Assembly (NCBI RefSeq): GCF_023703085.1
Contig: NZ_JAMQJY010000001.1
Location: forward strand, 2,542,001-2,606,000
Origin: Alkalicoccobacillus plakortidis
GTDB taxonomy: Bacteria; Bacillota; Bacilli; Bacillales; Bacillaceae_D
DNA length: 64,000 nucleotides
Direction: 5' to 3'
Below, piece after piece: positions 1-64,000 of the stretch. Each line of letters begins with the position of its first letter. The stretch's first letter is position 1. The notes beneath the pieces were generated by a model. It searched no databases. It saw only the letters and a list, made by a program, of their open reading frames with translations, and had not been told where the DNA came from. A program made the translations under genes and the position numbers.

Positions 1-190
1 AAACAGCCCTTGAAAAATAAAAAGAACACCCGAGAAGAAATCGCGGATGTTCTGATATATTCGTTTATATTGAACTTAGGCTAAGATGGGTAATATTAGA
101 TCCCTTGAAGGGAACAAGTCATTTACTTTCTACCCTTTTTAAGCCCCCCCAAAAAAAGTTAGACATGTTTAATTACATAGACCAATTTCC

Positions 191-1615
<1,425 letters not shown>

Positions 1616-1623
1616 TCATACTA

Positions 1624-3501
1624 TTATTTTACAGCTGTTAGAATGACCGTATCGTTTGTTGCTTCGTCTGTTTGTCCTTCAACCACATCAAGGTATTGAC
1701 CGGTATTTGTTACGATAATAGGAGTCGTCAGTTCGTAGCCGGCTTCTGCGATCTTGTCCGCCTCAAATGTAAGAAGCGTCTCTCCTTTTTTCACTTGATC
1801 TCCTTCTTTAACAAAGGCTGTATAGAATTGTCCATCTAGCTTAACTGTGTCAATTCCAACATGAATTAATATTTCTAACCCGTCCTTGCTGACTAAACCA
1901 ATCGCATGTTTTGTTTTAAAAACCATCGCGACTTCTCCATCAAATGGAGCGACTACTTTTCCTTCAGTCGGAGCGATCGCTATTCCTTTACCCATGGCTT
2001 CAGTTGCAAAGGCGTCATCATTCACATCTGATAGTTGAATTACACTTCCGTTTAGTGGGCTAAACACTTCTGTTCTCTGATTCATTTTTTCATTAATGCT
2101 AACGCTTGGTTTCTCTACTGTTTTCTTTTGTTCATCTCCATCTTGCTTTGTTTTCTCAGCGACCTCTTTAAATAAGATAAGATTTGCGATAAATCCAACA
2201 ATAATAGCAATAATTAGTGTGATGATAGCGTTATAGAAGTTCCACATTGTTTCTCCACCCATATAAATCGGCAGTGAGAAGATATTAGATGTACCAGCTG
2301 AGTACGTTTTGATCCCTGTAATACAGCGTATAGTCCAAGCGACCCCGGCACCAATCATGGTAGCGGCTAGAGTTCTTTTATGTTGCAAGGTAATTCCGTA
2401 TAACGCAGGTTCGGTAACTCCCATGAAACAAGATAGGCCTGTTGATGTTGCAAGTGTTTTTAACTTTTTATTCTTCGTTCTAACAGCAAATGCGATTACC
2501 GCTCCACCTTGAGCCATGTTATATGAAAGTGTTGCAGGTGTAAGAATGGAACCATATCCTACAGCTGCACGTTGTGTTGCTTGAACGGCACCAAGGCTAT
2601 AATGCATTCCTGTCATAACTAGGAATGGTGCAAAGGTTGCAACTAAAAAGGGTACTAACCAGCTTGCTCTTTCATCTAAAAACGTAAAGCCTTGAGCTAG
2701 ATACTCCCCAATAACAGCACCAATTGGCCCAAGTACAATTAATCCAATCGGTCCGACAACAAGAATAACAATCATTGGTACAACAAAGATTTTTACAACG
2801 TTTGGTGTAATCTTTTGCATAAATCTCTCAACATATGATTGAAGCAATACAATTAAAATTATTGGGATAACAGATGATGAGTATACGGCTAATTTAATTG
2901 GTATTCCTAGAAATGCAGCTTCAATTCCTTCTGTTCTAAGTGCTGTTAAGTCAGGGTGAAGAAGAATACCTGCAAACACTAGTGCAAGCAAAGGACTTGT
3001 GTTAAATTTCTTCGCTGCCGTAGTAGCGATTAAGAATGGTAGAAAGTAAAAGACGGCGTCGCCCATCAGATTCAGAATGTAGTAGGTCTGAGACTCTGTA
3101 GACATCCATCCAAAGTTTGTGCTTAACGCAAGGATCGCTTTAACCATCCCGGAACCAGCTAAAGCACCAACAATCGGGATAAAAATTGCTGCAATCACAT
3201 CAAGGAGCTTAGCAAAGGCATTTTTATCGTCTTTTTCTGGCTTCTCATCACTGGTCATATTGCCTAGCTTGTTCACTTCATCGAACACGTCTTTGACATG
3301 AGGACCCACGATGACCTGAGTTTGTCCTCCCTTTTGTACGCATCCGACAACACCATCCATCTGCTTAATTTTTTCAATGTCAGCCAAACTATCATTTTTC
3401 AAGTTAAATCGTAAGCGTGTCACACAGTGGGTTAAGTTCGATACGTTATTCTCCCCACCAACTTGTTCAAGAATCTCTTTTGCGAGTTCTGTATACTTCA
3501 T
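1624..3501 (-). CDS. bglP: PTS beta-glucoside-specific EIIBCA permease
   Basis: Imports and phosphorylates aryl- and beta-glucosides at the membrane using phosphate from HPr. Domain order in the 625-aa protein is EIIB (residues 1-80, phosphocysteine in HCVTRLRF at about Cys26), EIIC (about 100-450, roughly ten hydrophobic segments, with the GITEPALYGI-like stretch GVTEPALYGI), a charged linker, then EIIA (about 480-625, phosphohistidine in ILIHVGIDTV). This is full length for the family. A LicT-type RAT/terminator switch immediately upstream (about 3526-3622) should make expression depend on substrate through the antiterminator encoded next door. Confidence 0.95.
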   Translation of the reverse strand: MKYTELAKEILEQVGGENNVSNLTHCVTRLRFNLKNDSLADIEKIKQMDGVVGCVQKGGQTQVIVGPHVKDVFDEVNKLGNMTSDEKPEKDDKNAFAKLLDVIAAIFIPIVGALAGSGMVKAILALSTNFGWMSTESQTYYILNLMGDAVFYFLPFLIATTAAKKFNTSPLLALVFAGILLHPDLTALRTEGIEAAFLGIPIKLAVYSSSVIPIILIVLLQSYVERFMQKITPNVVKIFVVPMIVILVVGPIGLIVLGPIGAVIGEYLAQGFTFLDERASWLVPFLVATFAPFLVMTGMHYSLGAVQATQRAAVGYGSILTPATLSYNMAQGGAVIAFAVRTKNKKLKTLATSTGLSCFMGVTEPALYGITLQHKRTLAATMIGAGVAWTIRCITGIKTYSAGTSNIFSLPIYMGGETMWNFYNAIITLIIAIIVGFIANLILFKEVAEKTKQDGDEQKKTVEKPSVSINEKMNQRTEVFSPLNGSVIQLSDVNDDAFATEAMGKGIAIAPTEGKVVAPFDGEVAMVFKTKHAIGLVSKDGLEILIHVGIDTVKLDGQFYTAFVKEGDQVKKGETLLTFEADKIAEAGYELTTPIIVTNTGQYLDVVEGQTDEATNDTVILTAVK

Positions 3502-3525
3502 GTTCTTCCCTCCAGGATAATTGGT

Positions 3526-3600
3526 ATAAAAAAAACACCTATATAATCATGCATGAAGAAGCATTACAATATGCTCATTCATACAGATCATCTAGGTGTT
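3526..3600 (-). terminator. Terminator of the bglP leader, overlapping RAT1
   Basis: On the minus strand AACACCTAGATGA pairs imperfectly with the later ATAGGTGTT, followed by eight T residues just before the bglP RBS. The 5' arm overlaps the RAT sequence, so RAT folding and termination exclude each other. Confidence 0.8.
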
Positions 3601-3622
3601 GCCTGCCTAACAGTTACAATCC
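3594..3622 (-). promoter_or_regulatory. RAT1: LicT/BglG antiterminator RNA in front of bglP
   Basis: The minus strand reads GGATTGTAACTG, then TTAGGCAGGCAACACCT, close to the known ribonucleic antiterminator consensus GGATTGTTACTGC...GGCAAAACC. Its 3' part forms the 5' arm of the terminator. The stop codon of licT (TAA) lies inside this element, GGATTG-TAA-CTG. Confidence 0.88.
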
Positions 3623-4487
3623 ATGATCAGATCTTATTTGGTTTTCTCGCATTGTTAAACGATTAATATGAAGAATAAAATATAATTGCTCTTCCGATGT
3701 CATCGATACATTCATCTTTGACATAAAATACGCATCTATTTTTAAAATACATTGATAGGTTTCTGCATATTTAGTCTTTACTTGAACGAATAGTTGGTTG
3801 TCGTCTTCAGAATCATAACGAACTTGTCCATGAATTCGCTGTAAAAAGTATCGAACATGCGTCACAAAACGACTATAGTTGATCGAGTCTTCTTCAATTT
3901 CAATATTGAAATGAAACTTAATAATATTTAGGATATCGAGAATCACTGCATTTTCACTATTTGCTTTCATATCTAAAGTGGAATCGAGATTTTGTCCGTT
4001 CACAAAATGAAGTGCAATAAAGCTAGCCTCATCCTCTGTTAACCTGACTTTCTCATAATAATAAATTGTATCCAAGCGCTTTTAATGCGACCTTAAATTC
4101 CTTGGGGTAGAATTTTTTGATTTCCCATAGGAATGCATTTCTCATATGCTCTCCTTGTCTATGACGATGGAGCGCATAATTAATGTGGTCGGTTAAGCCA
4201 ATATAGATACTATCATTAAAAGTAATCTCCAGTTCCTTCTCCGCTTCCTTCACAATGCTATTGGTTAACTCCAGATGATTAATAGGAATCTCACCGACTA
4301 GATGTACAAAGCTATCCACCAGTTCTTTCGATTCTAGAGTGAAGATCTTATCTACTTTATCTTGGTCTACTTCATCTCCTCTTTCTTTCTTTCCAAATGC
4401 AAGTCCTCTACCAAGCAACACTTTCTCTACAAAATTCTCATCGTGAGCCAAAATAACATTATTGTTAAAGACTTTTTTTATACGCAC
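3614..4487 (-). pseudogene. licT: Transcription antiterminator LicT/BglG (one-base frameshift)
   Basis: Binds RAT RNA hairpins and prevents termination in the bgl operon when the beta-glucoside PTS is active. The product shows an N-terminal CAT RNA-binding domain (RIKKVFNNNVILA, residues 1-55) followed by two PRD domains carrying conserved histidines (GLTDHINYALHR, IALHFVN, FILHINR). Start chosen at GTG 4487 because AGGAGGGGG precedes it. The frame breaks at 4074-4075: GCGCTTGGATAC is read where GCGCTGGATAC joins KAL to DTIYYYEKVRL. Removing one base gives about 290 aa, near the family length of 275-280. The same GCTTGG slip breaks nine other sites in this window, so this may be a sequencing error rather than a dead gene. 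Confidence 0.88.
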
Positions 4488-4502
4488 GATGCCCCCTCCT
4501 AA

Positions 4503-4573
4503 ATAAAAAACACCCAAATAACCATAGAAGTATCTCAGAAAAAATACTTATACATACGGCTACCTAGGTGTTG
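4503..4573 (-). terminator. Leader terminator upstream of licT
   Basis: Stem formed by AACACC and GGTGTT with a T-rich tail (GGTGTTTTTTATTT on the minus strand), directly upstream of the licT RBS. The 5' arm belongs to RAT2. Confidence 0.75.
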
Positions 4574-4596
4574 CCTGCTCGATGCAGTTACAATCC
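4567..4596 (-). promoter_or_regulatory. RAT2: LicT antiterminator RNA in front of licT
   Basis: The minus strand reads GGATTGTAACTGCATCGAG followed by CAGGCAACACCT, matching the RAT consensus even better than RAT1. Its position in the licT leader predicts autoregulation: LicT would control its own transcription as well as bglP. Confidence 0.88.
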
Positions 4597-4615
4597 TAAT
4601 TTATTATTTGAGGTA

Positions 4616-4644
4616 ATTGTAAACGCTACAATTTTATTTGTCAA
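4616..4644 (-). promoter_or_regulatory. SigmaA promoter of the bgl operon with overlapping CcpA cre site
   Basis: Minus-strand TTGACA (4639-4644) and TACAAT (4616-4621) are separated by exactly 17 bp, a near-perfect sigmaA promoter. TGTAAACGCTACAA on the plus strand (4618-4631) overlaps the -10 region and resembles the CcpA cre consensus TGNAANCGNTNNCA. The arrangement predicts catabolite repression by glucose. Confidence 0.75.
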
Positions 4645-4898
4645 TTCTTTTTGCGATGGTAAATTTAGAGATCTAAGAGTTTTTTGTCACGATATAATGG
4701 GCTTAGAAAGAACATTCAAGAAATTGATTCAAGGAATAACCACTATATATCATTTAAATGTTTGTTATGATCAACCTAGACAAAACCATCGGAGGAATAG
4801 CATGATATCATAATATGGATTTCATACGGTTATCTCTTACTCCTCAACCACATTTCATTCCATGAAATAAGCTTACAAAAGACAGTAGGTTATTTAGT

Positions 4899-5210
4899 TT
4901 GATTCATTCTCACATATGTTTAGTGTGTGGCTATAAAGGCTTAGATGAAGCTCCATATGATATTCTAGGTAACTGCAGCTACGAAATATGTAGTTGTTGT
5001 GGTTTTCAATTCGGTGTAGATGATGATGATTACGACGAAAATGGGACAATGTTGACTTCAAAAGAAGAACTGCATACTACATATAGAAAAAGTTGGATTT
5101 CAACTGGAGCTAAAGCATTCTCAGATTATTATCCAAAGAAGTGGTTGAATCGAGATGGTTCATTAAAAGACTCTGTACTAACAGCTCAGTTTAAAAATAT
5201 AGTCATTTAG
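4899..5210 (+). CDS. Cysteine-rich CPCC-type small protein
   Basis: A 103-aa soluble protein of unknown function. It has two close Cys pairs (CLVCGY and CSCCGFQFG) separated by about 22 residues, a zinc-ribbon-like arrangement, followed by an acidic DDDDYDENG stretch and a DYYPKKWL segment. This resembles the small CPCC-type cysteine-rich proteins common in Bacillus. There is no ATG; the most plausible start is the TTG at 4899 with a weak AGTAGGT upstream, and the frame stays open back to 4866, so the 5' end is uncertain. No operon partner. Confidence 0.55.
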   Translation: MIHSHICLVCGYKGLDEAPYDILGNCSYEICSCCGFQFGVDDDDYDENGTMLTSKEELHTTYRKSWISTGAKAFSDYYPKKWLNRDGSLKDSVLTAQFKNIVI

Positions 5211-5244
5211 AATTGATTCTACTCCATTAGCTTTTATAAATTTC

Positions 5245-5820
5245 TTATTCAAACACGCTCGATTCAATTTCTTTCTCCTCAAGAAACTTCTCGATCTTCG
5301 CCTGTTCTTTTCCATTCACAATATCAGGTGTACTGCCTAGCTCTTTTAGGTTATCAATAGTAATTTCTCCATCAATTAATTCATAAATTGTGTCGTCAAA
5401 CTCAATAAGGTATTGATTTAGCGTTGTGATATAGTCACTGATATGCTCTGACTCATCCTGATACCCATCTGGTAGGGTATTTGCAGAAATATATGCAGAG
5501 AAATTCAGATCGTTTTCTAAAAGGAGCAGATTTATTTTTTTGTAGGCTTCAGCCTCGTTCTCATCTAGCTCTTCCTCTGAATCTAGAACCACTTCATATA
5601 TAAATCTAGCTCTATGCAAATCACCGCTGCTATCTAAATAAGTCTTTAGACTATCCTTTATTTCCTCTTCAGTAATGGATTCATTGGTCTGATCCGATTC
5701 TGCAAAGATTTCGATATCTTCTATATCTATAATCTCCGTACTCTCAACCACTTCTGTTTCTGCTTGATTACATCCAGCTAATACGACCAAACCAAATACT
5801 CCTAGTAATCCTTTTTTCAC
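5245..5820 (-). CDS. Putative lipoprotein of the PadR/DUF1700 operon
   Basis: A roughly 191-aa exported lipoprotein of unknown function. From the GTG at 5820 (preceded by GGGAGAGGG) the protein begins MKKGLLGVFGLVVLAGC, a signal peptide ending in the lipobox LAGC. The rest is acidic and mostly alpha-helical, with no domain I recognise. The gene overlaps the end of the upstream membrane-protein gene by 4 bp, so the two are translationally coupled and the product probably acts at the membrane with it. Confidence 0.75.
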   Translation of the reverse strand: MKKGLLGVFGLVVLAGCNQAETEVVESTEIIDIEDIEIFAESDQTNESITEEEIKDSLKTYLDSSGDLHRARFIYEVVLDSEEELDENEAEAYKKINLLLLENDLNFSAYISANTLPDGYQDESEHISDYITTLNQYLIEFDDTIYELIDGEITIDNLKELGSTPDIVNGKEQAKIEKFLEEKEIESSVFE

Positions 5821-6386
5821 ATTAACCCTCTCCCTTTTACCATAGCTATATTCCATTTAAGGAGGTGAATGAATAACTTCATAAATGCTCGTGCGATATA
5901 GTAGCCGACGACAGCTAACACGGAGCCAATGGCTAATAATCTAATGACTTCATATACTTCAGGCCATCCAAGTGTGTGAAACCCATTTACAAAGCCCATT
6001 ACCACTAAGATCACCGGTGAGACGAGCATAATTGGAACACCTACAACAAACAGTAAAATAACTGGAGAAAAAATAAGTATAAAGAATAAGCTAGCAATCA
6101 CTAACATAAAATTCATGACACCTAAGCCCATAATGGATAATACAGCGTTCGAGATACTTTTAATGTTTTTTTGCTCTTCTACTTTTTGTATTGCGTTCTC
6201 CGCATTTAGTTCTTTTGCAATCTCTTTAGGATCTCCTAGTTTCCTAGATATGGTGTCCTCGCTCTTCTGATCACTGGCGCCTTCCGCATAATGCAAGGAA
6301 TAATCCTGAAGAATGTCTTCCTTTTCTTCGTCAGACATGTATTTCAAATTCTTTTTTAATTCGTTTAGAAAGTCACGTTTGTTCAT
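5817..6386 (-). CDS. DUF1700/HAAS-domain membrane protein
   Basis: About 189 aa. The N-terminal 80 residues (MNKRDFLNELKKNL... EEKEDILQDYSLHYAEG... LGDPKEIAKEL) form the helical HAAS-type domain typical of DUF1700 proteins, followed by three to four hydrophobic segments (about residues 85-170). Such proteins are usually encoded directly after a PadR regulator, as here, and are thought to take part in envelope stress responses; this role is inferred from family context. The ATG at 6386 has GGGAGAGTGA upstream, and the frame overlaps the padR gene end by 14 bp. Confidence 0.8.
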   Translation of the reverse strand: MNKRDFLNELKKNLKYMSDEEKEDILQDYSLHYAEGASDQKSEDTISRKLGDPKEIAKELNAENAIQKVEEQKNIKSISNAVLSIMGLGVMNFMLVIASLFFILIFSPVILLFVVGVPIMLVSPVILVVMGFVNGFHTLGWPEVYEVIRLLAIGSVLAVVGYYIARAFMKLFIHLLKWNIAMVKGRGLM

Positions 6387-6702
6387 TTTGATCACTCTCC
6401 CTGATAAAAAAGTCGATAATATGAGTAAACTCTTTCCATTCTGAGGTCAACGCTCTAAGCTTCTTTTTACCAATGCTAGTGATACGGTAGTATTTCCTAG
6501 AAGGTCCATCTGCAGATGCTTGCTGATACGTTGTTACGTATTCTTCTTTGACCAGTCTGCGTAAAATCGGATACACGGTCCCCTCCGTAATATCCATTCG
6601 ATTTGATATCTTCTTTACTAATGAATAACCATACTCATCATTTTGATTAATGATTAACAAAACGACTAATTCTAATACGCCTTTTTTAAACTGAACATTC
6701 AT
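6373..6702 (-). CDS. PadR-family transcriptional regulator
   Basis: A 109-aa winged-helix repressor with the PadR signature: a helix-turn-helix (VVLLIINQNDEYGYSLVKKI... ITEGTVYPILRRL, residues 10-50), the wing (SRKYYRITSIGKKKL) and a C-terminal dimerisation helix. The length is typical of the short PadR subfamily. It is the first gene of a three-gene operon (PadR, DUF1700-like protein, lipoprotein) and probably represses its own promoter. No inducer can be deduced. Confidence 0.9.
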   Translation of the reverse strand: MNVQFKKGVLELVVLLIINQNDEYGYSLVKKISNRMDITEGTVYPILRRLVKEEYVTTYQQASADGPSRKYYRITSIGKKKLRALTSEWKEFTHIIDFFIRESDQNEQT

Positions 6703-6732
6703 AAATAACCACCATTACTAATTTATGTTTAT

Positions 6733-6742
6733 AGTATATACT
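6733..6742. promoter_or_regulatory. Possible PadR operator (palindrome AGTATATACT)
   Basis: A perfect 10-bp palindrome 30 bp upstream of padR with further ATGT/GTAC-like half sites nearby. Autorepression by PadR is common, but the assignment rests on position only. Confidence 0.3.
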
Positions 6743-6973
6743 TCGGTACTGTGTAATGCAATGTAGTATGGTGAAAATTTCTTATTTTTGAGTAATTTAC
6801 AAATTTAAGTTGGTTTTAAGACCACTTAAGAGGTATTATTCATTTATTAGCATGTGGTTTATGACACGTGGATGTATTTTGATATAGGTGGTTTAACTAA
6901 AACAGAGCTTCTTGAGGATTTCCAACAACACTCCTCTATAATATAGATTCTTAGAATTGGGGAGGTAAGAGGT

Positions 6974-7581
6974 ATGAATTTATTATGTGCATCAGATGAA
7001 ATAGAAGATTATCAAGTTGAGACTACAGAGTTAAATTACTCCCATCCATTAATTAAGGAAAAAATAACCAATTATTTCATCCAGCTCAAACAGAGATAGA
7101 AAAGGCTACAGCCGCTTTTGAGTTTGTTCGAGATGAGATCTCTCATTCCTGGGATATTCAGGGGAGCCGTGTGACATGTATAGCATCAGATGTGTTGTTT
7201 TATAAAGAGGGCATCTGTTATGCGAAATCGAACCTTCTCGCAGCCTTATTACGCTCGCAACAAATACCAACGGGCTTCTGTTATCAGAGATTAATGCTGT
7301 TTGATACTCCAGAGAAAGGTTATTGTATTCATGCTTTAAATGCGGTTTATTTTACATCACTTAATAAATGGGTAAGGTTAGATGCCCGAGGGAACAAAGA
7401 GGGAATTGATGCACAGTTTTCGATGAATAAAGAGTCCTTAGCTTTTTCCATACAGGAGAACCTAGGAGAAAAAGACTACCCTACGATTTATTCAAGACCA
7501 CATCCTGAAACGTTAGCTGTGTTAGAAAGGCATACGAATGCAATTGAGATGTATAAGCTTTATTTACCCGAGTCTTTATAA
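6974..7581 (+). pseudogene. Transglutaminase-like cysteine protein (one-base frameshift)
   Basis: A transglutaminase/protease-fold protein of about 202 aa. The Cys-His-Asp triad is visible: GICYAKSNLLAALLR (Cys), YCIHALNAVY (His) and WVRLDARGNK (Asp). The ATG at 6974 follows GGGAGGTAAGAGG, a good RBS. The reading frame breaks near 7076: adding one T to a T-run restores TNYFHPAQTEIEKAT and connects the start to the catalytic domain. Such stand-alone transglutaminase-like proteins are common in bacilli and mostly uncharacterised. Probably a homopolymer sequencing error; if real, the catalytic part would lack its normal start. Confidence 0.72.
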
Positions 7582-7779
7582 TTAATCCTGTCTCTTAAAT
7601 AAATTGAAACCAGAATAAATAATTAGAGCGACATCAATGCCCATGTTCATATTCACTAAGTCCGTCCCGAAAGCGAGAGCATAAACAAGATTTAAACAGA
7701 TAACGCCTGTACTCATTAGAAAAAGAATAGAGAAGATTATTTTGTCTAATCGGAACTGTTTTCCTAATACATCTATCAA
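7582..7779 (-). CDS. Small two-helix membrane protein
   Basis: About 65 aa with two hydrophobic segments (IIFSILFLMSTGVICLNLVY and an LVNMNMGIDVALIIYSGF stretch) separated by a short loop, ending NLFKRQD. The TTG at 7779 is chosen as start because AGGAGGG lies six bases upstream; the ATG codons further upstream lack an RBS. Function unknown; not similar to anything I can name. Confidence 0.55.
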   Translation of the reverse strand: MIDVLGKQFRLDKIIFSILFLMSTGVICLNLVYALAFGTDLVNMNMGIDVALIIYSGFNLFKRQD

Positions 7780-7913
7780 TGAAGTCCCTCCTCTTACATT
7801 CATTTGTATCCACTTCATCCTGTATTTTAACTGTACCAGAAACCAATTGCTATGGTTCCACGTATTTTATCAAAGCGAGGCGTTTATCAAGAGGTTACTG
7901 GTGGAGGTGAAAC

Positions 7914-7957
7914 GAAAAAATAGAAGCACCAACCACATCCATGGTTGATGCTTCTAT
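7914..7957 (-). terminator. Rho-independent terminator of the carnitine operon
   Basis: On the minus strand TAGAAGCATCAACC pairs with GGTTGGTGCTTCTA around a short loop and is followed by TTTTTT, just after the stop of the thioesterase gene. Confidence 0.88.
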
Positions 7958-7962
7958 ATCTT

Positions 7963-8428
7963 TCATTTCTTCCGTCGAATTCCCATCGGCTGATTTGCAC
8001 CCTCTGGCCATTCGTCTTTCTTAAGCAATGGAAGCTTTGCTATCTTCTCATGAACCGTTGTTGGGAATGGAAGCTGGACGTCCTATACTTTCATCCATAC
8101 CCATCACCATTTGTTCGCTTGTGGCCACGGTATTCCCTTCGCCATCCTTCATCTCAAACCAAAGGTGCATACGCTTGGAATCCGCGTCCAGGAGTTTGAT
8201 AACGACCTGTAGGGTTTGACTTTCATGTACTTCAGACACATATTTCAGATGAGCCTCGAGTGTGAAAATGGTGTATGCCAGTTCGGCTCTACCTGCCGCG
8301 TCCAATCCAATGTGATCCATGAGGGCATCTAAAGAGAGACTAAACACTTTTGCATAGGCGGCGTCATTCATGTGGCCGTTATAATCGACCCAGTCTGTTT
8401 GCACATTTCCTGTCCAGACAGTACTCAT
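7963..8428 (-). pseudogene. cdhB: Betainyl-CoA thioesterase-type hotdog protein (one-base frameshift)
   Basis: Probably releases glycine betaine from betainyl-CoA in carnitine degradation. The hotdog-fold thioesterase signature VDYNGHMNDAAYAKVFS (Asp/Asn active-site region) is at residues 15-30. The frame shifts near 8062-8070 by one extra base; the continuing frame reads TTVHEKIAKLPLLKKDEWPE to a stop at 7963 and gives about 154 aa, normal for the family. The gene overlaps the carnitine dehydrogenase stop by 4 bp. The function is inferred from the known cdhCAB-type clusters of carnitine degraders; as a single hotdog protein it could act on other acyl-CoAs. Confidence 0.75.
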
Positions 8429-9385
8429 TTGCGCACCAACTTTTCAGATGGCCAGAAGCCTTCTTCATCGAGGAGTTCCATTAATTTAATTAAAAAGCGA
8501 TCTCTGCGCTCTTCTAGCTCTTGAATGTTGCTGTCCCCACTTTGTGTGGCAGTACCTTCAATGACCTTACCTCTTAGTTCTTCTGTAAGTTCAGGAGCAA
8601 CGAGCCTTGTCCATGGAAGCTTCAAGGCAGGTCCGAATTGTTCAAGCATATGCGCCATGCCTTTTTCTCCACCGGCCAAATGCAGCGTTAAGAAAGGCCC
8701 CATGAGAGCCCAACGAAGTCCTGGTCCGTATACTATCGCCGCATCCACTTCTTCTGTTGTGGCTACACCGTCATTGACGATATGAAGGGCCTCTCTCCAT
8801 ATGGCTTCCATTAGTCGATCACCAATGTGACCATCAATTTCACCAGACATGACAAGTGGTTTCATCTTCATACCATCATAGATCTCACGCGCTTTTTCTA
8901 ATACTGAGCGATCGGTCTTTTTGCCTCCCGCTAGTTCAACTAGAGGGATTAGATAAACTGGGTTAAACGGATGCGCTACGATGATTCTCTCAGGGTGATG
9001 GTGACAGTTTTCTTGCAGGACTGACGGCATATAACCCGATGTACTAGAGGCAATTATGGCCGTAGCTGGCGCATGCTCGTCTGCCAAAGAAAGCACTTGT
9101 TTCTTTAGCTCTTCTCGTTCAGGTACGTTTTCCTGAACAAGATCCGCGTCCTGCACTGCTTCTTCCAGCGTCTCGACAAATGTAACGTTATCCATTGAAG
9201 CGTTATTTGCCATGCCGTAGTCTGTTAAGCTATCCCACACCCCGGTCAAATACTCAATTGTCTTTTCTTCTGCACCGGAAGCTTGGATCAAATGCGCGTA
9301 CTTTATGTCCGTTAGCTAGGAATCGCGCAATCCACCCGTTTCCAATCACGCCGGTTCCAATAACCGCCATTGTTTTTTGTGTCAT
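8425..9385 (-). pseudogene. cdhA: L-carnitine dehydrogenase (one-base frameshift)
   Basis: Member of the 3-hydroxyacyl-CoA dehydrogenase family, here most likely oxidising L-carnitine to 3-dehydrocarnitine with NAD+. The N-terminus carries the Rossmann motif [20 protein letters not shown]; further on are VAHPFNPVYLIPLVELAGG and a GDRLMEAIWREALHIV C-terminal domain start. Start ATG 9385 after AGAGG. At 9283-9284 a GCTTGG is read where GCTGG restores RAFDPASGAEEK; corrected length 319 aa is typical. The neighbours (BKACE enzyme upstream, hotdog thioesterase downstream) are the partners found in carnitine catabolic clusters, which favours carnitine over hydroxybutyryl-CoA as substrate. Confidence 0.85.
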
Positions 9386-9401
9386 AGTAGGAAACCTCTT
9401 T

Positions 9402-10286
9402 CTATTGATTAAACTTTTTAAGTTTTAGTACTTCACGTGCTTCTTGAGGAGTCATTGGCTCAAGATCTACCTCTTTAAGAGCACCTACAGCCTTATCTAC
9501 TAACTGAGCATTGGTTCCAAGTACACCTTTTTCAAGATATAAGTTATCCTCTAGACCAACTCGAACATTCCCACCAAGCTTTGCGGCTTCAATCACAATT
9601 GGTAGCTGCATCCGTCCAATACCAAACGCAGACCATGAAGCACCTTCTACGATTCGATTTCTCATATACTCAATCGTTTCCGCATCTGCTGCTGCACCCC
9701 AAGGAATACCTAAGCAGAATTGGTACATTGGGTTCCCATCAATGAGTCCTTCATTAATTAACTGCTCTGCTAATCGAATTTGGCCCGTATCAAAGATCTC
9801 CAACTCAGGCTTCACTCCGCTTTGTTGAATTAGTTTCGCATGCTCACGTAACCAGCCTGCCGGGCCAAGATAAATTTGGTCGCCGAAGTTTAAGCTTCCA
9901 CAGTCCAATGTACAGATCTCAGGAAGTAAAGTTCCTACAGGTTCATGCCTCTCTGCAGGGGTCTGAATATCACTACCTTCTCCTGCCTGATAAGGGTTCT
10001 CTGAATCAGGTACGAAATCTCCTCCACCACCTGCTGTGATATTGATAATGACGTCTGTTTCGTGTTCTCGAATGCGTTCGACCACTTCACGGAATAAAGC
10101 GAGGTCATGACTGACTACTCCCGTCTTTGGATCACGGACGTGAATATGTGCAATCGCTGCTCCTGCCTTTGCGGATTCAATAGCCGCCTCAGCAATTTCC
10201 TTTGGTGTGACCGGTACGTGCGAGCTTTTTGCAGTTGTATCTCCGGCCCCTGTGACCGCAGCTGTGATGATTCGTTTGTTTTTCAT
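9402..10286 (-). CDS. cdhC: Beta-keto acid cleavage enzyme (dehydrocarnitine cleavage)
   Basis: BKACE/DUF849-family TIM-barrel enzyme of 294 aa. In this operon it most likely condenses 3-dehydrocarnitine with acetyl-CoA to give betainyl-CoA and acetoacetate. Visible family features are [16 protein letters not shown] at the N-terminus, the metal-binding histidines in [22 protein letters not shown], and the C-terminal [13 protein letters not shown] motif. Translation starts at an ATG overlapping the preceding gene by 4 bp with GGAGG upstream. The family acts on several beta-keto acids; carnitine is inferred from the adjacent dehydrogenase and thioesterase. Confidence 0.88.
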
Positions 10287-10840
10287 GTTTGAGTACCTCC
10301 TGAGTGATTTTTTAAATTAGGTTCTTTAAAAGGAACAATGTTTAAGATTTCACCACTATCAAAGAATTCAACTAAATTCTCGACCCAATTATAGTAAGCG
10401 ACACAATCATCTAGCTGTTGTTTTAACGAGTGGATTCTATCCTGTATTTCAAGAGAGGGTTCCCCTTCAATTGACTGTTCCAACTTCTTTATGCGCTCAC
10501 GAAGTCCACGTTCAAGAATGACATTTTTCTCGGCAACTTCTTTCCAACTAGTTGTGAAAAGTGAAATGAATGATTGCACATCCTTTTGTTTAGGAGCGTT
10601 TGACTCTGCAGTTTTGTTTTCCCCAGTATGAAGCTCGCTCATCCTCTGCATGACCTGACTCATGTTCGTCTCATCCGTGCCTGTAGATTCATTTGACGAC
10701 TTCGGCTCATCATTCTTATACATACTCTCAAATAAAAGACCTACAGCTGAAGAGAATTCAAACGTGACCATCTCATCTGCGATCTCACTTTCTATCTGCT
10801 TTATTTTGCTTACTATTTGTTCATTTGATATCGAGTTCAA
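10283..10840 (-). CDS. Unknown coiled-coil protein leading the carnitine operon
   Basis: A 185-aa soluble protein that I do not recognise. The N-terminal 65 residues are helical (SNEQIVSKIKQIESEIADEM), followed by a polar low-complexity stretch rich in Ser, Thr, Asn and Glu (about 50-100) and a charged helical region with heptad-like spacing (about 105-165, ERGLRERIKKLEQSI). It overlaps the BKACE gene by 4 bp (ATGA-type overlap with GGAGG inside), so it is cotranslated with the carnitine enzymes. It could be a regulatory or scaffolding partner, but nothing in the sequence proves a link to carnitine. Confidence 0.7.
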   Translation of the reverse strand: MNSISNEQIVSKIKQIESEIADEMVTFEFSSAVGLLFESMYKNDEPKSSNESTGTDETNMSQVMQRMSELHTGENKTAESNAPKQKDVQSFISLFTTSWKEVAEKNVILERGLRERIKKLEQSIEGEPSLEIQDRIHSLKQQLDDCVAYYNWVENLVEFFDSGEILNIVPFKEPNLKNHSGGTQT

Positions 10841-11158
10841 AAGTGTCTCCCCTTAACGAAGAACTAAAACCATTCACTACATTATCTTAATTTTGTAATG
10901 CCTGATGAAAATTCATACAGTTTGTAAAGTTATTATTGCACAAATTTTATCAAACAGGTCGTTTTTTTTCAACTTTTATCTTTAGGTAGGTGAGAAAACG
11001 CACGATATTTTTAGGTGATTGGTTCCATATTCAATCATTTGAAAGAATAATTAATTGTAATAAACAAGAAAACAAATAGAAAGATTATCTAATTTCCATA
11101 TTGTTTCAAATTCAATCACTAAGGGTATCGACGGGTAAAAGGAGCATAGGGGGTTAAA
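10841..11158. other. AT-rich intergenic region between divergent genes
   Basis: Between the carnitine operon and the small membrane-protein gene. It must hold both promoters, but I see no clear -35/-10 pair, operator palindrome or structured RNA; only long A/T runs. Confidence 0.4.
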
Positions 11159-11368
11159 ATGTCATTTCTAAACAGAAAATCACGCCACTTACAATTTCAA
11201 AAAGTGTTAGCTGGTATGGTTGTTTTTCCAGTTATTGCGATACTGGGGTTTCTTAATGTGATTCCCGTTTCCACGAGTCTGGCTTGGGTTGCGTTCGTTG
11301 CATTCATTGTCTGTTTACTTGTTTTTATAATCTCGTTTAACGGCAAGGCTCCAGTAGATGAAAAGTAG
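11159..11368 (+). CDS. Small two-helix membrane protein
   Basis: A 69-aa protein with two predicted membrane helices (VLAGMVVFPVIAILGFLNV and SLAWVAFVAFIVCLLVFIIS) joined by a short loop, with a positively charged N-terminus (FLNRKSRHLQFQK). AGGGGG precedes the ATG by five bases. Unknown function; monocistronic or followed by the degraded small ORF at 11387. Confidence 0.65.
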   Translation: MSFLNRKSRHLQFQKVLAGMVVFPVIAILGFLNVIPVSTSLAWVAFVAFIVCLLVFIISFNGKAPVDEK

Positions 11369-11386
11369 CAAAAGATAAGAATTAAA

Positions 11387-11566
11387 ATGATGAAAGGAGA
11401 ATTTCACAGTGAAGAAATAGAGGGGAATCTAGAAATGCCAGATATTCATGAGTACCCTTACGTTTTATGAAGATGGTCAATTTTCTATGAATTTCAAGGG
11501 AAAGAGAATGACGTATCAGAAGAACGAATACGTGAGGTACAACCAGTGGTAACTGAAATTTTTTAA
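11387..11566 (+). pseudogene. Small acidic protein remnant (two compensating frameshifts)
   Basis: Starting at MMKGEFHSEEIEGNLEMPD, the frame breaks at about 11467 and returns at about 11484, continuing YEFQGKENDVSEERIREV and ending VVTEIF before the terminator at 11565. One inserted and one missing base would give about 59 aa. The acidic peptide is not recognisable. AAAGGAG occurs just inside the frame, so a different start is possible. Weakly supported. Confidence 0.33.
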
Positions 11567-11589
11567 AGCCTGTCTGAACAGGCTTTTTA
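11565..11589. terminator. Bidirectional Rho-independent terminator
   Basis: AAAGCCTGTC-TGAA-CAGGCTTTTTA hairpin between convergent genes, serving the small ORFs on the plus strand and the ABC exporter operon on the minus strand. Confidence 0.85.
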
Positions 11590-11594
11590 GGAAT

Positions 11595-12221
11595 TTACCT
11601 TTTTGCAATCGTCCTCCACAACTGAAGCACAGATAAAAACACTCCAAGTCCTAAGAATATAAATTTCAAATTCATCTCCATTCCATAAACAGGTCCCAGA
11701 AAAACGAAAAGATGGGGCCATGGCATAAATGTTCCTTGCGTGACCACTTCGGTTAGCGTATATGTAGCGACGATGGCTATTGTCAGTTCAAGGCTCTCTA
11801 TAAGGGTTAATAATGCAAGTCCAATAAGTTGATAGAAGACAAATAATATAATAAGGTGCGCAATGATTGTTCCATCAAAAAATTCCGCCTCATTCTTCCA
11901 ACTAATAAAACCTACAAAAAGCAGTAGGACAAATCCATGAAGAGAGACGTACCGACCTATATCTACAAGTACTTTTTTCTGATGGATTGGAACTAATGTG
12001 TCTTTTGCTCCGTCCTCATAGAGGCTGCTGTAAAGACTAATTAAATGCAAGCTAGCCATGGGAATGGCTATGCCTTGCAGGAAGGCATATGTTAAATAAG
12101 GATCTGAAAAACCTCGCCATATTATCAAAAGTAATGTAAGAAGGTAGCCCACGAGAGGAATGAAATACAATGACCCGAGCAGCTTCAAATCGAATCTAAA
12201 GTAATAAAGAACTCTATTCAT
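11595..12221 (-). CDS. ABC transporter membrane protein (6-TM)
   Basis: A 208-aa integral membrane protein with about six hydrophobic helices (for example LYFIPLVGYLLTLLLIIW, LIGLALLTLIESLELTIAIV, FLGLGVFLSVLQLW). It overlaps the ATP-binding gene upstream by 8 bp and is the last gene of a three-gene ABC exporter operon. No substrate can be read from the sequence. The two permease components of the operon differ strongly in size, suggesting a heteromeric channel. Confidence 0.75.
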   Translation of the reverse strand: MNRVLYYFRFDLKLLGSLYFIPLVGYLLTLLLIIWRGFSDPYLTYAFLQGIAIPMASLHLISLYSSLYEDGAKDTLVPIHQKKVLVDIGRYVSLHGFVLLLFVGFISWKNEAEFFDGTIIAHLIILFVFYQLIGLALLTLIESLELTIAIVATYTLTEVVTQGTFMPWPHLFVFLGPVYGMEMNLKFIFLGLGVFLSVLQLWRTIAKR

Positions 12222-13080
12222 GACGTACCTCTTTAAGTAAGGCTAAGTATCCGTCCATTAATCGTGGCTTTACTCTACTTCCTTTGTCCGAATTCTCGGA
12301 AAATACTCTCACATTAATATGAGTATCTTCATCATCCATCTGAATCACGTCCTCAGAGTAAATAACTTGATCCAACTCCTCTGGTTTCACGCTAATCTCA
12401 TAAATGATGTCTTTTGCCAGACTCTTTAGTTCTGATGGTGTGCCTTCAAAAAGAACATGCCCTTCCCGAATGATTCCAATATGGGTACAAAGGAACTCAA
12501 TATCTTCAACGAGATGAGATGAAATAATTACGGTATGGGTTTGACCTAGTTTTTTTAATAGATTGCGAAAGCGAATGCGCTCTTCAATGTCTAAGCCTGC
12601 TGTAGGTTCGTCGAATAACAAGACAGAAGGATTCCGCAATAGAAGCTGGGCTATACCTACCCTTCGCCTCATTCCTCCTGATAACGCCTTCATTTTTTTG
12701 TGTGTATATACACTTAAGTTTACGTCCTCCACTACTTTATTAATGATGGTAGGAATGTTAATCGGTTTTTCTCCTTGGAGATGGGCTATATGCTCTAACA
12801 CTTCATAAATTGTTAACTCCGGATAGACCATAAAATCTTGAGACATATACCCGATCACGTCGGTTCGTTTGACATAAGAGCTTCTACTAATAAGATCATC
12901 ATCTGCATACACGTTACCATCCTGAAAATCTTCTAAACCAGCTAAGACTTTCATTAACGTCGTTTTCCCCGCTCCATTCGGTCCGAGTAACCCGTACACA
13001 CCAGTAAACGACAACTGAACATCAGTTAGGATGTATTGTTTACGTATGAACTTTGTTAGACCTTTAACTGCTATATTCAT
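12214..13080 (-). CDS. ABC transporter ATP-binding protein
   Basis: ATPase of an ABC-2-type exporter, 288 aa. Walker A GPNGAGKTTLMK (residues 34-45), Q-loop YMSQDFMVYPEL, signature LSGGMRRRVGIAQ, Walker B LLFDEPTAGLD and H-loop IISSHLVED are all present. The final 70 residues form a variable domain with acidic stretches (MDDEDTHINVRV). Overlaps both neighbours (4 bp upstream, 8 bp downstream), so the three genes are translationally coupled. The class includes drug/bacteriocin and gliding-type exporters. Confidence 0.93.
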   Translation of the reverse strand: MNIAVKGLTKFIRKQYILTDVQLSFTGVYGLLGPNGAGKTTLMKVLAGLEDFQDGNVYADDDLISRSSYVKRTDVIGYMSQDFMVYPELTIYEVLEHIAHLQGEKPINIPTIINKVVEDVNLSVYTHKKMKALSGGMRRRVGIAQLLLRNPSVLLFDEPTAGLDIEERIRFRNLLKKLGQTHTVIISSHLVEDIEFLCTHIGIIREGHVLFEGTPSELKSLAKDIIYEISVKPEELDQVIYSEDVIQMDDEDTHINVRVFSENSDKGSRVKPRLMDGYLALLKEVRHE

Positions 13081-15069
13081 TGTGCTTTCATCTCCTCCAT
13101 CAGGCTAGTAACCTCAATCCAAGTCCATGACTCATCCATATCCGTGTACCACGCATCTAAAAAGGATCTCTTGACATCAATGGATAAGGCGTCAAAATCA
13201 GCATAGAGTTGATTAAATGCAGTCTCTAGATCATCATCAAATCCCATTGCATCTACACTAAGTCCTGGCCACTCAACTTCTACGTTTAATTCCCCTCTAA
13301 TAAATTGGCTTGTCATATTGGTCCACTCAAAAAAGAGTTCTGTATTCCCTCTTTTCGGAATCATTAATTCAATTAAATTTTTCTCGAAATCTTTGCTTGT
13401 ATTAAAATCAACCACTGAAGTTGTGCTATGTGTTTGATAGATCATGTGGTCTTTCGTCAGAAGAGAATTCAATCCATAGTTAGAAAACACAACTTTTTTC
13501 GGGATCTCTTGAATATCGATCGTCATCATTGCTTGCAGCTCATCGATGATTAATTCCCAGTGAGTTAAAACTTCACTCACTCGTTCCTCCATCTTGACCC
13601 AATCTGATGGATAGGTAATTTCATAGTCATTATAGGTGAGTTGCTTGGCCTTGCCCTCTTAAAAGAGTGACTGCTTGTGCTTCTCCTTCATAATGGTCAC
13701 CTTTCAGTTCTAGATTTGTGAATAGGATACGATCAGTCTTCACCTTAAACTCATAGACCTCAGGGGTAAAAAGAGAATCGCTTAATTTAGGATATGAATT
13801 CGGCATATATGGATTAGCTTTATCAATGTACATGTGTTCATGAGATCTCTTTGGATACCATGCATAGTTAGCAAGGAGCGTTGTTTTGTTTGCACTATAA
13901 GGGATATATGAAGTATCAACCAACTGGTAAGATATTGACAAACTCTCAAACTCTTTTGTCTCACTATAAACCTTTATGATATCTCCCTCTCTTTCGAATA
14001 GAACCTCACGATTATCTATGCTAACTGATACTACTGGATAGGCGTGATACAACTGAAAGGTAGGAGTGTTTGTATGTGTCTTATTGAATGTAATAGATGC
14101 ATCGACTTTATTTTGATTCATATTAATTTGATAGCTTTTAATCTCGTAATCTAAGTCGGTAGGAGCTTCCCTTAGGCTTTGATAATATGAAGTTTCTTCT
14201 GTGGCAGCAAAATTGAATGAGTTCTTGCTGAAGTGTAACACTCCATAACCTGAACCTATAGCCAAGACAAATAAAATGAGCGCACTGATCCACGTCGCTC
14301 TTTTCTCTCGGTTAACTGAAGTCCACTTAACGGCTAAGAGTAAGATTATGATTGTAAGCAATAAGAACCAAGTCAATAATGTAAGCTCATTTCCAACGTC
14401 AAGATTAAACCCTATATAGGAAAGGTAAATTAGATGCATGCTCTCTGGACCAATGCTTAATAGGGGAAACAAATCATTGGCCGATACTTGCGTAAAAAAG
14501 TCTCGAAAAATCTCCTGGTTTATCACTCCTGTAAACAACCAAATCATAAGAATCGCGATTATGGCAATCTTTCGTTTTTCAAAAATTATCGCTACCAAGA
14601 TTCCATAAAAGAAGAGAAGAATGATTGGTCCTAGCATATAAACGATTAAAAAACGCAACAAAGACAGATAAAAAACAGAAAACTCAATTCCAATCAATGC
14701 ATACACACCTGAGTACATCATAAAAACAAGGAATGTTATACCTAGCTGAAGAACAACGTGAACAAGTAGCAGTGCGCTCATTTTTTCGAGCATGATCTTA
14801 TAGCCATCTACAAAGATATTCTGTATACCGTACAAGATCTCATTTGAAAATAACCGATAAAAGAAGAGTATGTAAAGGATTGAAACGGCTTGAACAACAA
14901 CTACAATATCAGCCGGTAGTTGTCCGTAATCTTCTTGATCAAACCATGTGTTTAGATATAAATAGATTCGACTGATAATCAGGATAATAGCCATCAAACT
15001 AGCTATTATATATAACTTACTTTTCATTACTTGTCTGAAGTAAAAACGAAACAGATATCTCCAACGCAT
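13077..15069 (-). pseudogene. Large ABC permease with extracytoplasmic C-terminal domain (one-base frameshift)
   Basis: The first 260 residues carry about seven membrane helices (LYIIASLMAIILIISRIYLY, ILMIWLFTGVI and others); the remainder is a large polar, probably external domain (residues 270-660) resembling the C-terminal parts of ABC-2 permeases associated with M1-peptidase-like folds, although no HExxH zinc motif is visible. At 13645-13646 GCTTGG is read instead of GCTGG; deleting one base joins LLRGQGQ to QLTYNDYEITYPSDWVKMEER and yields 663 aa. Read literally the gene is split into 479 and 171 residue pieces. Its stop overlaps the ATPase start. Confidence 0.75.
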
Positions 15070-15210
15070 AAAACACCTACTTATATTGGATAAGAAAATG
15101 AGGCATAGCTCCTTCTCTTATGAGTATCCTTCAATTTACACATGGTAAAATAGTCTCAAAATGCTTTGTTCTTTCTTATATTTCTTCATTAAATCCCAAA
15201 TTCCTCCAAC

Positions 15211-15250
15211 AAAAAAGCCGAAATAGACATCATCGTCTACTTCGGCTTTT
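15211..15250. terminator. Bidirectional terminator
   Basis: AAAAAAGCCGAA-ATAGAC-atcatc-GTCT-ACTTCGGCTTTT forms a strong interrupted hairpin with T tails on both strands. It ends the Ca2+-ATPase transcript and separates it from the ABC exporter operon. Confidence 0.88.
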
Positions 15251-15285
15251 CGCTTATAAAACAGCCCTCTAACATTTGATTAGGC

Positions 15286-17955
15286 TTAGCTCGTCACTCG
15301 TTTTTTCCTAATGCTTTTCGTAATAACCTTCTCAATCTCCACAATCACAAACACAATCAGACCCATTAATAAGGGAATGCCCCATTCTGAGAGATCAATT
15401 GGTGCCGTTTGAAACACCGTATTCATAAACGGAATATAGGTGAGGCCCAGCTGCAGCACAATGAGAATACCTGCAACTAAAAACACCGCTTTATTTTTAA
15501 AGAAATCTTTGTTGAACGCAAAACCGAGTTCACTTCGGCAGTTAAACAAATAAAACAGTTGTGCCATCACAAACATTTGTAAGATGACTGTTTGCAGGTC
15601 ACTGCCGCTGTAGCCTTGGTTTTGCATAAAGGTGTTCATCCACAACGTTCCGATACCAATCATGATGGAAACGTATGAGATTCTAAACAAATAATATTTT
15701 GACAGTAATGATGATTTAGGATCACGAGGCGGCCGGTCCATGGAGCCTTTTTCCAGATGTTCAAAGGCAAGTCCGAGGGAGACGGTAATGGCCACAACCA
15801 TGTTGACCCAAAGGATTTGAACGGGAGTAAGCGGCATGGTCATCCCTAAAAAGATACTCGCGATTATGAGAATACCTCCCGCACCATTTGTTGGCAGAAT
15901 AAAGAGGATCGTTTTCTTTACATTATCATAGACCCTTCTACCTTCCTCCACTGCATGAACAATCGTTTGGAAGTTATCATCGGCCAAAACCATCTTCGCA
16001 GCGTCCTTGGTCACTTCGGTTCCTTTAATACCCATCGCTACCCCAATGTCTGCACGCTTAAGGGCTGCTGCGTCATTCACGCCATCACCTGTCATCGCAC
16101 AAATGTGACCAAGCTTCTGCAATGCTTTTACGAGGCGCAGCTTATTCTCTGGGTTGGTTCTTGCAAAGATGTGGGTAGACTCTGCAGCTACCTCTAGCTC
16201 TTCGTCGGTCATTTTATCTAATTCGCGACCGGTTAATGCGCGTGTTCCATCACCAATACCAAGTTGTTTGCCAATGGCTTTTGCCGTATCTGCATGGTCT
16301 CCGGTAATCATTTTTACTTGAATACCTGCTTTGGTACACGTCTTAACAGCTTGCATGGCTTCTTCTCTAGGTGGATCAATAATTCCTGCGATACCAAGGA
16401 AGTTCATGCCTTCATCTAGATCATGATGACCAATGGAATCCATATCTGCAGAAACCTTTTTATAGGCGGCACCTATGACCCGTTCCCCTTCTTTTGCACG
16501 AAGGGACATCTGGTCTTCCCAATAAGAAAGGTTGAAATCGGCTTGAGTGTTTTTCTGAACCATTTCAAAAACGCGGTCAGGAGCCCCTTTCACAAAGATA
16601 AAACGTTCCTGGTCCACTTCGGCGAGAACCGCCATATACTTATATTCCGAATCAAAAGGAATTTTAGATATGATTTTGTAACTAGGCATCTCCATATCAG
16701 ACTTGCGGGCAAGTGTTAAAAAGCAGCCATCTGTTGGATCGCCGTCAATTGTCCAATGCCCTGTCTCATTCTGACGTAAATTGGCGTCATTACATATCTG
16801 TACACTAGCCAGGAAGCGCCTCAGCACTTCATCTGCATCTTCCGTACGCTGTTCACCATTTAACGTAATGTCGCCATCTGGAGCATAACCTGTGCCAGAA
16901 ACGTCATATTTCGCTGCTGTTGTCTCAACATTGGTAACCGTCATTTCATTTTTGGTTAGTGTTCCTGTTTTATCTGAACAAATCACTGAAACGGAACCAA
17001 GTGTCTCTACAGACGGTAAACTCCGAATAATGGCGTTACGCTTCGCCATACGCTGTACACCTACAGCAAGAATGATCGAAAGAACAGCCGGTAGTCCCTC
17101 TGGGATAGCAGCCACTGCTAACGCGATAACAGAAAGCAGCAGTTCACCTGCTGGGAAGTCCCTGATAAAGTAACCGAATAAAAACATCACGACCGCGACA
17201 CCAACCACAAACAGTGCAATTGTTTTTCCAAATGCACCAATCTGGCGTAATAATGGCGTCTGCAAATCCTCTACATCTGAAATCGCTTGGTTAATCTTGC
17301 CAAGTTCTGTTTCTGCACCAATCGCTGTCACAATCCCGACGCCACTGCCCGCAGCGACAGATGTACCTGAAAACGCCATGTTGATTCGGTCATTTAAGAC
17401 TGTATCTGATTCAAGCACCTTCAATTCTTTGTCTACAGCCGTCGATTCTCCAGTGAGTGCTGACTCTTCAACCCGTAAGTTATGAGCATCCACTAGTCGG
17501 AGATCAGCTGGTACTTTGTCGCCGGCACTCAAAATCACCACGTCTCCAACAACCACCTCGGCTGCATCAACTTCCAGACGTTCATTATTTCTTCTTATAT
17601 TTGCCGTTAAACTAAGTAGCGCTTTGATCCCATTTAACGCTTTTTCCGCTTGATTCTCTTGGAAATAGCCAATAAATGCATTAATTATGGTTACTAGCAA
17701 GATGACGCTAGTATCTATGTAATGACCTAACAGAGCGGTAATAACAGCTGCCCCAAGTAGTACATAAATAAGGACATCATTAAAATGGCTTAAGAATTTT
17801 TTGATTTTCGATTCTGCTTGTTTCTCGGGAAGTTCATTGCGTCCATCCTTCTCTAAACGCTTCTGGGACTCCTCAGTGGATAATCCTGTTTCTTTCTGTG
17901 TACCTAGAGCTTGTTCTATTTCATCTACATCCATGTTATACCACTTGTTCTCCAA
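15286..17955 (-). CDS. P-type Ca2+-transporting ATPase
   Basis: Exports Ca2+ from the cytoplasm at the expense of ATP. The roughly 889-aa protein has the cation-ATPase N domain, actuator loop with LTGEST, phosphorylation motif [12 protein letters not shown] (near residue 330), nucleotide-binding KGAPD, hinge MITGDH and [18 protein letters not shown], and about ten membrane helices. The [10 protein letters not shown] motif in helix 4 and NGAGG/NMV-type residues in later helices match SERCA/PMR1-like pumps such as Bacillus YloB rather than Na+ or Mg2+ pumps. A GTG at 17964 or the TTG at 17955 can start it; GGGGTGAGG lies upstream of the TTG. Monocistronic. Confidence 0.92.
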
Positions 17956-18201
17956 ATTCCTCACCCCGTTTCACAGATTAATCAATTTCTATTATACACA
18001 GAGAAATGTTGGATAATGCATCCATCCACACTCTTCTATAGTATTACTAACTGATTAACATAAAAAGCGTACTTAAGCTGATTGTTTGGAAAAGAGGATG
18101 CTGGGATTTGAATTTAATACTCTTCAACCCATACTAAAATCATCCAATGATGATACGATTGATCAGGAAAATTTAGTATAATGTAGCTAGAGGTGAAATG
18201 A

Positions 18202-18612
18202 TTGTTAAAACGAAAATTCCTTGCTGCATTGATCACTTTTGTACTATCTACATTATGTATTGCTTTAATGTCTCCTCCTTCTACAATGTTAGGTGACGAA
18301 AGACATCTTATTTCTGATTTACACATTAGCGGCTTATACGTGTTGGGTGGTATCCTATTCTACCTTCTACCTGTAACTTTTTTGATTGAATGGATTACAT
18401 ACAAGGCTAGTTTTGCTCGATTCGCGTTATCATTAAATTTACATCTCCTATTCAGTTTTCTAACGGTTTTCTTCTTATTGCTTCTTTTTGTGTTTGCTAT
18501 GCTTGTGTTCGCCATATACTTTATCACTGATGAATGTCTTAGAATGCTTGATAAAAAGGGTCCACACAAACTAAGCAAATATATGCTTCGTCCATTTAAA
18601 CGATTGATCTAA
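18202..18612 (+). CDS. Four-helix membrane protein, unknown
   Basis: A 136-aa protein with four hydrophobic segments (FLAALITFVLSTLCIALM, GLYVLGGILFYLLPVTFLI, LLFSFLTVFFLLLLFVFAML and an adjoining VFAIYFIT) and a basic C-terminus (KYMLRPFKRLI). TTG start with AGAGGTGA upstream. No family recognised. Its 3' end overlaps the 3' end of the convergent gene by 4 bp. Confidence 0.6.
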   Translation: MLKRKFLAALITFVLSTLCIALMSPPSTMLGDERHLISDLHISGLYVLGGILFYLLPVTFLIEWITYKASFARFALSLNLHLLFSFLTVFFLLLLFVFAMLVFAIYFITDECLRMLDKKGPHKLSKYMLRPFKRLI

Positions 18613-19031
18613 GCTTGTCCAAGCTTTGCGAAGATGTCCTTTAATTCATCAATTGTTTTTGGCAGGTAGCTTTGATCTAGTTGAAATTCAAACGCTAATT
18701 TATTTTTCACACTTGGTAGGTCTTGAATATACCCCTCCACGTTCAGTTGACCGAGTGAGTGCAAGGTCACTTCAATATAGAACGACTCTTCTACATTTGA
18801 GAAAATGACCTTGCCTTTTAATTCTTGATAGACCTCATTCAGCTCTTGATATAGTAAATACACGTTTTTCAATGAGATCCATATACCCGCTTGATGCACG
18901 CAATACTTTCCACTTTGGATGGTTAATTCGCTCTCAACCTCATCATAGATATCCTGCACGTCTGTCTCATGATGAGGAATGGTTATTTCAATAATGTTTG
19001 GGCTTTCCCCAATTTTAAATGTATGAGCCAC
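18609..19031 (-). CDS. Hypothetical protein, WapI-like immunity fold possible
   Basis: About 140 aa, soluble, beta-rich N-terminal half then helix (YLLYQELNEVYQELKG) and a GQLNVEGYIQDL strand, ending with the helical YLPKTIDELKDIFAKLGQ. The layout (beta sheet, LxxLxxxL helix, late hydrophobic helix) recalls small WapI-type immunity proteins of bacilli, but I see no toxin gene nearby, so this is a weak analogy. The GTG at 19031 with GGAGG eleven bases upstream is the preferred start. Confidence 0.55.
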   Translation of the reverse strand: MAHTFKIGESPNIIEITIPHHETDVQDIYDEVESELTIQSGKYCVHQAGIWISLKNVYLLYQELNEVYQELKGKVIFSNVEESFYIEVTLHSLGQLNVEGYIQDLPSVKNKLAFEFQLDQSYLPKTIDELKDIFAKLGQA

Positions 19032-19064
19032 TATGTTTAAAACCTCCACGTTGTATAACTCTTT

Positions 19065-20285
19065 CTAAACACCTGCAGTGATTTGTCCCTTAAACACCGT
19101 CATTTCCGGTCTAATACGTCTCGCCACCAGTTCTGCAGAGGATTCGGCTGGAACAAGTATAAAGCTCGCTTCGTCCCCTTTTTTTAGCCACTCTGGTCTG
19201 CCTTCTTTCGTTAAGCATGCCTTGGGACACGTAATGTAGTTTAAGCTTTGGGCTAACTCCCATTCGTCACTCCACCTTGAAGCTTCTGCTAGGCGGCTTA
19301 CTCTTTCGATAAGATCACCATTGCCAAATGGAGACCAAAGGTCAAAGATGTTATCACAACCAACTAATACCTTCACTCCTTGCTCCTCCAAAAATGCTAC
19401 AGGAGGAAATGGTCTGCTGATCGGTACACTTGTGATAATCGTAATCCCTGCTTTCGCTAACCAATCGGTTGTCTCCTTGAGCTGCTTTGGTGGAATATCT
19501 GCTAGACCAAAGGCATGACTTATGAATACGTTCTGCTGCAAATCAGCTTCTATCACTAATTGAGCAAGTCGTTTCATTGTGAAGGTTCCCAAATAATCAG
19601 CATCATGTAAATGCAGATCAATGCCTACTTGAAATTCCTTTGCCAATTGAACCATGGTCTGCAATGATTTCTCGATATCGCCGTCCACAGAGGCTGGATC
19701 GACTCCTCCTATATAGCGAACCTGATTATATGCTAAAGCTTTCCGTAAAAGCTCGATGGTTTCGTCTTTTAAGAGGCCATGCTGTGGGAAGGCAACGATT
19801 TCTACGTCTAGTTTATTCTCAAACGTTTGGATCGCTTTGATGACTTCCTCTAGATTCGTAAGACCAACCTCTGGATAGATATCAACATGCGTCCTTACAT
19901 GAGTCACACCATTTTGAACATACGTATCAAGCAGTCGTTCTGCTCGTTCCTGTGTTGTTGTGTTCAGGTGTGGGAGGATACTCTTTTCCAATTCAAAGCG
20001 TTCAAAAATGGACGTTACTCTTTTCACAGGGCGCCATTTCTCTCCAAGTAATGTCTTATCAAGGTGACAGTGCTTTTCAACTAAGGAAGGTAATAAGAGC
20101 AATCCTTTTCCATCCATCTGTGTTTCGGCCTCATCCAGACTATCGCTAGTCGGAAGGACCTCTTCCACCAAGCCATTGACGATCTTCACATGTATAGACT
20201 CCGTTTTTGTTCCAACGTAGTGTCCTTCCTCCTGGTGAAAACCTGATTCGATTCTGACGTTTTTGAGCCAATATGAATCATTCAT
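19065..20285 (-). CDS. Amidohydrolase, cytosine-deaminase-like (paralogue 2)
   Basis: A 406-aa metal-dependent hydrolase of the amidohydrolase superfamily near CodA-type deaminases. Metal ligands are visible in KHCHLDKTLLG (residues 67-77), the second site DLHLHDADYLG, HAFGLAD and the late CDNIFDLWSPFGNGD. The last motif mirrors the Asp-containing region of cytosine deaminase. The substrate is probably a nitrogen heterocycle or cyclic amide; it cannot be named from sequence. It overlaps its upstream paralogue by 8 bp and the two share motif order throughout, indicating tandem duplication. Confidence 0.83.
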   Translation of the reverse strand: MNDSYWLKNVRIESGFHQEEGHYVGTKTESIHVKIVNGLVEEVLPTSDSLDEAETQMDGKGLLLLPSLVEKHCHLDKTLLGEKWRPVKRVTSIFERFELEKSILPHLNTTTQERAERLLDTYVQNGVTHVRTHVDIYPEVGLTNLEEVIKAIQTFENKLDVEIVAFPQHGLLKDETIELLRKALAYNQVRYIGGVDPASVDGDIEKSLQTMVQLAKEFQVGIDLHLHDADYLGTFTMKRLAQLVIEADLQQNVFISHAFGLADIPPKQLKETTDWLAKAGITIITSVPISRPFPPVAFLEEQGVKVLVGCDNIFDLWSPFGNGDLIERVSRLAEASRWSDEWELAQSLNYITCPKACLTKEGRPEWLKKGDEASFILVPAESSAELVARRIRPEMTVFKGQITAGV

Positions 20286-21522
20286 GAGTCTGCCCCTCCT
20301 CTAGATCCATCTTATTTACAATCATTTCGCCTTTAAAAAACACAGCTTTTCTCTCTGCACGTCTTGCCACAGCCTCTGCACTACATGTCGCATCAACGAA
20401 TACGAAATCAGCTGGTGTAACAAGTGTTGGCCAGACCCTGCTTCCTTCCTGGTCAAGAGGTGTTTTATGTCCCGTAATAAAAGTGAGAGCTTGATGTAAG
20501 GAGTTCTCATCCTTCTTTCCAAACCGTTCAGCATAAACAGTCGCTTTGTCCAAGCTATCGCCAGTCCCAAATGGAGACCAATGATCGGTAATGCTATCCG
20601 CACCTAAAGAGATATTCACTCCTTGTTTGTGAAGAAAAGGTATGGGAATCGTTTTACCTAGAGAGACAGTGGAGGTAATGTCTATTTTCTGTTCATTTAG
20701 AATCTGAGCCATCTCTGACAGCTCACTCTCACGAATATCTGCAAGCGCCAGAGCATGACTTATGGTAACGCGTCCTTGCATCTTTGCTTCTTTTGTAAGA
20801 GCAGCAAGACGCTTCATCGTAAACAAGCCTAGATGACCGCTATCATGTAGGTGTAAATCGATGCCTGCATCCGCCTGCACAGCTAATTCCATCATGGTCT
20901 GTAAGGAATGTTCAATGTCTGTGTCAATGGTTGCAGGATCCACTCCACCAACAAATGAAGCTCCATTTTTTAATGCTTCCTGTACATAAATACGTGCTTG
21001 TCCTCTAATCAAGCCTTGCTGTGGGAAGGCTACAATCTCAATATCCGCTTTGTCTTTATAAGTCTCTCTCGCCTCAAGTGTTGCTTCTAACTGATGAAGT
21101 CCCTCTATCTGACCGACATTGCAGTGAGTACGAATGGTTGTTGTGCCTGAGTGAATCAGTAATTCAATGAGCTTTTCTGCACGCTCCTTTGTATAGGGTC
21201 TTAATTGTGGCAGTAATTGTTCTTCTTCCTGCAAGCGAGTAAAGATCCCACCTGGCGCGTTTGAAGGAGCCTTCCATGGACCACCATAAAACGTCTTATC
21301 TAAATGAATATGCATATCTCTAAACGATGGCATGAGTAATAAACCTTTTGCATCAATGTAAGTCACATTCTCTTTTGGTTGTTCTTCTTGTATCTTCACA
21401 ATAGAACCTGATTCTATTTGAAGAAAGTAACGCTTTGTCTCAGTACCAACGACTTCATCATTCTGATAGATAAAGCCTGTTTCAAGTGAAACATTAAAGA
21501 TCCAATATGTAGACGTATTCAT
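20278..21522 (-). CDS. Amidohydrolase, cytosine-deaminase-like (paralogue 1)
   Basis: A 414-aa paralogue of the downstream gene, with the same ligand motifs: DMHIHLDKTFYGGPWKAP, DLHLHDSGHLG, SHALALADI and GADSITDHWSPFGTGD. First gene of the pair; it faces a LysR-type gene across a 115-bp intergenic region that must contain the shared control region. Retention of both copies with intact catalytic residues suggests two different but related substrates, or a heteromeric enzyme. Confidence 0.83.
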   Translation of the reverse strand: MNTSTYWIFNVSLETGFIYQNDEVVGTETKRYFLQIESGSIVKIQEEQPKENVTYIDAKGLLLMPSFRDMHIHLDKTFYGGPWKAPSNAPGGIFTRLQEEEQLLPQLRPYTKERAEKLIELLIHSGTTTIRTHCNVGQIEGLHQLEATLEARETYKDKADIEIVAFPQQGLIRGQARIYVQEALKNGASFVGGVDPATIDTDIEHSLQTMMELAVQADAGIDLHLHDSGHLGLFTMKRLAALTKEAKMQGRVTISHALALADIRESELSEMAQILNEQKIDITSTVSLGKTIPIPFLHKQGVNISLGADSITDHWSPFGTGDSLDKATVYAERFGKKDENSLHQALTFITGHKTPLDQEGSRVWPTLVTPADFVFVDATCSAEAVARRAERKAVFFKGEMIVNKMDLEEGQTHE

Positions 21523-21643
21523 TTGTACCCTCCTATAGAGCCTTTATCAAATGGTAGCACACCCTGTAAGGATTTCATTATATGAATAAAATGGAGTAAA
21601 GTAAGGTTTATCATATAGTAACAATGGTAGAGGATGAATGAGG

Positions 21644-22520
21644 ATGGATATTAAGCAATTACGCTACTTTAAAGAGATCGTCGAGCAAGGAAACATCTCA
21701 GCCGCAGCAGAAAAACTATATATGTCTCAGCCCCCTTTGAGCCAGCAATTACGCTCATTGGAACAGGAACTAGACACGCTACTATTTCATCGACATGGAC
21801 GAAGGCTTGAATTAACAGAGGCTTGGACGTTCTCTCTACCAATACACCATAGAAATCCTGCAGCTGACAGAAGAGGCCAAGCAGAATGTGAAGGATATTG
21901 GGGCAGGGTTAACAGGCACACTAAGCATTGGCATTAACACATTTTCTTCGACCGAATTATTGACTAGCATCCAACAATTTTATCAGTTGTATCCGAATGT
22001 TCATCTGAAGATCCAACAAAATGAATCCAGTCACCTTTGTCAGCTAGTAAAGGATCGCACGATTGAGATTGCTCTAATCAGACTACCTCTACACTTAAGT
22101 GAATTTGACGTTCTTCATGTAAAGGATGAACCCTTTTACTTTGTGACGTCTGACCAAACACCATTACACGATACAATCACATGGCCGCACATCAACGAGT
22201 ATCCATTAATGTTACCAAGCTCAGAAGGATTAGGCGTGTACTCGTTAATCCGCGAACGCTTGGCCAAACGAGGAATAGATTCAACACTTATAGGGGAATG
22301 CTCTGACATTCAGCTACTCACCCAAATGATTGCTCGGAATATGACAAACGCCATTGTTCCTGAGGCCTTTGTGAAGCAGAACACCCATCCGACTATTAAA
22401 GCGTTACGAATAGTAGATGACGAACCTTTTATATCACCGGTAGGCTTAATCTGGTTAAAGAATCATAACCTCTCGAAGCCTGCAGAGAGGTTTGTGGATG
22501 AGCTTAAGAGATTGATTTAA
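21644..22520 (+). pseudogene. LysR-type regulator of the amidohydrolase pair (one-base frameshift)
   Basis: LysR regulator of about 291 aa: N-terminal winged helix (MDIKQLRYFKEIVEQGNISAA, SQPPLSQQLRSLEQEL) and a periplasmic-binding-like effector domain (GTLSIGINTFSS onwards). At 21823-21824 GCTTGG is read instead of GCTGG; removing one T joins LELTEAG to RSLYQYTIEILQL. The fixed length is typical for the family. Divergent orientation to the amidohydrolase operon is the classic arrangement for a regulator sensing the operon's substrate. The start is either ATG 21638 or ATG 21644, the latter better spaced from AGAGG. Confidence 0.88.
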
Positions 22521-22590
22521 GGGAAGAAACCAAAGCTCCCGTCATCTCGTATAAAGAACTATTACACTCAATAGAGAGGCGGCTAGATGA

Positions 22591-23112
22591 ATGGCTTCTT
22601 TTTCAATGATAAAAAAAGACCACCAATTTCATGTACACGATTCTGACGGGATTGAACTTGCTGATATTCATGCGTTACAAGCAACGCATTTTGAAAAAGG
22701 ACATGCATTCGTCTACACAAGTCGAACCGATGATCAATCTATTCACGTAGGCATTCAAAAAGGTCGATTGATCTTCGCAGACTATCTACTTCAAGTAGCT
22801 GACCGGACATTTTCCCTTCAGGACCATAAAGGAAAATCACTTCTTTATTTTGCAGTATCAGGTGTCATTAACGGGAAGAACATCTATATAGAAGAGGATT
22901 GGGATGGTCATATTGAGTTAAAAGTAGAGAAAGAGAAAATTGGCCTAATAATGCCATACACTTTTAGAAAAGGCGCAAAGATCGACATTTTTAATGAAGC
23001 GGATCAAGATTTTTACTTGCCGATCCTATCGCTTTTTTATTTTATGTTTCAGATTTATAAAAAAGAGTCCGAGTTTGTAGAGGATTTAATTGAAGAGGCA
23101 TTAGATCTATGA
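22591..23112 (+). CDS. Hypothetical protein, beta-rich (tubby/LURP-like fold possible)
   Basis: A 173-aa soluble protein made mainly of short alternating strands (FHVHDSDGIELADIHALQ, IHVGIQKGRLIFADYLLQV, IEEDWDGHIELKVEKEKIG) with one C-terminal helix (YLPILSLFYFMFQIYKKES). The repeated strand pattern recalls tubby-C/LURP-one-like beta-barrels found in Bacillus, but this is only a resemblance. There is an in-frame ATG with AGAGGCGG upstream. No operon link to the LysR gene can be shown. Confidence 0.55.
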   Translation: MASFSMIKKDHQFHVHDSDGIELADIHALQATHFEKGHAFVYTSRTDDQSIHVGIQKGRLIFADYLLQVADRTFSLQDHKGKSLLYFAVSGVINGKNIYIEEDWDGHIELKVEKEKIGLIMPYTFRKGAKIDIFNEADQDFYLPILSLFYFMFQIYKKESEFVEDLIEEALDL

Positions 23113-23148
23113 CAGAATGAACTTATTCGTAAGTGAAAGGGAGTTATC

Positions 23149-23687
23149 ATGCCACCAAAACAAGAAGCAGGCCTTACTGCTGCAGGAACATTAACGTTTA
23201 AAGACTACAAGAAACATAATGCATATCACACGAGAAAAATAGTCATTAGGTATGCTATTTTTGCTTTTTTGCTGGAATGATTGTATTACCAATATTAGAT
23301 CGTTCTGCGGCGGATAGCTGGATTTCAATGCTACCTATTCATGTGATTCAATCTTTGATTATTGCAGGTTTTGCAGCTTTATTTTTGAGTGGACTTTTAC
23401 GATTTCGCATTCGTAGAGAGTACAAAAGTGATCGACTTATTAAAAATGAAATAAGATATATGATTACAAATGATGGAATTAATCAACAAGTAAAAAGTTC
23501 AAATTCTCATCTTGAATGGAACGACTTTATTGCAACTTTTGAACATAAGGACATGTTTCGTCTATACATATCTAAACATAAAGCAATTGTTTTACCTAAA
23601 AGATATTTTTCTTCAAATGAAGATAGGATCTCTTTTAAACATATCGTTGAAAAAAATATGCCTTCAAAAAAAGTTAAATGGAAATGA
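23149..23687 (+). pseudogene. YcxB-like membrane protein (one-base frameshift)
   Basis: The N-terminal part (TFKDYKKHNAYHTRK, basic) leads into two membrane helices and a soluble C-terminal domain with LEWNDF...FRLYISKHKAIVLPKRYFSS, the hallmark of the YcxB-like family. The frame is lost in a T6 run at 23265-23270; one extra T restores IFAFFAGMIVLPILD. About 179 aa after correction. ATG 23149 follows AAGGGAG. The role of YcxB-like proteins is unknown. Homopolymer error likely. Confidence 0.68.
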
Positions 23688-23758
23688 GCATACTAAAAAA
23701 GGGAGCTATGTTCTCCCCTTTTCTAGCTATATCAATTTGAACGAACGTACATAAGGCA

Positions 23759-24210
23759 TTATCTATACTTCTCTTTTAATTGATCACTACCAAAACCACC
23801 AAAAGCCATCATAAAGAGTGGCAGAAAATTAATCACAAAATTTGATCGGCCTTCTAATATAAGAATGTTTGTATGGAAGAAATAATTTAATGCGAAAATG
23901 ATTAGTTTTGATACTAATAAAAAGGCACCTAATAGAAAGACTGTATCGAAAAAAACCTTCCACTTTGGGTATGCTAATTGCTTACTATCTTGAATCACTT
24001 TTTCTTTCAATTCTTCATCACTCCTTAGTAATTCATCAATCGTAATACCAAATAAATCACTCAAATCAATAATGACCTCGATATTTGGATAGTTTTTTCC
24101 GGTCTCCCATTTTGAAACAGACTGACGACTCACATGCATTTTTTCAGCAAGCTCTGTTTGGACAAGCCCTTCTTCTCTCTTTCTTGTTTCAATCGTTCAC
24201 TAAAATTCAT
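23759..24210 (-). pseudogene. XRE-type regulator with membrane tail (one-base frameshift)
   Basis: An XRE helix-turn-helix (ELAEKMHVSRQSVSKWETGK and PNIEVIIDLSDLFGITIDELL) followed by two hydrophobic helices (FFDTVFLLGAFLLVSKLIIF and FVINFLPLFMMAFGG). This membrane-anchored HTH layout is common in Firmicutes. The start at ATG 24210 is separated from the HTH by a one-base loss in a G-run (24165-24167 on the plus strand, CCC); adding one base gives MNFSERLKQEREKKG joined to LVQTELAEKM. About 150 aa in total. Confidence 0.72.
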
Positions 24211-24482
24211 GAATCTCATCGCCTTTCCTTAACAATCTCAGTATGGAAGAATGGAGCCGTTCAAGTAAAGCTAGTTGTAGGCGCATCAAGGTGCAACCTC
24301 TAGTTGCCACTTACATAATCCATATTTATCAGCGTTTTTTGGGGATATGATCTGTCTATTGTGTATCGCCATTTTTGAAATTATACAATAGCATCACACA
24401 ACGAACATTCTTAGGAGCTTGGCTCTATATAAACAAAAGCACCGCCAAATGGCGATGCTTTTGTTGAATATAGATGGTTAGG
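24211..24482. other. Intergenic region after the XRE regulator
   Basis: Holds the promoter side of the XRE gene and the terminator at 24432-24464. No other signal is visible. Confidence 0.4.
24432..24464 (-). terminator. Terminator of the ThDP enzyme-chemoreceptor operon
   Basis: CAAAAGCA-CCGCC-AAAT-GGCG-ATGCTTTTG hairpin just after the chemoreceptor stop, with a T-rich tail on the minus strand. Confidence 0.8.
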
Positions 24483-25751
24483 TCACGCAGATTCTTTCTC
24501 TTCTTCGTGATCAAATGAAAGACCTTCATCTCTCATATGTCCGTTTGTCACACTAGCTAACGTTTCTGCAGAAGCTGAGATTTCCTCCATAGAGGCACTA
24601 AGCTCTTCTGTAACGGCAGCAGCGTTTTGTACAGCTCCGTTCGATTGAACAGCTACTGAAGACACTTCTTTCATTGTGTTCGAAACGTCTTCCATACTAC
24701 CAGTTAACTCGCCAATAGATTCGGATAGGTCTTGAATAAACTCATCCACTTCTTGCGCGTTTTCATTAATCGTTTGAAAGACTGTTCCCATATCACGATT
24801 TAAGCCAATTCCAACTTGAACCGAATCGGCCCCTTTTTGAATCGCTTTAATCGCATCATTGCTGCCCTCTTGAACTTCCACGATAAGCTTTTGAATGTTC
24901 GCCGTTGCATCATTTGTTTGTTCAGCAAGCTTGCGGACCTCGTTTGCCACAATGGAAAATCCTCGACCATGCTCCCCTGCTCGCGCTGCTTCAATTGCAG
25001 CATTCAGTGCAAGTAGGTTCGTTTGTTTTGAAATACCTGTAATCAACAATAGAATCTGTTCGATTTCTGCTGTTTTCAAGCCCAAAGCTTCGATCTGTTC
25101 TCTTGATGACTGAACATCTTTACCGATTAAATCCATTTGTTCAATCGATTGCTTAACCGCTGTATTCCCTTGTTTTGCATTGGTATAGGTAGTACTTGAC
25201 GCCTCTGCAACGAATTGAGTACTTTCGCTTATTTCTTTTAAGTTAAAGAAAATAAACGAAACGGTTTCATCGATCGACTTAATCGCATCCACTTGATCAT
25301 TATTGTTTGATGCTAGTTCCTGCATCATTTTCGCAATATCTTCTACACCCGCACTTGTTTCACTTGAGGACACTTGCAGATGATTTGCAGCTTCCGCAGA
25401 CTGGATTTTCCACTCATCATCACTCGCCACCTCCACTTGTTGGTGTTGGGGTTTCGTGTTTAAAGCATTTAAAAACTGAGCAAAATTGATTTTTTCACCT
25501 AAAAGGGACGATCCCTCCTCGACTAAACCTTGCTCCGCTTCTCGTAATGGACGAATCAGCTGTTTGTTAAAAATAAACGCAGTCACTCCAACTAGTACCC
25601 ATACTAGGACAAGACCAGACCATAGAATGACGTTCCCGCTTAATCCTCCACCAAATAAGACAGTTAACAGCGAGATAAGCATAATGCCCGCCACTGTACC
25701 AATCATGAAGGCTTGTAGCTTTTTATGAAGTCTCTTTTTTTCTGTATTCAA
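24483..25751 (-). CDS. Methyl-accepting chemotaxis protein without external sensor
   Basis: Signals to CheA/CheW. About 422 aa: two closely spaced membrane helices near residues 14-60, no ligand domain between them, then a long helical signalling domain with the conserved hairpin tip [19 protein letters not shown] and EVRKLAEQT. With no periplasmic domain it probably senses through its cytoplasmic or membrane part or a partner. TTG 25751 is the start, nine bases after AGGAGG; longer frames run into the preceding gene. It is the last gene of a four-gene operon with a ThDP enzyme, a CMD protein and a STAS-like protein. Confidence 0.88.
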
Positions 25752-25764
25752 CCTGGCCAACCTC

Positions 25765-26145
25765 CTAGCTAATCTTTGCGTCAGATATTCCCACAAACTC
25801 AAGCGCTTGATCAATATCAGTGAACGCACGCACCATGTCATACGAACCTGATGTTTTAGACAGTCGGTTTAACTGCATCTTCAATGAAGCACTTGGAGTA
25901 ATGGTTGCGTTTTTCTCAATTCTAGTTGATAACCATCCCATTAGTTCTCCCCACACAGCACTCACTTCAGGAGATGCAACGGAAGTCACATTACGGTTAT
26001 CATTAAGGAATTTCTTGATTCCTGGTTTACTAATCTGGCTACGAACAAAATCAGCCTGCTCTTGAGCTTCTGCCGCTGTGCTAGCCATTTCTAGATATTT
26101 AAAATAAAACACGTCACCTTCAACTTTGTACTCATAATTTGCCAT
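25765..26145 (-). CDS. STAS/SpoIIAA-like small protein
   Basis: A 126-aa soluble protein: short strands at the start ([17 protein letters not shown]), helix, then [19 protein letters not shown] and a terminal helix ending [10 protein letters not shown]. The alternating beta-alpha order and the last DxxxALEFV helix resemble STAS-type (anti-sigma-antagonist-like) domains. There is no invariant phospho-Ser I can point to. It sits 3 bp after the CMD gene and 13 bp before the chemoreceptor, so it may relay a signal to the receptor (inference). Confidence 0.6.
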
Positions 26146-26148
26146 TTT

Positions 26149-26526
26149 CTATTCCCCCTGTTGGTTTTCTAAAAAATCTTTAAACACATGTACTGCGTGG
26201 ATCGCCTTTGGAAATCCTGCATACGCACTACAGTGATTAATTAACTCTAAAATTTCTTCCTTCGACACGCCTACACGAAGCGCTGCATTAAAATGGTAGG
26301 TCAAACCTCTGCCATTATCACCTTGCGTAATTAATGAAGAGAGCGTAATAAGCGCGCGTTGCTTTTTATCAAGCGCATCGTCAAGATACACATCACCATA
26401 TCCAAACTCTAGTGCAAGCTTTGCAAGCCTTGGAGAGAACTCCTCCACTGTTTTCATCGCTTGAATGCCTCTCTCACCAGCTAACTCATCAATCATCTTC
26501 CAACCTGCTGCTGCTTTCTCACTCAT
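26149..26526 (-). CDS. Carboxymuconolactone decarboxylase (AhpD-like) family protein
   Basis: A 125-aa helical protein with the CMD core: GDNGRGLTYHFNAALRVGVSKEE and ELINHCSAYAGFPKAIHAV. The single Cys in NHCSAYAG and the nearby His match CMD members that lack the CxxC of true AhpD peroxidases, so gamma-carboxymuconolactone-type chemistry or a non-redox role is more likely. It follows the ThDP enzyme by 16 bp and probably acts on a related metabolite. Confidence 0.85.
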   Translation of the reverse strand: MSEKAAAGWKMIDELAGERGIQAMKTVEEFSPRLAKLALEFGYGDVYLDDALDKKQRALITLSSLITQGDNGRGLTYHFNAALRVGVSKEEILELINHCSAYAGFPKAIHAVHVFKDFLENQQGE

Positions 26527-26542
26527 AAGATCCTCCTTTTAC

Positions 26543-28175
26543 CTAACGTCCAATCGTAGGTGGCCATTCTTCTTTATTGACTAATACTTCAATGACAACA
26601 GGACCTGTTATCTCTTTTGATGCATCGTATGCCTCTGCAATCTCTGCTTCTGTCGTACAACGGAAACCGGCGGCTCCCATCGACTCAGCAAACTGAGCTA
26701 CATTGACACCTTTTGTATAACGAGATCCAAGCGGAGAAACCAAGGTTATTCTTCATACCTTTATCCACCATGTCGAGCATTTCATTATTAAAGACAACAA
26801 AGAGTACATGTGCTTCTTCGTCTACAGCTGTCGCAATCTCTGTCCCATGCATAAAGAGACATCCGTCACCTGTAAAACAAACAATTGGCTCATCTGGTCT
26901 CGCCACTTTAGCGCCAATCGCAAGACCAATCCCATTACCCATCGCTCCAAACACATCATCAAAGCGGAACGTTCCAGCGACATGAGTAGTAAAGTGCTTA
27001 ATGGTATAAAAGGAATGACTGCCATCGTCTCCATAGACAAACGCATCATGGGGCAAAAGGTCACGCAGAACTTTTACTGTACGAACGGCCGATAATCGAC
27101 CAGGCTCTGGATCAGCTTCCTTAGCCGTTTCCTTTTCGGTATACGCACTTAAATCAAGAGCAGGAACCTCCGGGTGTTTGGCTTGCTTCAAGAGCTGTTG
27201 CAAATTCACCTTTGCATCACCTTGCACAAAAATCGTGTCACTCTCAAGTGTTTTCCCGACAAAATCTGCATGTCGATCAAAATGAATAACCTTTTTCGGT
27301 TCACCACCTACGGTTAAGCCAACGGTCGACATATCACTAAGCTTAGAGCCAATGACAACTAAAAGGTCACTTTCTCTATCCTTCACATATTCAGCAGACG
27401 CTTCCGTCCCACCTAATCCAAGTGCACCTAAAGAAAGCGGGTGCGTCTCAACAAATGCTGCTTTTCCTCCTGGCGTTGTTATAACAGGAATCTGCAAGCG
27501 CTCAGCAAGCTCTTGAATCGACTCATAGCTTTGAGATAGGTGAGCTCCTTTTCCAAGAAGCATCAGTGGTCTCTCTGCAGCATTTAACGCTTCAATAGCG
27601 CGATCGATGTTACCGGAAATCACATCATCCTGAGCAGGCACAGCAAACTCAAACGGCTCAATCTCACTTATTAAAATATCTAGTGGAATGGATAGATGAA
27701 CAGGTCCCTTTGAACCCGTTAATGCCTGCTCCTCTGCATGTTGTAAGAGCTGCCTCAACATCTCTTTACTCTCAACTTTTGCACTAAACTTTGTCACTGG
27801 CTTAAACAGCTCAACCAGATCCGTACCAAACATACTTGAATCTTGCCCAAGCGCCTTTCCAGACAACCCAAGTGGTGGATGACCCGTAATGAATAAAACA
27901 GGGGCATGAAACGCAGCAGCCTGAGCCGCAGCCGTAATCATGTTCGTTCCACCAGGACCACTCGTCCCAATTGCTACACCAAGCGATTGGTTCTGCATCG
28001 CATAACCTGCCGCCATATATCCAGCTCCACCTTCATGCCGCGCAAGCACAAAGTCAACGCCCTCTTTCTCCATCGCTAGAATAAGTGGAGATATAGGTTT
28101 GCCAGGAATACCAAATACCTTGGTGCAACCTTTTTCTTTCATGAAATTAACAATCATAGATGAAACTGTTGCCAT
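26543..28175 (-). pseudogene. ThDP-dependent enzyme, acetolactate-synthase-like (one-base frameshift)
   Basis: ThDP enzyme of the acetolactate synthase/benzoylformate decarboxylase superfamily. The catalytic Glu lies in LARHEGGAGYMAAG; the ThDP/Mg site is GDGCLFMHGTEIA...NNEMLD. Central domain binds ligand or FAD-like (VIGSKLSDMSTVGL). At 26729-26730 GCTTGG is read for GCTGG; removing one base joins NNLGFSAGSRY to TKGVNVAQFAESMGA and gives 543 aa, normal length. First gene of the operon leading to a CMD protein, a STAS-like protein and a chemoreceptor. Substrate unknown; an anabolic acetolactate role is unlikely because no small subunit is encoded nearby. Confidence 0.85.
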
Positions 28176-28569
28176 TATTGCCCTCCTACTGTGATAAAGT
28201 ACATGGCGATGTCATTTTCCATGAGTGGAGAACCTATAGCCATTGTGATTTTTTGTCATCATCTTATTTATCGGCAAGTTAGGTTAGACTTTCTAGTTAT
28301 ACAGGAAAATAGGAGGGGTAAAATTATCCTAATTAGGTGTTAAGGGGAATCTCGTCTATACACAACGCTTCTGTTTTCATTTTTGCACTCTATAGAAAGA
28401 TTTTGATAAAATAGATTCTAATAGAAGCATGGTGAATTTGATTAAAAACGATATGTGATGATGATTCAAAAGTCTCCTCTTTGAACCTTCTACTAAACCA
28501 CATCCACAACGAACAAAACTCCATTTCTTTTGATAAATAATTCAGTGTTCCAAATAGAGGTGAGCGAAT
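28176..28569. other. Divergent intergenic region, 394 bp
   Basis: Lies between the ThDP enzyme operon and the response regulator gene and must contain both promoters. I see AT-rich stretches and no convincing operator, terminator or RNA structure. Confidence 0.4.
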
Positions 28570-29247
28570 GTGAAGAGAGTGCTACTTATTAAAAATAAAC
28601 GGTCTTACGCAAAAAAAATCGTAAGCGCGTTGAATCCAAAAGCTGGCTTTACTTTGACACTTCATAATGAAAATAAAGGGCTCAACATAGCCTTTGAGCA
28701 AGATTGGGATTTTATCATCTTGGATTGGGACTCATTAAGCAGACCTGGACCAGAAATCTGTAAACAAATACGGTCCGTTAAAACGACCCCGCTTATTATT
28801 GTCACTGATCATGTATCCAGCAAAGCCTGCATTGCAGGCTTACAAGCAGGAGCAGATGATTATATAAGAAAACCCTTTGCCAAAAACGAGTTGGTCGAGA
28901 GGATGAAAGCCATACTACGAAGAGTAGATGGACTCTATTCAAACACAACAAATGTATTACAATTTAAAGAGCTCCTTGTTGATGCAACACGCAATATGGT
29001 AACAAAAGATGGAGAGTCTCTTTCGCTTACTAAGCGGGAGTATGATTTACTTTTATTTCTAATTAAGAATAAAAACAGTATACTCAGCCGAGAAATACTT
29101 CTAAATAAGGTTTGGGGATATAACGTAGCTGTCAATTCGAATATCGTAGATTTATACATTGGCTATTTACGAAAAAAACTAACATGCAAAAAGGAAAACA
29201 GGTATATTCAAACCATACATGGCAGAGGTTATTCTATGGTTGAATAG
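28570..29247 (+). CDS. OmpR-family response regulator with atypical receiver
   Basis: A 225-aa two-domain protein: receiver (1-115) and OmpR-type winged helix (125-225, LTKREYDLLLFLIKNKNSIL, DLYIGYLRKKL, IHGRGYSM). The receiver keeps the phospho-acceptor Asp (IILDWDSL), the T in VTDH and the KPF lysine, but the usual acidic pair after beta-1 is replaced (RVLLIKNKRSY, not VVDDD), so Mg2+-dependent phosphorylation is doubtful. GTG start with AGAGGTGAG upstream. No histidine kinase is adjacent. It precedes a Fur-boxed siderophore operon, but a terminator separates them. Confidence 0.9.
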   Translation: MKRVLLIKNKRSYAKKIVSALNPKAGFTLTLHNENKGLNIAFEQDWDFIILDWDSLSRPGPEICKQIRSVKTTPLIIVTDHVSSKACIAGLQAGADDYIRKPFAKNELVERMKAILRRVDGLYSNTTNVLQFKELLVDATRNMVTKDGESLSLTKREYDLLLFLIKNKNSILSREILLNKVWGYNVAVNSNIVDLYIGYLRKKLTCKKENRYIQTIHGRGYSMVE

Positions 29248-29284
29248 AGAATAAAAAGCATTCTATATAGTTTGGAATCATTCA

Positions 29285-29325
29285 CACGAGTAAACCGTTT
29301 GCGCGGAAAGTTACTCGTGTTTTTT
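29285..29325 (+). terminator. Terminator after the response regulator
   Basis: CACGAGTAA ... TTACTCGTG stem with a 17-base loop and a TTTTTT tail, ending the orphan response regulator transcript before the siderophore operon. Confidence 0.82.
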
Positions 29326-29447
29326 GTATACATTCATCACTTTTTTTGCCTTGAATTTTGATGTAGTCATAAAAAATTCTTTAACCAATATTTTTTTCAC
29401 AGGATTTTCACAGAATTAAAATCTATACTTCATAGTAGAGATCAAGT

Positions 29448-29462
29448 TGAAAATGATTATCA
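29448..29462. promoter_or_regulatory. Fur box upstream of the siderophore uptake operon
   Basis: TGAAAATGATTATCA differs by one base from the Bacillus Fur core TGATAATNATTATCA. Located about 155 bp before the binding-protein gene, it predicts repression of the operon by iron. Confidence 0.82.
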
Positions 29463-29617
29463 ATACCATTTAACATGGCCAATTAAATGATTGAATTCAT
29501 CATTTTCTACATACATCGTTAATCGCTTAGTCTAGTTCCTTACACAATACATATGGAGCTACCTTTTATTCATAGCTAGTCTAAAACTATATAAAAAGAA
29601 GAAAGAGGTCTAGAAAA

Positions 29618-30653
29618 ATGAAAAAATTAAGCTATTTCAAATTGCCAATAATTGCGGCTGTATTTACTTCCATGCTGGTCGCTTGTTCAGATTCAAATAA
29701 CGAAACAACAACGGAAGAGCAAACAAGTGGTGCTGATACGACTGAAACATCTGAAACAGAAGAGACACCTGAAACCGTTGAAATCACAGATGCTCATGGG
29801 ACCGTGACCGTTCCTGTAAATCCAGAGAGAACTGTTGCTTTGGATAGTAGAGCATTTGAAACGTTAGCTGACTGGGATATTGAGTTAGCAGCTGCTCCAA
29901 AAGACGTTATGCCTGCAGACTCCCCTTATGTAAGTGATGATTCAGTTGAGAATATTGGTAACCACCGTGAACCAAATCTAGAAATTCTCGCAGCAGCAGA
30001 TCCTGAACTTGTTATTGTCGGTCAACGATTTGCTAACTACTATGAAGACATTAAAGAAATCGTTCCAAACGCTACGGTCATCGATCTTAATTTTGATGTG
30101 TCTGAAGAATCTGATTCTCCTGGAGAGAACTTTGTAAATGGTTTTACGGAAAATACACTCGCTTTAGGTCAAATTTTTGATAAAAATGAAGAAGCTGAAG
30201 CATTAGAAGCTGAGTTTAATCAAGCGATTGAAGACGTGAAATCTGCATATAACGGAACGGATACAGTGATGAGTGTGATTGTTTCCGGTGGAGATATTAA
30301 CTTTGCTGCTCCTCATTCTGGACGCGTTTGGGGACCGATGTATGAAATCTTTGATTTTGCGCCAAGCTTTAGAAGTTGAAGGGTCTTCTTCTGATCACCA
30401 AGGTGATGATGTTTCTGTCGAGGCGATTGCACAGAGCAACCCTGACTGGCTTCTAATTCTAGATCGTGATGCTGGTGTTTCTGGTGAAGATTCTGCTCCT
30501 GCAGAAGACGTTATTGAAGGATCACCTGCCCTGCAAAACACAACGGCTATTTCTGAAGGTCACGTCTTTTATGCACCAACTGACACGTACACAAACGAAT
30601 CAATCCAAACGTTTATCGAGTTATTTGAAAACCTTGCAAGTGCTTTAAATTAA
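29618..30653 (+). pseudogene. Siderophore-binding lipoprotein (one-base frameshift)
   Basis: Extracytoplasmic binding protein for a ferric siderophore. The signal peptide ends in the lipobox VACSDS (Cys about residue 23), followed by a Ser/Thr/Glu-rich linker and the Fe-siderophore fold (VEITDAHGTVTVPVNPERTV, LDSRAFETLADW, ADPELVIVGQR). At 30364-30365 CCAAGC is read for CCAGC; deleting one A gives FAPALEVEGSSSDHQGD and continues to a C-terminal ENLASALN, 344 aa in total. Gene order binding protein-permease-permease-ATPase and the ATPase sequence resemble YclNOPQ (petrobactin) systems. The Fur box upstream supports an iron role. Confidence 0.87.
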
Positions 30654-30676
30654 GTAATGTGAAGGAGCCTGACATC

Positions 30677-31694
30677 GTGTCAAATCACGGAAAAACCGGG
30701 GTTGAGAAAATTTCTCAGCCCCGATTTTATAACCAAAACAAATTATGGACAAAACCTTTTATTTTCGCCATTATCGTTGTAATTATTTTAAGCATCATCT
30801 CACTGTTTACTGGGGTTTATGATATATACGGAAAAGAAGACGGACTTCAAATGTTCTTTACAACACGTGTTCCACGGACAGTCGCATTAATTCTTACTGG
30901 TGCTGCGATGGCCATGGCGGGACTCGTCATGCAACTGATTACACAAAACCGTTTTGTAGAACCTACCACAACAGGAACGATTGAATGGGCAGGTCTAGGA
31001 CTTCTTATTGTGTACTTAGTCATTCCTTCCCCTTCTTTAGTTGTCAGGATGCTAGGTGCCATCGTTTTCTCTTTTATCGGAACGATGATCTTCTTTTTAT
31101 TCTTAAGAAGAGTGAAGCTACGCTCATCTCTCATCGTTCCAATCATTGGGCTTATGCTTGGAGCTGTTGTCTCCGCGGTTTCAACTTTTGTAGGACTCCT
31201 TTTTCAAATGACCCAAAACATTGAGAGCTTGGTTTATCGGTTCTTTTGCGGCCGTACAGGTTGGACGATATGAATATTTATGGTTCATCGTGATTATAAG
31301 CATTCTCATCTTTATTTGTGCTGACAGGTTGACGCTCGCAGGTCTAGGAGAAGATATCGCCAAAAGTCTTGGCGTAAATTACAATATGATCGTTCTTTTT
31401 GGTACGGCTCTTATTTCTATCGCTGTTGGGATTGTTGCGGCGGTCATAGGATACTTGCCTTTTTTGGGTTTAATCGTGCCGAATATTGTTTCGATGTTCA
31501 GGGGGGATGATCTAAGGAGTAATTTGCCCTGGGTCTGTGTGATAGGTATGGGAACCATTACGGTATGTGACATCATTTCTCGAACCATTATCAAGCCTTT
31601 TGAAGTGTCTGTTTCCCTCATTCTTGGAACAGTAGGTGCCGTGGTATTTATCACGATCTTATTGAGGCAGAGAAGACCAAGGAGGGCCAGATGA
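30677..31694 (+). pseudogene. FecCD-type siderophore permease (one-base frameshift)
   Basis: First of two FecCD permeases. The GTG at 30677 (nine bases after AAGGAG) starts a 338-aa protein with about nine helices and the core motif TRVPRTVALILTGAAMAMAGL near residue 70. At 31229-31230 GAGCTTGG is read for GAGCTGG; removing one T joins NIESW to FIGSFAAVQVGRYEY. Read literally the gene would be split in the middle of a membrane helix. The closest match I recognise is YclN-type permease of petrobactin uptake. Confidence 0.87.
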
Positions 31695-32755
31695 ATACGT
31701 TGGAAGAAAGAAGAAACGAAAATGTTAACGCCAAACTAAAGCTAGAAAATAAAAAGAGATCGGCTAGAGCGTTTCGTTTCAAAAAAGAAGAGAGACGTTA
31801 TTGGATATTACTATTATCCTTAATCGCTTTAGGCATCCTTGCTTCCTATGGTCTCCTGGTCTATAACAATCCAGTTCCTATCGATTCACCTTCATTCATC
31901 CCTGTGACGAAGAGAAGGGTGGTCGCACTTATTGCCATGATTATAGCGGCGATCTGTCAAAGCTTAGCAACCGTGGCCTTCCATTCCATCACAAATAACC
32001 GGATCATTACACCTTCCCTTTTAGGTTTTGAATCGCTGTACTCTGTCATACAAACGAGTACCATCTTCTTCTTTGGTGCGGCGGCGTTCATAAACTTTAC
32101 TGGAATCGGATCGTTTCTGTTTCAAGTTGGGGCGATGGTGTTGATGAGTTTAATCCTTTACGGATGGTTACTTTCCGGGAAATACGGGAACTTGCAGCTT
32201 CTTCTTTTAGTTGGCATTATTATTGGGGCAGGACTTAGGTCCGTTTCCACGTTCATGAGAAGAGTCCTTTCTCCTTCAGAGTTCGATATCTTACAGGCTA
32301 GACTATTTGGCTCTGTTAATAACGCAGACTCTGATTATTTCCCTGTGGTCATTCCCATAGTAGCCGTAGTTATGTTTCTCGTATTTGCCTACTCAAAAAA
32401 ATTAAATGCCCTGTCACTCGGCAAAGAGGTCTCTACTACGTTTGGCGTGAATCATCGCTTTAGCATCATTTATATCCTTATCCTAGTTGCGATCTTAATG
32501 TCTATTTCAACGGCTTTAATTGGACCGCTTACGTTCTATGGATTCTTAGTGGCTACACTTAGTTATCAAGCCGCACCAACCTATGACCATAGATATATCT
32601 TTCCGATGGCTCTAGCAATAGGATTCTTGATCTTAACGGGTGCTTACTTCCTTATGTATCATGTATTTAATGCTCAAGGAGTCGTTTCAATTATCATTGA
32701 ACTGTTCGGTGGAATCATCTTTTTATATGTCATCTTAAGGAAGAGGTCTTTATGA
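31691..32755 (+). CDS. FecCD-type siderophore permease, second subunit
   Basis: A 354-aa membrane protein with nine to ten helices following a basic N-terminus; includes PVTKRRVVALIAMIIAAICQ and GPLTFYGFLVATLSYQ, typical of FecCD permeases. It overlaps the preceding permease by 4 bp and the ATPase by 4 bp, so the three components are made together. Forms a heterodimeric channel with the first permease; YclO-like. Confidence 0.92.
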   Translation: MNTLEERRNENVNAKLKLENKKRSARAFRFKKEERRYWILLLSLIALGILASYGLLVYNNPVPIDSPSFIPVTKRRVVALIAMIIAAICQSLATVAFHSITNNRIITPSLLGFESLYSVIQTSTIFFFGAAAFINFTGIGSFLFQVGAMVLMSLILYGWLLSGKYGNLQLLLLVGIIIGAGLRSVSTFMRRVLSPSEFDILQARLFGSVNNADSDYFPVVIPIVAVVMFLVFAYSKKLNALSLGKEVSTTFGVNHRFSIIYILILVAILMSISTALIGPLTFYGFLVATLSYQAAPTYDHRYIFPMALAIGFLILTGAYFLMYHVFNAQGVVSIIIELFGGIIFLYVILRKRSL

Positions 32756-33504
32756 TACAGATTAATGATGTGAGAAAGTCATATAGTAACGAGGAAATAA
32801 TCGGACCGTTAAATATAGAGATCCCAAAAGCGGGGCTCACTTCTTTAATTGGTCCAAACGGTGCGGGGAAATCGACCACACTCTTAATGATTGGCAGACT
32901 CTTAGATATTGATGAAGGACAGATTCAAGTAGCCAATATGGACGTCTCAGCATCAAAATCAAAGGATCTAGCAAAGATCTTAACCATCTTACGACAAGAA
33001 AATCACTTTGTCACAAAGCTCACAGTGAGACAACTTGTTGGCTTCGGACGATTTCCCTATTCAAAAGGAAGATTAACGAATGAAGATGAGACCATCGTTT
33101 CGAAGTATATTGATTTTCTAGACTTAACTCTTCTAGAAAATAGGTACTTAGATGAGCTTTCCGGCGGCCAAAGACAACGAGCTTATGTCGCAATGGTTTT
33201 GTGTCAGGAGACGGAATACGTCCTATTAGACGAACCGTTAAACAATCTTGACGTCGCCCGCTCCGTTCAAATGATGGGGCATCTAAGAGAAGCTGCCAAT
33301 ACACTCGGGAGAACCATTGTCACGGTTATGCATGATATTAACTTCGCCGCAAAATATTCTGACCGAATTTGCGCCATGAAAAAAGGACAAATTGCTGCGT
33401 TCGGATCAGTAGACGAAATCATGCAGCCAGAGCTCTTAACTGATATCTTTGAAACACAAATAGAGATTATTCAGGGTCCTTATGGGAAAGTAGCGATTTA
33501 TTAG
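32752..33504 (+). CDS. Siderophore ABC transporter ATPase
   Basis: A 250-aa ABC ATPase that powers the FecCD channel. Walker A GPNGAGKSTTLL, the Q-loop region ILRQENHF, signature LSGGQRQRAYVA, Walker B YVLLDEPLNNLD and H-loop VMHDINFAAKYS are intact. The RQLVGFGRFPYSKGRL segment is the iron-siderophore subfamily signature and is close to YclP-type petrobactin ATPases. Last gene of the operon; a hairpin terminator follows. Confidence 0.95.
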   Translation: MIQINDVRKSYSNEEIIGPLNIEIPKAGLTSLIGPNGAGKSTTLLMIGRLLDIDEGQIQVANMDVSASKSKDLAKILTILRQENHFVTKLTVRQLVGFGRFPYSKGRLTNEDETIVSKYIDFLDLTLLENRYLDELSGGQRQRAYVAMVLCQETEYVLLDEPLNNLDVARSVQMMGHLREAANTLGRTIVTVMHDINFAAKYSDRICAMKKGQIAAFGSVDEIMQPELLTDIFETQIEIIQGPYGKVAIY

Positions 33505-33517
33505 TGAATGAGCAACA

Positions 33518-33568
33518 ATACCTTACAGAGTTGATTCTTTCGGAGAGTCTATCTGTAGGGTATTTTTG
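33518..33568 (+). terminator. Terminator of the siderophore operon
   Basis: ATACCTTACAGA pairs with TCTGTAGGGTAT (one G-T pair) and is followed by TTTTTG, shortly after the ATPase stop. Confidence 0.75.
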
Positions 33569-33676
33569 TGTATAAAAAATGGGGTATCTTTAATCCAATG
33601 TTGAAGCAGGCCGTAACCCGGTAATGTGACCTCGTCCTTAATTAGTGTAAACAGTGTATACACTAGTTTGAGATAC

Positions 33677-34123
33677 CTACTCATTGTTGCCATAACGATT
33701 TTTCTTACCTAACCACCCATTTGCTTCTCTCCACTTTAGCTTTTTTGCTGCAATCCAACTCACACCATTTTCAATTTCTTTTTCAGGTTGAAAATCAAAG
33801 TCATCTGACCAATAAAAGCAGTTCTTTCTTTTTAAAATAATGGCATCATGGATAATTGAGTCATAATTTTCAGGCGTTGGAGTAATATGAATACCTGTCA
33901 CACCTTCAAAAAGCAATTCAATTGCAGAAAGATCGCTATACTGACGTTGAAATAACAGCTTTACATTCGTATCTAGTTCTCCAGGGACAGTCATAGATAG
34001 ATTTTCATCAACAAAAGTCCCTGTCCACATATGCATTTCCCTCAAGCATCCATCATGAAAATAACCGAATCTCTCTAGCAAATCATTGATCTCCGACTCC
34101 TCTTTCAAATCAATCCAACTCAT
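33677..34123 (-). CDS. Hypothetical soluble protein
   Basis: A 148-aa protein with FGYFHDGCLREMHMW near the N-terminus and a beta-rich middle (SAIELLFEGVTGIHIT), then an FYWSDDFDF stretch. The FHDxCL pattern occurs in a small family of uncharacterised Bacillus proteins that I cannot name with confidence. GGAG precedes the ATG. No operon partner. Confidence 0.6.
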   Translation of the reverse strand: MSWIDLKEESEINDLLERFGYFHDGCLREMHMWTGTFVDENLSMTVPGELDTNVKLLFQRQYSDLSAIELLFEGVTGIHITPTPENYDSIIHDAIILKRKNCFYWSDDFDFQPEKEIENGVSWIAAKKLKWREANGWLGKKNRYGNNE

Positions 34124-34274
34124 CTCTAGTATCCTCCAATATATGTTGTCCTCTTATACTAATTCGTCACTAAAAGAATTTACTCCTTTTATACACAAAA
34201 ATTAAAACCATTTCAGGTAATTTATTTCAAATGTTACCCAGTTCATAACAAGAAACAGAGAATTTGATCAAAAT

Positions 34275-34305
34275 AAAAAGGCCTGTTTTATACAGACCTT
34301 TTTTT
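34275..34305 (-). terminator. Terminator of the SDR gene
   Basis: AAAAGGCCTGT-tttat-ACAGACCTTTTT hairpin with a T tail on the minus strand, directly after the SDR stop. Confidence 0.85.
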
Positions 34306-34327
34306 GAAGCGAGTAAATTATGTTCCA

Positions 34328-35065
34328 TTACTGTGCAGTATACCCACCATCAACAATCAAGCTATTCCCAGTCATATAAGAAGAATCATCAGAAGCCATG
34401 AATAATACGGCTTTTGCCATTTCATCAGCTAGACCAAGACGTTTCATTGGTGTCATTCCAGCTAATGTCTGTTTGTCATCTTCCGGAATGATTGGTGTAT
34501 CAATAAAACCTGGGCATAGTGAATTCACACGGATATTCTTATCTGCATACTCAAGAGCAAGAGAACGAGTTAGGTTAATAACTCCACCCTTTGCTGCGTT
34601 ATAAGCAGCTGATCCAGGTGAGCCTACCCATCCGTACATAGAAGCCGTATTCACAATCGTACCGCCGCCTGTTTCTAACATTTCACGGATTGATTCACGT
34701 GCAACTAAGAAGACACCATCTAAATCAACATTTACCGTATTGCGCCATTCTGAGTACTCTAAATCATGCGATGGATGAACACGGCCAATTCCCGCGTTAT
34801 TGAAAACAACATCTACCGTGCCAAACGCTTCAACTGTTTGTTTGAAGATATTTGCCACATCTTCTTCACTCGTAATATTTGCTTTTATAAAAAGAGCTTC
34901 TGCATTAAGCGTTTTCAATTCCTTTTCAAACGCCTTGCCCTTCTCTTCATTTAAATCAACAAGAACCACTTTGGCTCCTTCTGAAACGAATAATCTTGCA
35001 GTGGCTGCCCCAATACCAGATGCACCGCCGGTAATCACTGCTACTTTGTCTTGTAATTTTCCCAT
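34328..35065 (-). CDS. Short-chain dehydrogenase/reductase
   Basis: A 245-aa NAD(P)-dependent SDR. Cofactor motif TGGASGIG (residues 11-18), NNAG, catalytic Ser-Tyr-Lys in NTASMYGWVGSPGSAAYNAAKGG, and a C-terminal SLIVDGGYTAQ. Asp after beta-2 (VLVDLNEE) suggests preference for NAD. It is probably an alcohol or hydroxysteroid-type dehydrogenase of unknown substrate. It faces a TetR regulator across 190 bp with two perfect inverted repeats and is presumably its target. Confidence 0.9.
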   Translation of the reverse strand: MGKLQDKVAVITGGASGIGAATARLFVSEGAKVVLVDLNEEKGKAFEKELKTLNAEALFIKANITSEEDVANIFKQTVEAFGTVDVVFNNAGIGRVHPSHDLEYSEWRNTVNVDLDGVFLVARESIREMLETGGGTIVNTASMYGWVGSPGSAAYNAAKGGVINLTRSLALEYADKNIRVNSLCPGFIDTPIIPEDDKQTLAGMTPMKRLGLADEMAKAVLFMASDDSSYMTGNSLIVDGGYTAQ

Positions 35066-35110
35066 CATAATGCCCCCTAGGCTAATCTTATCTGCATAAT
35101 CCAGACATGT

Positions 35111-35131
35111 ATAATAGATAGTATCTATTAT
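35111..35131. promoter_or_regulatory. Perfect inverted repeat, likely TetR operator 1
   Basis: TAATAGATA-G-TATCTATTA is a perfect palindrome, ten bases per arm including the flanking A/T pair. It lies 45 bp upstream of the SDR start. Confidence 0.72.
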
Positions 35132-35196
35132 GAGTGCCTAACTTATGTAACTAAATTGTACTACTTTGTTCACAATTAACAATCAGTAGGTTTTCT

Positions 35197-35223
35197 CAAT
35201 ATGTCTACTACATAGACATATTG
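35197..35223. promoter_or_regulatory. Perfect inverted repeat, likely TetR operator 2
   Basis: CAATATGTCTA-ctaca-TAGACATATTG, eleven perfect bases per arm, about 35 bp upstream of the TetR gene. It differs from operator 1, so one of them may serve another factor. Confidence 0.68.
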
Positions 35224-35256
35224 ATGAAAAGTGTCTAGATTGAAGGAGATTATTCC

Positions 35257-35871
35257 ATGAATCATGAACAGTCATCACAACGACAAAATCGAACCAAAGC
35301 ACATTTCAGACACGCCTTAATCGAGCTCATCAAGGAAATGGGCTACCATCACGTAACAGTAAAAGACATTGTCGATCATGCGGCCTATAACCGTAGTACA
35401 TTCTACATTCATTACAAAGACAAACTAGACTTAGCCGAAGATACACTTGTGACGACATTAGCAGGATTAGAAAAGTCTGTCGGTAATTCCTACGTACCCG
35501 GGCAAAAAGTGCATACAACCCATCTGAAAAATTCGTCCTTTGATATTGTCACCTACATTTACACCAATCGTGACTTCTTTTCCTTAATTAAATATGAGGA
35601 TACCTTACCCGGCTTACATACTCGTTTCCCGCAAACCATTCTGAAAATATATCAAGAGCAATTTGAATTTGAGACGATTGATCATGCCCCCGTGAACATG
35701 GAATATTTTAAAAAGTACACAGCTTATGGGTTTTATGGATTGTTGAAGTATTGGATTAGAGAGGGTTTTAAGGAAGATCGAGAGACGTTTATTCAAGAAG
35801 TGATTGAGTTAACGAAGACGCATATGCATTCGGTGAAGTATGTTGGGGGGAATGAAGAGAAGGGAGACTGA
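35257..35871 (+). CDS. TetR-family regulator
   Basis: A 204-aa TetR repressor. N-terminal HTH with HVTVKDIVDHAAYNRSTFYIHY (residues 28-50) and the usual all-helical ligand domain, whose late FYGLLKYWIREGF segment is typical of the TetR group controlling dhaS-like targets in bacilli. It faces the SDR gene and probably represses both promoters through the palindromes in between. GAAGGAG precedes the ATG. Confidence 0.88.
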   Translation: MNHEQSSQRQNRTKAHFRHALIELIKEMGYHHVTVKDIVDHAAYNRSTFYIHYKDKLDLAEDTLVTTLAGLEKSVGNSYVPGQKVHTTHLKNSSFDIVTYIYTNRDFFSLIKYEDTLPGLHTRFPQTILKIYQEQFEFETIDHAPVNMEYFKKYTAYGFYGLLKYWIREGFKEDRETFIQEVIELTKTHMHSVKYVGGNEEKGD

Positions 35872-35993
35872 GGATTTTGGAGGAATGCAGTGCTTTAATT
35901 TCTTTGATCTGGACAGAAATCCTTTTAGTGTAGTAGATGAGGGGAGGCTTCTCCTTTTCATTCGGAGAGTGTGGAGCGGTTGCAGGGGGAGAA

Positions 35994-36977
35994 TTAGCAT
36001 AAGAAAAAGGAATCGATCCTCTCAATCAATTCCTTCCCTCTGTACTTGCGCATCCACTCACGAATCCCTTTAATGTCCTCAGGCGTTGTCCGGCAGCATC
36101 CACCAACCACCGTAGCTCCAGCTTCAAACCACCGCTTCGTGCTTGCAACAAACGACTCATATGAACCCTCATCACTCCACTGCTTACTATCGGCATCATA
36201 TGCTTCACCTGAATTTGGATACACAATGATTGGTTTCGACGTGCCCGATTTAACCTCAGTAATCAACGACTCCACAAACTGCGGAGCCGTACAATTGATG
36301 CCAACCGCCGCTACTTGCTTCTCTCCCGCTAGCCACTCTGCACAGTCGGCCATTCTTTCTCCACTACTAATATACAACTCATCCTTTGCGCTAAACGAGA
36401 TCCACGCATACACATCAGGAAATTCCTTTAATATACGAGCAATTGCCTTGGCCTCTACCAAACACGGAATCGTCTCACATGCCAGAACATCCGCACCCGC
36501 TTCAATTAAGAGTCTTATTCTCTCTCTATGAAATAAAACGAGCTCCTCTTCGCATAATCCATAGTCTCCGCGATATTCAGAGCCATCGGCAAGATACGCA
36601 CCGTACGGACCAACCGACGCAGCAACAATCGGTTTTGGACGTCCAAGCTGATTCCCCTCAACACTCCAAAACTCGTCCCGTGCTTCCACCGCAAGATGAA
36701 CGGATTGCTTAATCAACATAGCAGCTTCAATTTCGCTCAAGCCTCTTTTCCTGTAGCCTTTCACAGTCGCCTGGTAGCTTGCTGTGATTGCACAGTCTGC
36801 GCCAGCCTCAAAATAATCCGTATGAACCTGCTTAATCACGCGCGGCTTCTCGAGTAAAATCTTGGCTGACCATAATGGGTCGTTTAAGTCACACCCATAG
36901 CGTTCAAGCTCTGTCGCCAGTGCTCCATCTAAAATCATTAGAGGAAAGTCAGTTAAGATATGTTCGATTGGATTCAT
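35994..36977 (-). CDS. mmuM: Homocysteine S-methyltransferase
   Basis: Transfers a methyl group from S-methylmethionine (or SAM) to homocysteine, making methionine. The 327-aa TIM-barrel has the N-terminal LILDGALATELERYG-type motif and the Zn-binding cysteines in GINCTAP and VVGGCCRTTPEDI, three thiolates in all as expected. ATG start with GGAGG upstream. An S-box riboswitch and terminator lie 120-280 bp upstream, so expression should rise when SAM is low; a fragment of an ABC ATPase lies between the riboswitch and this gene. Confidence 0.93.
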   Translation of the reverse strand: MNPIEHILTDFPLMILDGALATELERYGCDLNDPLWSAKILLEKPRVIKQVHTDYFEAGADCAITASYQATVKGYRKRGLSEIEAAMLIKQSVHLAVEARDEFWSVEGNQLGRPKPIVAASVGPYGAYLADGSEYRGDYGLCEEELVLFHRERIRLLIEAGADVLACETIPCLVEAKAIARILKEFPDVYAWISFSAKDELYISSGERMADCAEWLAGEKQVAAVGINCTAPQFVESLITEVKSGTSKPIIVYPNSGEAYDADSKQWSDEGSYESFVASTKRWFEAGATVVGGCCRTTPEDIKGIREWMRKYRGKELIERIDSFFLC

Positions 36978-36991
36978 TTATATGTCCTCCC

Positions 36992-37092
36992 TCATTTATA
37001 AATCTCCATAAAAATAACGCGGTCAGAGATCTCTCTCACAAACTGAAGCTGGTGCGACACAATGAACATCGTGTCGCCTTCATTCACGATCC
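36992..37092 (-). pseudogene. C-terminal remnant of an amino-acid ABC ATPase
   Basis: The frame reads TGIVNEGDTMFIVSHQLQF and then VREISDRVIFMEIYK before a stop, matching the H-loop and D-loop end of glutamine/methionine-type ABC ATPases (normally ...VTHEMxFAREVADRVIFMD). About 33 residues remain and there is no Walker A or B. It sits between the SAM riboswitch terminator and mmuM, suggesting that an ABC transporter gene once led this operon and was deleted. Confidence 0.7.
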
Positions 37093-37111
37093 CAGTGCGT
37101 ATCAAAAAAAC

Positions 37112-37145
37112 AAAAAAGCCCCTTTCATCAGAAAGAGGCTTTTCA
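37112..37145 (-). terminator. Riboswitch-controlled terminator
   Basis: Minus-strand AAAAGCCTCTTTC-TGAT-GAAAGGGGCTTTTTTG hairpin with T tail directly after the SAM riboswitch; the expression platform of the S-box element. Confidence 0.85.
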
Positions 37146-37153
37146 TAAAAAAA

Positions 37154-37257
37154 CTTATCTCTCAGAATGAAACATTCTGCAGGAATTAGCACCTTTCATG
37201 TCACACATGATGGTTGCCGGACGTCATCAGGCCTGTCCCTCAGTCACTCTAGATAAG
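37154..37257 (-). ncRNA. SAM-I (S-box) riboswitch
   Basis: On the minus strand the P1 arms CTTATC and GATAAG frame the conserved core: GAGGGAC followed by AGGCCTGATGACGTCCGGCAACC, and GGTGCTAATTCC before the final hairpin. These are the S-box hallmarks (GGCCCGATGAAACCCGGCAACC and GGTGCTAAATCC in the consensus). With the terminator behind it, it should switch mmuM off when SAM is abundant. Confidence 0.93.
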
Positions 37258-37338
37258 ATATTCAATTATATGTATTTCACAATGTTATGAAAGAATTAGA
37301 TATTTGTCAATTGCCATTTTTAAGTTGATCTTTTTTAA

Positions 37339-38355
37339 CTACCTTCTAATATCGCCACCTTGTGAAGACATCGCTTCAAAAATATCCTCATCGGTTAACA
37401 TTGGTGTGTCACCTACTGTTGTATGCTTCAGCATCCCTGCTGTTGTCGCAAACGTAACAGTTGTTTCAGGTGACAGCTCCTCCAGTTCTCCATGGATAAT
37501 GCCACTCGTAAAAGCATCTCCCGCCCCAATTCGATCGTGCACGGTAAATCTCAGTATGTTCGAAAAGGTAAATTGTTTGTCCTTGTATAGATAGCCCCGT
37601 AACGAGTGTGTTTGATCCTCGTGGATCGTGCGATGCGTACCTGCAATAACTCGAATGGAATAGGCTTCTGCTACAGCTGGAATGAGCTCTTTAAGCTGTT
37701 CCGTGCGGTCTGTCTTGTTAGTTTGCATGTTGAGCACATGCAAGGCATCCTTCTCATTCATCATCACGATGTCGGCCTTCGTAAGCAAGTCTTCGTAATA
37801 CGGCTTTGCTTTTTCATACCCATCTTCACCCCACAGCGAAGGGCGATAGTTACAGTCAAAGACAACGAGTCCACCACTTTCCTTTACAGCTGCTGCAAAC
37901 CGCCCGATATTCGTTCGAGCTGTATCATTCATAGCAAGGGTAATCCCACAAAAGTGAACAACATCCACGTTTTCCGCTATCTGAGCAAAGTCATAGATCG
38001 ATTCAGGTGCGGTGTTGAAGCTGCTCTCTAGCCGGTTTGAATATGTCACGCGACTTGGTCTTGGACCAACTCCATTCTCTAGAAAATAGTGACCAAGATA
38101 CTGCCCCCATCGTACAAGGTAATTCTTAGAGATGCCTAGCTTACCAAGATAGCTTACAGCCGCATCCCCAAGCGGATTGGCAGGTAAAGCTGAAACCAAA
38201 TACCCAGCATGACCATAATGCGACAAGGCAGACACAACATTAACACCCGTTCCTGAAAACGAGTAATGGAGCGTGTTCGCCTGAGATAACAGCTCAAAGC
38301 CAGGAACCTGTAATCGCATCATCACCTCGCCAAAGGCTGCAATCCGCTTACTCAT
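37339..38355 (-). CDS. kdgK: 2-keto-3-deoxygluconate kinase (PfkB family)
   Basis: Phosphorylates 2-keto-3-deoxygluconate to KDPG, feeding the aldolase encoded just upstream. The 338-aa PfkB kinase has FGEVMMRLQ and GTGVNVVSALSHYGH near the N-terminus and the catalytic DRIGAGDAFTSGII motif (base Asp in GAGD). It overlaps the aldolase stop by 8 bp. Last gene of the amidohydrolase-dgaE-dgaF-kdgK operon. Specificity for KDG over another sugar is inferred from its neighbours. Confidence 0.87.
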   Translation of the reverse strand: MSKRIAAFGEVMMRLQVPGFELLSQANTLHYSFSGTGVNVVSALSHYGHAGYLVSALPANPLGDAAVSYLGKLGISKNYLVRWGQYLGHYFLENGVGPRPSRVTYSNRLESSFNTAPESIYDFAQIAENVDVVHFCGITLAMNDTARTNIGRFAAAVKESGGLVVFDCNYRPSLWGEDGYEKAKPYYEDLLTKADIVMMNEKDALHVLNMQTNKTDRTEQLKELIPAVAEAYSIRVIAGTHRTIHEDQTHSLRGYLYKDKQFTFSNILRFTVHDRIGAGDAFTSGIIHGELEELSPETTVTFATTAGMLKHTTVGDTPMLTDEDIFEAMSSQGGDIRR

Positions 38356-39103
38356 GCTCATCAACCAGCTTTTTAATGGTGATCATCAACTCTTTTACGT
38401 CCTCAATGTTCGTGTTACCAGATTCCTTATCAATAATCGATGAATACACATGAGGGATAATTTTCGGCACACCTGCCTCCAGAGCAATACGCAGAATTGC
38501 CTCAAAGTTCTCCTTATCAATGCCACCCGTTGGTTCGAGTGCGAATCCTGCTTCTCCACACGCCTTTGCCACGGCACGGTATTCCTCTTCTGTCGTTAAT
38601 CCTTTCATCGGAAAGTACTTTAATGCATTCCCTCCCATGTCTCGCACAAGGGCGATCGCAGCCTCAACCGGAACAATCGCCTGTTCCTTTTGCTCGGCAC
38701 TGATGGGTCCTGTTGAGAGATTCACGTAACCTGGCTTACCTGTTGGAGAAACGAGCGCATTAATCCAGCTTTCATTTCCATTTAGATTCGCACGAGTGGC
38801 TCCTACAGACGGAAGCACCTGGTTAATATGACTGCCTGAGTAGTGCGTAGAAATCTCAGCCACAACCGCCGCCTGACGATTATCTCCCGCTCCAAGCCCA
38901 ATGGAGACAGCATCTTCAATCACCTCACCGTACTCCTTCATAGCTTTTACCGCTTCGTCTACGGTTGGGTAATTTTTTGAAAGCACCCCAACGACAACAT
39001 ACCCCTCTGCTGCTTGAAAAATATCCTTCGCATTGTCTATACTGTTTGCTAGTACGTTCAGTGCCACTCGATCTTTATAAAAGCGTTTTGAGAGACTCGA
39101 CAT
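38348..39103 (-). CDS. dgaF: KDPG-type aldolase (DgaF-like)
   Basis: A 251-aa TIM-barrel of the DgaF/EF0839 type that cleaves a 2-keto-3-deoxy-6-phosphosugar acid to pyruvate and glyceraldehyde-3-phosphate. MSSLSKRFYKDRVALNVLAN at the N-terminus and the YFPMKGLTTEEEYRAVAKAC and GFALEPTGGIDKENF segments are characteristic. ATG 39103 after GGAGG, 1 bp behind the DgaE-like stop. This enzyme type pairs with a PLP-dependent ammonia lyase in D-glucosaminate use, as here. Confidence 0.87.
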   Translation of the reverse strand: MSSLSKRFYKDRVALNVLANSIDNAKDIFQAAEGYVVVGVLSKNYPTVDEAVKAMKEYGEVIEDAVSIGLGAGDNRQAAVVAEISTHYSGSHINQVLPSVGATRANLNGNESWINALVSPTGKPGYVNLSTGPISAEQKEQAIVPVEAAIALVRDMGGNALKYFPMKGLTTEEEYRAVAKACGEAGFALEPTGGIDKENFEAILRIALEAGVPKIIPHVYSSIIDKESGNTNIEDVKELMITIKKLVDEHE

Positions 39104-39104
39104 T

Positions 39105-40208
39105 TTACTGACCTCCAATAAGCTGACGTATTCTAGATTCCAACACCTGAAGATCATCGCCACTAAGAGGACGAGGATCAATATCAAAGAAGCCTTCCCG
39201 CACTCCGTAATCGCGTGTGTAGATCGCGATGTCTCCCTTGCGCAATTTCTCAGCAAGCTGCATGGCATTGACACCTGCCGCACCTTCATCTATCTTGATC
39301 CGTGCCCTAAAAATACGACGACCAGCTTCATCCTGGACAATGTCTACCGAGACACCCGCTAGTTCATTTAAAGCGAGAAGGATCTGTAACTCTTCCTTCT
39401 CCTGTGCGCTTGTATCCTGCTTTTCTCCAAATTCATCCAAGGCTTGAAGTAAGCCAAAGGTCGTTTCCTTGCCAACCTTCATGCTTCTACCAATACCTTT
39501 TAGCTGTACCTTTATCCAATCAATGTACTGCTTCTTCCCTGCAACCAAGCCCGAAGTCGGTCCTTCGATGGCTTTTGAACCACTATAGATCACAAGATCC
39601 GAGTAACGAACGTATTTTTGAAGATCCTCTTCTGCCGCCGCATCCACAATGAGCGGAATCCCGTTACGCTTTGCTACTTCCCACGCCTCTTCTACTGGAA
39701 TCATGTTCTTTTGCACAGCATGATGAGACTTCACGTACACAATGGCTACCGTCTTCTCTGAGATCGCTTCTTCAATGTGATTAGCTGTCCCCTCATTTGC
39801 ATAGCCTGCCTCAACTAACCTGCCACCACCTAAGTAGATCATCGTTTCAATAGGGGCGCCGTATTGCACATTGTGGCCTTTCAGCATCAGGATTTCGTTG
39901 TGTATCAGTGGCTCCTGATGAAGTCGTAAGCTTTTGCGAGTATCTCCCTTTGTAACAAGAGCCGCAATTGATAGGGCAATTCCACTGGATGCAGAGTTGA
40001 CCACTACCGCATCCTCTGAACCAACAATACCTGCAACATACTGTCCAGCCCTATCCACTAGATCCGCAATCTCTACATACTGCTGTCCACCCTGTGACAT
40101 CGCCTCCATCACCGTATCTGATGCCGTCGAGGTTCCTAGAATCGTCATTCGACCGCTTGCATTAATCACACGCTTCAACCCGTACTTAGCACTTAATGTA
40201 TTCGCCAC
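39105..40208 (-). CDS. dgaE: PLP-dependent ammonia lyase (DgaE/SelA-like)
   Basis: PLP enzyme of the SelA-like fold, 367 aa, related to DgaE (D-glucosaminate-6-phosphate ammonia lyase). The PLP lysine is in VIYSGSKAIEGPTSGLVAGKK. Other features are INASGRMTILGTST at the N-terminus and AAEEDLQKYVRYSDL before the Lys. GTG 40208 is the start with AGAGGGGG upstream; longer frames would enter the preceding gene, and its ORF overlaps the amidohydrolase stop by 23 bp. Product is a 2-keto-3-deoxy acid passed to the aldolase. Confidence 0.85.
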   Translation of the reverse strand: MANTLSAKYGLKRVINASGRMTILGTSTASDTVMEAMSQGGQQYVEIADLVDRAGQYVAGIVGSEDAVVVNSASSGIALSIAALVTKGDTRKSLRLHQEPLIHNEILMLKGHNVQYGAPIETMIYLGGGRLVEAGYANEGTANHIEEAISEKTVAIVYVKSHHAVQKNMIPVEEAWEVAKRNGIPLIVDAAAEEDLQKYVRYSDLVIYSGSKAIEGPTSGLVAGKKQYIDWIKVQLKGIGRSMKVGKETTFGLLQALDEFGEKQDTSAQEKEELQILLALNELAGVSVDIVQDEAGRRIFRARIKIDEGAAGVNAMQLAEKLRKGDIAIYTRDYGVREGFFDIDPRPLSGDDLQVLESRIRQLIGGQ

Positions 40209-41283
40209 GAGCAAATACCCCCTCTGCCATGATTGTTTTTGTTGAAACTCTCTCTTCTCCTTCAGAATCAACAAGTGTCACCTCTTGGTCCTGAACCGAG
40301 AATAATGTTAAGTTCGCTGGCTCTCCCACCTTCATGTGAGCAAGCTCCGGCATCCCGAGCCACCTAGCAGGATTTACAGTGACTCCATCAATGACCTCTT
40401 GAAGGGAATAACCGAGTGAAAGAAATTTCGTTAATAGATTCGCCATACTATATACAGGCCCATTAAGTCGATTGCCTCGATAGATATCCGTACTGATCGT
40501 ATCGAAATGTATCCCATGTGACTTAGCAGCCTCGGCTACCTTAAATGAAAAACTTGCTGTACCGTGCCCGACATCTAGCTGGACACCTCTTGCTATCGCG
40601 TCACGCAAAACAGAAAGCGGTTTCATATTATCGTTAAATAAATTATTTTTCTTACCGTTTAGATAATGGGTGATCACATCATTTGCTTCTAATAAGGGAA
40701 CGATCTCTTCTATGTCCGGAGGACCCGATCCGATATGTACCATCAAAGGTTTTCCTGTCTCTACAGAGAGTTCGCGTGCTACTCGTAACGGCTCTAGACC
40801 CGACTCACCAACCACAGACCTGCTGATACGTGCCTTTAATCCAGCAATCAAATCACCATGCGTGCTAATCGCATCCATCACAGCCTGACGATTAATCCAA
40901 GCTAAATTTGAAAGCTCATCCACACGCTCCAAGCCAATCCTCGAGATATTTAAAAAAGCAAACACATTGGTCTTGGCGTCTCTAGCACTCGCGAGTAATT
41001 CATCAATCCGGTCTGCACCCGTACTCCCCGCATCAACAATTGTTGTTACACCTTGCTTCACACCTATCTCATCAATCTCATCGCCATACGGCTCCAATTC
41101 AGGAAACGCATGAACATGTAAATCAATCCACCCACTGGATACATACATCCCCGTGCAGTCGATCACAGCTCCATCGCCTTGACCCGGCTCAGCGATCTCA
41201 ATAAGTGTTCCTAGATCGATCACCAAATCCATCGGTTCTCCAGTTAGCTTCATCACATTCCGTAACACGATCCGATCTTCCAT
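40186..41283 (-). CDS. Amidohydrolase/deacetylase (EF_0837-like)
   Basis: A 365-aa metal-dependent amidohydrolase. HVH metal motif GWIDLHVHAFPELEPYGDEID, later HIGSGP and TDIYRGN motifs. In Enterococcus and others this gene type leads a cluster with a DgaE-like lyase and DgaF-like aldolase, as here, and probably removes an acyl or amide group from an N-substituted sugar acid (inference) before deamination. ATG 41283 chosen with AAAGG upstream. First gene of the operon. Confidence 0.83.
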   Translation of the reverse strand: MEDRIVLRNVMKLTGEPMDLVIDLGTLIEIAEPGQGDGAVIDCTGMYVSSGWIDLHVHAFPELEPYGDEIDEIGVKQGVTTIVDAGSTGADRIDELLASARDAKTNVFAFLNISRIGLERVDELSNLAWINRQAVMDAISTHGDLIAGLKARISRSVVGESGLEPLRVARELSVETGKPLMVHIGSGPPDIEEIVPLLEANDVITHYLNGKKNNLFNDNMKPLSVLRDAIARGVQLDVGHGTASFSFKVAEAAKSHGIHFDTISTDIYRGNRLNGPVYSMANLLTKFLSLGYSLQEVIDGVTVNPARWLGMPELAHMKVGEPANLTLFSVQDQEVTLVDSEGEERVSTKTIMAEGVFARGEYIKC

Positions 41284-41374
41284 GGCCTCCACCTTTCTCG
41301 CTAAGCCATCTTACTCGCGTTTTAAAGGTTTAACATATCATGGTATGAATTTTCTGTAAACTAATGTAGTTGAT

Positions 41375-41403
41375 AAAAAAACACCGCAGCTAAGGCGGTG
41401 TTT
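41375..41403. terminator. Terminator between the galactan and sugar-acid operons
   Basis: AAAAAAACACCGC-agctaa-GGCGGTGTTT hairpin with T tails on both strands, lying just after the endo-galactanase stop. Confidence 0.85.
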
Positions 41404-41411
41404 CTAGATAT

Positions 41412-43636
<2,225 letters not shown>

Positions 43637-43686
43637 TCACTCTCCTCGTTTCTTTTTTGCGGTCGTTCTTACGAATTCACCCTAAT

Positions 43687-43700
43687 TATAAGCGCTTACA
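43687..43700. promoter_or_regulatory. CcpA cre site upstream of ganB
   Basis: TATAAGCGCTTACA is one base away from the symmetrical cre core TGTAAGCGCTTACA. Position 50 bp upstream of ganB predicts repression by preferred sugars. Confidence 0.78.
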
Positions 43701-43756
43701 TAATGCGAGTACGAAATTCTTCTAAGAATATATGATAATTTGAAACCTCTATGAGA

Positions 43757-43793
43757 AAGAACCCAGTCATTCCAAGGAATGCTACTGGGTTCT
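43757..43793 (-). terminator. Terminator of the beta-galactosidase gene
   Basis: AGAACCCAG ... CTGGGTTCT with an inner CATTCC/GGAATG stem, directly after the GH35 stop; T-rich on the minus strand. Confidence 0.82.
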
Positions 43794-43795
43794 GT

Positions 43796-45521
43796 TTAAC
43801 CTAGCTTAGGCTGATCGACTAACGTAATTTCATCTGCCGTCGTTCCCTCAAGCTCTAATATGGTGATCGTATTGTCTTTTTCCTTTAATAACGGCCCAGG
43901 TACGTATAAGGTCCGCTGTGGTCCCATGGCATTCCAGTAGCGACCTAAGTTAAACCCGTTAACAAATACATTCCCTTTTATAAAGCCTTCCGTGTCCACA
44001 AATGTATCGTGACATTCGCTAGCATCGAAGCTTCCCTGATAGAACTTAGGAAAACGCTCCTCCTTCCCTCCCGCATAATCACTAGGAAGGACATCTAGCT
44101 CAATCACATGCATCTTCCAATCAAACCAATATTGCTCCCCTAACCAAAGGTTACGAATGATCCCCTTCTTGTCTGTCAGATGCTTACCGTAATTGGCTCG
44201 CCCCATGTTCTCAACAAGGATCTCCAGTGTGTTCATTTCATTTGGGAAGTGTAGCTGAACGGTTTTTTCTTGATCGTTAATGTAGATCGTCTTCTCCAAG
44301 CTTCCCGTTTATATACACATAGGCACGGTCACGGATAGGCTCTGTATCTAACGTTAATTCCCCTTTTCGGTTCACTTCCGTTTGATATAAAATAAGCCCG
44401 TATGCTTGTCCTGCATCCTCCATGGATAGTGGAACCAAGTGTTCTTTCACAGAGCTTATGTCGTGTAAGGTATCGAATAAACTGACAGACTCCTGTAGTT
44501 TGACGGAACCATAAGTTTTTGTTGGAATCTCATTCTCGATGTCTTCCGGTACATCCACGTATTTACGTAAGACATCTTTCACATCTCTGTACTTCTGAGT
44601 GATGTCTCCGCTCTCCGTTAACAAGCTGTCATAGTCATAGCTTGTAATGGTTGGATAATACTCGTCATAGTGATTAGCACCATTCATAAAGCCAAAATTC
44701 GTGCCCCCGTGGAACATATAGACATTCAACGAGGCGTTGATTTTCATTAAGTCCTCAAACACATTCGCAGCATCTTTTGGATCTCTTGTATGATGCTCGC
44801 CTCCCCAATGATCAAACAAGCCGATCCAGAATTCAGCGACCATTTTCGGAGAGCCGGGCTTATACTGTTCTAACGTATGAAACGCTTCCTCTACCCGTGA
44901 ACCAAAATTCAGCGTCGTTGTTACAACTGGTAACGAGCCTTGTTCGATAAACACTGGCCCATCCGAAGTGAACAGAAACGTATCGATTCCATGCTTTTCG
45001 TATTGCCCTTTGAAAAATTCAAGGTACGCTTGATCGTTCCCATACGCACCATATTCATTTTCAATTTGCATCGCAATAACCGGTCCCCCGTACTTACTTA
45101 AATGCTTCTCAATCTTTGGAAGAAGTACGTTAAAGTACTCTTCAATATGACGTAAAAACGCTGGATGACTGGAGCGAAGCACCATATCTCCTTCTACTAA
45201 TAACCACGCAGGCAACCCACCCATCTCCCACTCCGCACAAATGTATGGAGAAGGCCTGACTATTACGTACAAATCTAGCTTCTGAGCCGTTTCAATAAAC
45301 GTCTCAAGATCTGCGAGACCCGAGAAATGAAACTCTCCCTTTTTAGGCTCATGAACATTCCAAGCAACATAGGTCTCCACTGTATTCAGACCAATTGCCT
45401 TCAGCTTGCGGAGGCGGTCCTCCCAGTACTCAGGCACCGTTCGAAAGTAATGAATGGCTCCAGACAACACCTGAAAAGGCTTGCCATCTAACATAAATTC
45501 TCCGTTTTGAGCTTGCAACAT
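43796..45521 (-). pseudogene. Beta-galactosidase, GH35 (one-base frameshift)
   Basis: GH35 beta-galactosidase, cytoplasmic as no signal peptide is seen, probably acting on galacto-oligosaccharides released by the neighbouring galactanase. N-terminus LSGAIHYFRTVPEYWEDRL, TYVAWNVHEPKKGEF, acid/base in AMQIENEYGAYG and nucleophile in VAEFWIGLFDHWGG are typical. At 44298-44299 CCAAGC is read for CCAGC; fixing it joins YINGKLE to KTIYINDQEKTVQL, giving 574 aa. The C-terminal part contains the usual beta-sandwich domains. Confidence 0.9.
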
Positions 45522-45565
45522 AATAATAACCTCCTACGATCACTGACTAAGTGGATACAGCTAAT

Positions 45566-45579
45566 ATTAACCGCTTTCA
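45566..45579. promoter_or_regulatory. Probable cre site in front of the GH35 gene
   Basis: ATTAACCGCTTTCA (TGAAAGCGGTTAAT on the other strand) resembles the cre consensus with mismatches in the outer half. It lies about 50 bp upstream of the GH35 start, in agreement with the cre of ganB. Confidence 0.5.
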
Positions 45580-45660
45580 TTTTATTATAGTATGAATATT
45601 TTCCATAGTTATATGAAAATATGAAAGCAATGATCGTAATCGCGGATCAACCTAAGAAGA

Positions 45661-45801
45661 CTACCCCTCACTCGGCAGTCTTCCTGATTGATGCTGATAG
45701 CTTTGGCGATAGACCTTCGGTGTCATCCCTTCAATTTTCTTAAAGGTCGCAACAAAGTTACTGACATCATTAAAGCCCACAAGGAAGGCTATGTTTTTAA
45801 C
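45661..45801 (-). pseudogene. AraC-family regulator, C-terminal remnant
   Basis: Only the second helix-turn-helix of an AraC regulator remains: VKNIAFLVGFNDVSNFVATF then KKIEGMTPKVYRQSYQHQ and a stop. The upstream two thirds are missing, because homology stops at about 45801, exactly where the AT-rich island begins. It lies upstream of the GH35 gene and is the likely former regulator of the galactan genes, cut by insertion or deletion. Confidence 0.85.
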
Positions 45802-45874
45802 GAGACAACTGCATACGCCCAATCTGGCCAGAATACCAGATTTTCTTAATTTCTTAACTTTTATTTTACAGTAA

Positions 45875-47683
45875 TTATTTATTTTTTAAAATCTTATCCG
45901 TTATAAAATTTGTTATTTCAACTAAAAATAATTCGAATTTGTTCTTAGTATCGTTAATATTCGGTATCAGTGGAATCGCACCAATTCCGGGTAATATAGT
46001 TGAACTTTCTTGAAAGTTAATAAATTCGTTTCCTGGATATAAAACATAGGAGCCTAATGATTTATCTATAGCATCTTTGTAGGCGTGCATTTTTACTAGA
46101 TCATCTTTTTTGCTTGTTTTAGTATCTAATTCATGATATTGATTTAATTTTTCGATCCTATATTTCGCATCAAAATGTATATAATAACCATTTTCTCTTC
46201 TAGTACTATCTGAAATAAATATTGTAAAATCAGGTCTTAGTTTTATCGAATATGACTTACCTAAAGTTGTTTGCTTACTAAATTCTTTATTATAGTATAA
46301 ATTAACTTTTATTTTATTTCTTTGGTATACAAGACAACTATTAGTACCCTTTTTTAAATTAAAATTAATACTTCCATTCTCCTGATACCATACATTGCTT
46401 TCTTTATTTTCTGTTCCAAAAATATTCCCTAAAGAGTTCCTAATTATAAAGAAACACCAAATTTCATAAAGTTCATATATAGGTTTAACGTATACGTCAC
46501 TGGTAATTGCCTCGATTGGATTCCAAGATAATGAAAGCCCACTTTGAAGTCTTAAATCCAACAATAATAAATCTTGATATCCCACTCTATTTTGTAATAC
46601 TTGTGAATTTGAAGGAAAATATTTAAGCTTACTTACCTTCCTAAAAATATTATTGTTTAAATAGTCTTCTAAAATCGTAAGCCAACTATTTGTTTCACTA
46701 ATATAAATCTTATAAAGTTTATTTTTACTACTTTTTTTAATAACCAGACGTATCTGACGAACTAGATTATTCACCAGATAGTGTGTTTCTTCTAAGAAAT
46801 TTTTAACGTATCTGTTTTCTACTGTGTCAATTGATTCCTTACTCTGATCAGAAATTATTTTTTGGGGTGTATATCCCCTAAACTTCTTGTTAAGTGTTCC
46901 TCCTACTTGCAAATCCAACACATAAGATTTACTAGTAATACTAGAATAGTCAGAAATATGACCAAACCCAATTGGTTCTAAAATAGATTCCTTATCTATA
47001 TTAGAGTGAATATTATTAAGGATTATATCAATAGCTAAAGGTAACTCTTTCATTATACTTCTTAATTGTATTACTTTACTAAAAATTATCGAATTTGAAT
47101 TATCGTTTAATACCTTCGTACTTGTTAACCCGCTAAATTGCATTATTAAATTGCTAGATTCTTCAGCTATATTATTTAATAATTCACTGTATGAATTTTC
47201 ATAATTTACTTTCTTAGCCGCTACTTCACATAAAAAAGAGTGTCTATTATTTATTGATAAATCTAAGGTACCAACAAAATTTTTAGTATGGAGTTCCCCT
47301 AAAACTTCAATAAATTCTTGCTCATTGATTCTTATTTTTCTCCAAATGTTACTTGGGAACAGTTTAATAAAATGATTTACATAGCTATTAGCAAAAGGAC
47401 TAGAGAAGTCGCTTTCTTCTAAATGTTTTTTTGGAAGTAATATCTTTAATAAATAGGAGGACTCTTCTCTTAGTAATAATGAATGAAACATATTTAGTTT
47501 GGGAATATTATATCCTAATGTCGGAAATTCTTCCTCTTTATTTTCCGCCGATAAATAACCAAAAACATTTGGTTTCGAATCCTCTAATTGAATAATAGAA
47601 CCTTTTTCTCCTGTTATCATCTGAATTTCTAATTGTATGTTAGTATCTTCCCATTTAATAACAAATTGATTTAAAGCCAACAT
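45875..47683 (-). CDS. McrC/DUF2357-like restriction nuclease subunit
   Basis: A 602-aa protein related to McrC/DUF2357 restriction subunits. The C-terminal part has a PD-(D/E)xK nuclease pattern: LRPDFTIFISDS (the Asp) followed by YYIHFDAKYRIEKL (the E/D-x-K pair). The N-terminal half is a long mixed alpha/beta region with no named domain. The McrB-like AAA+ gene lies 10 bp upstream, as in mcrBC, LlaJI and BsuMI systems, so the two should form the cleaving complex. Very AT-rich codon use sets it apart from flanking genes. Confidence 0.82.
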   Translation of the reverse strand: MLALNQFVIKWEDTNIQLEIQMITGEKGSIIQLEDSKPNVFGYLSAENKEEEFPTLGYNIPKLNMFHSLLLREESSYLLKILLPKKHLEESDFSSPFANSYVNHFIKLFPSNIWRKIRINEQEFIEVLGELHTKNFVGTLDLSINNRHSFLCEVAAKKVNYENSYSELLNNIAEESSNLIMQFSGLTSTKVLNDNSNSIIFSKVIQLRSIMKELPLAIDIILNNIHSNIDKESILEPIGFGHISDYSSITSKSYVLDLQVGGTLNKKFRGYTPQKIISDQSKESIDTVENRYVKNFLEETHYLVNNLVRQIRLVIKKSSKNKLYKIYISETNSWLTILEDYLNNNIFRKVSKLKYFPSNSQVLQNRVGYQDLLLLDLRLQSGLSLSWNPIEAITSDVYVKPIYELYEIWCFFIIRNSLGNIFGTENKESNVWYQENGSINFNLKKGTNSCLVYQRNKIKVNLYYNKEFSKQTTLGKSYSIKLRPDFTIFISDSTRRENGYYIHFDAKYRIEKLNQYHELDTKTSKKDDLVKMHAYKDAIDKSLGSYVLYPGNEFINFQESSTILPGIGAIPLIPNINDTKNKFELFLVEITNFITDKILKNK

Positions 47684-47693
47684 AATTAAGCCC

Positions 47694-49178
47694 CTAACTA
47701 ATAAAGGAAGTATAGCCTATATTATTTAATGAAGACCTCATTCTCTCTAATTTTGCAATACTTCTAGGTAAATCAAGATTATTTCTAATTAGTAATGTAT
47801 CAGTATTAGTATTATATTCTTCGGATGATTCTTTAACTGTTAAGCTAGACTCTAAATCCTCAAAAGTCTCTTTTTTTAGAAATTTAATTAACATTTCTAA
47901 TACATCACTTAACTGTCTGCGATTGCCATGCAATTTGGGTAAAACCTTTTGTAGAAGAACATTATCCATATAATCAATCCAATCACTATTTGATTGATTA
48001 TATAATGTTGCGAAGTAAAGATACTCTATAGTTTCTTTAAAGGTTCTATATCCAAAATCAAAGTTCACAATCTTTAATATACTATACATTCCGGAAAGGA
48101 GTATCTCCATTTCTCTTTTTGCTAAGTTAAATCCATCTCGATCTCCCCATTTACTTTCTAGATTTTCCAATAAGTTATTTCCTTGATATTCAATTTCTCT
48201 ATACTCTATGGAAGATTTAAAATGATTAAGGAGTGTGTCTCTATTATATATGACGTCCTCCTCGCCTGGTTTCTGATTAAAGTAGTTCGAAGGATGTTCT
48301 GTCTCTAATTCTATAATATGCGCACGGTCTAATACTTTTGGAGAGAACATATAGGTAGTTTCATCTACATTTACTGTACCAACAATGAATATATTGGGTG
48401 GAAGTGTAATACTTTTATTATCATCCATGAGCAGTTTTGCACTATCTAATATCTTTTCATCTACATTCTCAGACATTTGAAGTGTCTCTAATATAATAGG
48501 TAGATCTGCAAGTTCTATTAAACTAATGCCCTCAGTTTCAGAAGTACTCCGTGCAGCTTCCATCGCTGATAAAAATGAGCTAAAGTATCTTTCTACATGA
48601 GATAAATTCATTTCATCTAAAATTATAAAATGCGGGAGATACTTATTTGTTGGATGTAAAGCCCGCAGAAGTAGTTCTAACATAGGGGTCATTACATAAA
48701 TTGTTTTCCCTTCAGGACCAAAAGGATTAATATAACCAATTAAACTCCTTGTATCAGTCCAGTCTGCGCCTACTGGAATCAGCGCATGTCTTTTTTCAAC
48801 AGGTATTCTTACAGCTGTTCCTAAATTTATCTTCGTGTATCCATCATCATTAATATGATTCCAGAATACCGGATTAATGCAAATGATTTGAGCACTCATT
48901 TCTATTTGAATCTCAAATTCTTTATCATTAATGTGAGCTATAAACACATTTGAATCAATACAGAGTTCTCTAATTTCCTCTTCTGTCTTACTTACTATCC
49001 CTCCCTGTTTATTTATATCTATTTGCACCCATGTGTTTACTTTGTAGCTCTTTTTTTCTAAATTTTCTGCTAACCTAAGTGCTAACCGTGTTTTTCCTGT
49101 TCCTGAATTACCTGAAAGAACAACAAATGGTTTTGCCAATAAAGATACTATATAATTATCTAAAATTCTCTTTTCCAT
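47694..49178 (-). CDS. McrB-like AAA+ NTPase (restriction motor)
   Basis: A 494-aa McrB-type AAA+ protein, the NTP-driven motor that moves along DNA and activates the nuclease subunit. Walker A LSGNSGTGKTRLAL starts near residue 21; Walker B is FIILDEMNLSHVERYF, followed by IFIVGTVNVDETTYMFSPK (sensor-1/McrB signature) and VLDRAHIIEL. Because Walker A is so close to the N-terminus, there is no room for the N-terminal DNA-recognition domain found in E. coli McrB. It is flanked by a winged-helix-like gene (16 bp upstream) and the McrC-like gene (10 bp downstream). Confidence 0.88.
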   Translation of the reverse strand: MEKRILDNYIVSLLAKPFVVLSGNSGTGKTRLALRLAENLEKKSYKVNTWVQIDINKQGGIVSKTEEEIRELCIDSNVFIAHINDKEFEIQIEMSAQIICINPVFWNHINDDGYTKINLGTAVRIPVEKRHALIPVGADWTDTRSLIGYINPFGPEGKTIYVMTPMLELLLRALHPTNKYLPHFIILDEMNLSHVERYFSSFLSAMEAARSTSETEGISLIELADLPIILETLQMSENVDEKILDSAKLLMDDNKSITLPPNIFIVGTVNVDETTYMFSPKVLDRAHIIELETEHPSNYFNQKPGEEDVIYNRDTLLNHFKSSIEYREIEYQGNNLLENLESKWGDRDGFNLAKREMEILLSGMYSILKIVNFDFGYRTFKETIEYLYFATLYNQSNSDWIDYMDNVLLQKVLPKLHGNRRQLSDVLEMLIKFLKKETFEDLESSLTVKESSEEYNTNTDTLLIRNNLDLPRSIAKLERMRSSLNNIGYTSFIS

Positions 49179-49193
49179 TAATCATTGTTCTCC

Positions 49194-49892
49194 TTATTTA
49201 TATGTTGGTACTAAAGGATTCAGTGTACTCAACATATCTACATATTCTTCATGTTGCATTCTCTCATTTTCTTCTGGTAATTTATTTATTATATAGCAAT
49301 TTTTTATTAATTGATCTAATGAATACCTTGAAGTGATTCTATATGTGTCTTTTTCGGAGGTCGCTTCTATAACTTGAGCCTCAACCATCCTATGGAAAAA
49401 GACGTTCACAATTTGACGTTGGTTATCTTGCTTTATTTGCGATAATCTAAATTGCGGTATATTTTTCACGTTATTTTTAGTGATTTGCCCTCCATTTTGT
49501 TTTACTACCATTAAGACTTCATAGAAAGGATGTACTAACTTTCCACCAATTAACTGGTTTAGATTCAATAAATATAATAATAAATACTCACTTCCTAAGA
49601 TCTTACTCTCTAGAAACGACTTTGCTATTCGAGATAATTCATAACTTTCACCTATTTTGGAGCGAAAAACGCCTAACTCTCTCCCCAATGTATATGCGCT
49701 TGACCACTGTTTCTTAGTTCCAATATATTTTTGATGCCCACCCTCAACGTACCTGTCCAACATCTTACCAAACCCTAATATCATTTCTTCTTGAGTTTTA
49801 AATTGATTTGCTGTTTGAGTGTATACCCTGAGTAATGCTCTAAACTCTCTCTTTCTCCAGATATCAAAATATAAGCTCTTATTATCTTTCAT
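49194..49892 (-). CDS. Winged-helix-like protein of the restriction operon
   Basis: A 232-aa protein that I do not recognise as a named family. It is mainly helical and basic, with repeated patterns that look like winged helices: LLYLLNLNQLIGGKLVHPFYEVL..NGGQITK and IVNVFFHRMVEAQVIEAT..DTYRITSRY. In the BsuMI system a third restriction gene (YdiR) precedes the McrB-like and McrC-like genes, and this one holds the same place. Given the short McrB-like partner, DNA target recognition is a reasonable guess. Confidence 0.7.
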   Translation of the reverse strand: MKDNKSLYFDIWRKREFRALLRVYTQTANQFKTQEEMILGFGKMLDRYVEGGHQKYIGTKKQWSSAYTLGRELGVFRSKIGESYELSRIAKSFLESKILGSEYLLLYLLNLNQLIGGKLVHPFYEVLMVVKQNGGQITKNNVKNIPQFRLSQIKQDNQRQIVNVFFHRMVEAQVIEATSEKDTYRITSRYSLDQLIKNCYIINKLPEENERMQHEEYVDMLSTLNPLVPTYK

Positions 49893-50142
49893 CTAGAAAT
49901 CCTCCCTCAATCTTTCTATATGTCAAATAAAATAGTAACAAAATAAGTAAATAAAAACTATTAGTGCAATCCCAGAAATCAACTTTATTTTTATATTTAT
50001 TGCTCTTTCCTTATTTAAACTGTTGTTAATTAATAATTATTTCATTCCTCTTTCTATACTTCTCACTTCACTTTTAGTCTAGTCTATTATGTTTTTAGCT
50101 CACAAAGAAGCCCTGTTTTCAATGGGATCAAATTCCCTTATA

Positions 50143-50743
<601 letters not shown>

Positions 50744-50937
50744 GTTATCACTCCTTAATAGTCGTTTTAAATTATAATTACTCTATTAAAATTTTATCGG
50801 CATATAAGTAGTTATTTTCAAATAGTATTATTAGTGATTACATAATAAGAATTCTTCAGAAACTTTAATTCCATTTTCCATGCAAATCAAATAGTGGTTC
50901 GTATAAGCGTGAGACGCTACACAAACCACTCATTAAG

Positions 50938-51132
50938 TTAATCACTATAGTTACATGAATGCATTAAGGCCTTCTTTGGAGTAGTGTCTAGTAATTTATT
51001 TGATACAAATTCATCATCAAGTTCTTCTTTATACAGAATCATTTTTTCTTCCTCTACTTGCTCTTCATCAATAAATATATTGAATTGTAATGCCATTAAA
51101 ATTGCAAAGTGTTCAACATTGTAGTAATACAT
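50938..51132 (-). CDS. Small protein between methylase and restriction genes
   Basis: A 64-aa acidic ORF (MYYYNVEHFAILMALQFNIF then a DEEQVEEEKMILYKEELDDEF stretch) with AAGGTGG upstream of the ATG. No homology recognised. Size, charge and location between modification and restriction genes would fit a control or inhibitor protein, but there is no HTH, so this is a guess. Confidence 0.45.
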   Translation of the reverse strand: MYYYNVEHFAILMALQFNIFIDEEQVEEEKMILYKEELDDEFVSNKLLDTTPKKALMHSCNYSD

Positions 51133-51244
51133 TGATTTATCCACCTTTTAAATTATTCGTTCAAGAAGTTATTAAACCTAATAATGCTTCCGCACTGTCA
51201 TATCGTTATAAAATTAAGAGAAACGGTAGAAAGGAATGATTTTT

Positions 51245-52489
51245 TCAAATCATTCCTTTCTCTTTAAATAGGTCATAAATGGCACTAGCCAATCTCTTAC
51301 TAAATTCAGGAGGGACAGCATTCCCAATCATTTCATAATTTTGAACCATACTACCTGTGAATTCATAACTGTCATCAAAAGTTTGTAGCCTTGCTGCTTC
51401 TCGAACTGTTATTGATCTAGCTTGGTTAGGATCTGGATGAATATGTCTTAATCCATCTTTTTTTAAATGTGCAGGTATTGTATTACTCGGTTGATCCCAT
51501 CTTAGGACATAATATTTATGGATATTTGATGATTTACCCGTTTTCTCGGTATAAAGTTTTTTAAGATTTTCAGTCGAAAGATACTTATTATTGCCCATAT
51601 TGATATCTTCTGCCAATATCCTGAATATTTCTATATCTCTTCTATTATGATATCTTGGACGATGCCAAGTGTAATCTGTTTCACTGGGAAAATGAGAATA
51701 TTTCCGGCTACCTAATTTATAATCCTCTTCCGATGGTAATAACGCAGGAAGTTTTCCTATTGCATCTCGAACTGTTTTTATTTTATCTGATTTATATCTA
51801 TTTAAAACTTCATTGTAGAAGAACCGAAGAGATTTTTGGTTTTCTTCCATGTTACTTCCAAAGTATTTTCTGTTTAACCCTATTAAAATTATTCTCTTTC
51901 TTTTTTGTGGAACACCAAACTGAGTCAAATCAAGTAAAGCTTGTTCTTTTATATCTTCAACAATATCAAAACCATACTCATTAAATCCTCTTTTAATTTT
52001 ATCTACAATATTTTCACCATCTGGAGCTGCTGATAACATCCCCTCAACATTTTCAAACACAATCAACTTAGGGTTATAGACTTTAACTACTTTTAAATAA
52101 CTTTCGAAAAGATAGTTTCTATAATCATTTTTCATTCCAAATTTATCCTGAATTCTGCCTGCTACTGAATATGCTTGGCAAGGAGGTCCCCCGACAATCA
52201 CATCTATATCTCTATTATTGACTACAGAATTTAGACCAATATGGGAACCATACTCGTCATCGTTTTTCCATCCATTTATTAATTCTTCAGTTCTTTGGAT
52301 ATCAAAATGAAGAACCCTTTTCTCAGCATCTTGATATTGATATGTCTTTTTCAATCTATTTATTAAAGTATCACACGCATAATTCTTCCACTCAACACTA
52401 GCAACTGTATTGTAATGCTTTGCTTTCTCAAAGCCGTCGAGTAGTCCTCCACATCCCACAAATAACTCTAGAGTATTTAATTTAGACAA
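51245..52489 (-). CDS. DNA cytosine-C5 methyltransferase 1
   Basis: C5-methyltransferase of 414 aa. Motif I LELFVGCGGLLDGF, motif IV catalytic GGPPCQAYSVAGR, motif VI FENVEG, motif VIII QKRKRIILIG and the late GNAVPPEFSKRLA (motif X) are all present, with the target-recognition region between about residues 210 and 340. It is 10 bp downstream of methyltransferase 2. Two C5-methylases in one operon fit a restriction system that needs separate enzymes for its two strands or two sites, as in LlaJI and BsuMI. Confidence 0.92.
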   Translation of the reverse strand: MSKLNTLELFVGCGGLLDGFEKAKHYNTVASVEWKNYACDTLINRLKKTYQYQDAEKRVLHFDIQRTEELINGWKNDDEYGSHIGLNSVVNNRDIDVIVGGPPCQAYSVAGRIQDKFGMKNDYRNYLFESYLKVVKVYNPKLIVFENVEGMLSAAPDGENIVDKIKRGFNEYGFDIVEDIKEQALLDLTQFGVPQKRKRIILIGLNRKYFGSNMEENQKSLRFFYNEVLNRYKSDKIKTVRDAIGKLPALLPSEEDYKLGSRKYSHFPSETDYTWHRPRYHNRRDIEIFRILAEDINMGNNKYLSTENLKKLYTEKTGKSSNIHKYYVLRWDQPSNTIPAHLKKDGLRHIHPDPNQARSITVREAARLQTFDDSYEFTGSMVQNYEMIGNAVPPEFSKRLASAIYDLFKEKGMI

Positions 52490-52499
52490 AATATCACCT

Positions 52500-53633
52500 T
52501 CATATGTTCAGTTCTAAGTTCAATTGTTCTATGTCTTTGACTTTTTTAGTTCCGTTTTTTACATCCTGAAAATGTTGATGTATGGCTTTTGCCAAATTAA
52601 AGGATAAAAGAGGTGGAACTGCATTTCCAACCTGTCTGTTCTGTTGTGTTCTCGTACCTAGAAAAACGAAATCGTCTCTAAAAGATTGTAATCTCGCATT
52701 CTCTCTAACTGTTGGCACTCTATTATACTTGTAATGAAAATGATTTCTATGGCCAGTATCAATTGTTCGAGAAGGCTTTTTACTGTTATATCTAGTCCAA
52801 GCTTCATTAAACTTTCTACTATCACCAACACCAGGAGGCAAATCTTTATGATTACCGCCTTCTGGAACCTGACTAATAACCCATTTAACTTGATCTGTAT
52901 GCTTACTAGCAACATGATTATAGAGCTTATTACTATTTTTCCTCATGATTTCTTGATATTGCGATTGAGGTTGCTTTACATATTCATCTTTTTCTAATCC
53001 AAATTCGTTCTCTCTACTTGGTAAATCATTAATTGCTTCGCTACACGTTACATATCTCTCCGGCGTATATTTTGGTTCTGGAAATTCAAAAGATCCGTAT
53101 CCCTTTTCTATTCCCACAAAGAACATTCTTTTTCTCATCTGTGGTACGCCATAATCAGCAGCTAATAATGGTTTAGGTGATACTGATACATTGTATCCCA
53201 TATCCTCAAAAGTATTTATTATCTGTTGTTTAACTGTTCCATTATACAATGTTGCGATTCCTGGTACGTTTTCAATTAAAAATGCTTTAGGTCTAAATTT
53301 CCTAACAGCTTTAACAACTGCTAAATATAGTGTATTTCTTGTATCGTTTATATCTCGTGAGCCCGTTAAAGAAAAACCTTGGCAGGGTGGGCCTCCGATA
53401 ACAATATCAACTTTTTGGTTACCAATACTTTCAGCAATTTCATCAATAGCTTCTTCCTTAGAGAGATCTGCTAATAAGACATCAGAATCCTTGTGATTAT
53501 GCTTAAATGTTTTTAATGCTGCTTCTTCAAAATCGACACCTAGGATCACATTATAATCAGCATCTAGAAATCCCTGTGATAGTCCCCCACAGCCACAAAA
53601 TAGATCTAGTACATTTAATTTGGTTTCACTCAT
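52500..53633 (-). CDS. DNA cytosine-C5 methyltransferase 2
   Basis: C5-methyltransferase of 377 aa: motif I VLDLFCGCGGLSQGF, motif IV GGPPCQGFSLTGSR, motif VI IENVPGIATL, motif VIII MRKRMFFVG and motif X GNAVPPLLSFNLAKA. ATG 53633 is taken as start, with GGAGG eight bases upstream. It is not a recent duplicate of methyltransferase 1, as the two share little beyond the motifs. First methylase gene of the operon. The recognition sequence cannot be read from the protein. Confidence 0.93.
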   Translation of the reverse strand: MSETKLNVLDLFCGCGGLSQGFLDADYNVILGVDFEEAALKTFKHNHKDSDVLLADLSKEEAIDEIAESIGNQKVDIVIGGPPCQGFSLTGSRDINDTRNTLYLAVVKAVRKFRPKAFLIENVPGIATLYNGTVKQQIINTFEDMGYNVSVSPKPLLAADYGVPQMRKRMFFVGIEKGYGSFEFPEPKYTPERYVTCSEAINDLPSRENEFGLEKDEYVKQPQSQYQEIMRKNSNKLYNHVASKHTDQVKWVISQVPEGGNHKDLPPGVGDSRKFNEAWTRYNSKKPSRTIDTGHRNHFHYKYNRVPTVRENARLQSFRDDFVFLGTRTQQNRQVGNAVPPLLSFNLAKAIHQHFQDVKNGTKKVKDIEQLNLELNI

Positions 53634-53973
53634 AGATCTATCCTCCATTCTTTTCATTACGAACATGTATTCCCATCTATTTTAAATATAAATTGAAGTA
53701 TATGCAATCACTAAAACTTAATAATAACATCTTCTAAAAGCATTTAGATAATAATAGAGGAAAGAAGTTATCATTTCTTGCTTATTGATCTCATTAAATA
53801 AATTTTACATCTTATCACCCTTCTTATACTACCTTTCCATTGGACCCATAACAATGGAGTATAGTTGGAAAATGAGAGAACACTTTTATAATATATATTT
53901 ACAACATGTATTTTAAAATTGTCTGGAACTAAAAAAAGCCATGGGTTGTATCCTAACCCATGGCTTCATATTA
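53634..53973. other. Promoter region of the methylase genes
   Basis: Very AT-rich 340 bp between the HNH gene and the methylases. It contains the HNH terminator at 53931-53966 and presumably the methylase promoter; I cannot point to a single convincing -35/-10 pair. Confidence 0.4.
53931..53966 (-). terminator. Terminator of the HNH gene
   Basis: AGCCATGGGTT-gtatcct-AACCCATGGCT is a perfect 11-bp stem followed by a run of T residues on the minus strand. Confidence 0.88.
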
Positions 53974-55222
53974 TTAAATTGCGAATTTTCCAAAAATGTT
54001 ATCCCTGTGATACTTAATCATTTTTAAATCTGGCCAGAAATCTTCATTTTGTGGTAAAAGAAGTTTTTTACGTTCAATGGTTTGCAAGATGTTGTTTTCT
54101 TTCATCTTCTCATGTACTTGTATAGTGAAGTCTTCATTTATTGCAAGAAAACCACGATCAAACGCCCAATGAAGATCTAAGGAAAGTAGGAGTCCATTAG
54201 TAAGATGATCTGACCCTCCAAATTCTTTCCCTTTAATGTGAGCTGCTTGGACGTTTAGTGTATCCCCATACATAATAGAATGTCCAGTGACAGCACATTT
54301 GAAATTATAGGCCTCTAAAACTGCTTTCCGGAATCGACGATCCCTTTTTATTTTTTTTAGTATGGTAACAGTACGGTCTACACCATCTGTTTCCAAGCTT
54401 TGTTTAAGTAAATCAGCTAACGCTTTAGGAGACAATGTTGTTGGGAGCTCTATACCAAATTTTTTATCAACTACTTTCTCATTTAATGTGACAGACTCAT
54501 TCTCTGAATAATTTGATTTATTTTCATCCTCATCAAACATTTCAGTAAATGCTACACCGACAGTAATTAGCTCTAGTGATGGAATTAATGCTGAAGAGCC
54601 TCTTCCTACTTTATAATTATTAATTAGATTTAAAACCTCATCGTAATTTGAACATCCAGGATGAATATAGCCGACTATAAAATCACTGATTGAATTAGGC
54701 GACTTCATCATTAGAATAATATCATTCAAATTTAAATTTCTGATGTAGCTAGAATACATGCGGTATTCAATTCGCCCTTTAGGGTCAGATTTAAAATTTT
54801 TACTGTTGTGGTAATCATATATGAATTCATAAATATCTCCATTTTTACTATCTTTGGCAATTTGTTGAGCTATAAACGCAAAAGAACCTGCCCTTTTAGC
54901 ATTGGGACGAATGCCCAGTTCATTAGATTTTAATACTTTTCCAAAAACTAACCCACTCTCCTTCAATTTTTGCTTCTCGTATTTATCTTTAACTTTTTGA
55001 TACACCTTCTCTTTTGCAACTGGTGTTAAAAGATAATCTTTTTTCTCTAAAAGATTGATAAATTTAATTGGATTTAAAAAATCCTCTAAGTTCAATTGAT
55101 TTTTCATTAAATCTTTGTTTTTTTCGATGCTAATCTCAAGAATCTTGGATACCTGTGCATTCGAGATTTTGTAAAATCTGCGACCTCAGCTATTAATGAT
55201 AAATTTTTTTACTCTTTTCCAT
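53974..55222 (-). pseudogene. HNH endonuclease with N-terminal HTH (two frameshifts near the start)
   Basis: The C-terminal HNH nuclease domain is clear: YNFKCAVTGHSIMYGD, VQAAHIKGKEFGGSD and LLLSLDLHWAFDRGFL hold the Cys/His/Asn residues. At the 5' end ATG 55222 (AGGAGG eight bases upstream) starts MEKSKKIYH; two one-base losses of T (about 55193 and 55171) then separate it from LIAEVADF and YKISNAQVSKILEIS, which looks like a helix-turn-helix, before joining the main frame. Corrected length about 416 aa. Its own terminator suggests expression apart from the methylases. It could be an extra restriction nuclease of the island. Confidence 0.78.
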
Positions 55223-55551
55223 ACAAAACGCCTCCTTATATTTAGCTATCACATCTAAAACAAATAAAAAAACAAACAAGACAGCTTATAAATAGTAATT
55301 TGCTACATTAAGCTATCTAGAATCAATAATTTTTTATGAAATGATGTTTCTATCGTCTAATCCAGTTAGATGTTTGTAACTAGTTTTTTTAAAAAGGCTT
55401 TTCTAACGGAATATTACTTAAAGATTAAATATAATGAGTTAAATTACTTTAGAAGTAACTATGAAGTAATAAACCAAATGAGTTTCAGTAAATTTAATTA
55501 ACCTTTGCAAAAAAATGGTCTTTAAATAACTTTATCTTATAAAAACCTCAC
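55223..55551. other. AT-rich spacer next to rlmH, island boundary
   Basis: About 330 bp of very AT-rich sequence with no coding potential, between the HNH gene and the 3' end of rlmH. It should include the HNH promoter and the right edge of the island. No inverted repeat or second att-like copy is recognised. Confidence 0.45.
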
Positions 55552-56031
55552 CTACTTATGATAAGGCTCCCCCCTATTAATCCTAAACCCCCGATAAACC
55601 TGCTCCACCAATATCAACCGCATCAACTGATGTGGAAAAGTCATTTTAGAAAACGACAGCTTCTCATTCGCTCTCTCTAATACTTTATCGGACAATCCCA
55701 GTGATCCTCCAATGACATAACAGATCTTACTCTTCCCATGCAGGGCGAGCTGGTTGAGGTTGGCTGCTAAATCCTCGGAGGTTTGCATTTTCCCATCTAT
55801 CGCAAGTGCAATGACATGAGCATCCTGTGAAATTTTACTTAAAATACGTTCTCCTTCTTTTTCTTTGATAATTCTCATGTCTTCCTGGCTTAGGTTCTCG
55901 GGTGCTTTTTCGTCGGGGACTTCGGTGATGGTGATTTTGGCGTAGGCACCGAGACGTTTGGTGTATTCGTCGATGCCTTGTTTGAGGTATTTTTCTTTTA
56001 GTTTGCCAACGGTTACGATGGAGATATTCAC
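55552..56031 (-). CDS. rlmH: 23S rRNA (pseudouridine-1915-N3) methyltransferase RlmH
   Basis: SPOUT methyltransferase of 159 aa that methylates pseudouridine 1915 in helix 69 of 23S r[19 protein letters not shown] at the N-terminus, the knot region [18 protein letters not shown], and the C-terminal [20 protein letters not shown] and GEPYHK are diagnostic. GTG start with AAAGGAG upstream. In staphylococci the 3' end of this gene is the SCC integration site; here the last codons (CCTTATCATAAGTAG) keep the same core, because they encode YHK. Confidence 0.97.
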
Positions 56032-56100
56032 AGTGTTGATGGCTCCTTTTTAAATGTTATCCACAGAACTTATCCACATATCAACATTGTGGGTATCTGA

Positions 56101-56259
56101 TTATTTTGTCACAGAGTAAATCGCTTGTTTTTCACAGAAGCTGCAGGTTGTGGATAAGGCTTGTTCTTGTGTAAGCTTTTCCATTACCGGGAAGACTTCA
56201 TTTTCGTCGACAACGACGTCTAAAGCGAGCTCAATATGCTCGTCACATGCGTAATACAT
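56101..56259 (-). CDS. CxxH/CxxC zinc-motif small protein (YyzF-like)
   Basis: A 52-aa protein: MYYACDEHIELALDVVV with a CxxH pair and a later TCSFCEKQAIYSVTK with CxxC. These four residues probably bind zinc. This is the small family found between htrC-like and rlmH genes of Bacillus (YyzF), which supports an origin-proximal location. Function unknown. An ATG starts it; AAAGGACGG lies upstream. Confidence 0.85.
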   Translation of the reverse strand: MYYACDEHIELALDVVVDENEVFPVMEKLTQEQALSTTCSFCEKQAIYSVTK

Positions 56260-56354
56260 ACACTATCCGTCCTTTCGTTTTCATGGCTATTATAACATAG
56301 GATAAGGGGTGATCCTACCTGTTGTGGATATGTGTGGATAACCTTTTACACAGG

Positions 56355-56391
56355 AAAAAAGCAGTGCCTGTTGATAGGTCACTGCTTTTTT
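56355..56391 (-). terminator. Terminator of the htrA-like gene
   Basis: AAAAAAGCAGTG-cctgttgatagg-TCACTGCTTTTTT hairpin with T tail on the minus strand, after the protease stop. Confidence 0.88.
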
Positions 56392-56404
56392 GTGGATGAT
56401 CTAT

Positions 56405-57694
56405 TTAGAAGCTTTGAGGTTCTTGTAATTGGACGTCGATGTCTTGCTGTTGACCATCACGATATAGTGTAACGGTTACGGTGTCACCGACTGCTTTGTC
56501 TGTATATAAGAAACGACGTAGGTCTGCGCCTTCTGAAATGTCTTCGCCGTCGATTTGTACGATGACATCATATTCCTGTAAGCCTGCTTGAGAGGCTGAG
56601 GAGTTTGGTGCAACACTTGTTACAACCACACCTTCTTCGACATCTTCAGGCAGATTCAAGGTGCCTGTGCGGTGCTGAACTGGGATATCGGCTAGTGAAC
56701 GAATGCCTACACCTAGTTGAGGGCGTTTGACTTCGCCGAAGGTTTCTAGATCATTAATGATTGGTTCAGCTACAGCTGTTGGGATTGAGAAACCAATTCC
56801 TTCAACGGCGCTTTGGGCAATTTTCATTGAGTTGATTCCTATTACTTCACCATTTATATTAATCAGCGCGCCACCGCTGTTACCTGGGTTAATGGCTGCA
56901 TCGGTTTGCAGAACCTCTGCATTCCAGTCTGGCTGTCCGTCACCATCAAGGTCAACTGGGATACTACGCTCCGTTGCACTGATGATACCTTGTGTGACAG
57001 AGCTTGCAAAGCTTTGACCAAGCGGGTTACCAATTGCAATGGTTGGTTCACCTGCACGAAGGTTTTCAGAGTTACCAAATGTTGCGACGGTATCAACATG
57101 TTCAGCATCAATTTCAAGCACTGCAAGGTCGGTGATAAGATCCGCACCAAGTAGGGTTGCTGGAACATCGGTGCCGTCTGTTAAGGTAACGGTTAAATCA
57201 TTGGCGCCTTCTACTACGTGATTGTTCGTCACAACATACGCTTTGTCGCCTTCTTTTTTGTAGATGACACCAGAACCAGTTCCTTCAGCTGCTTCTTGTG
57301 CAGAGAAGATGTCCGACTGCTGCATGTTGGTGACGCCTACGACTGCATCTGATACTTTTTCAACAGCGTCGGTTACACCGGAGCTCACATTAAGATTAAT
57401 CGCTTGTGAGGTGCCTGTGTTGTTATCGATTTGTGTACCGCCTACCTCTTCGGTTGGTGGGGAGTTCGACTCAATCTCATATGGTAACCAACCAATGTTG
57501 GATAGGGCAGGTGTTGTGAATACAACAATCAGTCCACCAAGAACGGCTCCTCCAAAAGCGGATAACCCGGCTGTACGCTTTCTGCCCTTAGGCTTGCGCT
57601 GTCTTTCTTGCGGCTCTGTATGTCTAGGATAATTAGAATAGCTTCCTTGCTGTGTTGATTTGTTATTTGGGTCTTGAGAATCATAATAGCCCAT
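56405..57694 (-). CDS. htrC: HtrA/DegP-like membrane serine protease (HtrC/YyxA-type)
   Basis: Quality-control protease at the outer face of the membrane. 429 aa: a cytoplasmic, basic/polar tail, one membrane helix (residues about 43-65, LSAFGGAVLGGLIVVF), then a trypsin-like domain with His in VVTNNHVVEG, Asp in ITDLAVLEID and Ser in INPGNSGGALI, and a C-terminal PDZ domain (about 320-425, VVVTSVAPNSSASQAGLQEYDVI). ATG start after AAAGGGG. Position next to rlmH matches the Bacillus htrC (yyxA) locus. Confidence 0.93.
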   Translation of the reverse strand: MGYYDSQDPNNKSTQQGSYSNYPRHTEPQERQRKPKGRKRTAGLSAFGGAVLGGLIVVFTTPALSNIGWLPYEIESNSPPTEEVGGTQIDNNTGTSQAINLNVSSGVTDAVEKVSDAVVGVTNMQQSDIFSAQEAAEGTGSGVIYKKEGDKAYVVTNNHVVEGANDLTVTLTDGTDVPATLLGADLITDLAVLEIDAEHVDTVATFGNSENLRAGEPTIAIGNPLGQSFASSVTQGIISATERSIPVDLDGDGQPDWNAEVLQTDAAINPGNSGGALININGEVIGINSMKIAQSAVEGIGFSIPTAVAEPIINDLETFGEVKRPQLGVGIRSLADIPVQHRTGTLNLPEDVEEGVVVTSVAPNSSASQAGLQEYDVIVQIDGEDISEGADLRRFLYTDKAVGDTVTVTLYRDGQQQDIDVQLQEPQSF

Positions 57695-57945
57695 CTTGTC
57701 TTACCCCTTTCTTTCTCCTTGGAGCATAATGTCTTGCTTTGAACTTATTATAACGCTTGATGGCAGAAGGTCTAGTAGGTTGCTTACATTTTGTATATTT
57801 TTGATAGTGCTTAGATAATTTGCAACAAACTTGACGCGAAATCATGTAAATAGACGCAAAGTTGCGGTGGGGCTTTTGCACTAATGCGCATATAAACCTA
57901 TATCCATGTTTCCACAGATCGCGGTTAGTTAAACATCTGTGTTTA

Positions 57946-59544
57946 TTAATAAGTGGGATGGACAACACCAACAGAGCTTATTTGTTCCCATTTTCCTTTT
58001 TGAAGCTTAAGGACTTCATTCCCGTTTAGTGTAAATGGGTATGACACGCCGCGATAAGTCAGAGTATCTGTTATGGTGCGCACGGTCATACCGACAATGG
58101 AGATGGATTCGTCAGTGGTTGATAGGATCAGTCGGACTCCTGCTGGGAATGTGGCGATTTCTTTTTTATTTTGGTAGAGGGTGCAGGAATCCTGTGAGTT
58201 GAGTAGCTCATACCGATTGTCCTTGATACGCCGGCTATAGGCTGTCTCTGATAATTGATCAGCATGCTTGTAAGGATACGGAGTCAAACCTGTCACCCAT
58301 AGCTCGCCATTTGGCCTAGGCAGGATTCCAGACAGTCGCTCAATATAATCAAGCAAGCAAAGGATGGAGGGAGAATACACCTCTGTAAAACCAGCTTCGC
58401 CTGTCCACGGATTTAGCGTTTGTGGAAAACGATCCATGTGATTAAAGGCAGAGAGAATTTGCTGCATCACCCATGTGAGCTCTACCACATGGCCATGATA
58501 TTCAAATGCATGAGGGGCACGGATTAAGCTAAGAAAATTGGTTGTGCCTGACCAGCTATTATAGTTTGTTGAAGTAGGATCAAATCGAGCTTCGTCCAGC
58601 GAGATGGATGGGAAGGGGTATTTAGCAAAGAACTTTCCTGTGTTGAGTAGATATTTGTGGAGTGCCTGTTTAAATAAAGTATGATCCCCAACCTCACAAG
58701 CCAGCACCCGAAGCAGCACGTCAGATTGAACTTTTACATGCTGATTGTTGATATCAAGGTCATAGAAGAACGTATCTTCTTCATGAAAACAATGTGTGAA
58801 TAAGCCTGTTAAACTGGTGTCGGAAAGTGATAGCCAATCTGAGTTGTTATCATCTCCTAGCTCATCTGCCATTAATGCGAGATACTTGCGCTGACAATAG
58901 ACGTTTGCAGTTAAGTCAGGCGCAATAAATGGTAGGGTCGGTGAATCCGGGTGGCATTTGGTCGCATCTCCCGCGTGTGGAACATCTGGAACATGCCAAA
59001 AGCGCGGAGAATTATCGTGACCAGTATCAAACGTTGAAAAGGCTTCGACGCAACCTGTTTTTCGTGTATCACGATTGTCGACGAGCCACTTATCAAACGA
59101 TGCCATCGCCGTGTACATGCGTTGCAAAAAGGCCTTATTTTTCCCAGTGGAAACGTAATGATTCCACACACTACGAGCCAGCGGAGTCACCATCTGAATT
59201 TGCCGATATGCCGGACCATCCGTTGTCCACTTATATGGGATGAGTCCGTCTTGCCTCTGGTGAGTCGCAAAAAGTTCAAACGTGTTTTTAGCGACGTCCG
59301 GCATAAAACGCGAAAGGATTTCAGCATTAATGGTGCCCGTGCTCTCAAGCCACGTGCCCCGGTAAATTCCTCCCTCAAGCAGGACAAGCTGGCCTTGGCC
59401 ATTGTCCTCAAGACAATCATTTAATTGCTCATACGCTTTTGTCACCATAGATTCTAGTTGCTGGTTTGTTGAGACGAAGTGAGTAGCTCTATCCGTTAAT
59501 TGGTCCACTTGATCATATAAACGAGAAAGCAAAGTACTGTCCAT
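57946..59544 (-). CDS. Six-hairpin glycosidase-like protein
   Basis: An about 532-aa protein with an (alpha/alpha)6 six-hairpin glycosidase-like fold. The first half has GIYRGTWLESTG and ILSRFMPDVAKNTFELFATH, then RQDGLIPYKW and LARSVWNHY, and an acidic EAFSTFDTGHDNSPRFWHV typical of this clan; GTTNFLSLIRAPHAFEYHGH lies later. It resembles trehalase/glucoamylase-like or rhamnosidase-like enzymes. No signal peptide. ATG 59544 after GGGGG is preferred to the longer frame. Its substrate is unknown. Confidence 0.68.
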   Translation of the reverse strand: MDSTLLSRLYDQVDQLTDRATHFVSTNQQLESMVTKAYEQLNDCLEDNGQGQLVLLEGGIYRGTWLESTGTINAEILSRFMPDVAKNTFELFATHQRQDGLIPYKWTTDGPAYRQIQMVTPLARSVWNHYVSTGKNKAFLQRMYTAMASFDKWLVDNRDTRKTGCVEAFSTFDTGHDNSPRFWHVPDVPHAGDATKCHPDSPTLPFIAPDLTANVYCQRKYLALMADELGDDNNSDWLSLSDTSLTGLFTHCFHEEDTFFYDLDINNQHVKVQSDVLLRVLACEVGDHTLFKQALHKYLLNTGKFFAKYPFPSISLDEARFDPTSTNYNSWSGTTNFLSLIRAPHAFEYHGHVVELTWVMQQILSAFNHMDRFPQTLNPWTGEAGFTEVYSPSILCLLDYIERLSGILPRPNGELWVTGLTPYPYKHADQLSETAYSRRIKDNRYELLNSQDSCTLYQNKKEIATFPAGVRLILSTTDESISIVGMTVRTITDTLTYRGVSYPFTLNGNEVLKLQKGKWEQISSVGVVHPTY

Positions 59545-59667
59545 ATTCTCTCCCCCTAGCAAATTAGGTTGTGTGACTATCATACCTGTTTTTGGATTGG
59601 TGGGGGTGGATTTATTTGGTGATGTGAGGGTCATTCACTTAGTTTAGAGGAAATTGAGGAGGTCCTG

Positions 59668-59852
59668 CGGGTAAGGGCTTTAGTTTCACGGGTATTGCTC
59701 TCTTCTCTCGGGTATGTGCTCTAATCCCACGGGTATTGCTCTCTTCTCTCGGGTATGTGCTCTGTTTCCACGGGTTTCGCTCCCTTCTCGCGGGTATGTG
59801 CTCTGTTTCCACGGGTTTCGCTCCCTTCTCGCGGGTATTCAGTCTATCTTCG
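59668..59852. repeat. 41-bp tandem repeat made of 20/21-bp half units starting CGGGT
   Basis: Nine consecutive half units each begin with CGGGT and alternate in length 21, 20, 21, 20 and so on. Long units read CGGGTATGTGCTCTGTTTCCA and short units CGGGTTTCGCTCCCTTCTCG or CGGGTATTGCTCTCTTCTCT. Two adjacent 41-bp units are identical. All three plus-strand frames give repetitive peptides with no RBS, so I do not call it coding. Confidence 0.9.
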
Positions 59853-60204
59853 TTGCTAACTCGTCTATCTTTCTTGGTAAATGTACTTGTCTATAAATGG
59901 CCAGCTTTAGCTGGGTTTCCTTCTTGATCTTTGTCTTTTGAAGTTGCTTTTATCGTTGGTATTTGAACTTTTTTGGATGTATTTCCGTTTCTTCCGATGT
60001 ATTCGCCCGCAAACGTGTTCCTCTCTCTGCACAATATCACCCAAATAATATTTTTGATTTTATGGTAAATATAAAAAAAGCACCTATGGATAAAGCACTT
60101 TTAAAAACGCCCTAACCACAAGTACCGTATTTCTGTACACTCTTCTTTTTAAGGATAATTGCTACAGTAAATGATTTTCTATAGCTAATATGATGTCTCA
60201 GAAT
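59853..60204. other. Intergenic region after the tandem repeat
   Basis: Between the repeat and the ABC permease gene. It contains AT-rich sequence and an A-run with a weak AAAAAGCACC-ATAAAGCAC repeat near 60070-60095; no clear hairpin terminator, promoter or gene. Confidence 0.35.
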
Positions 60205-60819
60205 TTAAAAAGCTTTTCTTTGATAAATTTTAATTGAAAGCATCCAAGATAATGCATAGCAACTGATTGCAATGGCAGCTATACTGCCAAGCAACACACC
60301 ATCGTTTATACCTTCATAAAACGCTATAAACTCACCAAAGTGCTTTGCAATGAATTGAGATAACTTTGAGTAGAGAAAGAAGGATAGTGCTAGCAAAATT
60401 GAAAATGCAATTAACAAGTACTGCTGTGTGAACTTATAGAAGAATGGTAGGAAGAAAGATGACACTACCATAACTATGAGGAATCCCATAATGATGCTGC
60501 GTACTGGAGAACTTAATACAGTATCGCCTAAAAAGAAAGTTCCAACATATCCAATCGGAATCAAACAAAGCGTGAATAGCAGGCCACCAATATATTTAGA
60601 ACTAACTATTTCCTTCCGAGTATAAGGTAAGGAATTAATTAAAATATGAGCTTTCTCTTTCTCATCATAATATTGAGAATTAAACAGAATCAACGTGCTT
60701 ACCAAAGCAATCACAAAGCTAAAATTAAAATCAGAAGACAGGAAAAGCGCTAACACGATCAGGTACACAAACATTAAATTCTTTTGTAAGATGAAGTCCT
60801 TTTTAATTAAATTAAGCAT
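60205..60819 (-). CDS. ABC-2 type permease
   Basis: A 204-aa membrane protein with six hydrophobic helices (NLMFVYLIVLALFLSSDFNF, GLLFTLCLIPIGYVGTFFLG, LIAFSILLALSFFLYSKL and others). The DEKEKAHILINSLPYTRKEIV loop is typical of small ABC-2 permeases of the YhcI/DUF2705 type that come with a GntR-controlled ATPase. It overlaps the ATPase stop by 8 bp. The substrate (possibly a peptide antibiotic or lipid) is unknown. Confidence 0.78.
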   Translation of the reverse strand: MLNLIKKDFILQKNLMFVYLIVLALFLSSDFNFSFVIALVSTLILFNSQYYDEKEKAHILINSLPYTRKEIVSSKYIGGLLFTLCLIPIGYVGTFFLGDTVLSSPVRSIIMGFLIVMVVSSFFLPFFYKFTQQYLLIAFSILLALSFFLYSKLSQFIAKHFGEFIAFYEGINDGVLLGSIAAIAISCYALSWMLSIKIYQRKAF

Positions 60820-61681
60820 TCTTTTTACCTCTTTTCGTATAGTATATGATATCTTCTAGGCTTGCCTTTTCAACTGAAACTTTATCATTTGAAAACTCAA
60901 CTATCAGGTGGTTTACATTATTTGTTAACCCCTCAAAACCAGAGCTAGTTTTTCTAATAGATAAGAATTTCTGTTCAATATTTTGATTTAAGGAACTCAA
61001 TGGCCCCTTAACCAAGGCATAATCTTCTTCAATTGCGTCGAATTCTTTAGAAAAAACGTGCTGTCCATCATGAATAAAAGAGATATTGTCTGCAATTCTG
61101 TCTAGGTCCGTTGTAATATGAGAAGAGAAGAAGATGGTTTTATCACCATCTTGCATTAGATCATTCAAGATGTTTAAAAGTTCGCGTCTAAAAACGGGAT
61201 CTAAACCAGCAGTTGGTTCATCCATGATAATTAGCTCTGCATGATGGGATAGGGCAAAAGCTAAAGATGCTTTCATTTTCATTCCTTTTGAAAATGTTTT
61301 TGTTTTAGACTTTAAAGGAATCTCGAATTGTTCAATATACTTCATAAATTGTGATTCATCCCATTTTGAATATGATGGCGCGATAATATCTCTCATTTCC
61401 TTGAGTGTGAGTTGTTCGTAAAATACATTGTCATCATACACAATACCGATACGATCTTTTATTGTTTTTTCCGACTTTTGATAACTATCGCCGAAAATTC
61501 TAATCTCTCCACTGTCTGGTTGTAAGATATTCATAATCATTTTTAACGTCGTTGACTTACCCGCACCGTTTGCACCAATAAAACCTGTTACAAATCCTTT
61601 TTTAACATTTAGCGAAAAATCTTTGATCTCGAACTTTTTGAACTTCTTATTCACCTTATGCAGTTCTATTACATTTTCCAT
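60812..61681 (-). CDS. ABC transporter ATP-binding protein
   Basis: A 289-aa ATPase partner of the downstream permease. Walker A GANGAGKSTTLK (residues 34-45), Q-loop GIVYDDNVFYEQLT, the signature is atypical (FSKGMKMKASLA instead of LSGGQ), Walker B IIMDEPTAGLD and H-loop FSSHITTDL are present. The FSKGMKMK signature matches the YhcH/YtrB-like group of bacilli. AGGAGGACG precedes the ATG. Confidence 0.93.
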   Translation of the reverse strand: MENVIELHKVNKKFKKFEIKDFSLNVKKGFVTGFIGANGAGKSTTLKMIMNILQPDSGEIRIFGDSYQKSEKTIKDRIGIVYDDNVFYEQLTLKEMRDIIAPSYSKWDESQFMKYIEQFEIPLKSKTKTFSKGMKMKASLAFALSHHAELIIMDEPTAGLDPVFRRELLNILNDLMQDGDKTIFFSSHITTDLDRIADNISFIHDGQHVFSKEFDAIEEDYALVKGPLSSLNQNIEQKFLSIRKTSSGFEGLTNNVNHLIVEFSNDKVSVEKASLEDIIYYTKRGKKNA

Positions 61682-61772
61682 TTTCGTTCGTCCTCCTTAT
61701 AAATTTAAGTAATCATTTCTTCCAAGCTCATACAACCCATATAGAAGTAGATCCTTTCTTATTACTGCTCAT

Positions 61773-62207
61773 TTAAAAGGTAATCCATTGTATAATTACG
61801 TCTTTTGTACTCGAATGAAGACCTTTCCTCTGAGGCATAACTTTTAATTCACCATGCAGAAGTATGGCTTTTTCATACTGTTTAATATTCGAATGTAATG
61901 CATCACTTATATCTCCTTCATGAAAAATGCCTAACCTATATCCTTTTTCGTTAGAATGAAAAGATCTAACCTCTCCCCGCCTTCTTAAACAGTTGTTCGC
62001 AAAATTAATTTCAAAAACTCCAGGTTGATTAACACCTTCCACCACGTGCTCATCTAAGAGTATGAGATGAGGTAGTGAGTAATCGGGGGCTTGTGTAGAA
62101 GCTCGAAAGCAAATTTGAGCAAGCGTATTAATGTGGATAAGAGATTTTTTTATGTTCATCTCTTCATGAATGTTTTTATAGATCTTAAAAGGATATGCAA
62201 TCTCCAA
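61773..62207 (-). CDS. Hypothetical protein
   Basis: An about 144-aa soluble protein: IAYPFKIYKNIHEEMNI, then LAQICFRASTQAPDYSLPHL and a beta-rich C-terminus ending LKVMPQRKGL. I do not recognise it. The TTG at 62207 is seven bases after GGAGG and fits better than the ATG at 62213, which is only one base away. It diverges from the RRNPP regulator and may be under its control, but no direct evidence exists. Confidence 0.5.
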   Translation of the reverse strand: MEIAYPFKIYKNIHEEMNIKKSLIHINTLAQICFRASTQAPDYSLPHLILLDEHVVEGVNQPGVFEINFANNCLRRRGEVRSFHSNEKGYRLGIFHEGDISDALHSNIKQYEKAILLHGELKVMPQRKGLHSSTKDVIIQWITF

Positions 62208-62622
62208 TTTCATTCCTCCTTTTCTAATCATGAAAGAGCTCTTGTTCCGCAAGTGACCATAATCTCCAACAGACTCGTTTTCATAGCCATCAAATCTAAT
62301 TGATTCTGTGGAACAGTTAAGATTCTTTCTACACTTACTATAAAGAAAACGCTAGGGTAAAAAGAATAGGTAAAAAACCACTGAAAATCACTCAAATAAA
62401 ATCAAAAATCAATCTGATCATTAAACTAAATTCACTAATATTGGATATTGGATTTTAGGAAGCATATCACTGAAAACATAACGAATCTTAATACTCAGAT
62501 ACTTCTCAAAATGGCGGAATATTGTATAATTGAGAGATTATTAGCTACAATTACGTTTTTATAACCGTAATAGATGAATTTCTACTTTTCAGATGAAGCA
62601 TTGCTAAACTGAGACGAAGAGA
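62208..62622. other. Divergent intergenic region between the unknown gene and the RRNPP regulator
   Basis: 415 bp, AT-rich. It should hold promoters for both genes. There is no clear TATGNAN4TNCATA PlcR-like box; no other structure is evident. Confidence 0.4.
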
Positions 62623-62631
62623 GTGAGAAAC

Positions 62632-63891
62632 TTGGAGATAGGGGAAAGAATACGCCAAATACGCATTCATCAGGGGTTAACCCAAACTGAATTAATTAAG
62701 GACATCTGTTCGAATACATATATTAGTAAAATAGAGAGCGGTAAAACGAAACCATCTTATTCATTTATTTTAAAAGTTGCAAAGGTTTTGAACGTAGAGC
62801 CTGAATTCTTGATTAATATGGACGCCACAGACGTAGAACCTGATATACAAAGGGTTTATGAAAGCTACCTCCAAACAAAAAAAATAAGCTCACAGGATCT
62901 CTCCTTTCTAAAGTTACATGCAAAGGAAAACCATTCGAACTCCACGTTAGTCAAAATATATTATGTATTAATCGCTTATCACAACAAAACTAGTATTAAA
63001 GAATCAGCACCATATGTAGAGCAAGCTAAGAACATTATTTCTCAAAATGTTGATATCCTTATAGATGGCGAAGACGAATTATCCCACTACTTTAATAGCC
63101 TTTCGAATTACTTTTTTTATACTAGAAATTATTCCGAGGCTTTGTTATACGCTGATCTACATGTTAGAGCGTTAAGACAAGAAGAAGGAAGTCTAAAAGA
63201 AGGAAAAGCCTATTTCAATCTGGCTATGATTCGAACAAAAATTGATGAGGATTTAGAACTTGCAAGAATTTATAGCAAAAAAGCACTGTATATTTTTAAA
63301 AAAGAAGATTTCAAACAAGGAATTGCAAATGCGCTCTCAGAATTAGCAATTCAATATCATCGAAATAAATTATATGATAAATCAATTGCTATGCTAGATG
63401 CACTGCGTACCTTCACAGAAGACTTCAAAAAAGACTATTATGCCCCTATCTTGGATTATAATTATGGTAGAGTGTATCAAAAATTAGGGAGATTTAGTCA
63501 GGCTACTGAATATTATTTCAATAGTATAAAATTAGATAAGTTAATAGGTGAAGAAAATACAATTTATGCTATTAAGTGTTTAGCAGAAATGAGTATTGAA
63601 CAGAAAAACTGGGAAGAAGCTAATGATTATTTGAAGAAAGGATTTTCATTAACTAATACGTTTCACTTACCGAATATGCATATTCATCTTTTACACTTAA
63701 GATCACAAATATACAAAACACGTTTTGATTTCCCTTCCTATGAAAAAGAGATGCAACAAGCTGTAAATTTAGCTCAAGAAGGCAATTATCCCTTACTGAT
63801 TAAAGAAATCAGTATAGAGCTCGCCGATCATTATAATGAAGCTCGCGCGTACAAGATGGCAGCTAAATATTATAAAATTGCTCTCAGTTAA
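62632..63891 (+). CDS. RRNPP-type peptide-responsive regulator (HTH + TPR)
   Basis: A 419-aa two-part regulator: XRE helix-turn-helix (residues 1-65, IGERIRQIRIHQGLTQTELI, NTYISKIESGKTKPSYSFI) and an all-helical TPR superhelix covering the rest (repeated pairs such as GKAYFNLAMIRTKIDEDLEL, YNYGRVYQKLGRFSQATEYY). This is the PlcR/NprR/Rgg-like design that senses a short secreted peptide. Start is the GTG at 62623 or the TTG at 62632. A 26-codon hydrophobic frame follows at 63899, but it lacks a good RBS. Confidence 0.88.
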   Translation: MEIGERIRQIRIHQGLTQTELIKDICSNTYISKIESGKTKPSYSFILKVAKVLNVEPEFLINMDATDVEPDIQRVYESYLQTKKISSQDLSFLKLHAKENHSNSTLVKIYYVLIAYHNKTSIKESAPYVEQAKNIISQNVDILIDGEDELSHYFNSLSNYFFYTRNYSEALLYADLHVRALRQEEGSLKEGKAYFNLAMIRTKIDEDLELARIYSKKALYIFKKEDFKQGIANALSELAIQYHRNKLYDKSIAMLDALRTFTEDFKKDYYAPILDYNYGRVYQKLGRFSQATEYYFNSIKLDKLIGEENTIYAIKCLAEMSIEQKNWEEANDYLKKGFSLTNTFHLPNMHIHLLHLRSQIYKTRFDFPSYEKEMQQAVNLAQEGNYPLLIKEISIELADHYNEARAYKMAAKYYKIALS

Positions 63892-64000
63892 TTCCGTAGT
63901 GATCGCACAAAATGTGATTACGCATCCTGGTACATTTCCGCTTATTTCTCTGATTATTATTTTTATTTTTTCAGGTTAGTTAATAACCTCAATTATGATT

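Follow-up and report, generated by a model that had tools for sequence, protein, structure and literature searches.

We analyzed a window of 64,000 nucleotides from Alkalicoccobacillus plakortidis (assembly size 4.37 Mb) and found an island that probably encodes a restriction-modification system, in which a McrBC-type translocating machine restricts unmodified DNA and the specificity is carried by a separate subunit, a 232-aa protein termed WH232. The gene set observed in an earlier note on this DNA was confirmed, i.e., two PF00145 methyltransferases, a McrB-like AAA+ protein, a DUF2357 nuclease and the 232-aa protein. The features are as follows:

45664..45814, minus strand, 3' remnant of an AraC-family regulator gene (PF12833), one island edge
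45815..55552, no strand assigned, the island, approximately 9.7 kb of low G+C, flanked by rlmH and the AraC gene remnant
45875..47683, minus strand, McrC-like nuclease with DUF2357 and PD-(D/E)XK domains, 602 aa (PF09823 and PF04411)
47694..49178, minus strand, McrB-like AAA+ NTPase, 494 aa, starting 15 nt past the WH232 stop codon
49194..49892, minus strand, WH232, 232 aa, predicted stand-alone target-recognition (specificity) subunit
50146..50744, minus strand, broken remnant of an IS21-type IstB gene, three pieces of which match PF01695 (E 4.4e-14, 1.8e-12, and 6.3e-13)
51245..52489, minus strand, M2, C5-cytosine DNA methyltransferase, 414 aa, TTG start as listed (PF00145, E 2.2e-54)
52500..53666, minus strand, M1, C5-cytosine DNA methyltransferase, 388 aa (PF00145, E 6.8e-70)
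53974..55107, minus strand, HNH nuclease, 377 aa (PF13391)
55552..56031, minus strand, rlmH, the 3' end of which is the other island edge

The order of transcription on the minus strand is HNH, M1, M2, IstB remnant, WH232, AAA+, and DUF2357-PD-(D/E)XK. The structure of WH232 alone, which the earlier note had suggested as a check, was predicted to be the recognition-domain fold of BpuJI and BspD6I. The match covered nearly the full length of the protein, and the model contains two winged-helix units in the same arrangement as in BpuJI. Neither sequence nor profile searches of Pfam and the PDB revealed homology of WH232 to Type IIS recognition domains, and PADLOC gave no match for the protein.

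In the McrB-like protein the Walker A motif begins at residue 23, the Walker B motif is DEMN (DE at positions 188-189), and an insert is located at about residues 45-131. The signature motif, NVDE at 270-273, is of the NxD and not the NxxD type (N270-V-D272-E273), and its N, D, and E were invariant in 34 aligned sequences. A N-terminus of about 240 aa, present in many longer relatives, is missing, which agrees with the earlier claim that there is no room for an N-terminal recognition domain. A long coiled-coil extension, a CoCoNuT trait, was also absent from the structure model of the 494-aa protein. The protein with a predicted reader fold encoded next to the AAA gene is similar in size to the missing N-terminal reader (232 compared to about 240 aa), and the simplest account is that WH232 loads a McrBC-like translocating nuclease onto unmodified sites. 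The McrBC-type pairing is present, with the McrB-like AAA+ protein accompanied by its DUF2357-PD-(D/E)XK partner. As judged from sequence, the nuclease is McrC/PcaRCI-like, with the PD motif near position 483 and DAK at 505; PD and D(A/S)K were conserved in all seven aligned sequences. DUF2357 was matched in the genome carrying the island and in none of 14 control genomes.

WH232 was found immediately 5' of the AAA and DUF2357 genes in all six loci analyzed (the window, L002, L003, L004, L005, and L032), with gaps of -8 to 16 nt when the AAA start homologous to the other loci, and not the longest ORF, was used for L003. In L004 (Bacillus sp. ISL-41, 15369-20241) a second pair is located downstream of the WH232 cassette, in which an AAA-like protein of 804 aa is accompanied by a DUF2357-PDDEXK protein of 828 aa. 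The distances between WH232 proteins correlated with those between the AAA proteins (0.956 over 18 pairs, reached by none of 2000 permutations), a result to be expected for linked genes. Each of the 18 AAA proteins compared falls into the group carrying the insert and thus, as far as tested, the insert and WH232 co-occur. Altogether, the predicted fold and gene order lend good support to the proposed split recognition.

Among 398 genomes of the class, with a few candidates scored per genome, AAA matches at E ≤ 1e-30 numbered 31 in 30 genomes. Three of these begin at model positions 1-3 in ORFs of 483-503 aa (G000, G031, and G894, the last being the same record as L005), and WH232 adjoins each of them. 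The other 28 begin at positions 107-129, i.e., behind the insert, in ORFs of 520-818 aa. No WH232 gene was found near the long AAA genes at L075-L078 (four of the 28) or at the plasmid relative L042, Walker A lying at residues 251-452 in these five. A short N-terminus is not always accompanied by WH232; in L043, a Kurthia plasmid, Walker A is at residue 44 while both the insert and a WH232 neighbor are lacking, and the methyltransferases are of another kind. For only 18 of the 43 AAA relatives whose Walker A precedes residue 60 was WH232 indicated on the same contig. No further AAA protein of this group was found among the few candidates scored per genome in 295 genomes of the family to which G894 belongs.

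A gene fusion was sought as proof of partnership between WH232 and the AAA protein and this line was abandoned. The genome matches to WH232, for which a few candidates per genome were scored, were found in open frames of 232-259 aa with no fused form among them. The protein searches admitted query-like lengths only and are therefore blind to such fusions. A WH232 profile gave nothing significant against the 120 listed AAA homologs (best E 0.049), and comparison with the N-termini of 72 longer AAA homologs gave a hhalign probability of 0.1%. WH232 had no match in plasmids and phages, and 45 pattern matches in viral contigs contained no relatives.

M1 was found in five of the six loci, the contig of the sixth (L003) ending before M1, and M2 in all six, although partial in L003. 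The methyltransferase genes are upstream of WH232 in five loci (M2 only in L003), whereas in L005 they are downstream on the opposite strand. The restriction genes of the window are closest to those of L002 (85, 86, and 79%), but its methyltransferases are closest to those of L005 (73 and 67% vs. 62 and 58%). This suggests that the methyltransferase pair was exchanged while WH232 was kept with the motor and the nuclease, and the fit of the present methyltransferases to the WH232 site is therefore an assumption. The IstB remnant is located at the junction of the two modules, between M2 and WH232; a 68-aa ORF between M2 and the remnant (50938-51144) had no convincing family match. The earlier proposal that the 232-aa protein is a detached DNA-recognition subunit is supported, as the protein has the predicted BpuJI/BspD6I fold, travels with the AAA and nuclease genes and not with the methyltransferases, and adjoins an AAA protein without the N-terminus of many longer relatives.

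The main uncertainty of the model concerns the AAA insert, which may serve as a dock or as an additional reader. It was the fastest evolving part, with a mean identity of 37%, compared to 57% in WH232 and 63% in the AAA core, and it was absent in 83 of the 120 listed AAA relatives, including all 71 with Walker A past residue 200. Besides L043, 12 relatives whose Walker A lies at 13-84 have neither the extension nor the insert. An extreme case is P0060, an 854-aa McrB relative with Walker A at residue 42 followed by an insert of several hundred residues. The insert could itself read DNA, and a census of McrBC systems considers inserts in McrB GTPases likely to encode specificity domains (PMC11090510, in the part available). 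WH232 would then be a helper, e.g., a loader or an assembly factor. However, the insert is only about 85 residues long and had no match in a family scan of the whole protein, and WH232 has a much clearer predicted reader fold; we consider this explanation unlikely. That WH232 is instead a transcriptional regulator (controller protein) of the restriction genes is in keeping with its winged helices and its position just 5' of these genes; we consider this very unlikely.

Similarity in fold is no proof of function, and BrxA, which has a related fold, acts in another context. A BrxA-like WH232, with its main role in methylation or in recognition for modification, is hard to reconcile with WH232 remaining next to AAA-DUF2357 despite exchange of the methyltransferases or their location on the opposite flank and strand, as in L005, and we give it the least weight. 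There is a small but real chance that the system is degraded or inactive in this strain, i.e., that module exchange and the IS element left a non-working mosaic, as the position of the IstB remnant and the different lineage of the methyltransferases could indicate. Against this, all five core ORFs are intact and their catalytic motifs appear intact. WH232 as a separate specificity subunit is the reading that we consider probable.

The target recognition domains of M1 and M2 were also considered as indicators of a shared target. Segments chosen by eye (M1 267-317 and M2 316-360) looked strikingly conserved, but the entire motif VIII-IX region was no more conserved than the rest of the proteins and the segments were discarded as evidence. 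A post hoc observation is that M1 windows beginning at 256-286 had 83-93% identity to L002, L005, and L026. The last is the Lactococcus plasmid p275D (5762-9181), which carries the closest plasmid methyltransferase pair (M1 66%, M2 57%) adjoining an NgoFVII-family PLD nuclease with a B3-like domain. In L021 the same type of pair (52 and 53%) is found together with RE_LlaJI. This type of methyltransferase pair thus occurs with several unrelated nucleases.

The HNH nuclease, which the earlier note had counted as a further member, was not found in the five other loci (the L003 contig begins inside M2, so that the region upstream of M1 is unseen), and its similarity to HNH restriction proteins is confined to approximately the C-terminal 145 residues. 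It is probably a neighbor and not a core member.

The extent of the island was determined by blastn against the locus L040 of the same genus, where homology stops at 55553, the rlmH end, and restarts at 45814. The AraC remnant retains 46 C-terminal aa that are 97.8% identical to residues 240-285 of the intact L040 gene. The G+C content is 0.27-0.34 within the island compared to 0.42-0.46 in nine of the 12 other kilobases profiled. At the equivalent site behind rlmH, L040 carries an AAA_5 gene adjoining a McrC-type (PF10117) gene, while in the remaining three genomes of the genus (five were found, L038-L041 and the present one) the ORFs behind rlmH had no match to any island ORF. A HsdM-type methylase is present there in two of the five and other genes in one. 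Since the genomes differ behind rlmH, the region looks like a defense hotspot. The related cassette of Bacillus sp. J37 (L002, 3718-7062) is likewise located behind rlmH, beside two large serine recombinases (PF00239 and PF07508), one of which, as listed, overlaps the rlmH end. We take this arrangement to be reminiscent of SCC elements. In the window, the rlmH end had no second exact copy that would indicate SCC-type attachment, and copies with one mismatch occurred at chance level. At the gathering threshold, Rfam gave a single match in the window, a SAM riboswitch at 37152-37259 on the minus strand.

We propose that self DNA would be marked by M1 and M2, each of which would methylate a cytosine in one of the two strands of an asymmetric site. 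This suggestion is based on the presence of two C5 methyltransferases, as LlaJI also has for its asymmetric site, and on the asymmetry of the sites recognized by the Type IIS fold. WH232, with its predicted winged-helix pair of the BpuJI/BspD6I/FokI type, would bind the unmodified site and dock on the McrB-like hexamer, perhaps via the insert at 45-131, replacing the fused N-terminal domain of the relatives. By analogy with McrBC, the NxD-type NTPase would move the DNA upon stimulation by the DUF2357 stalk of its partner nuclease, and the PD-(D/E)XK domain, with its catalytic residues intact, would then cut it. In its fullest form, where recognition is uncoupled from the motor chain, an exchangeable, Type I-like specificity subunit derived from a Type IIS recognition domain selects the unmodified site at which a McrBC-type translocating nuclease is loaded, and the insert of the NxD motor is the dock, we give the proposal about an even chance.

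If this holds, a recognition protein on its own chain can address McrBC-like motors in the manner of HsdS in Type I enzymes, and loading, translocation, and cleavage could be studied after removing, restoring or exchanging the DNA reader. A FokI/BpuJI-fold protein of the BrxA kind would also find a place in restriction-modification, next to a McrB-like motor. Since no NxD-type McrB GTPase had been characterized as of 2024, according to the available portion of the census (PMC11090510), a compact system with intact genes would be convenient to test.

The closest characterized restriction pair known to us is PcaRCI of Pectobacterium, which, in the accessible part of its description, has one Dcm-like methyltransferase (CCNGG), an AAA+ GTPase and a DUF2357 nuclease and restricts unmethylated DNA; the REase is bipartite with the DNA-binding domain attributed to the AAA protein (PMC8989522). 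The island resembles PcaRCI, as known from that part, in having methyltransferase, AAA+, and DUF2357 nuclease genes together, the methyltransferases presumably being cognate, but has two methyltransferases instead of a single Dcm-like one. The methyltransferase genes in all six loci tend to argue against a McrBC Type IV system, which would act on modified DNA only and have no cognate methyltransferase.

BsuMI, which we take to have two C5 methyltransferases, a McrB-like subunit and a nuclease subunit like the present island, and LlaJI share the pair of C5-cytosine methyltransferases with it. The earlier assignment to a BsuMI/LlaJI set was nevertheless not upheld. RE_LlaJI (PF09563) is absent from the genome, B. 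subtilis being the only positive among 14 controls, and was found in 12 of 199 genomes of the order; at the loci read in eight of these 12, no WH232-like gene was found nearby (lowest profile E 0.026, a 918-aa ORF). The earlier interpretation is thus supported for the separate recognition subunit, but not for the BsuMI/LlaJI comparison or for HNH membership. LlaJI combines two C5 methyltransferases with McrB-like and nuclease subunits and has the asymmetric site GACGC, which R1 reads itself via a B3 domain (PMC1459862; PMC12707154). The fused N-terminal DNA-binding domain of R1 described there contrasts with the Walker A at residue 23 in the present AAA protein.

In BpuJI, Nt.BspD6I, and FokI the recognition domain is in the same chain as the nuclease, whereas here the recognition-type fold is a separate gene beside an AAA+ motor. 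BpuJI and FokI recognize asymmetric sites (PMC9240713, available part). BrxA of BREX provides a precedent, being a small protein that stands alone and has a DNA-binding fold like that of FokI/BpuJI (PMC9240713; PMC12839542), and the related SspB of Ssp is a reported nickase; the partner proteins of WH232 differ from those of both. CglI and NgoAVII are two-protein systems with the ATPase on its own chain and show NTP-dependent restriction at asymmetric GCCGC, as stated in the accessible text (PMC5737866; PMC4267653), but that ATPase is DEAD-family helicase-like, in contrast to the McrB-like AAA+ motor of the island.

The island shares the NVDE motif (NxD followed by E) and the methyltransferase association with McrBC homologs of the NxD branch. 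The available part of the census describes fused or inserted specificity domains and defers the methyltransferase-associated members of this branch to a later publication (PMC11090510). In PADLOC, the AAA protein matched PDC-M26A (5.2e-46) and the nuclease PDC-M26B (5e-5). The pairing of a McrB-like motor with a BpuJI-type subunit on its own chain was undescribed in the titles and abstract openings of open-license PMC articles among the matches listed. Altogether, a separate reader in place of one that is normally fused to the McrB-type motor seems to combine known parts in a new way.
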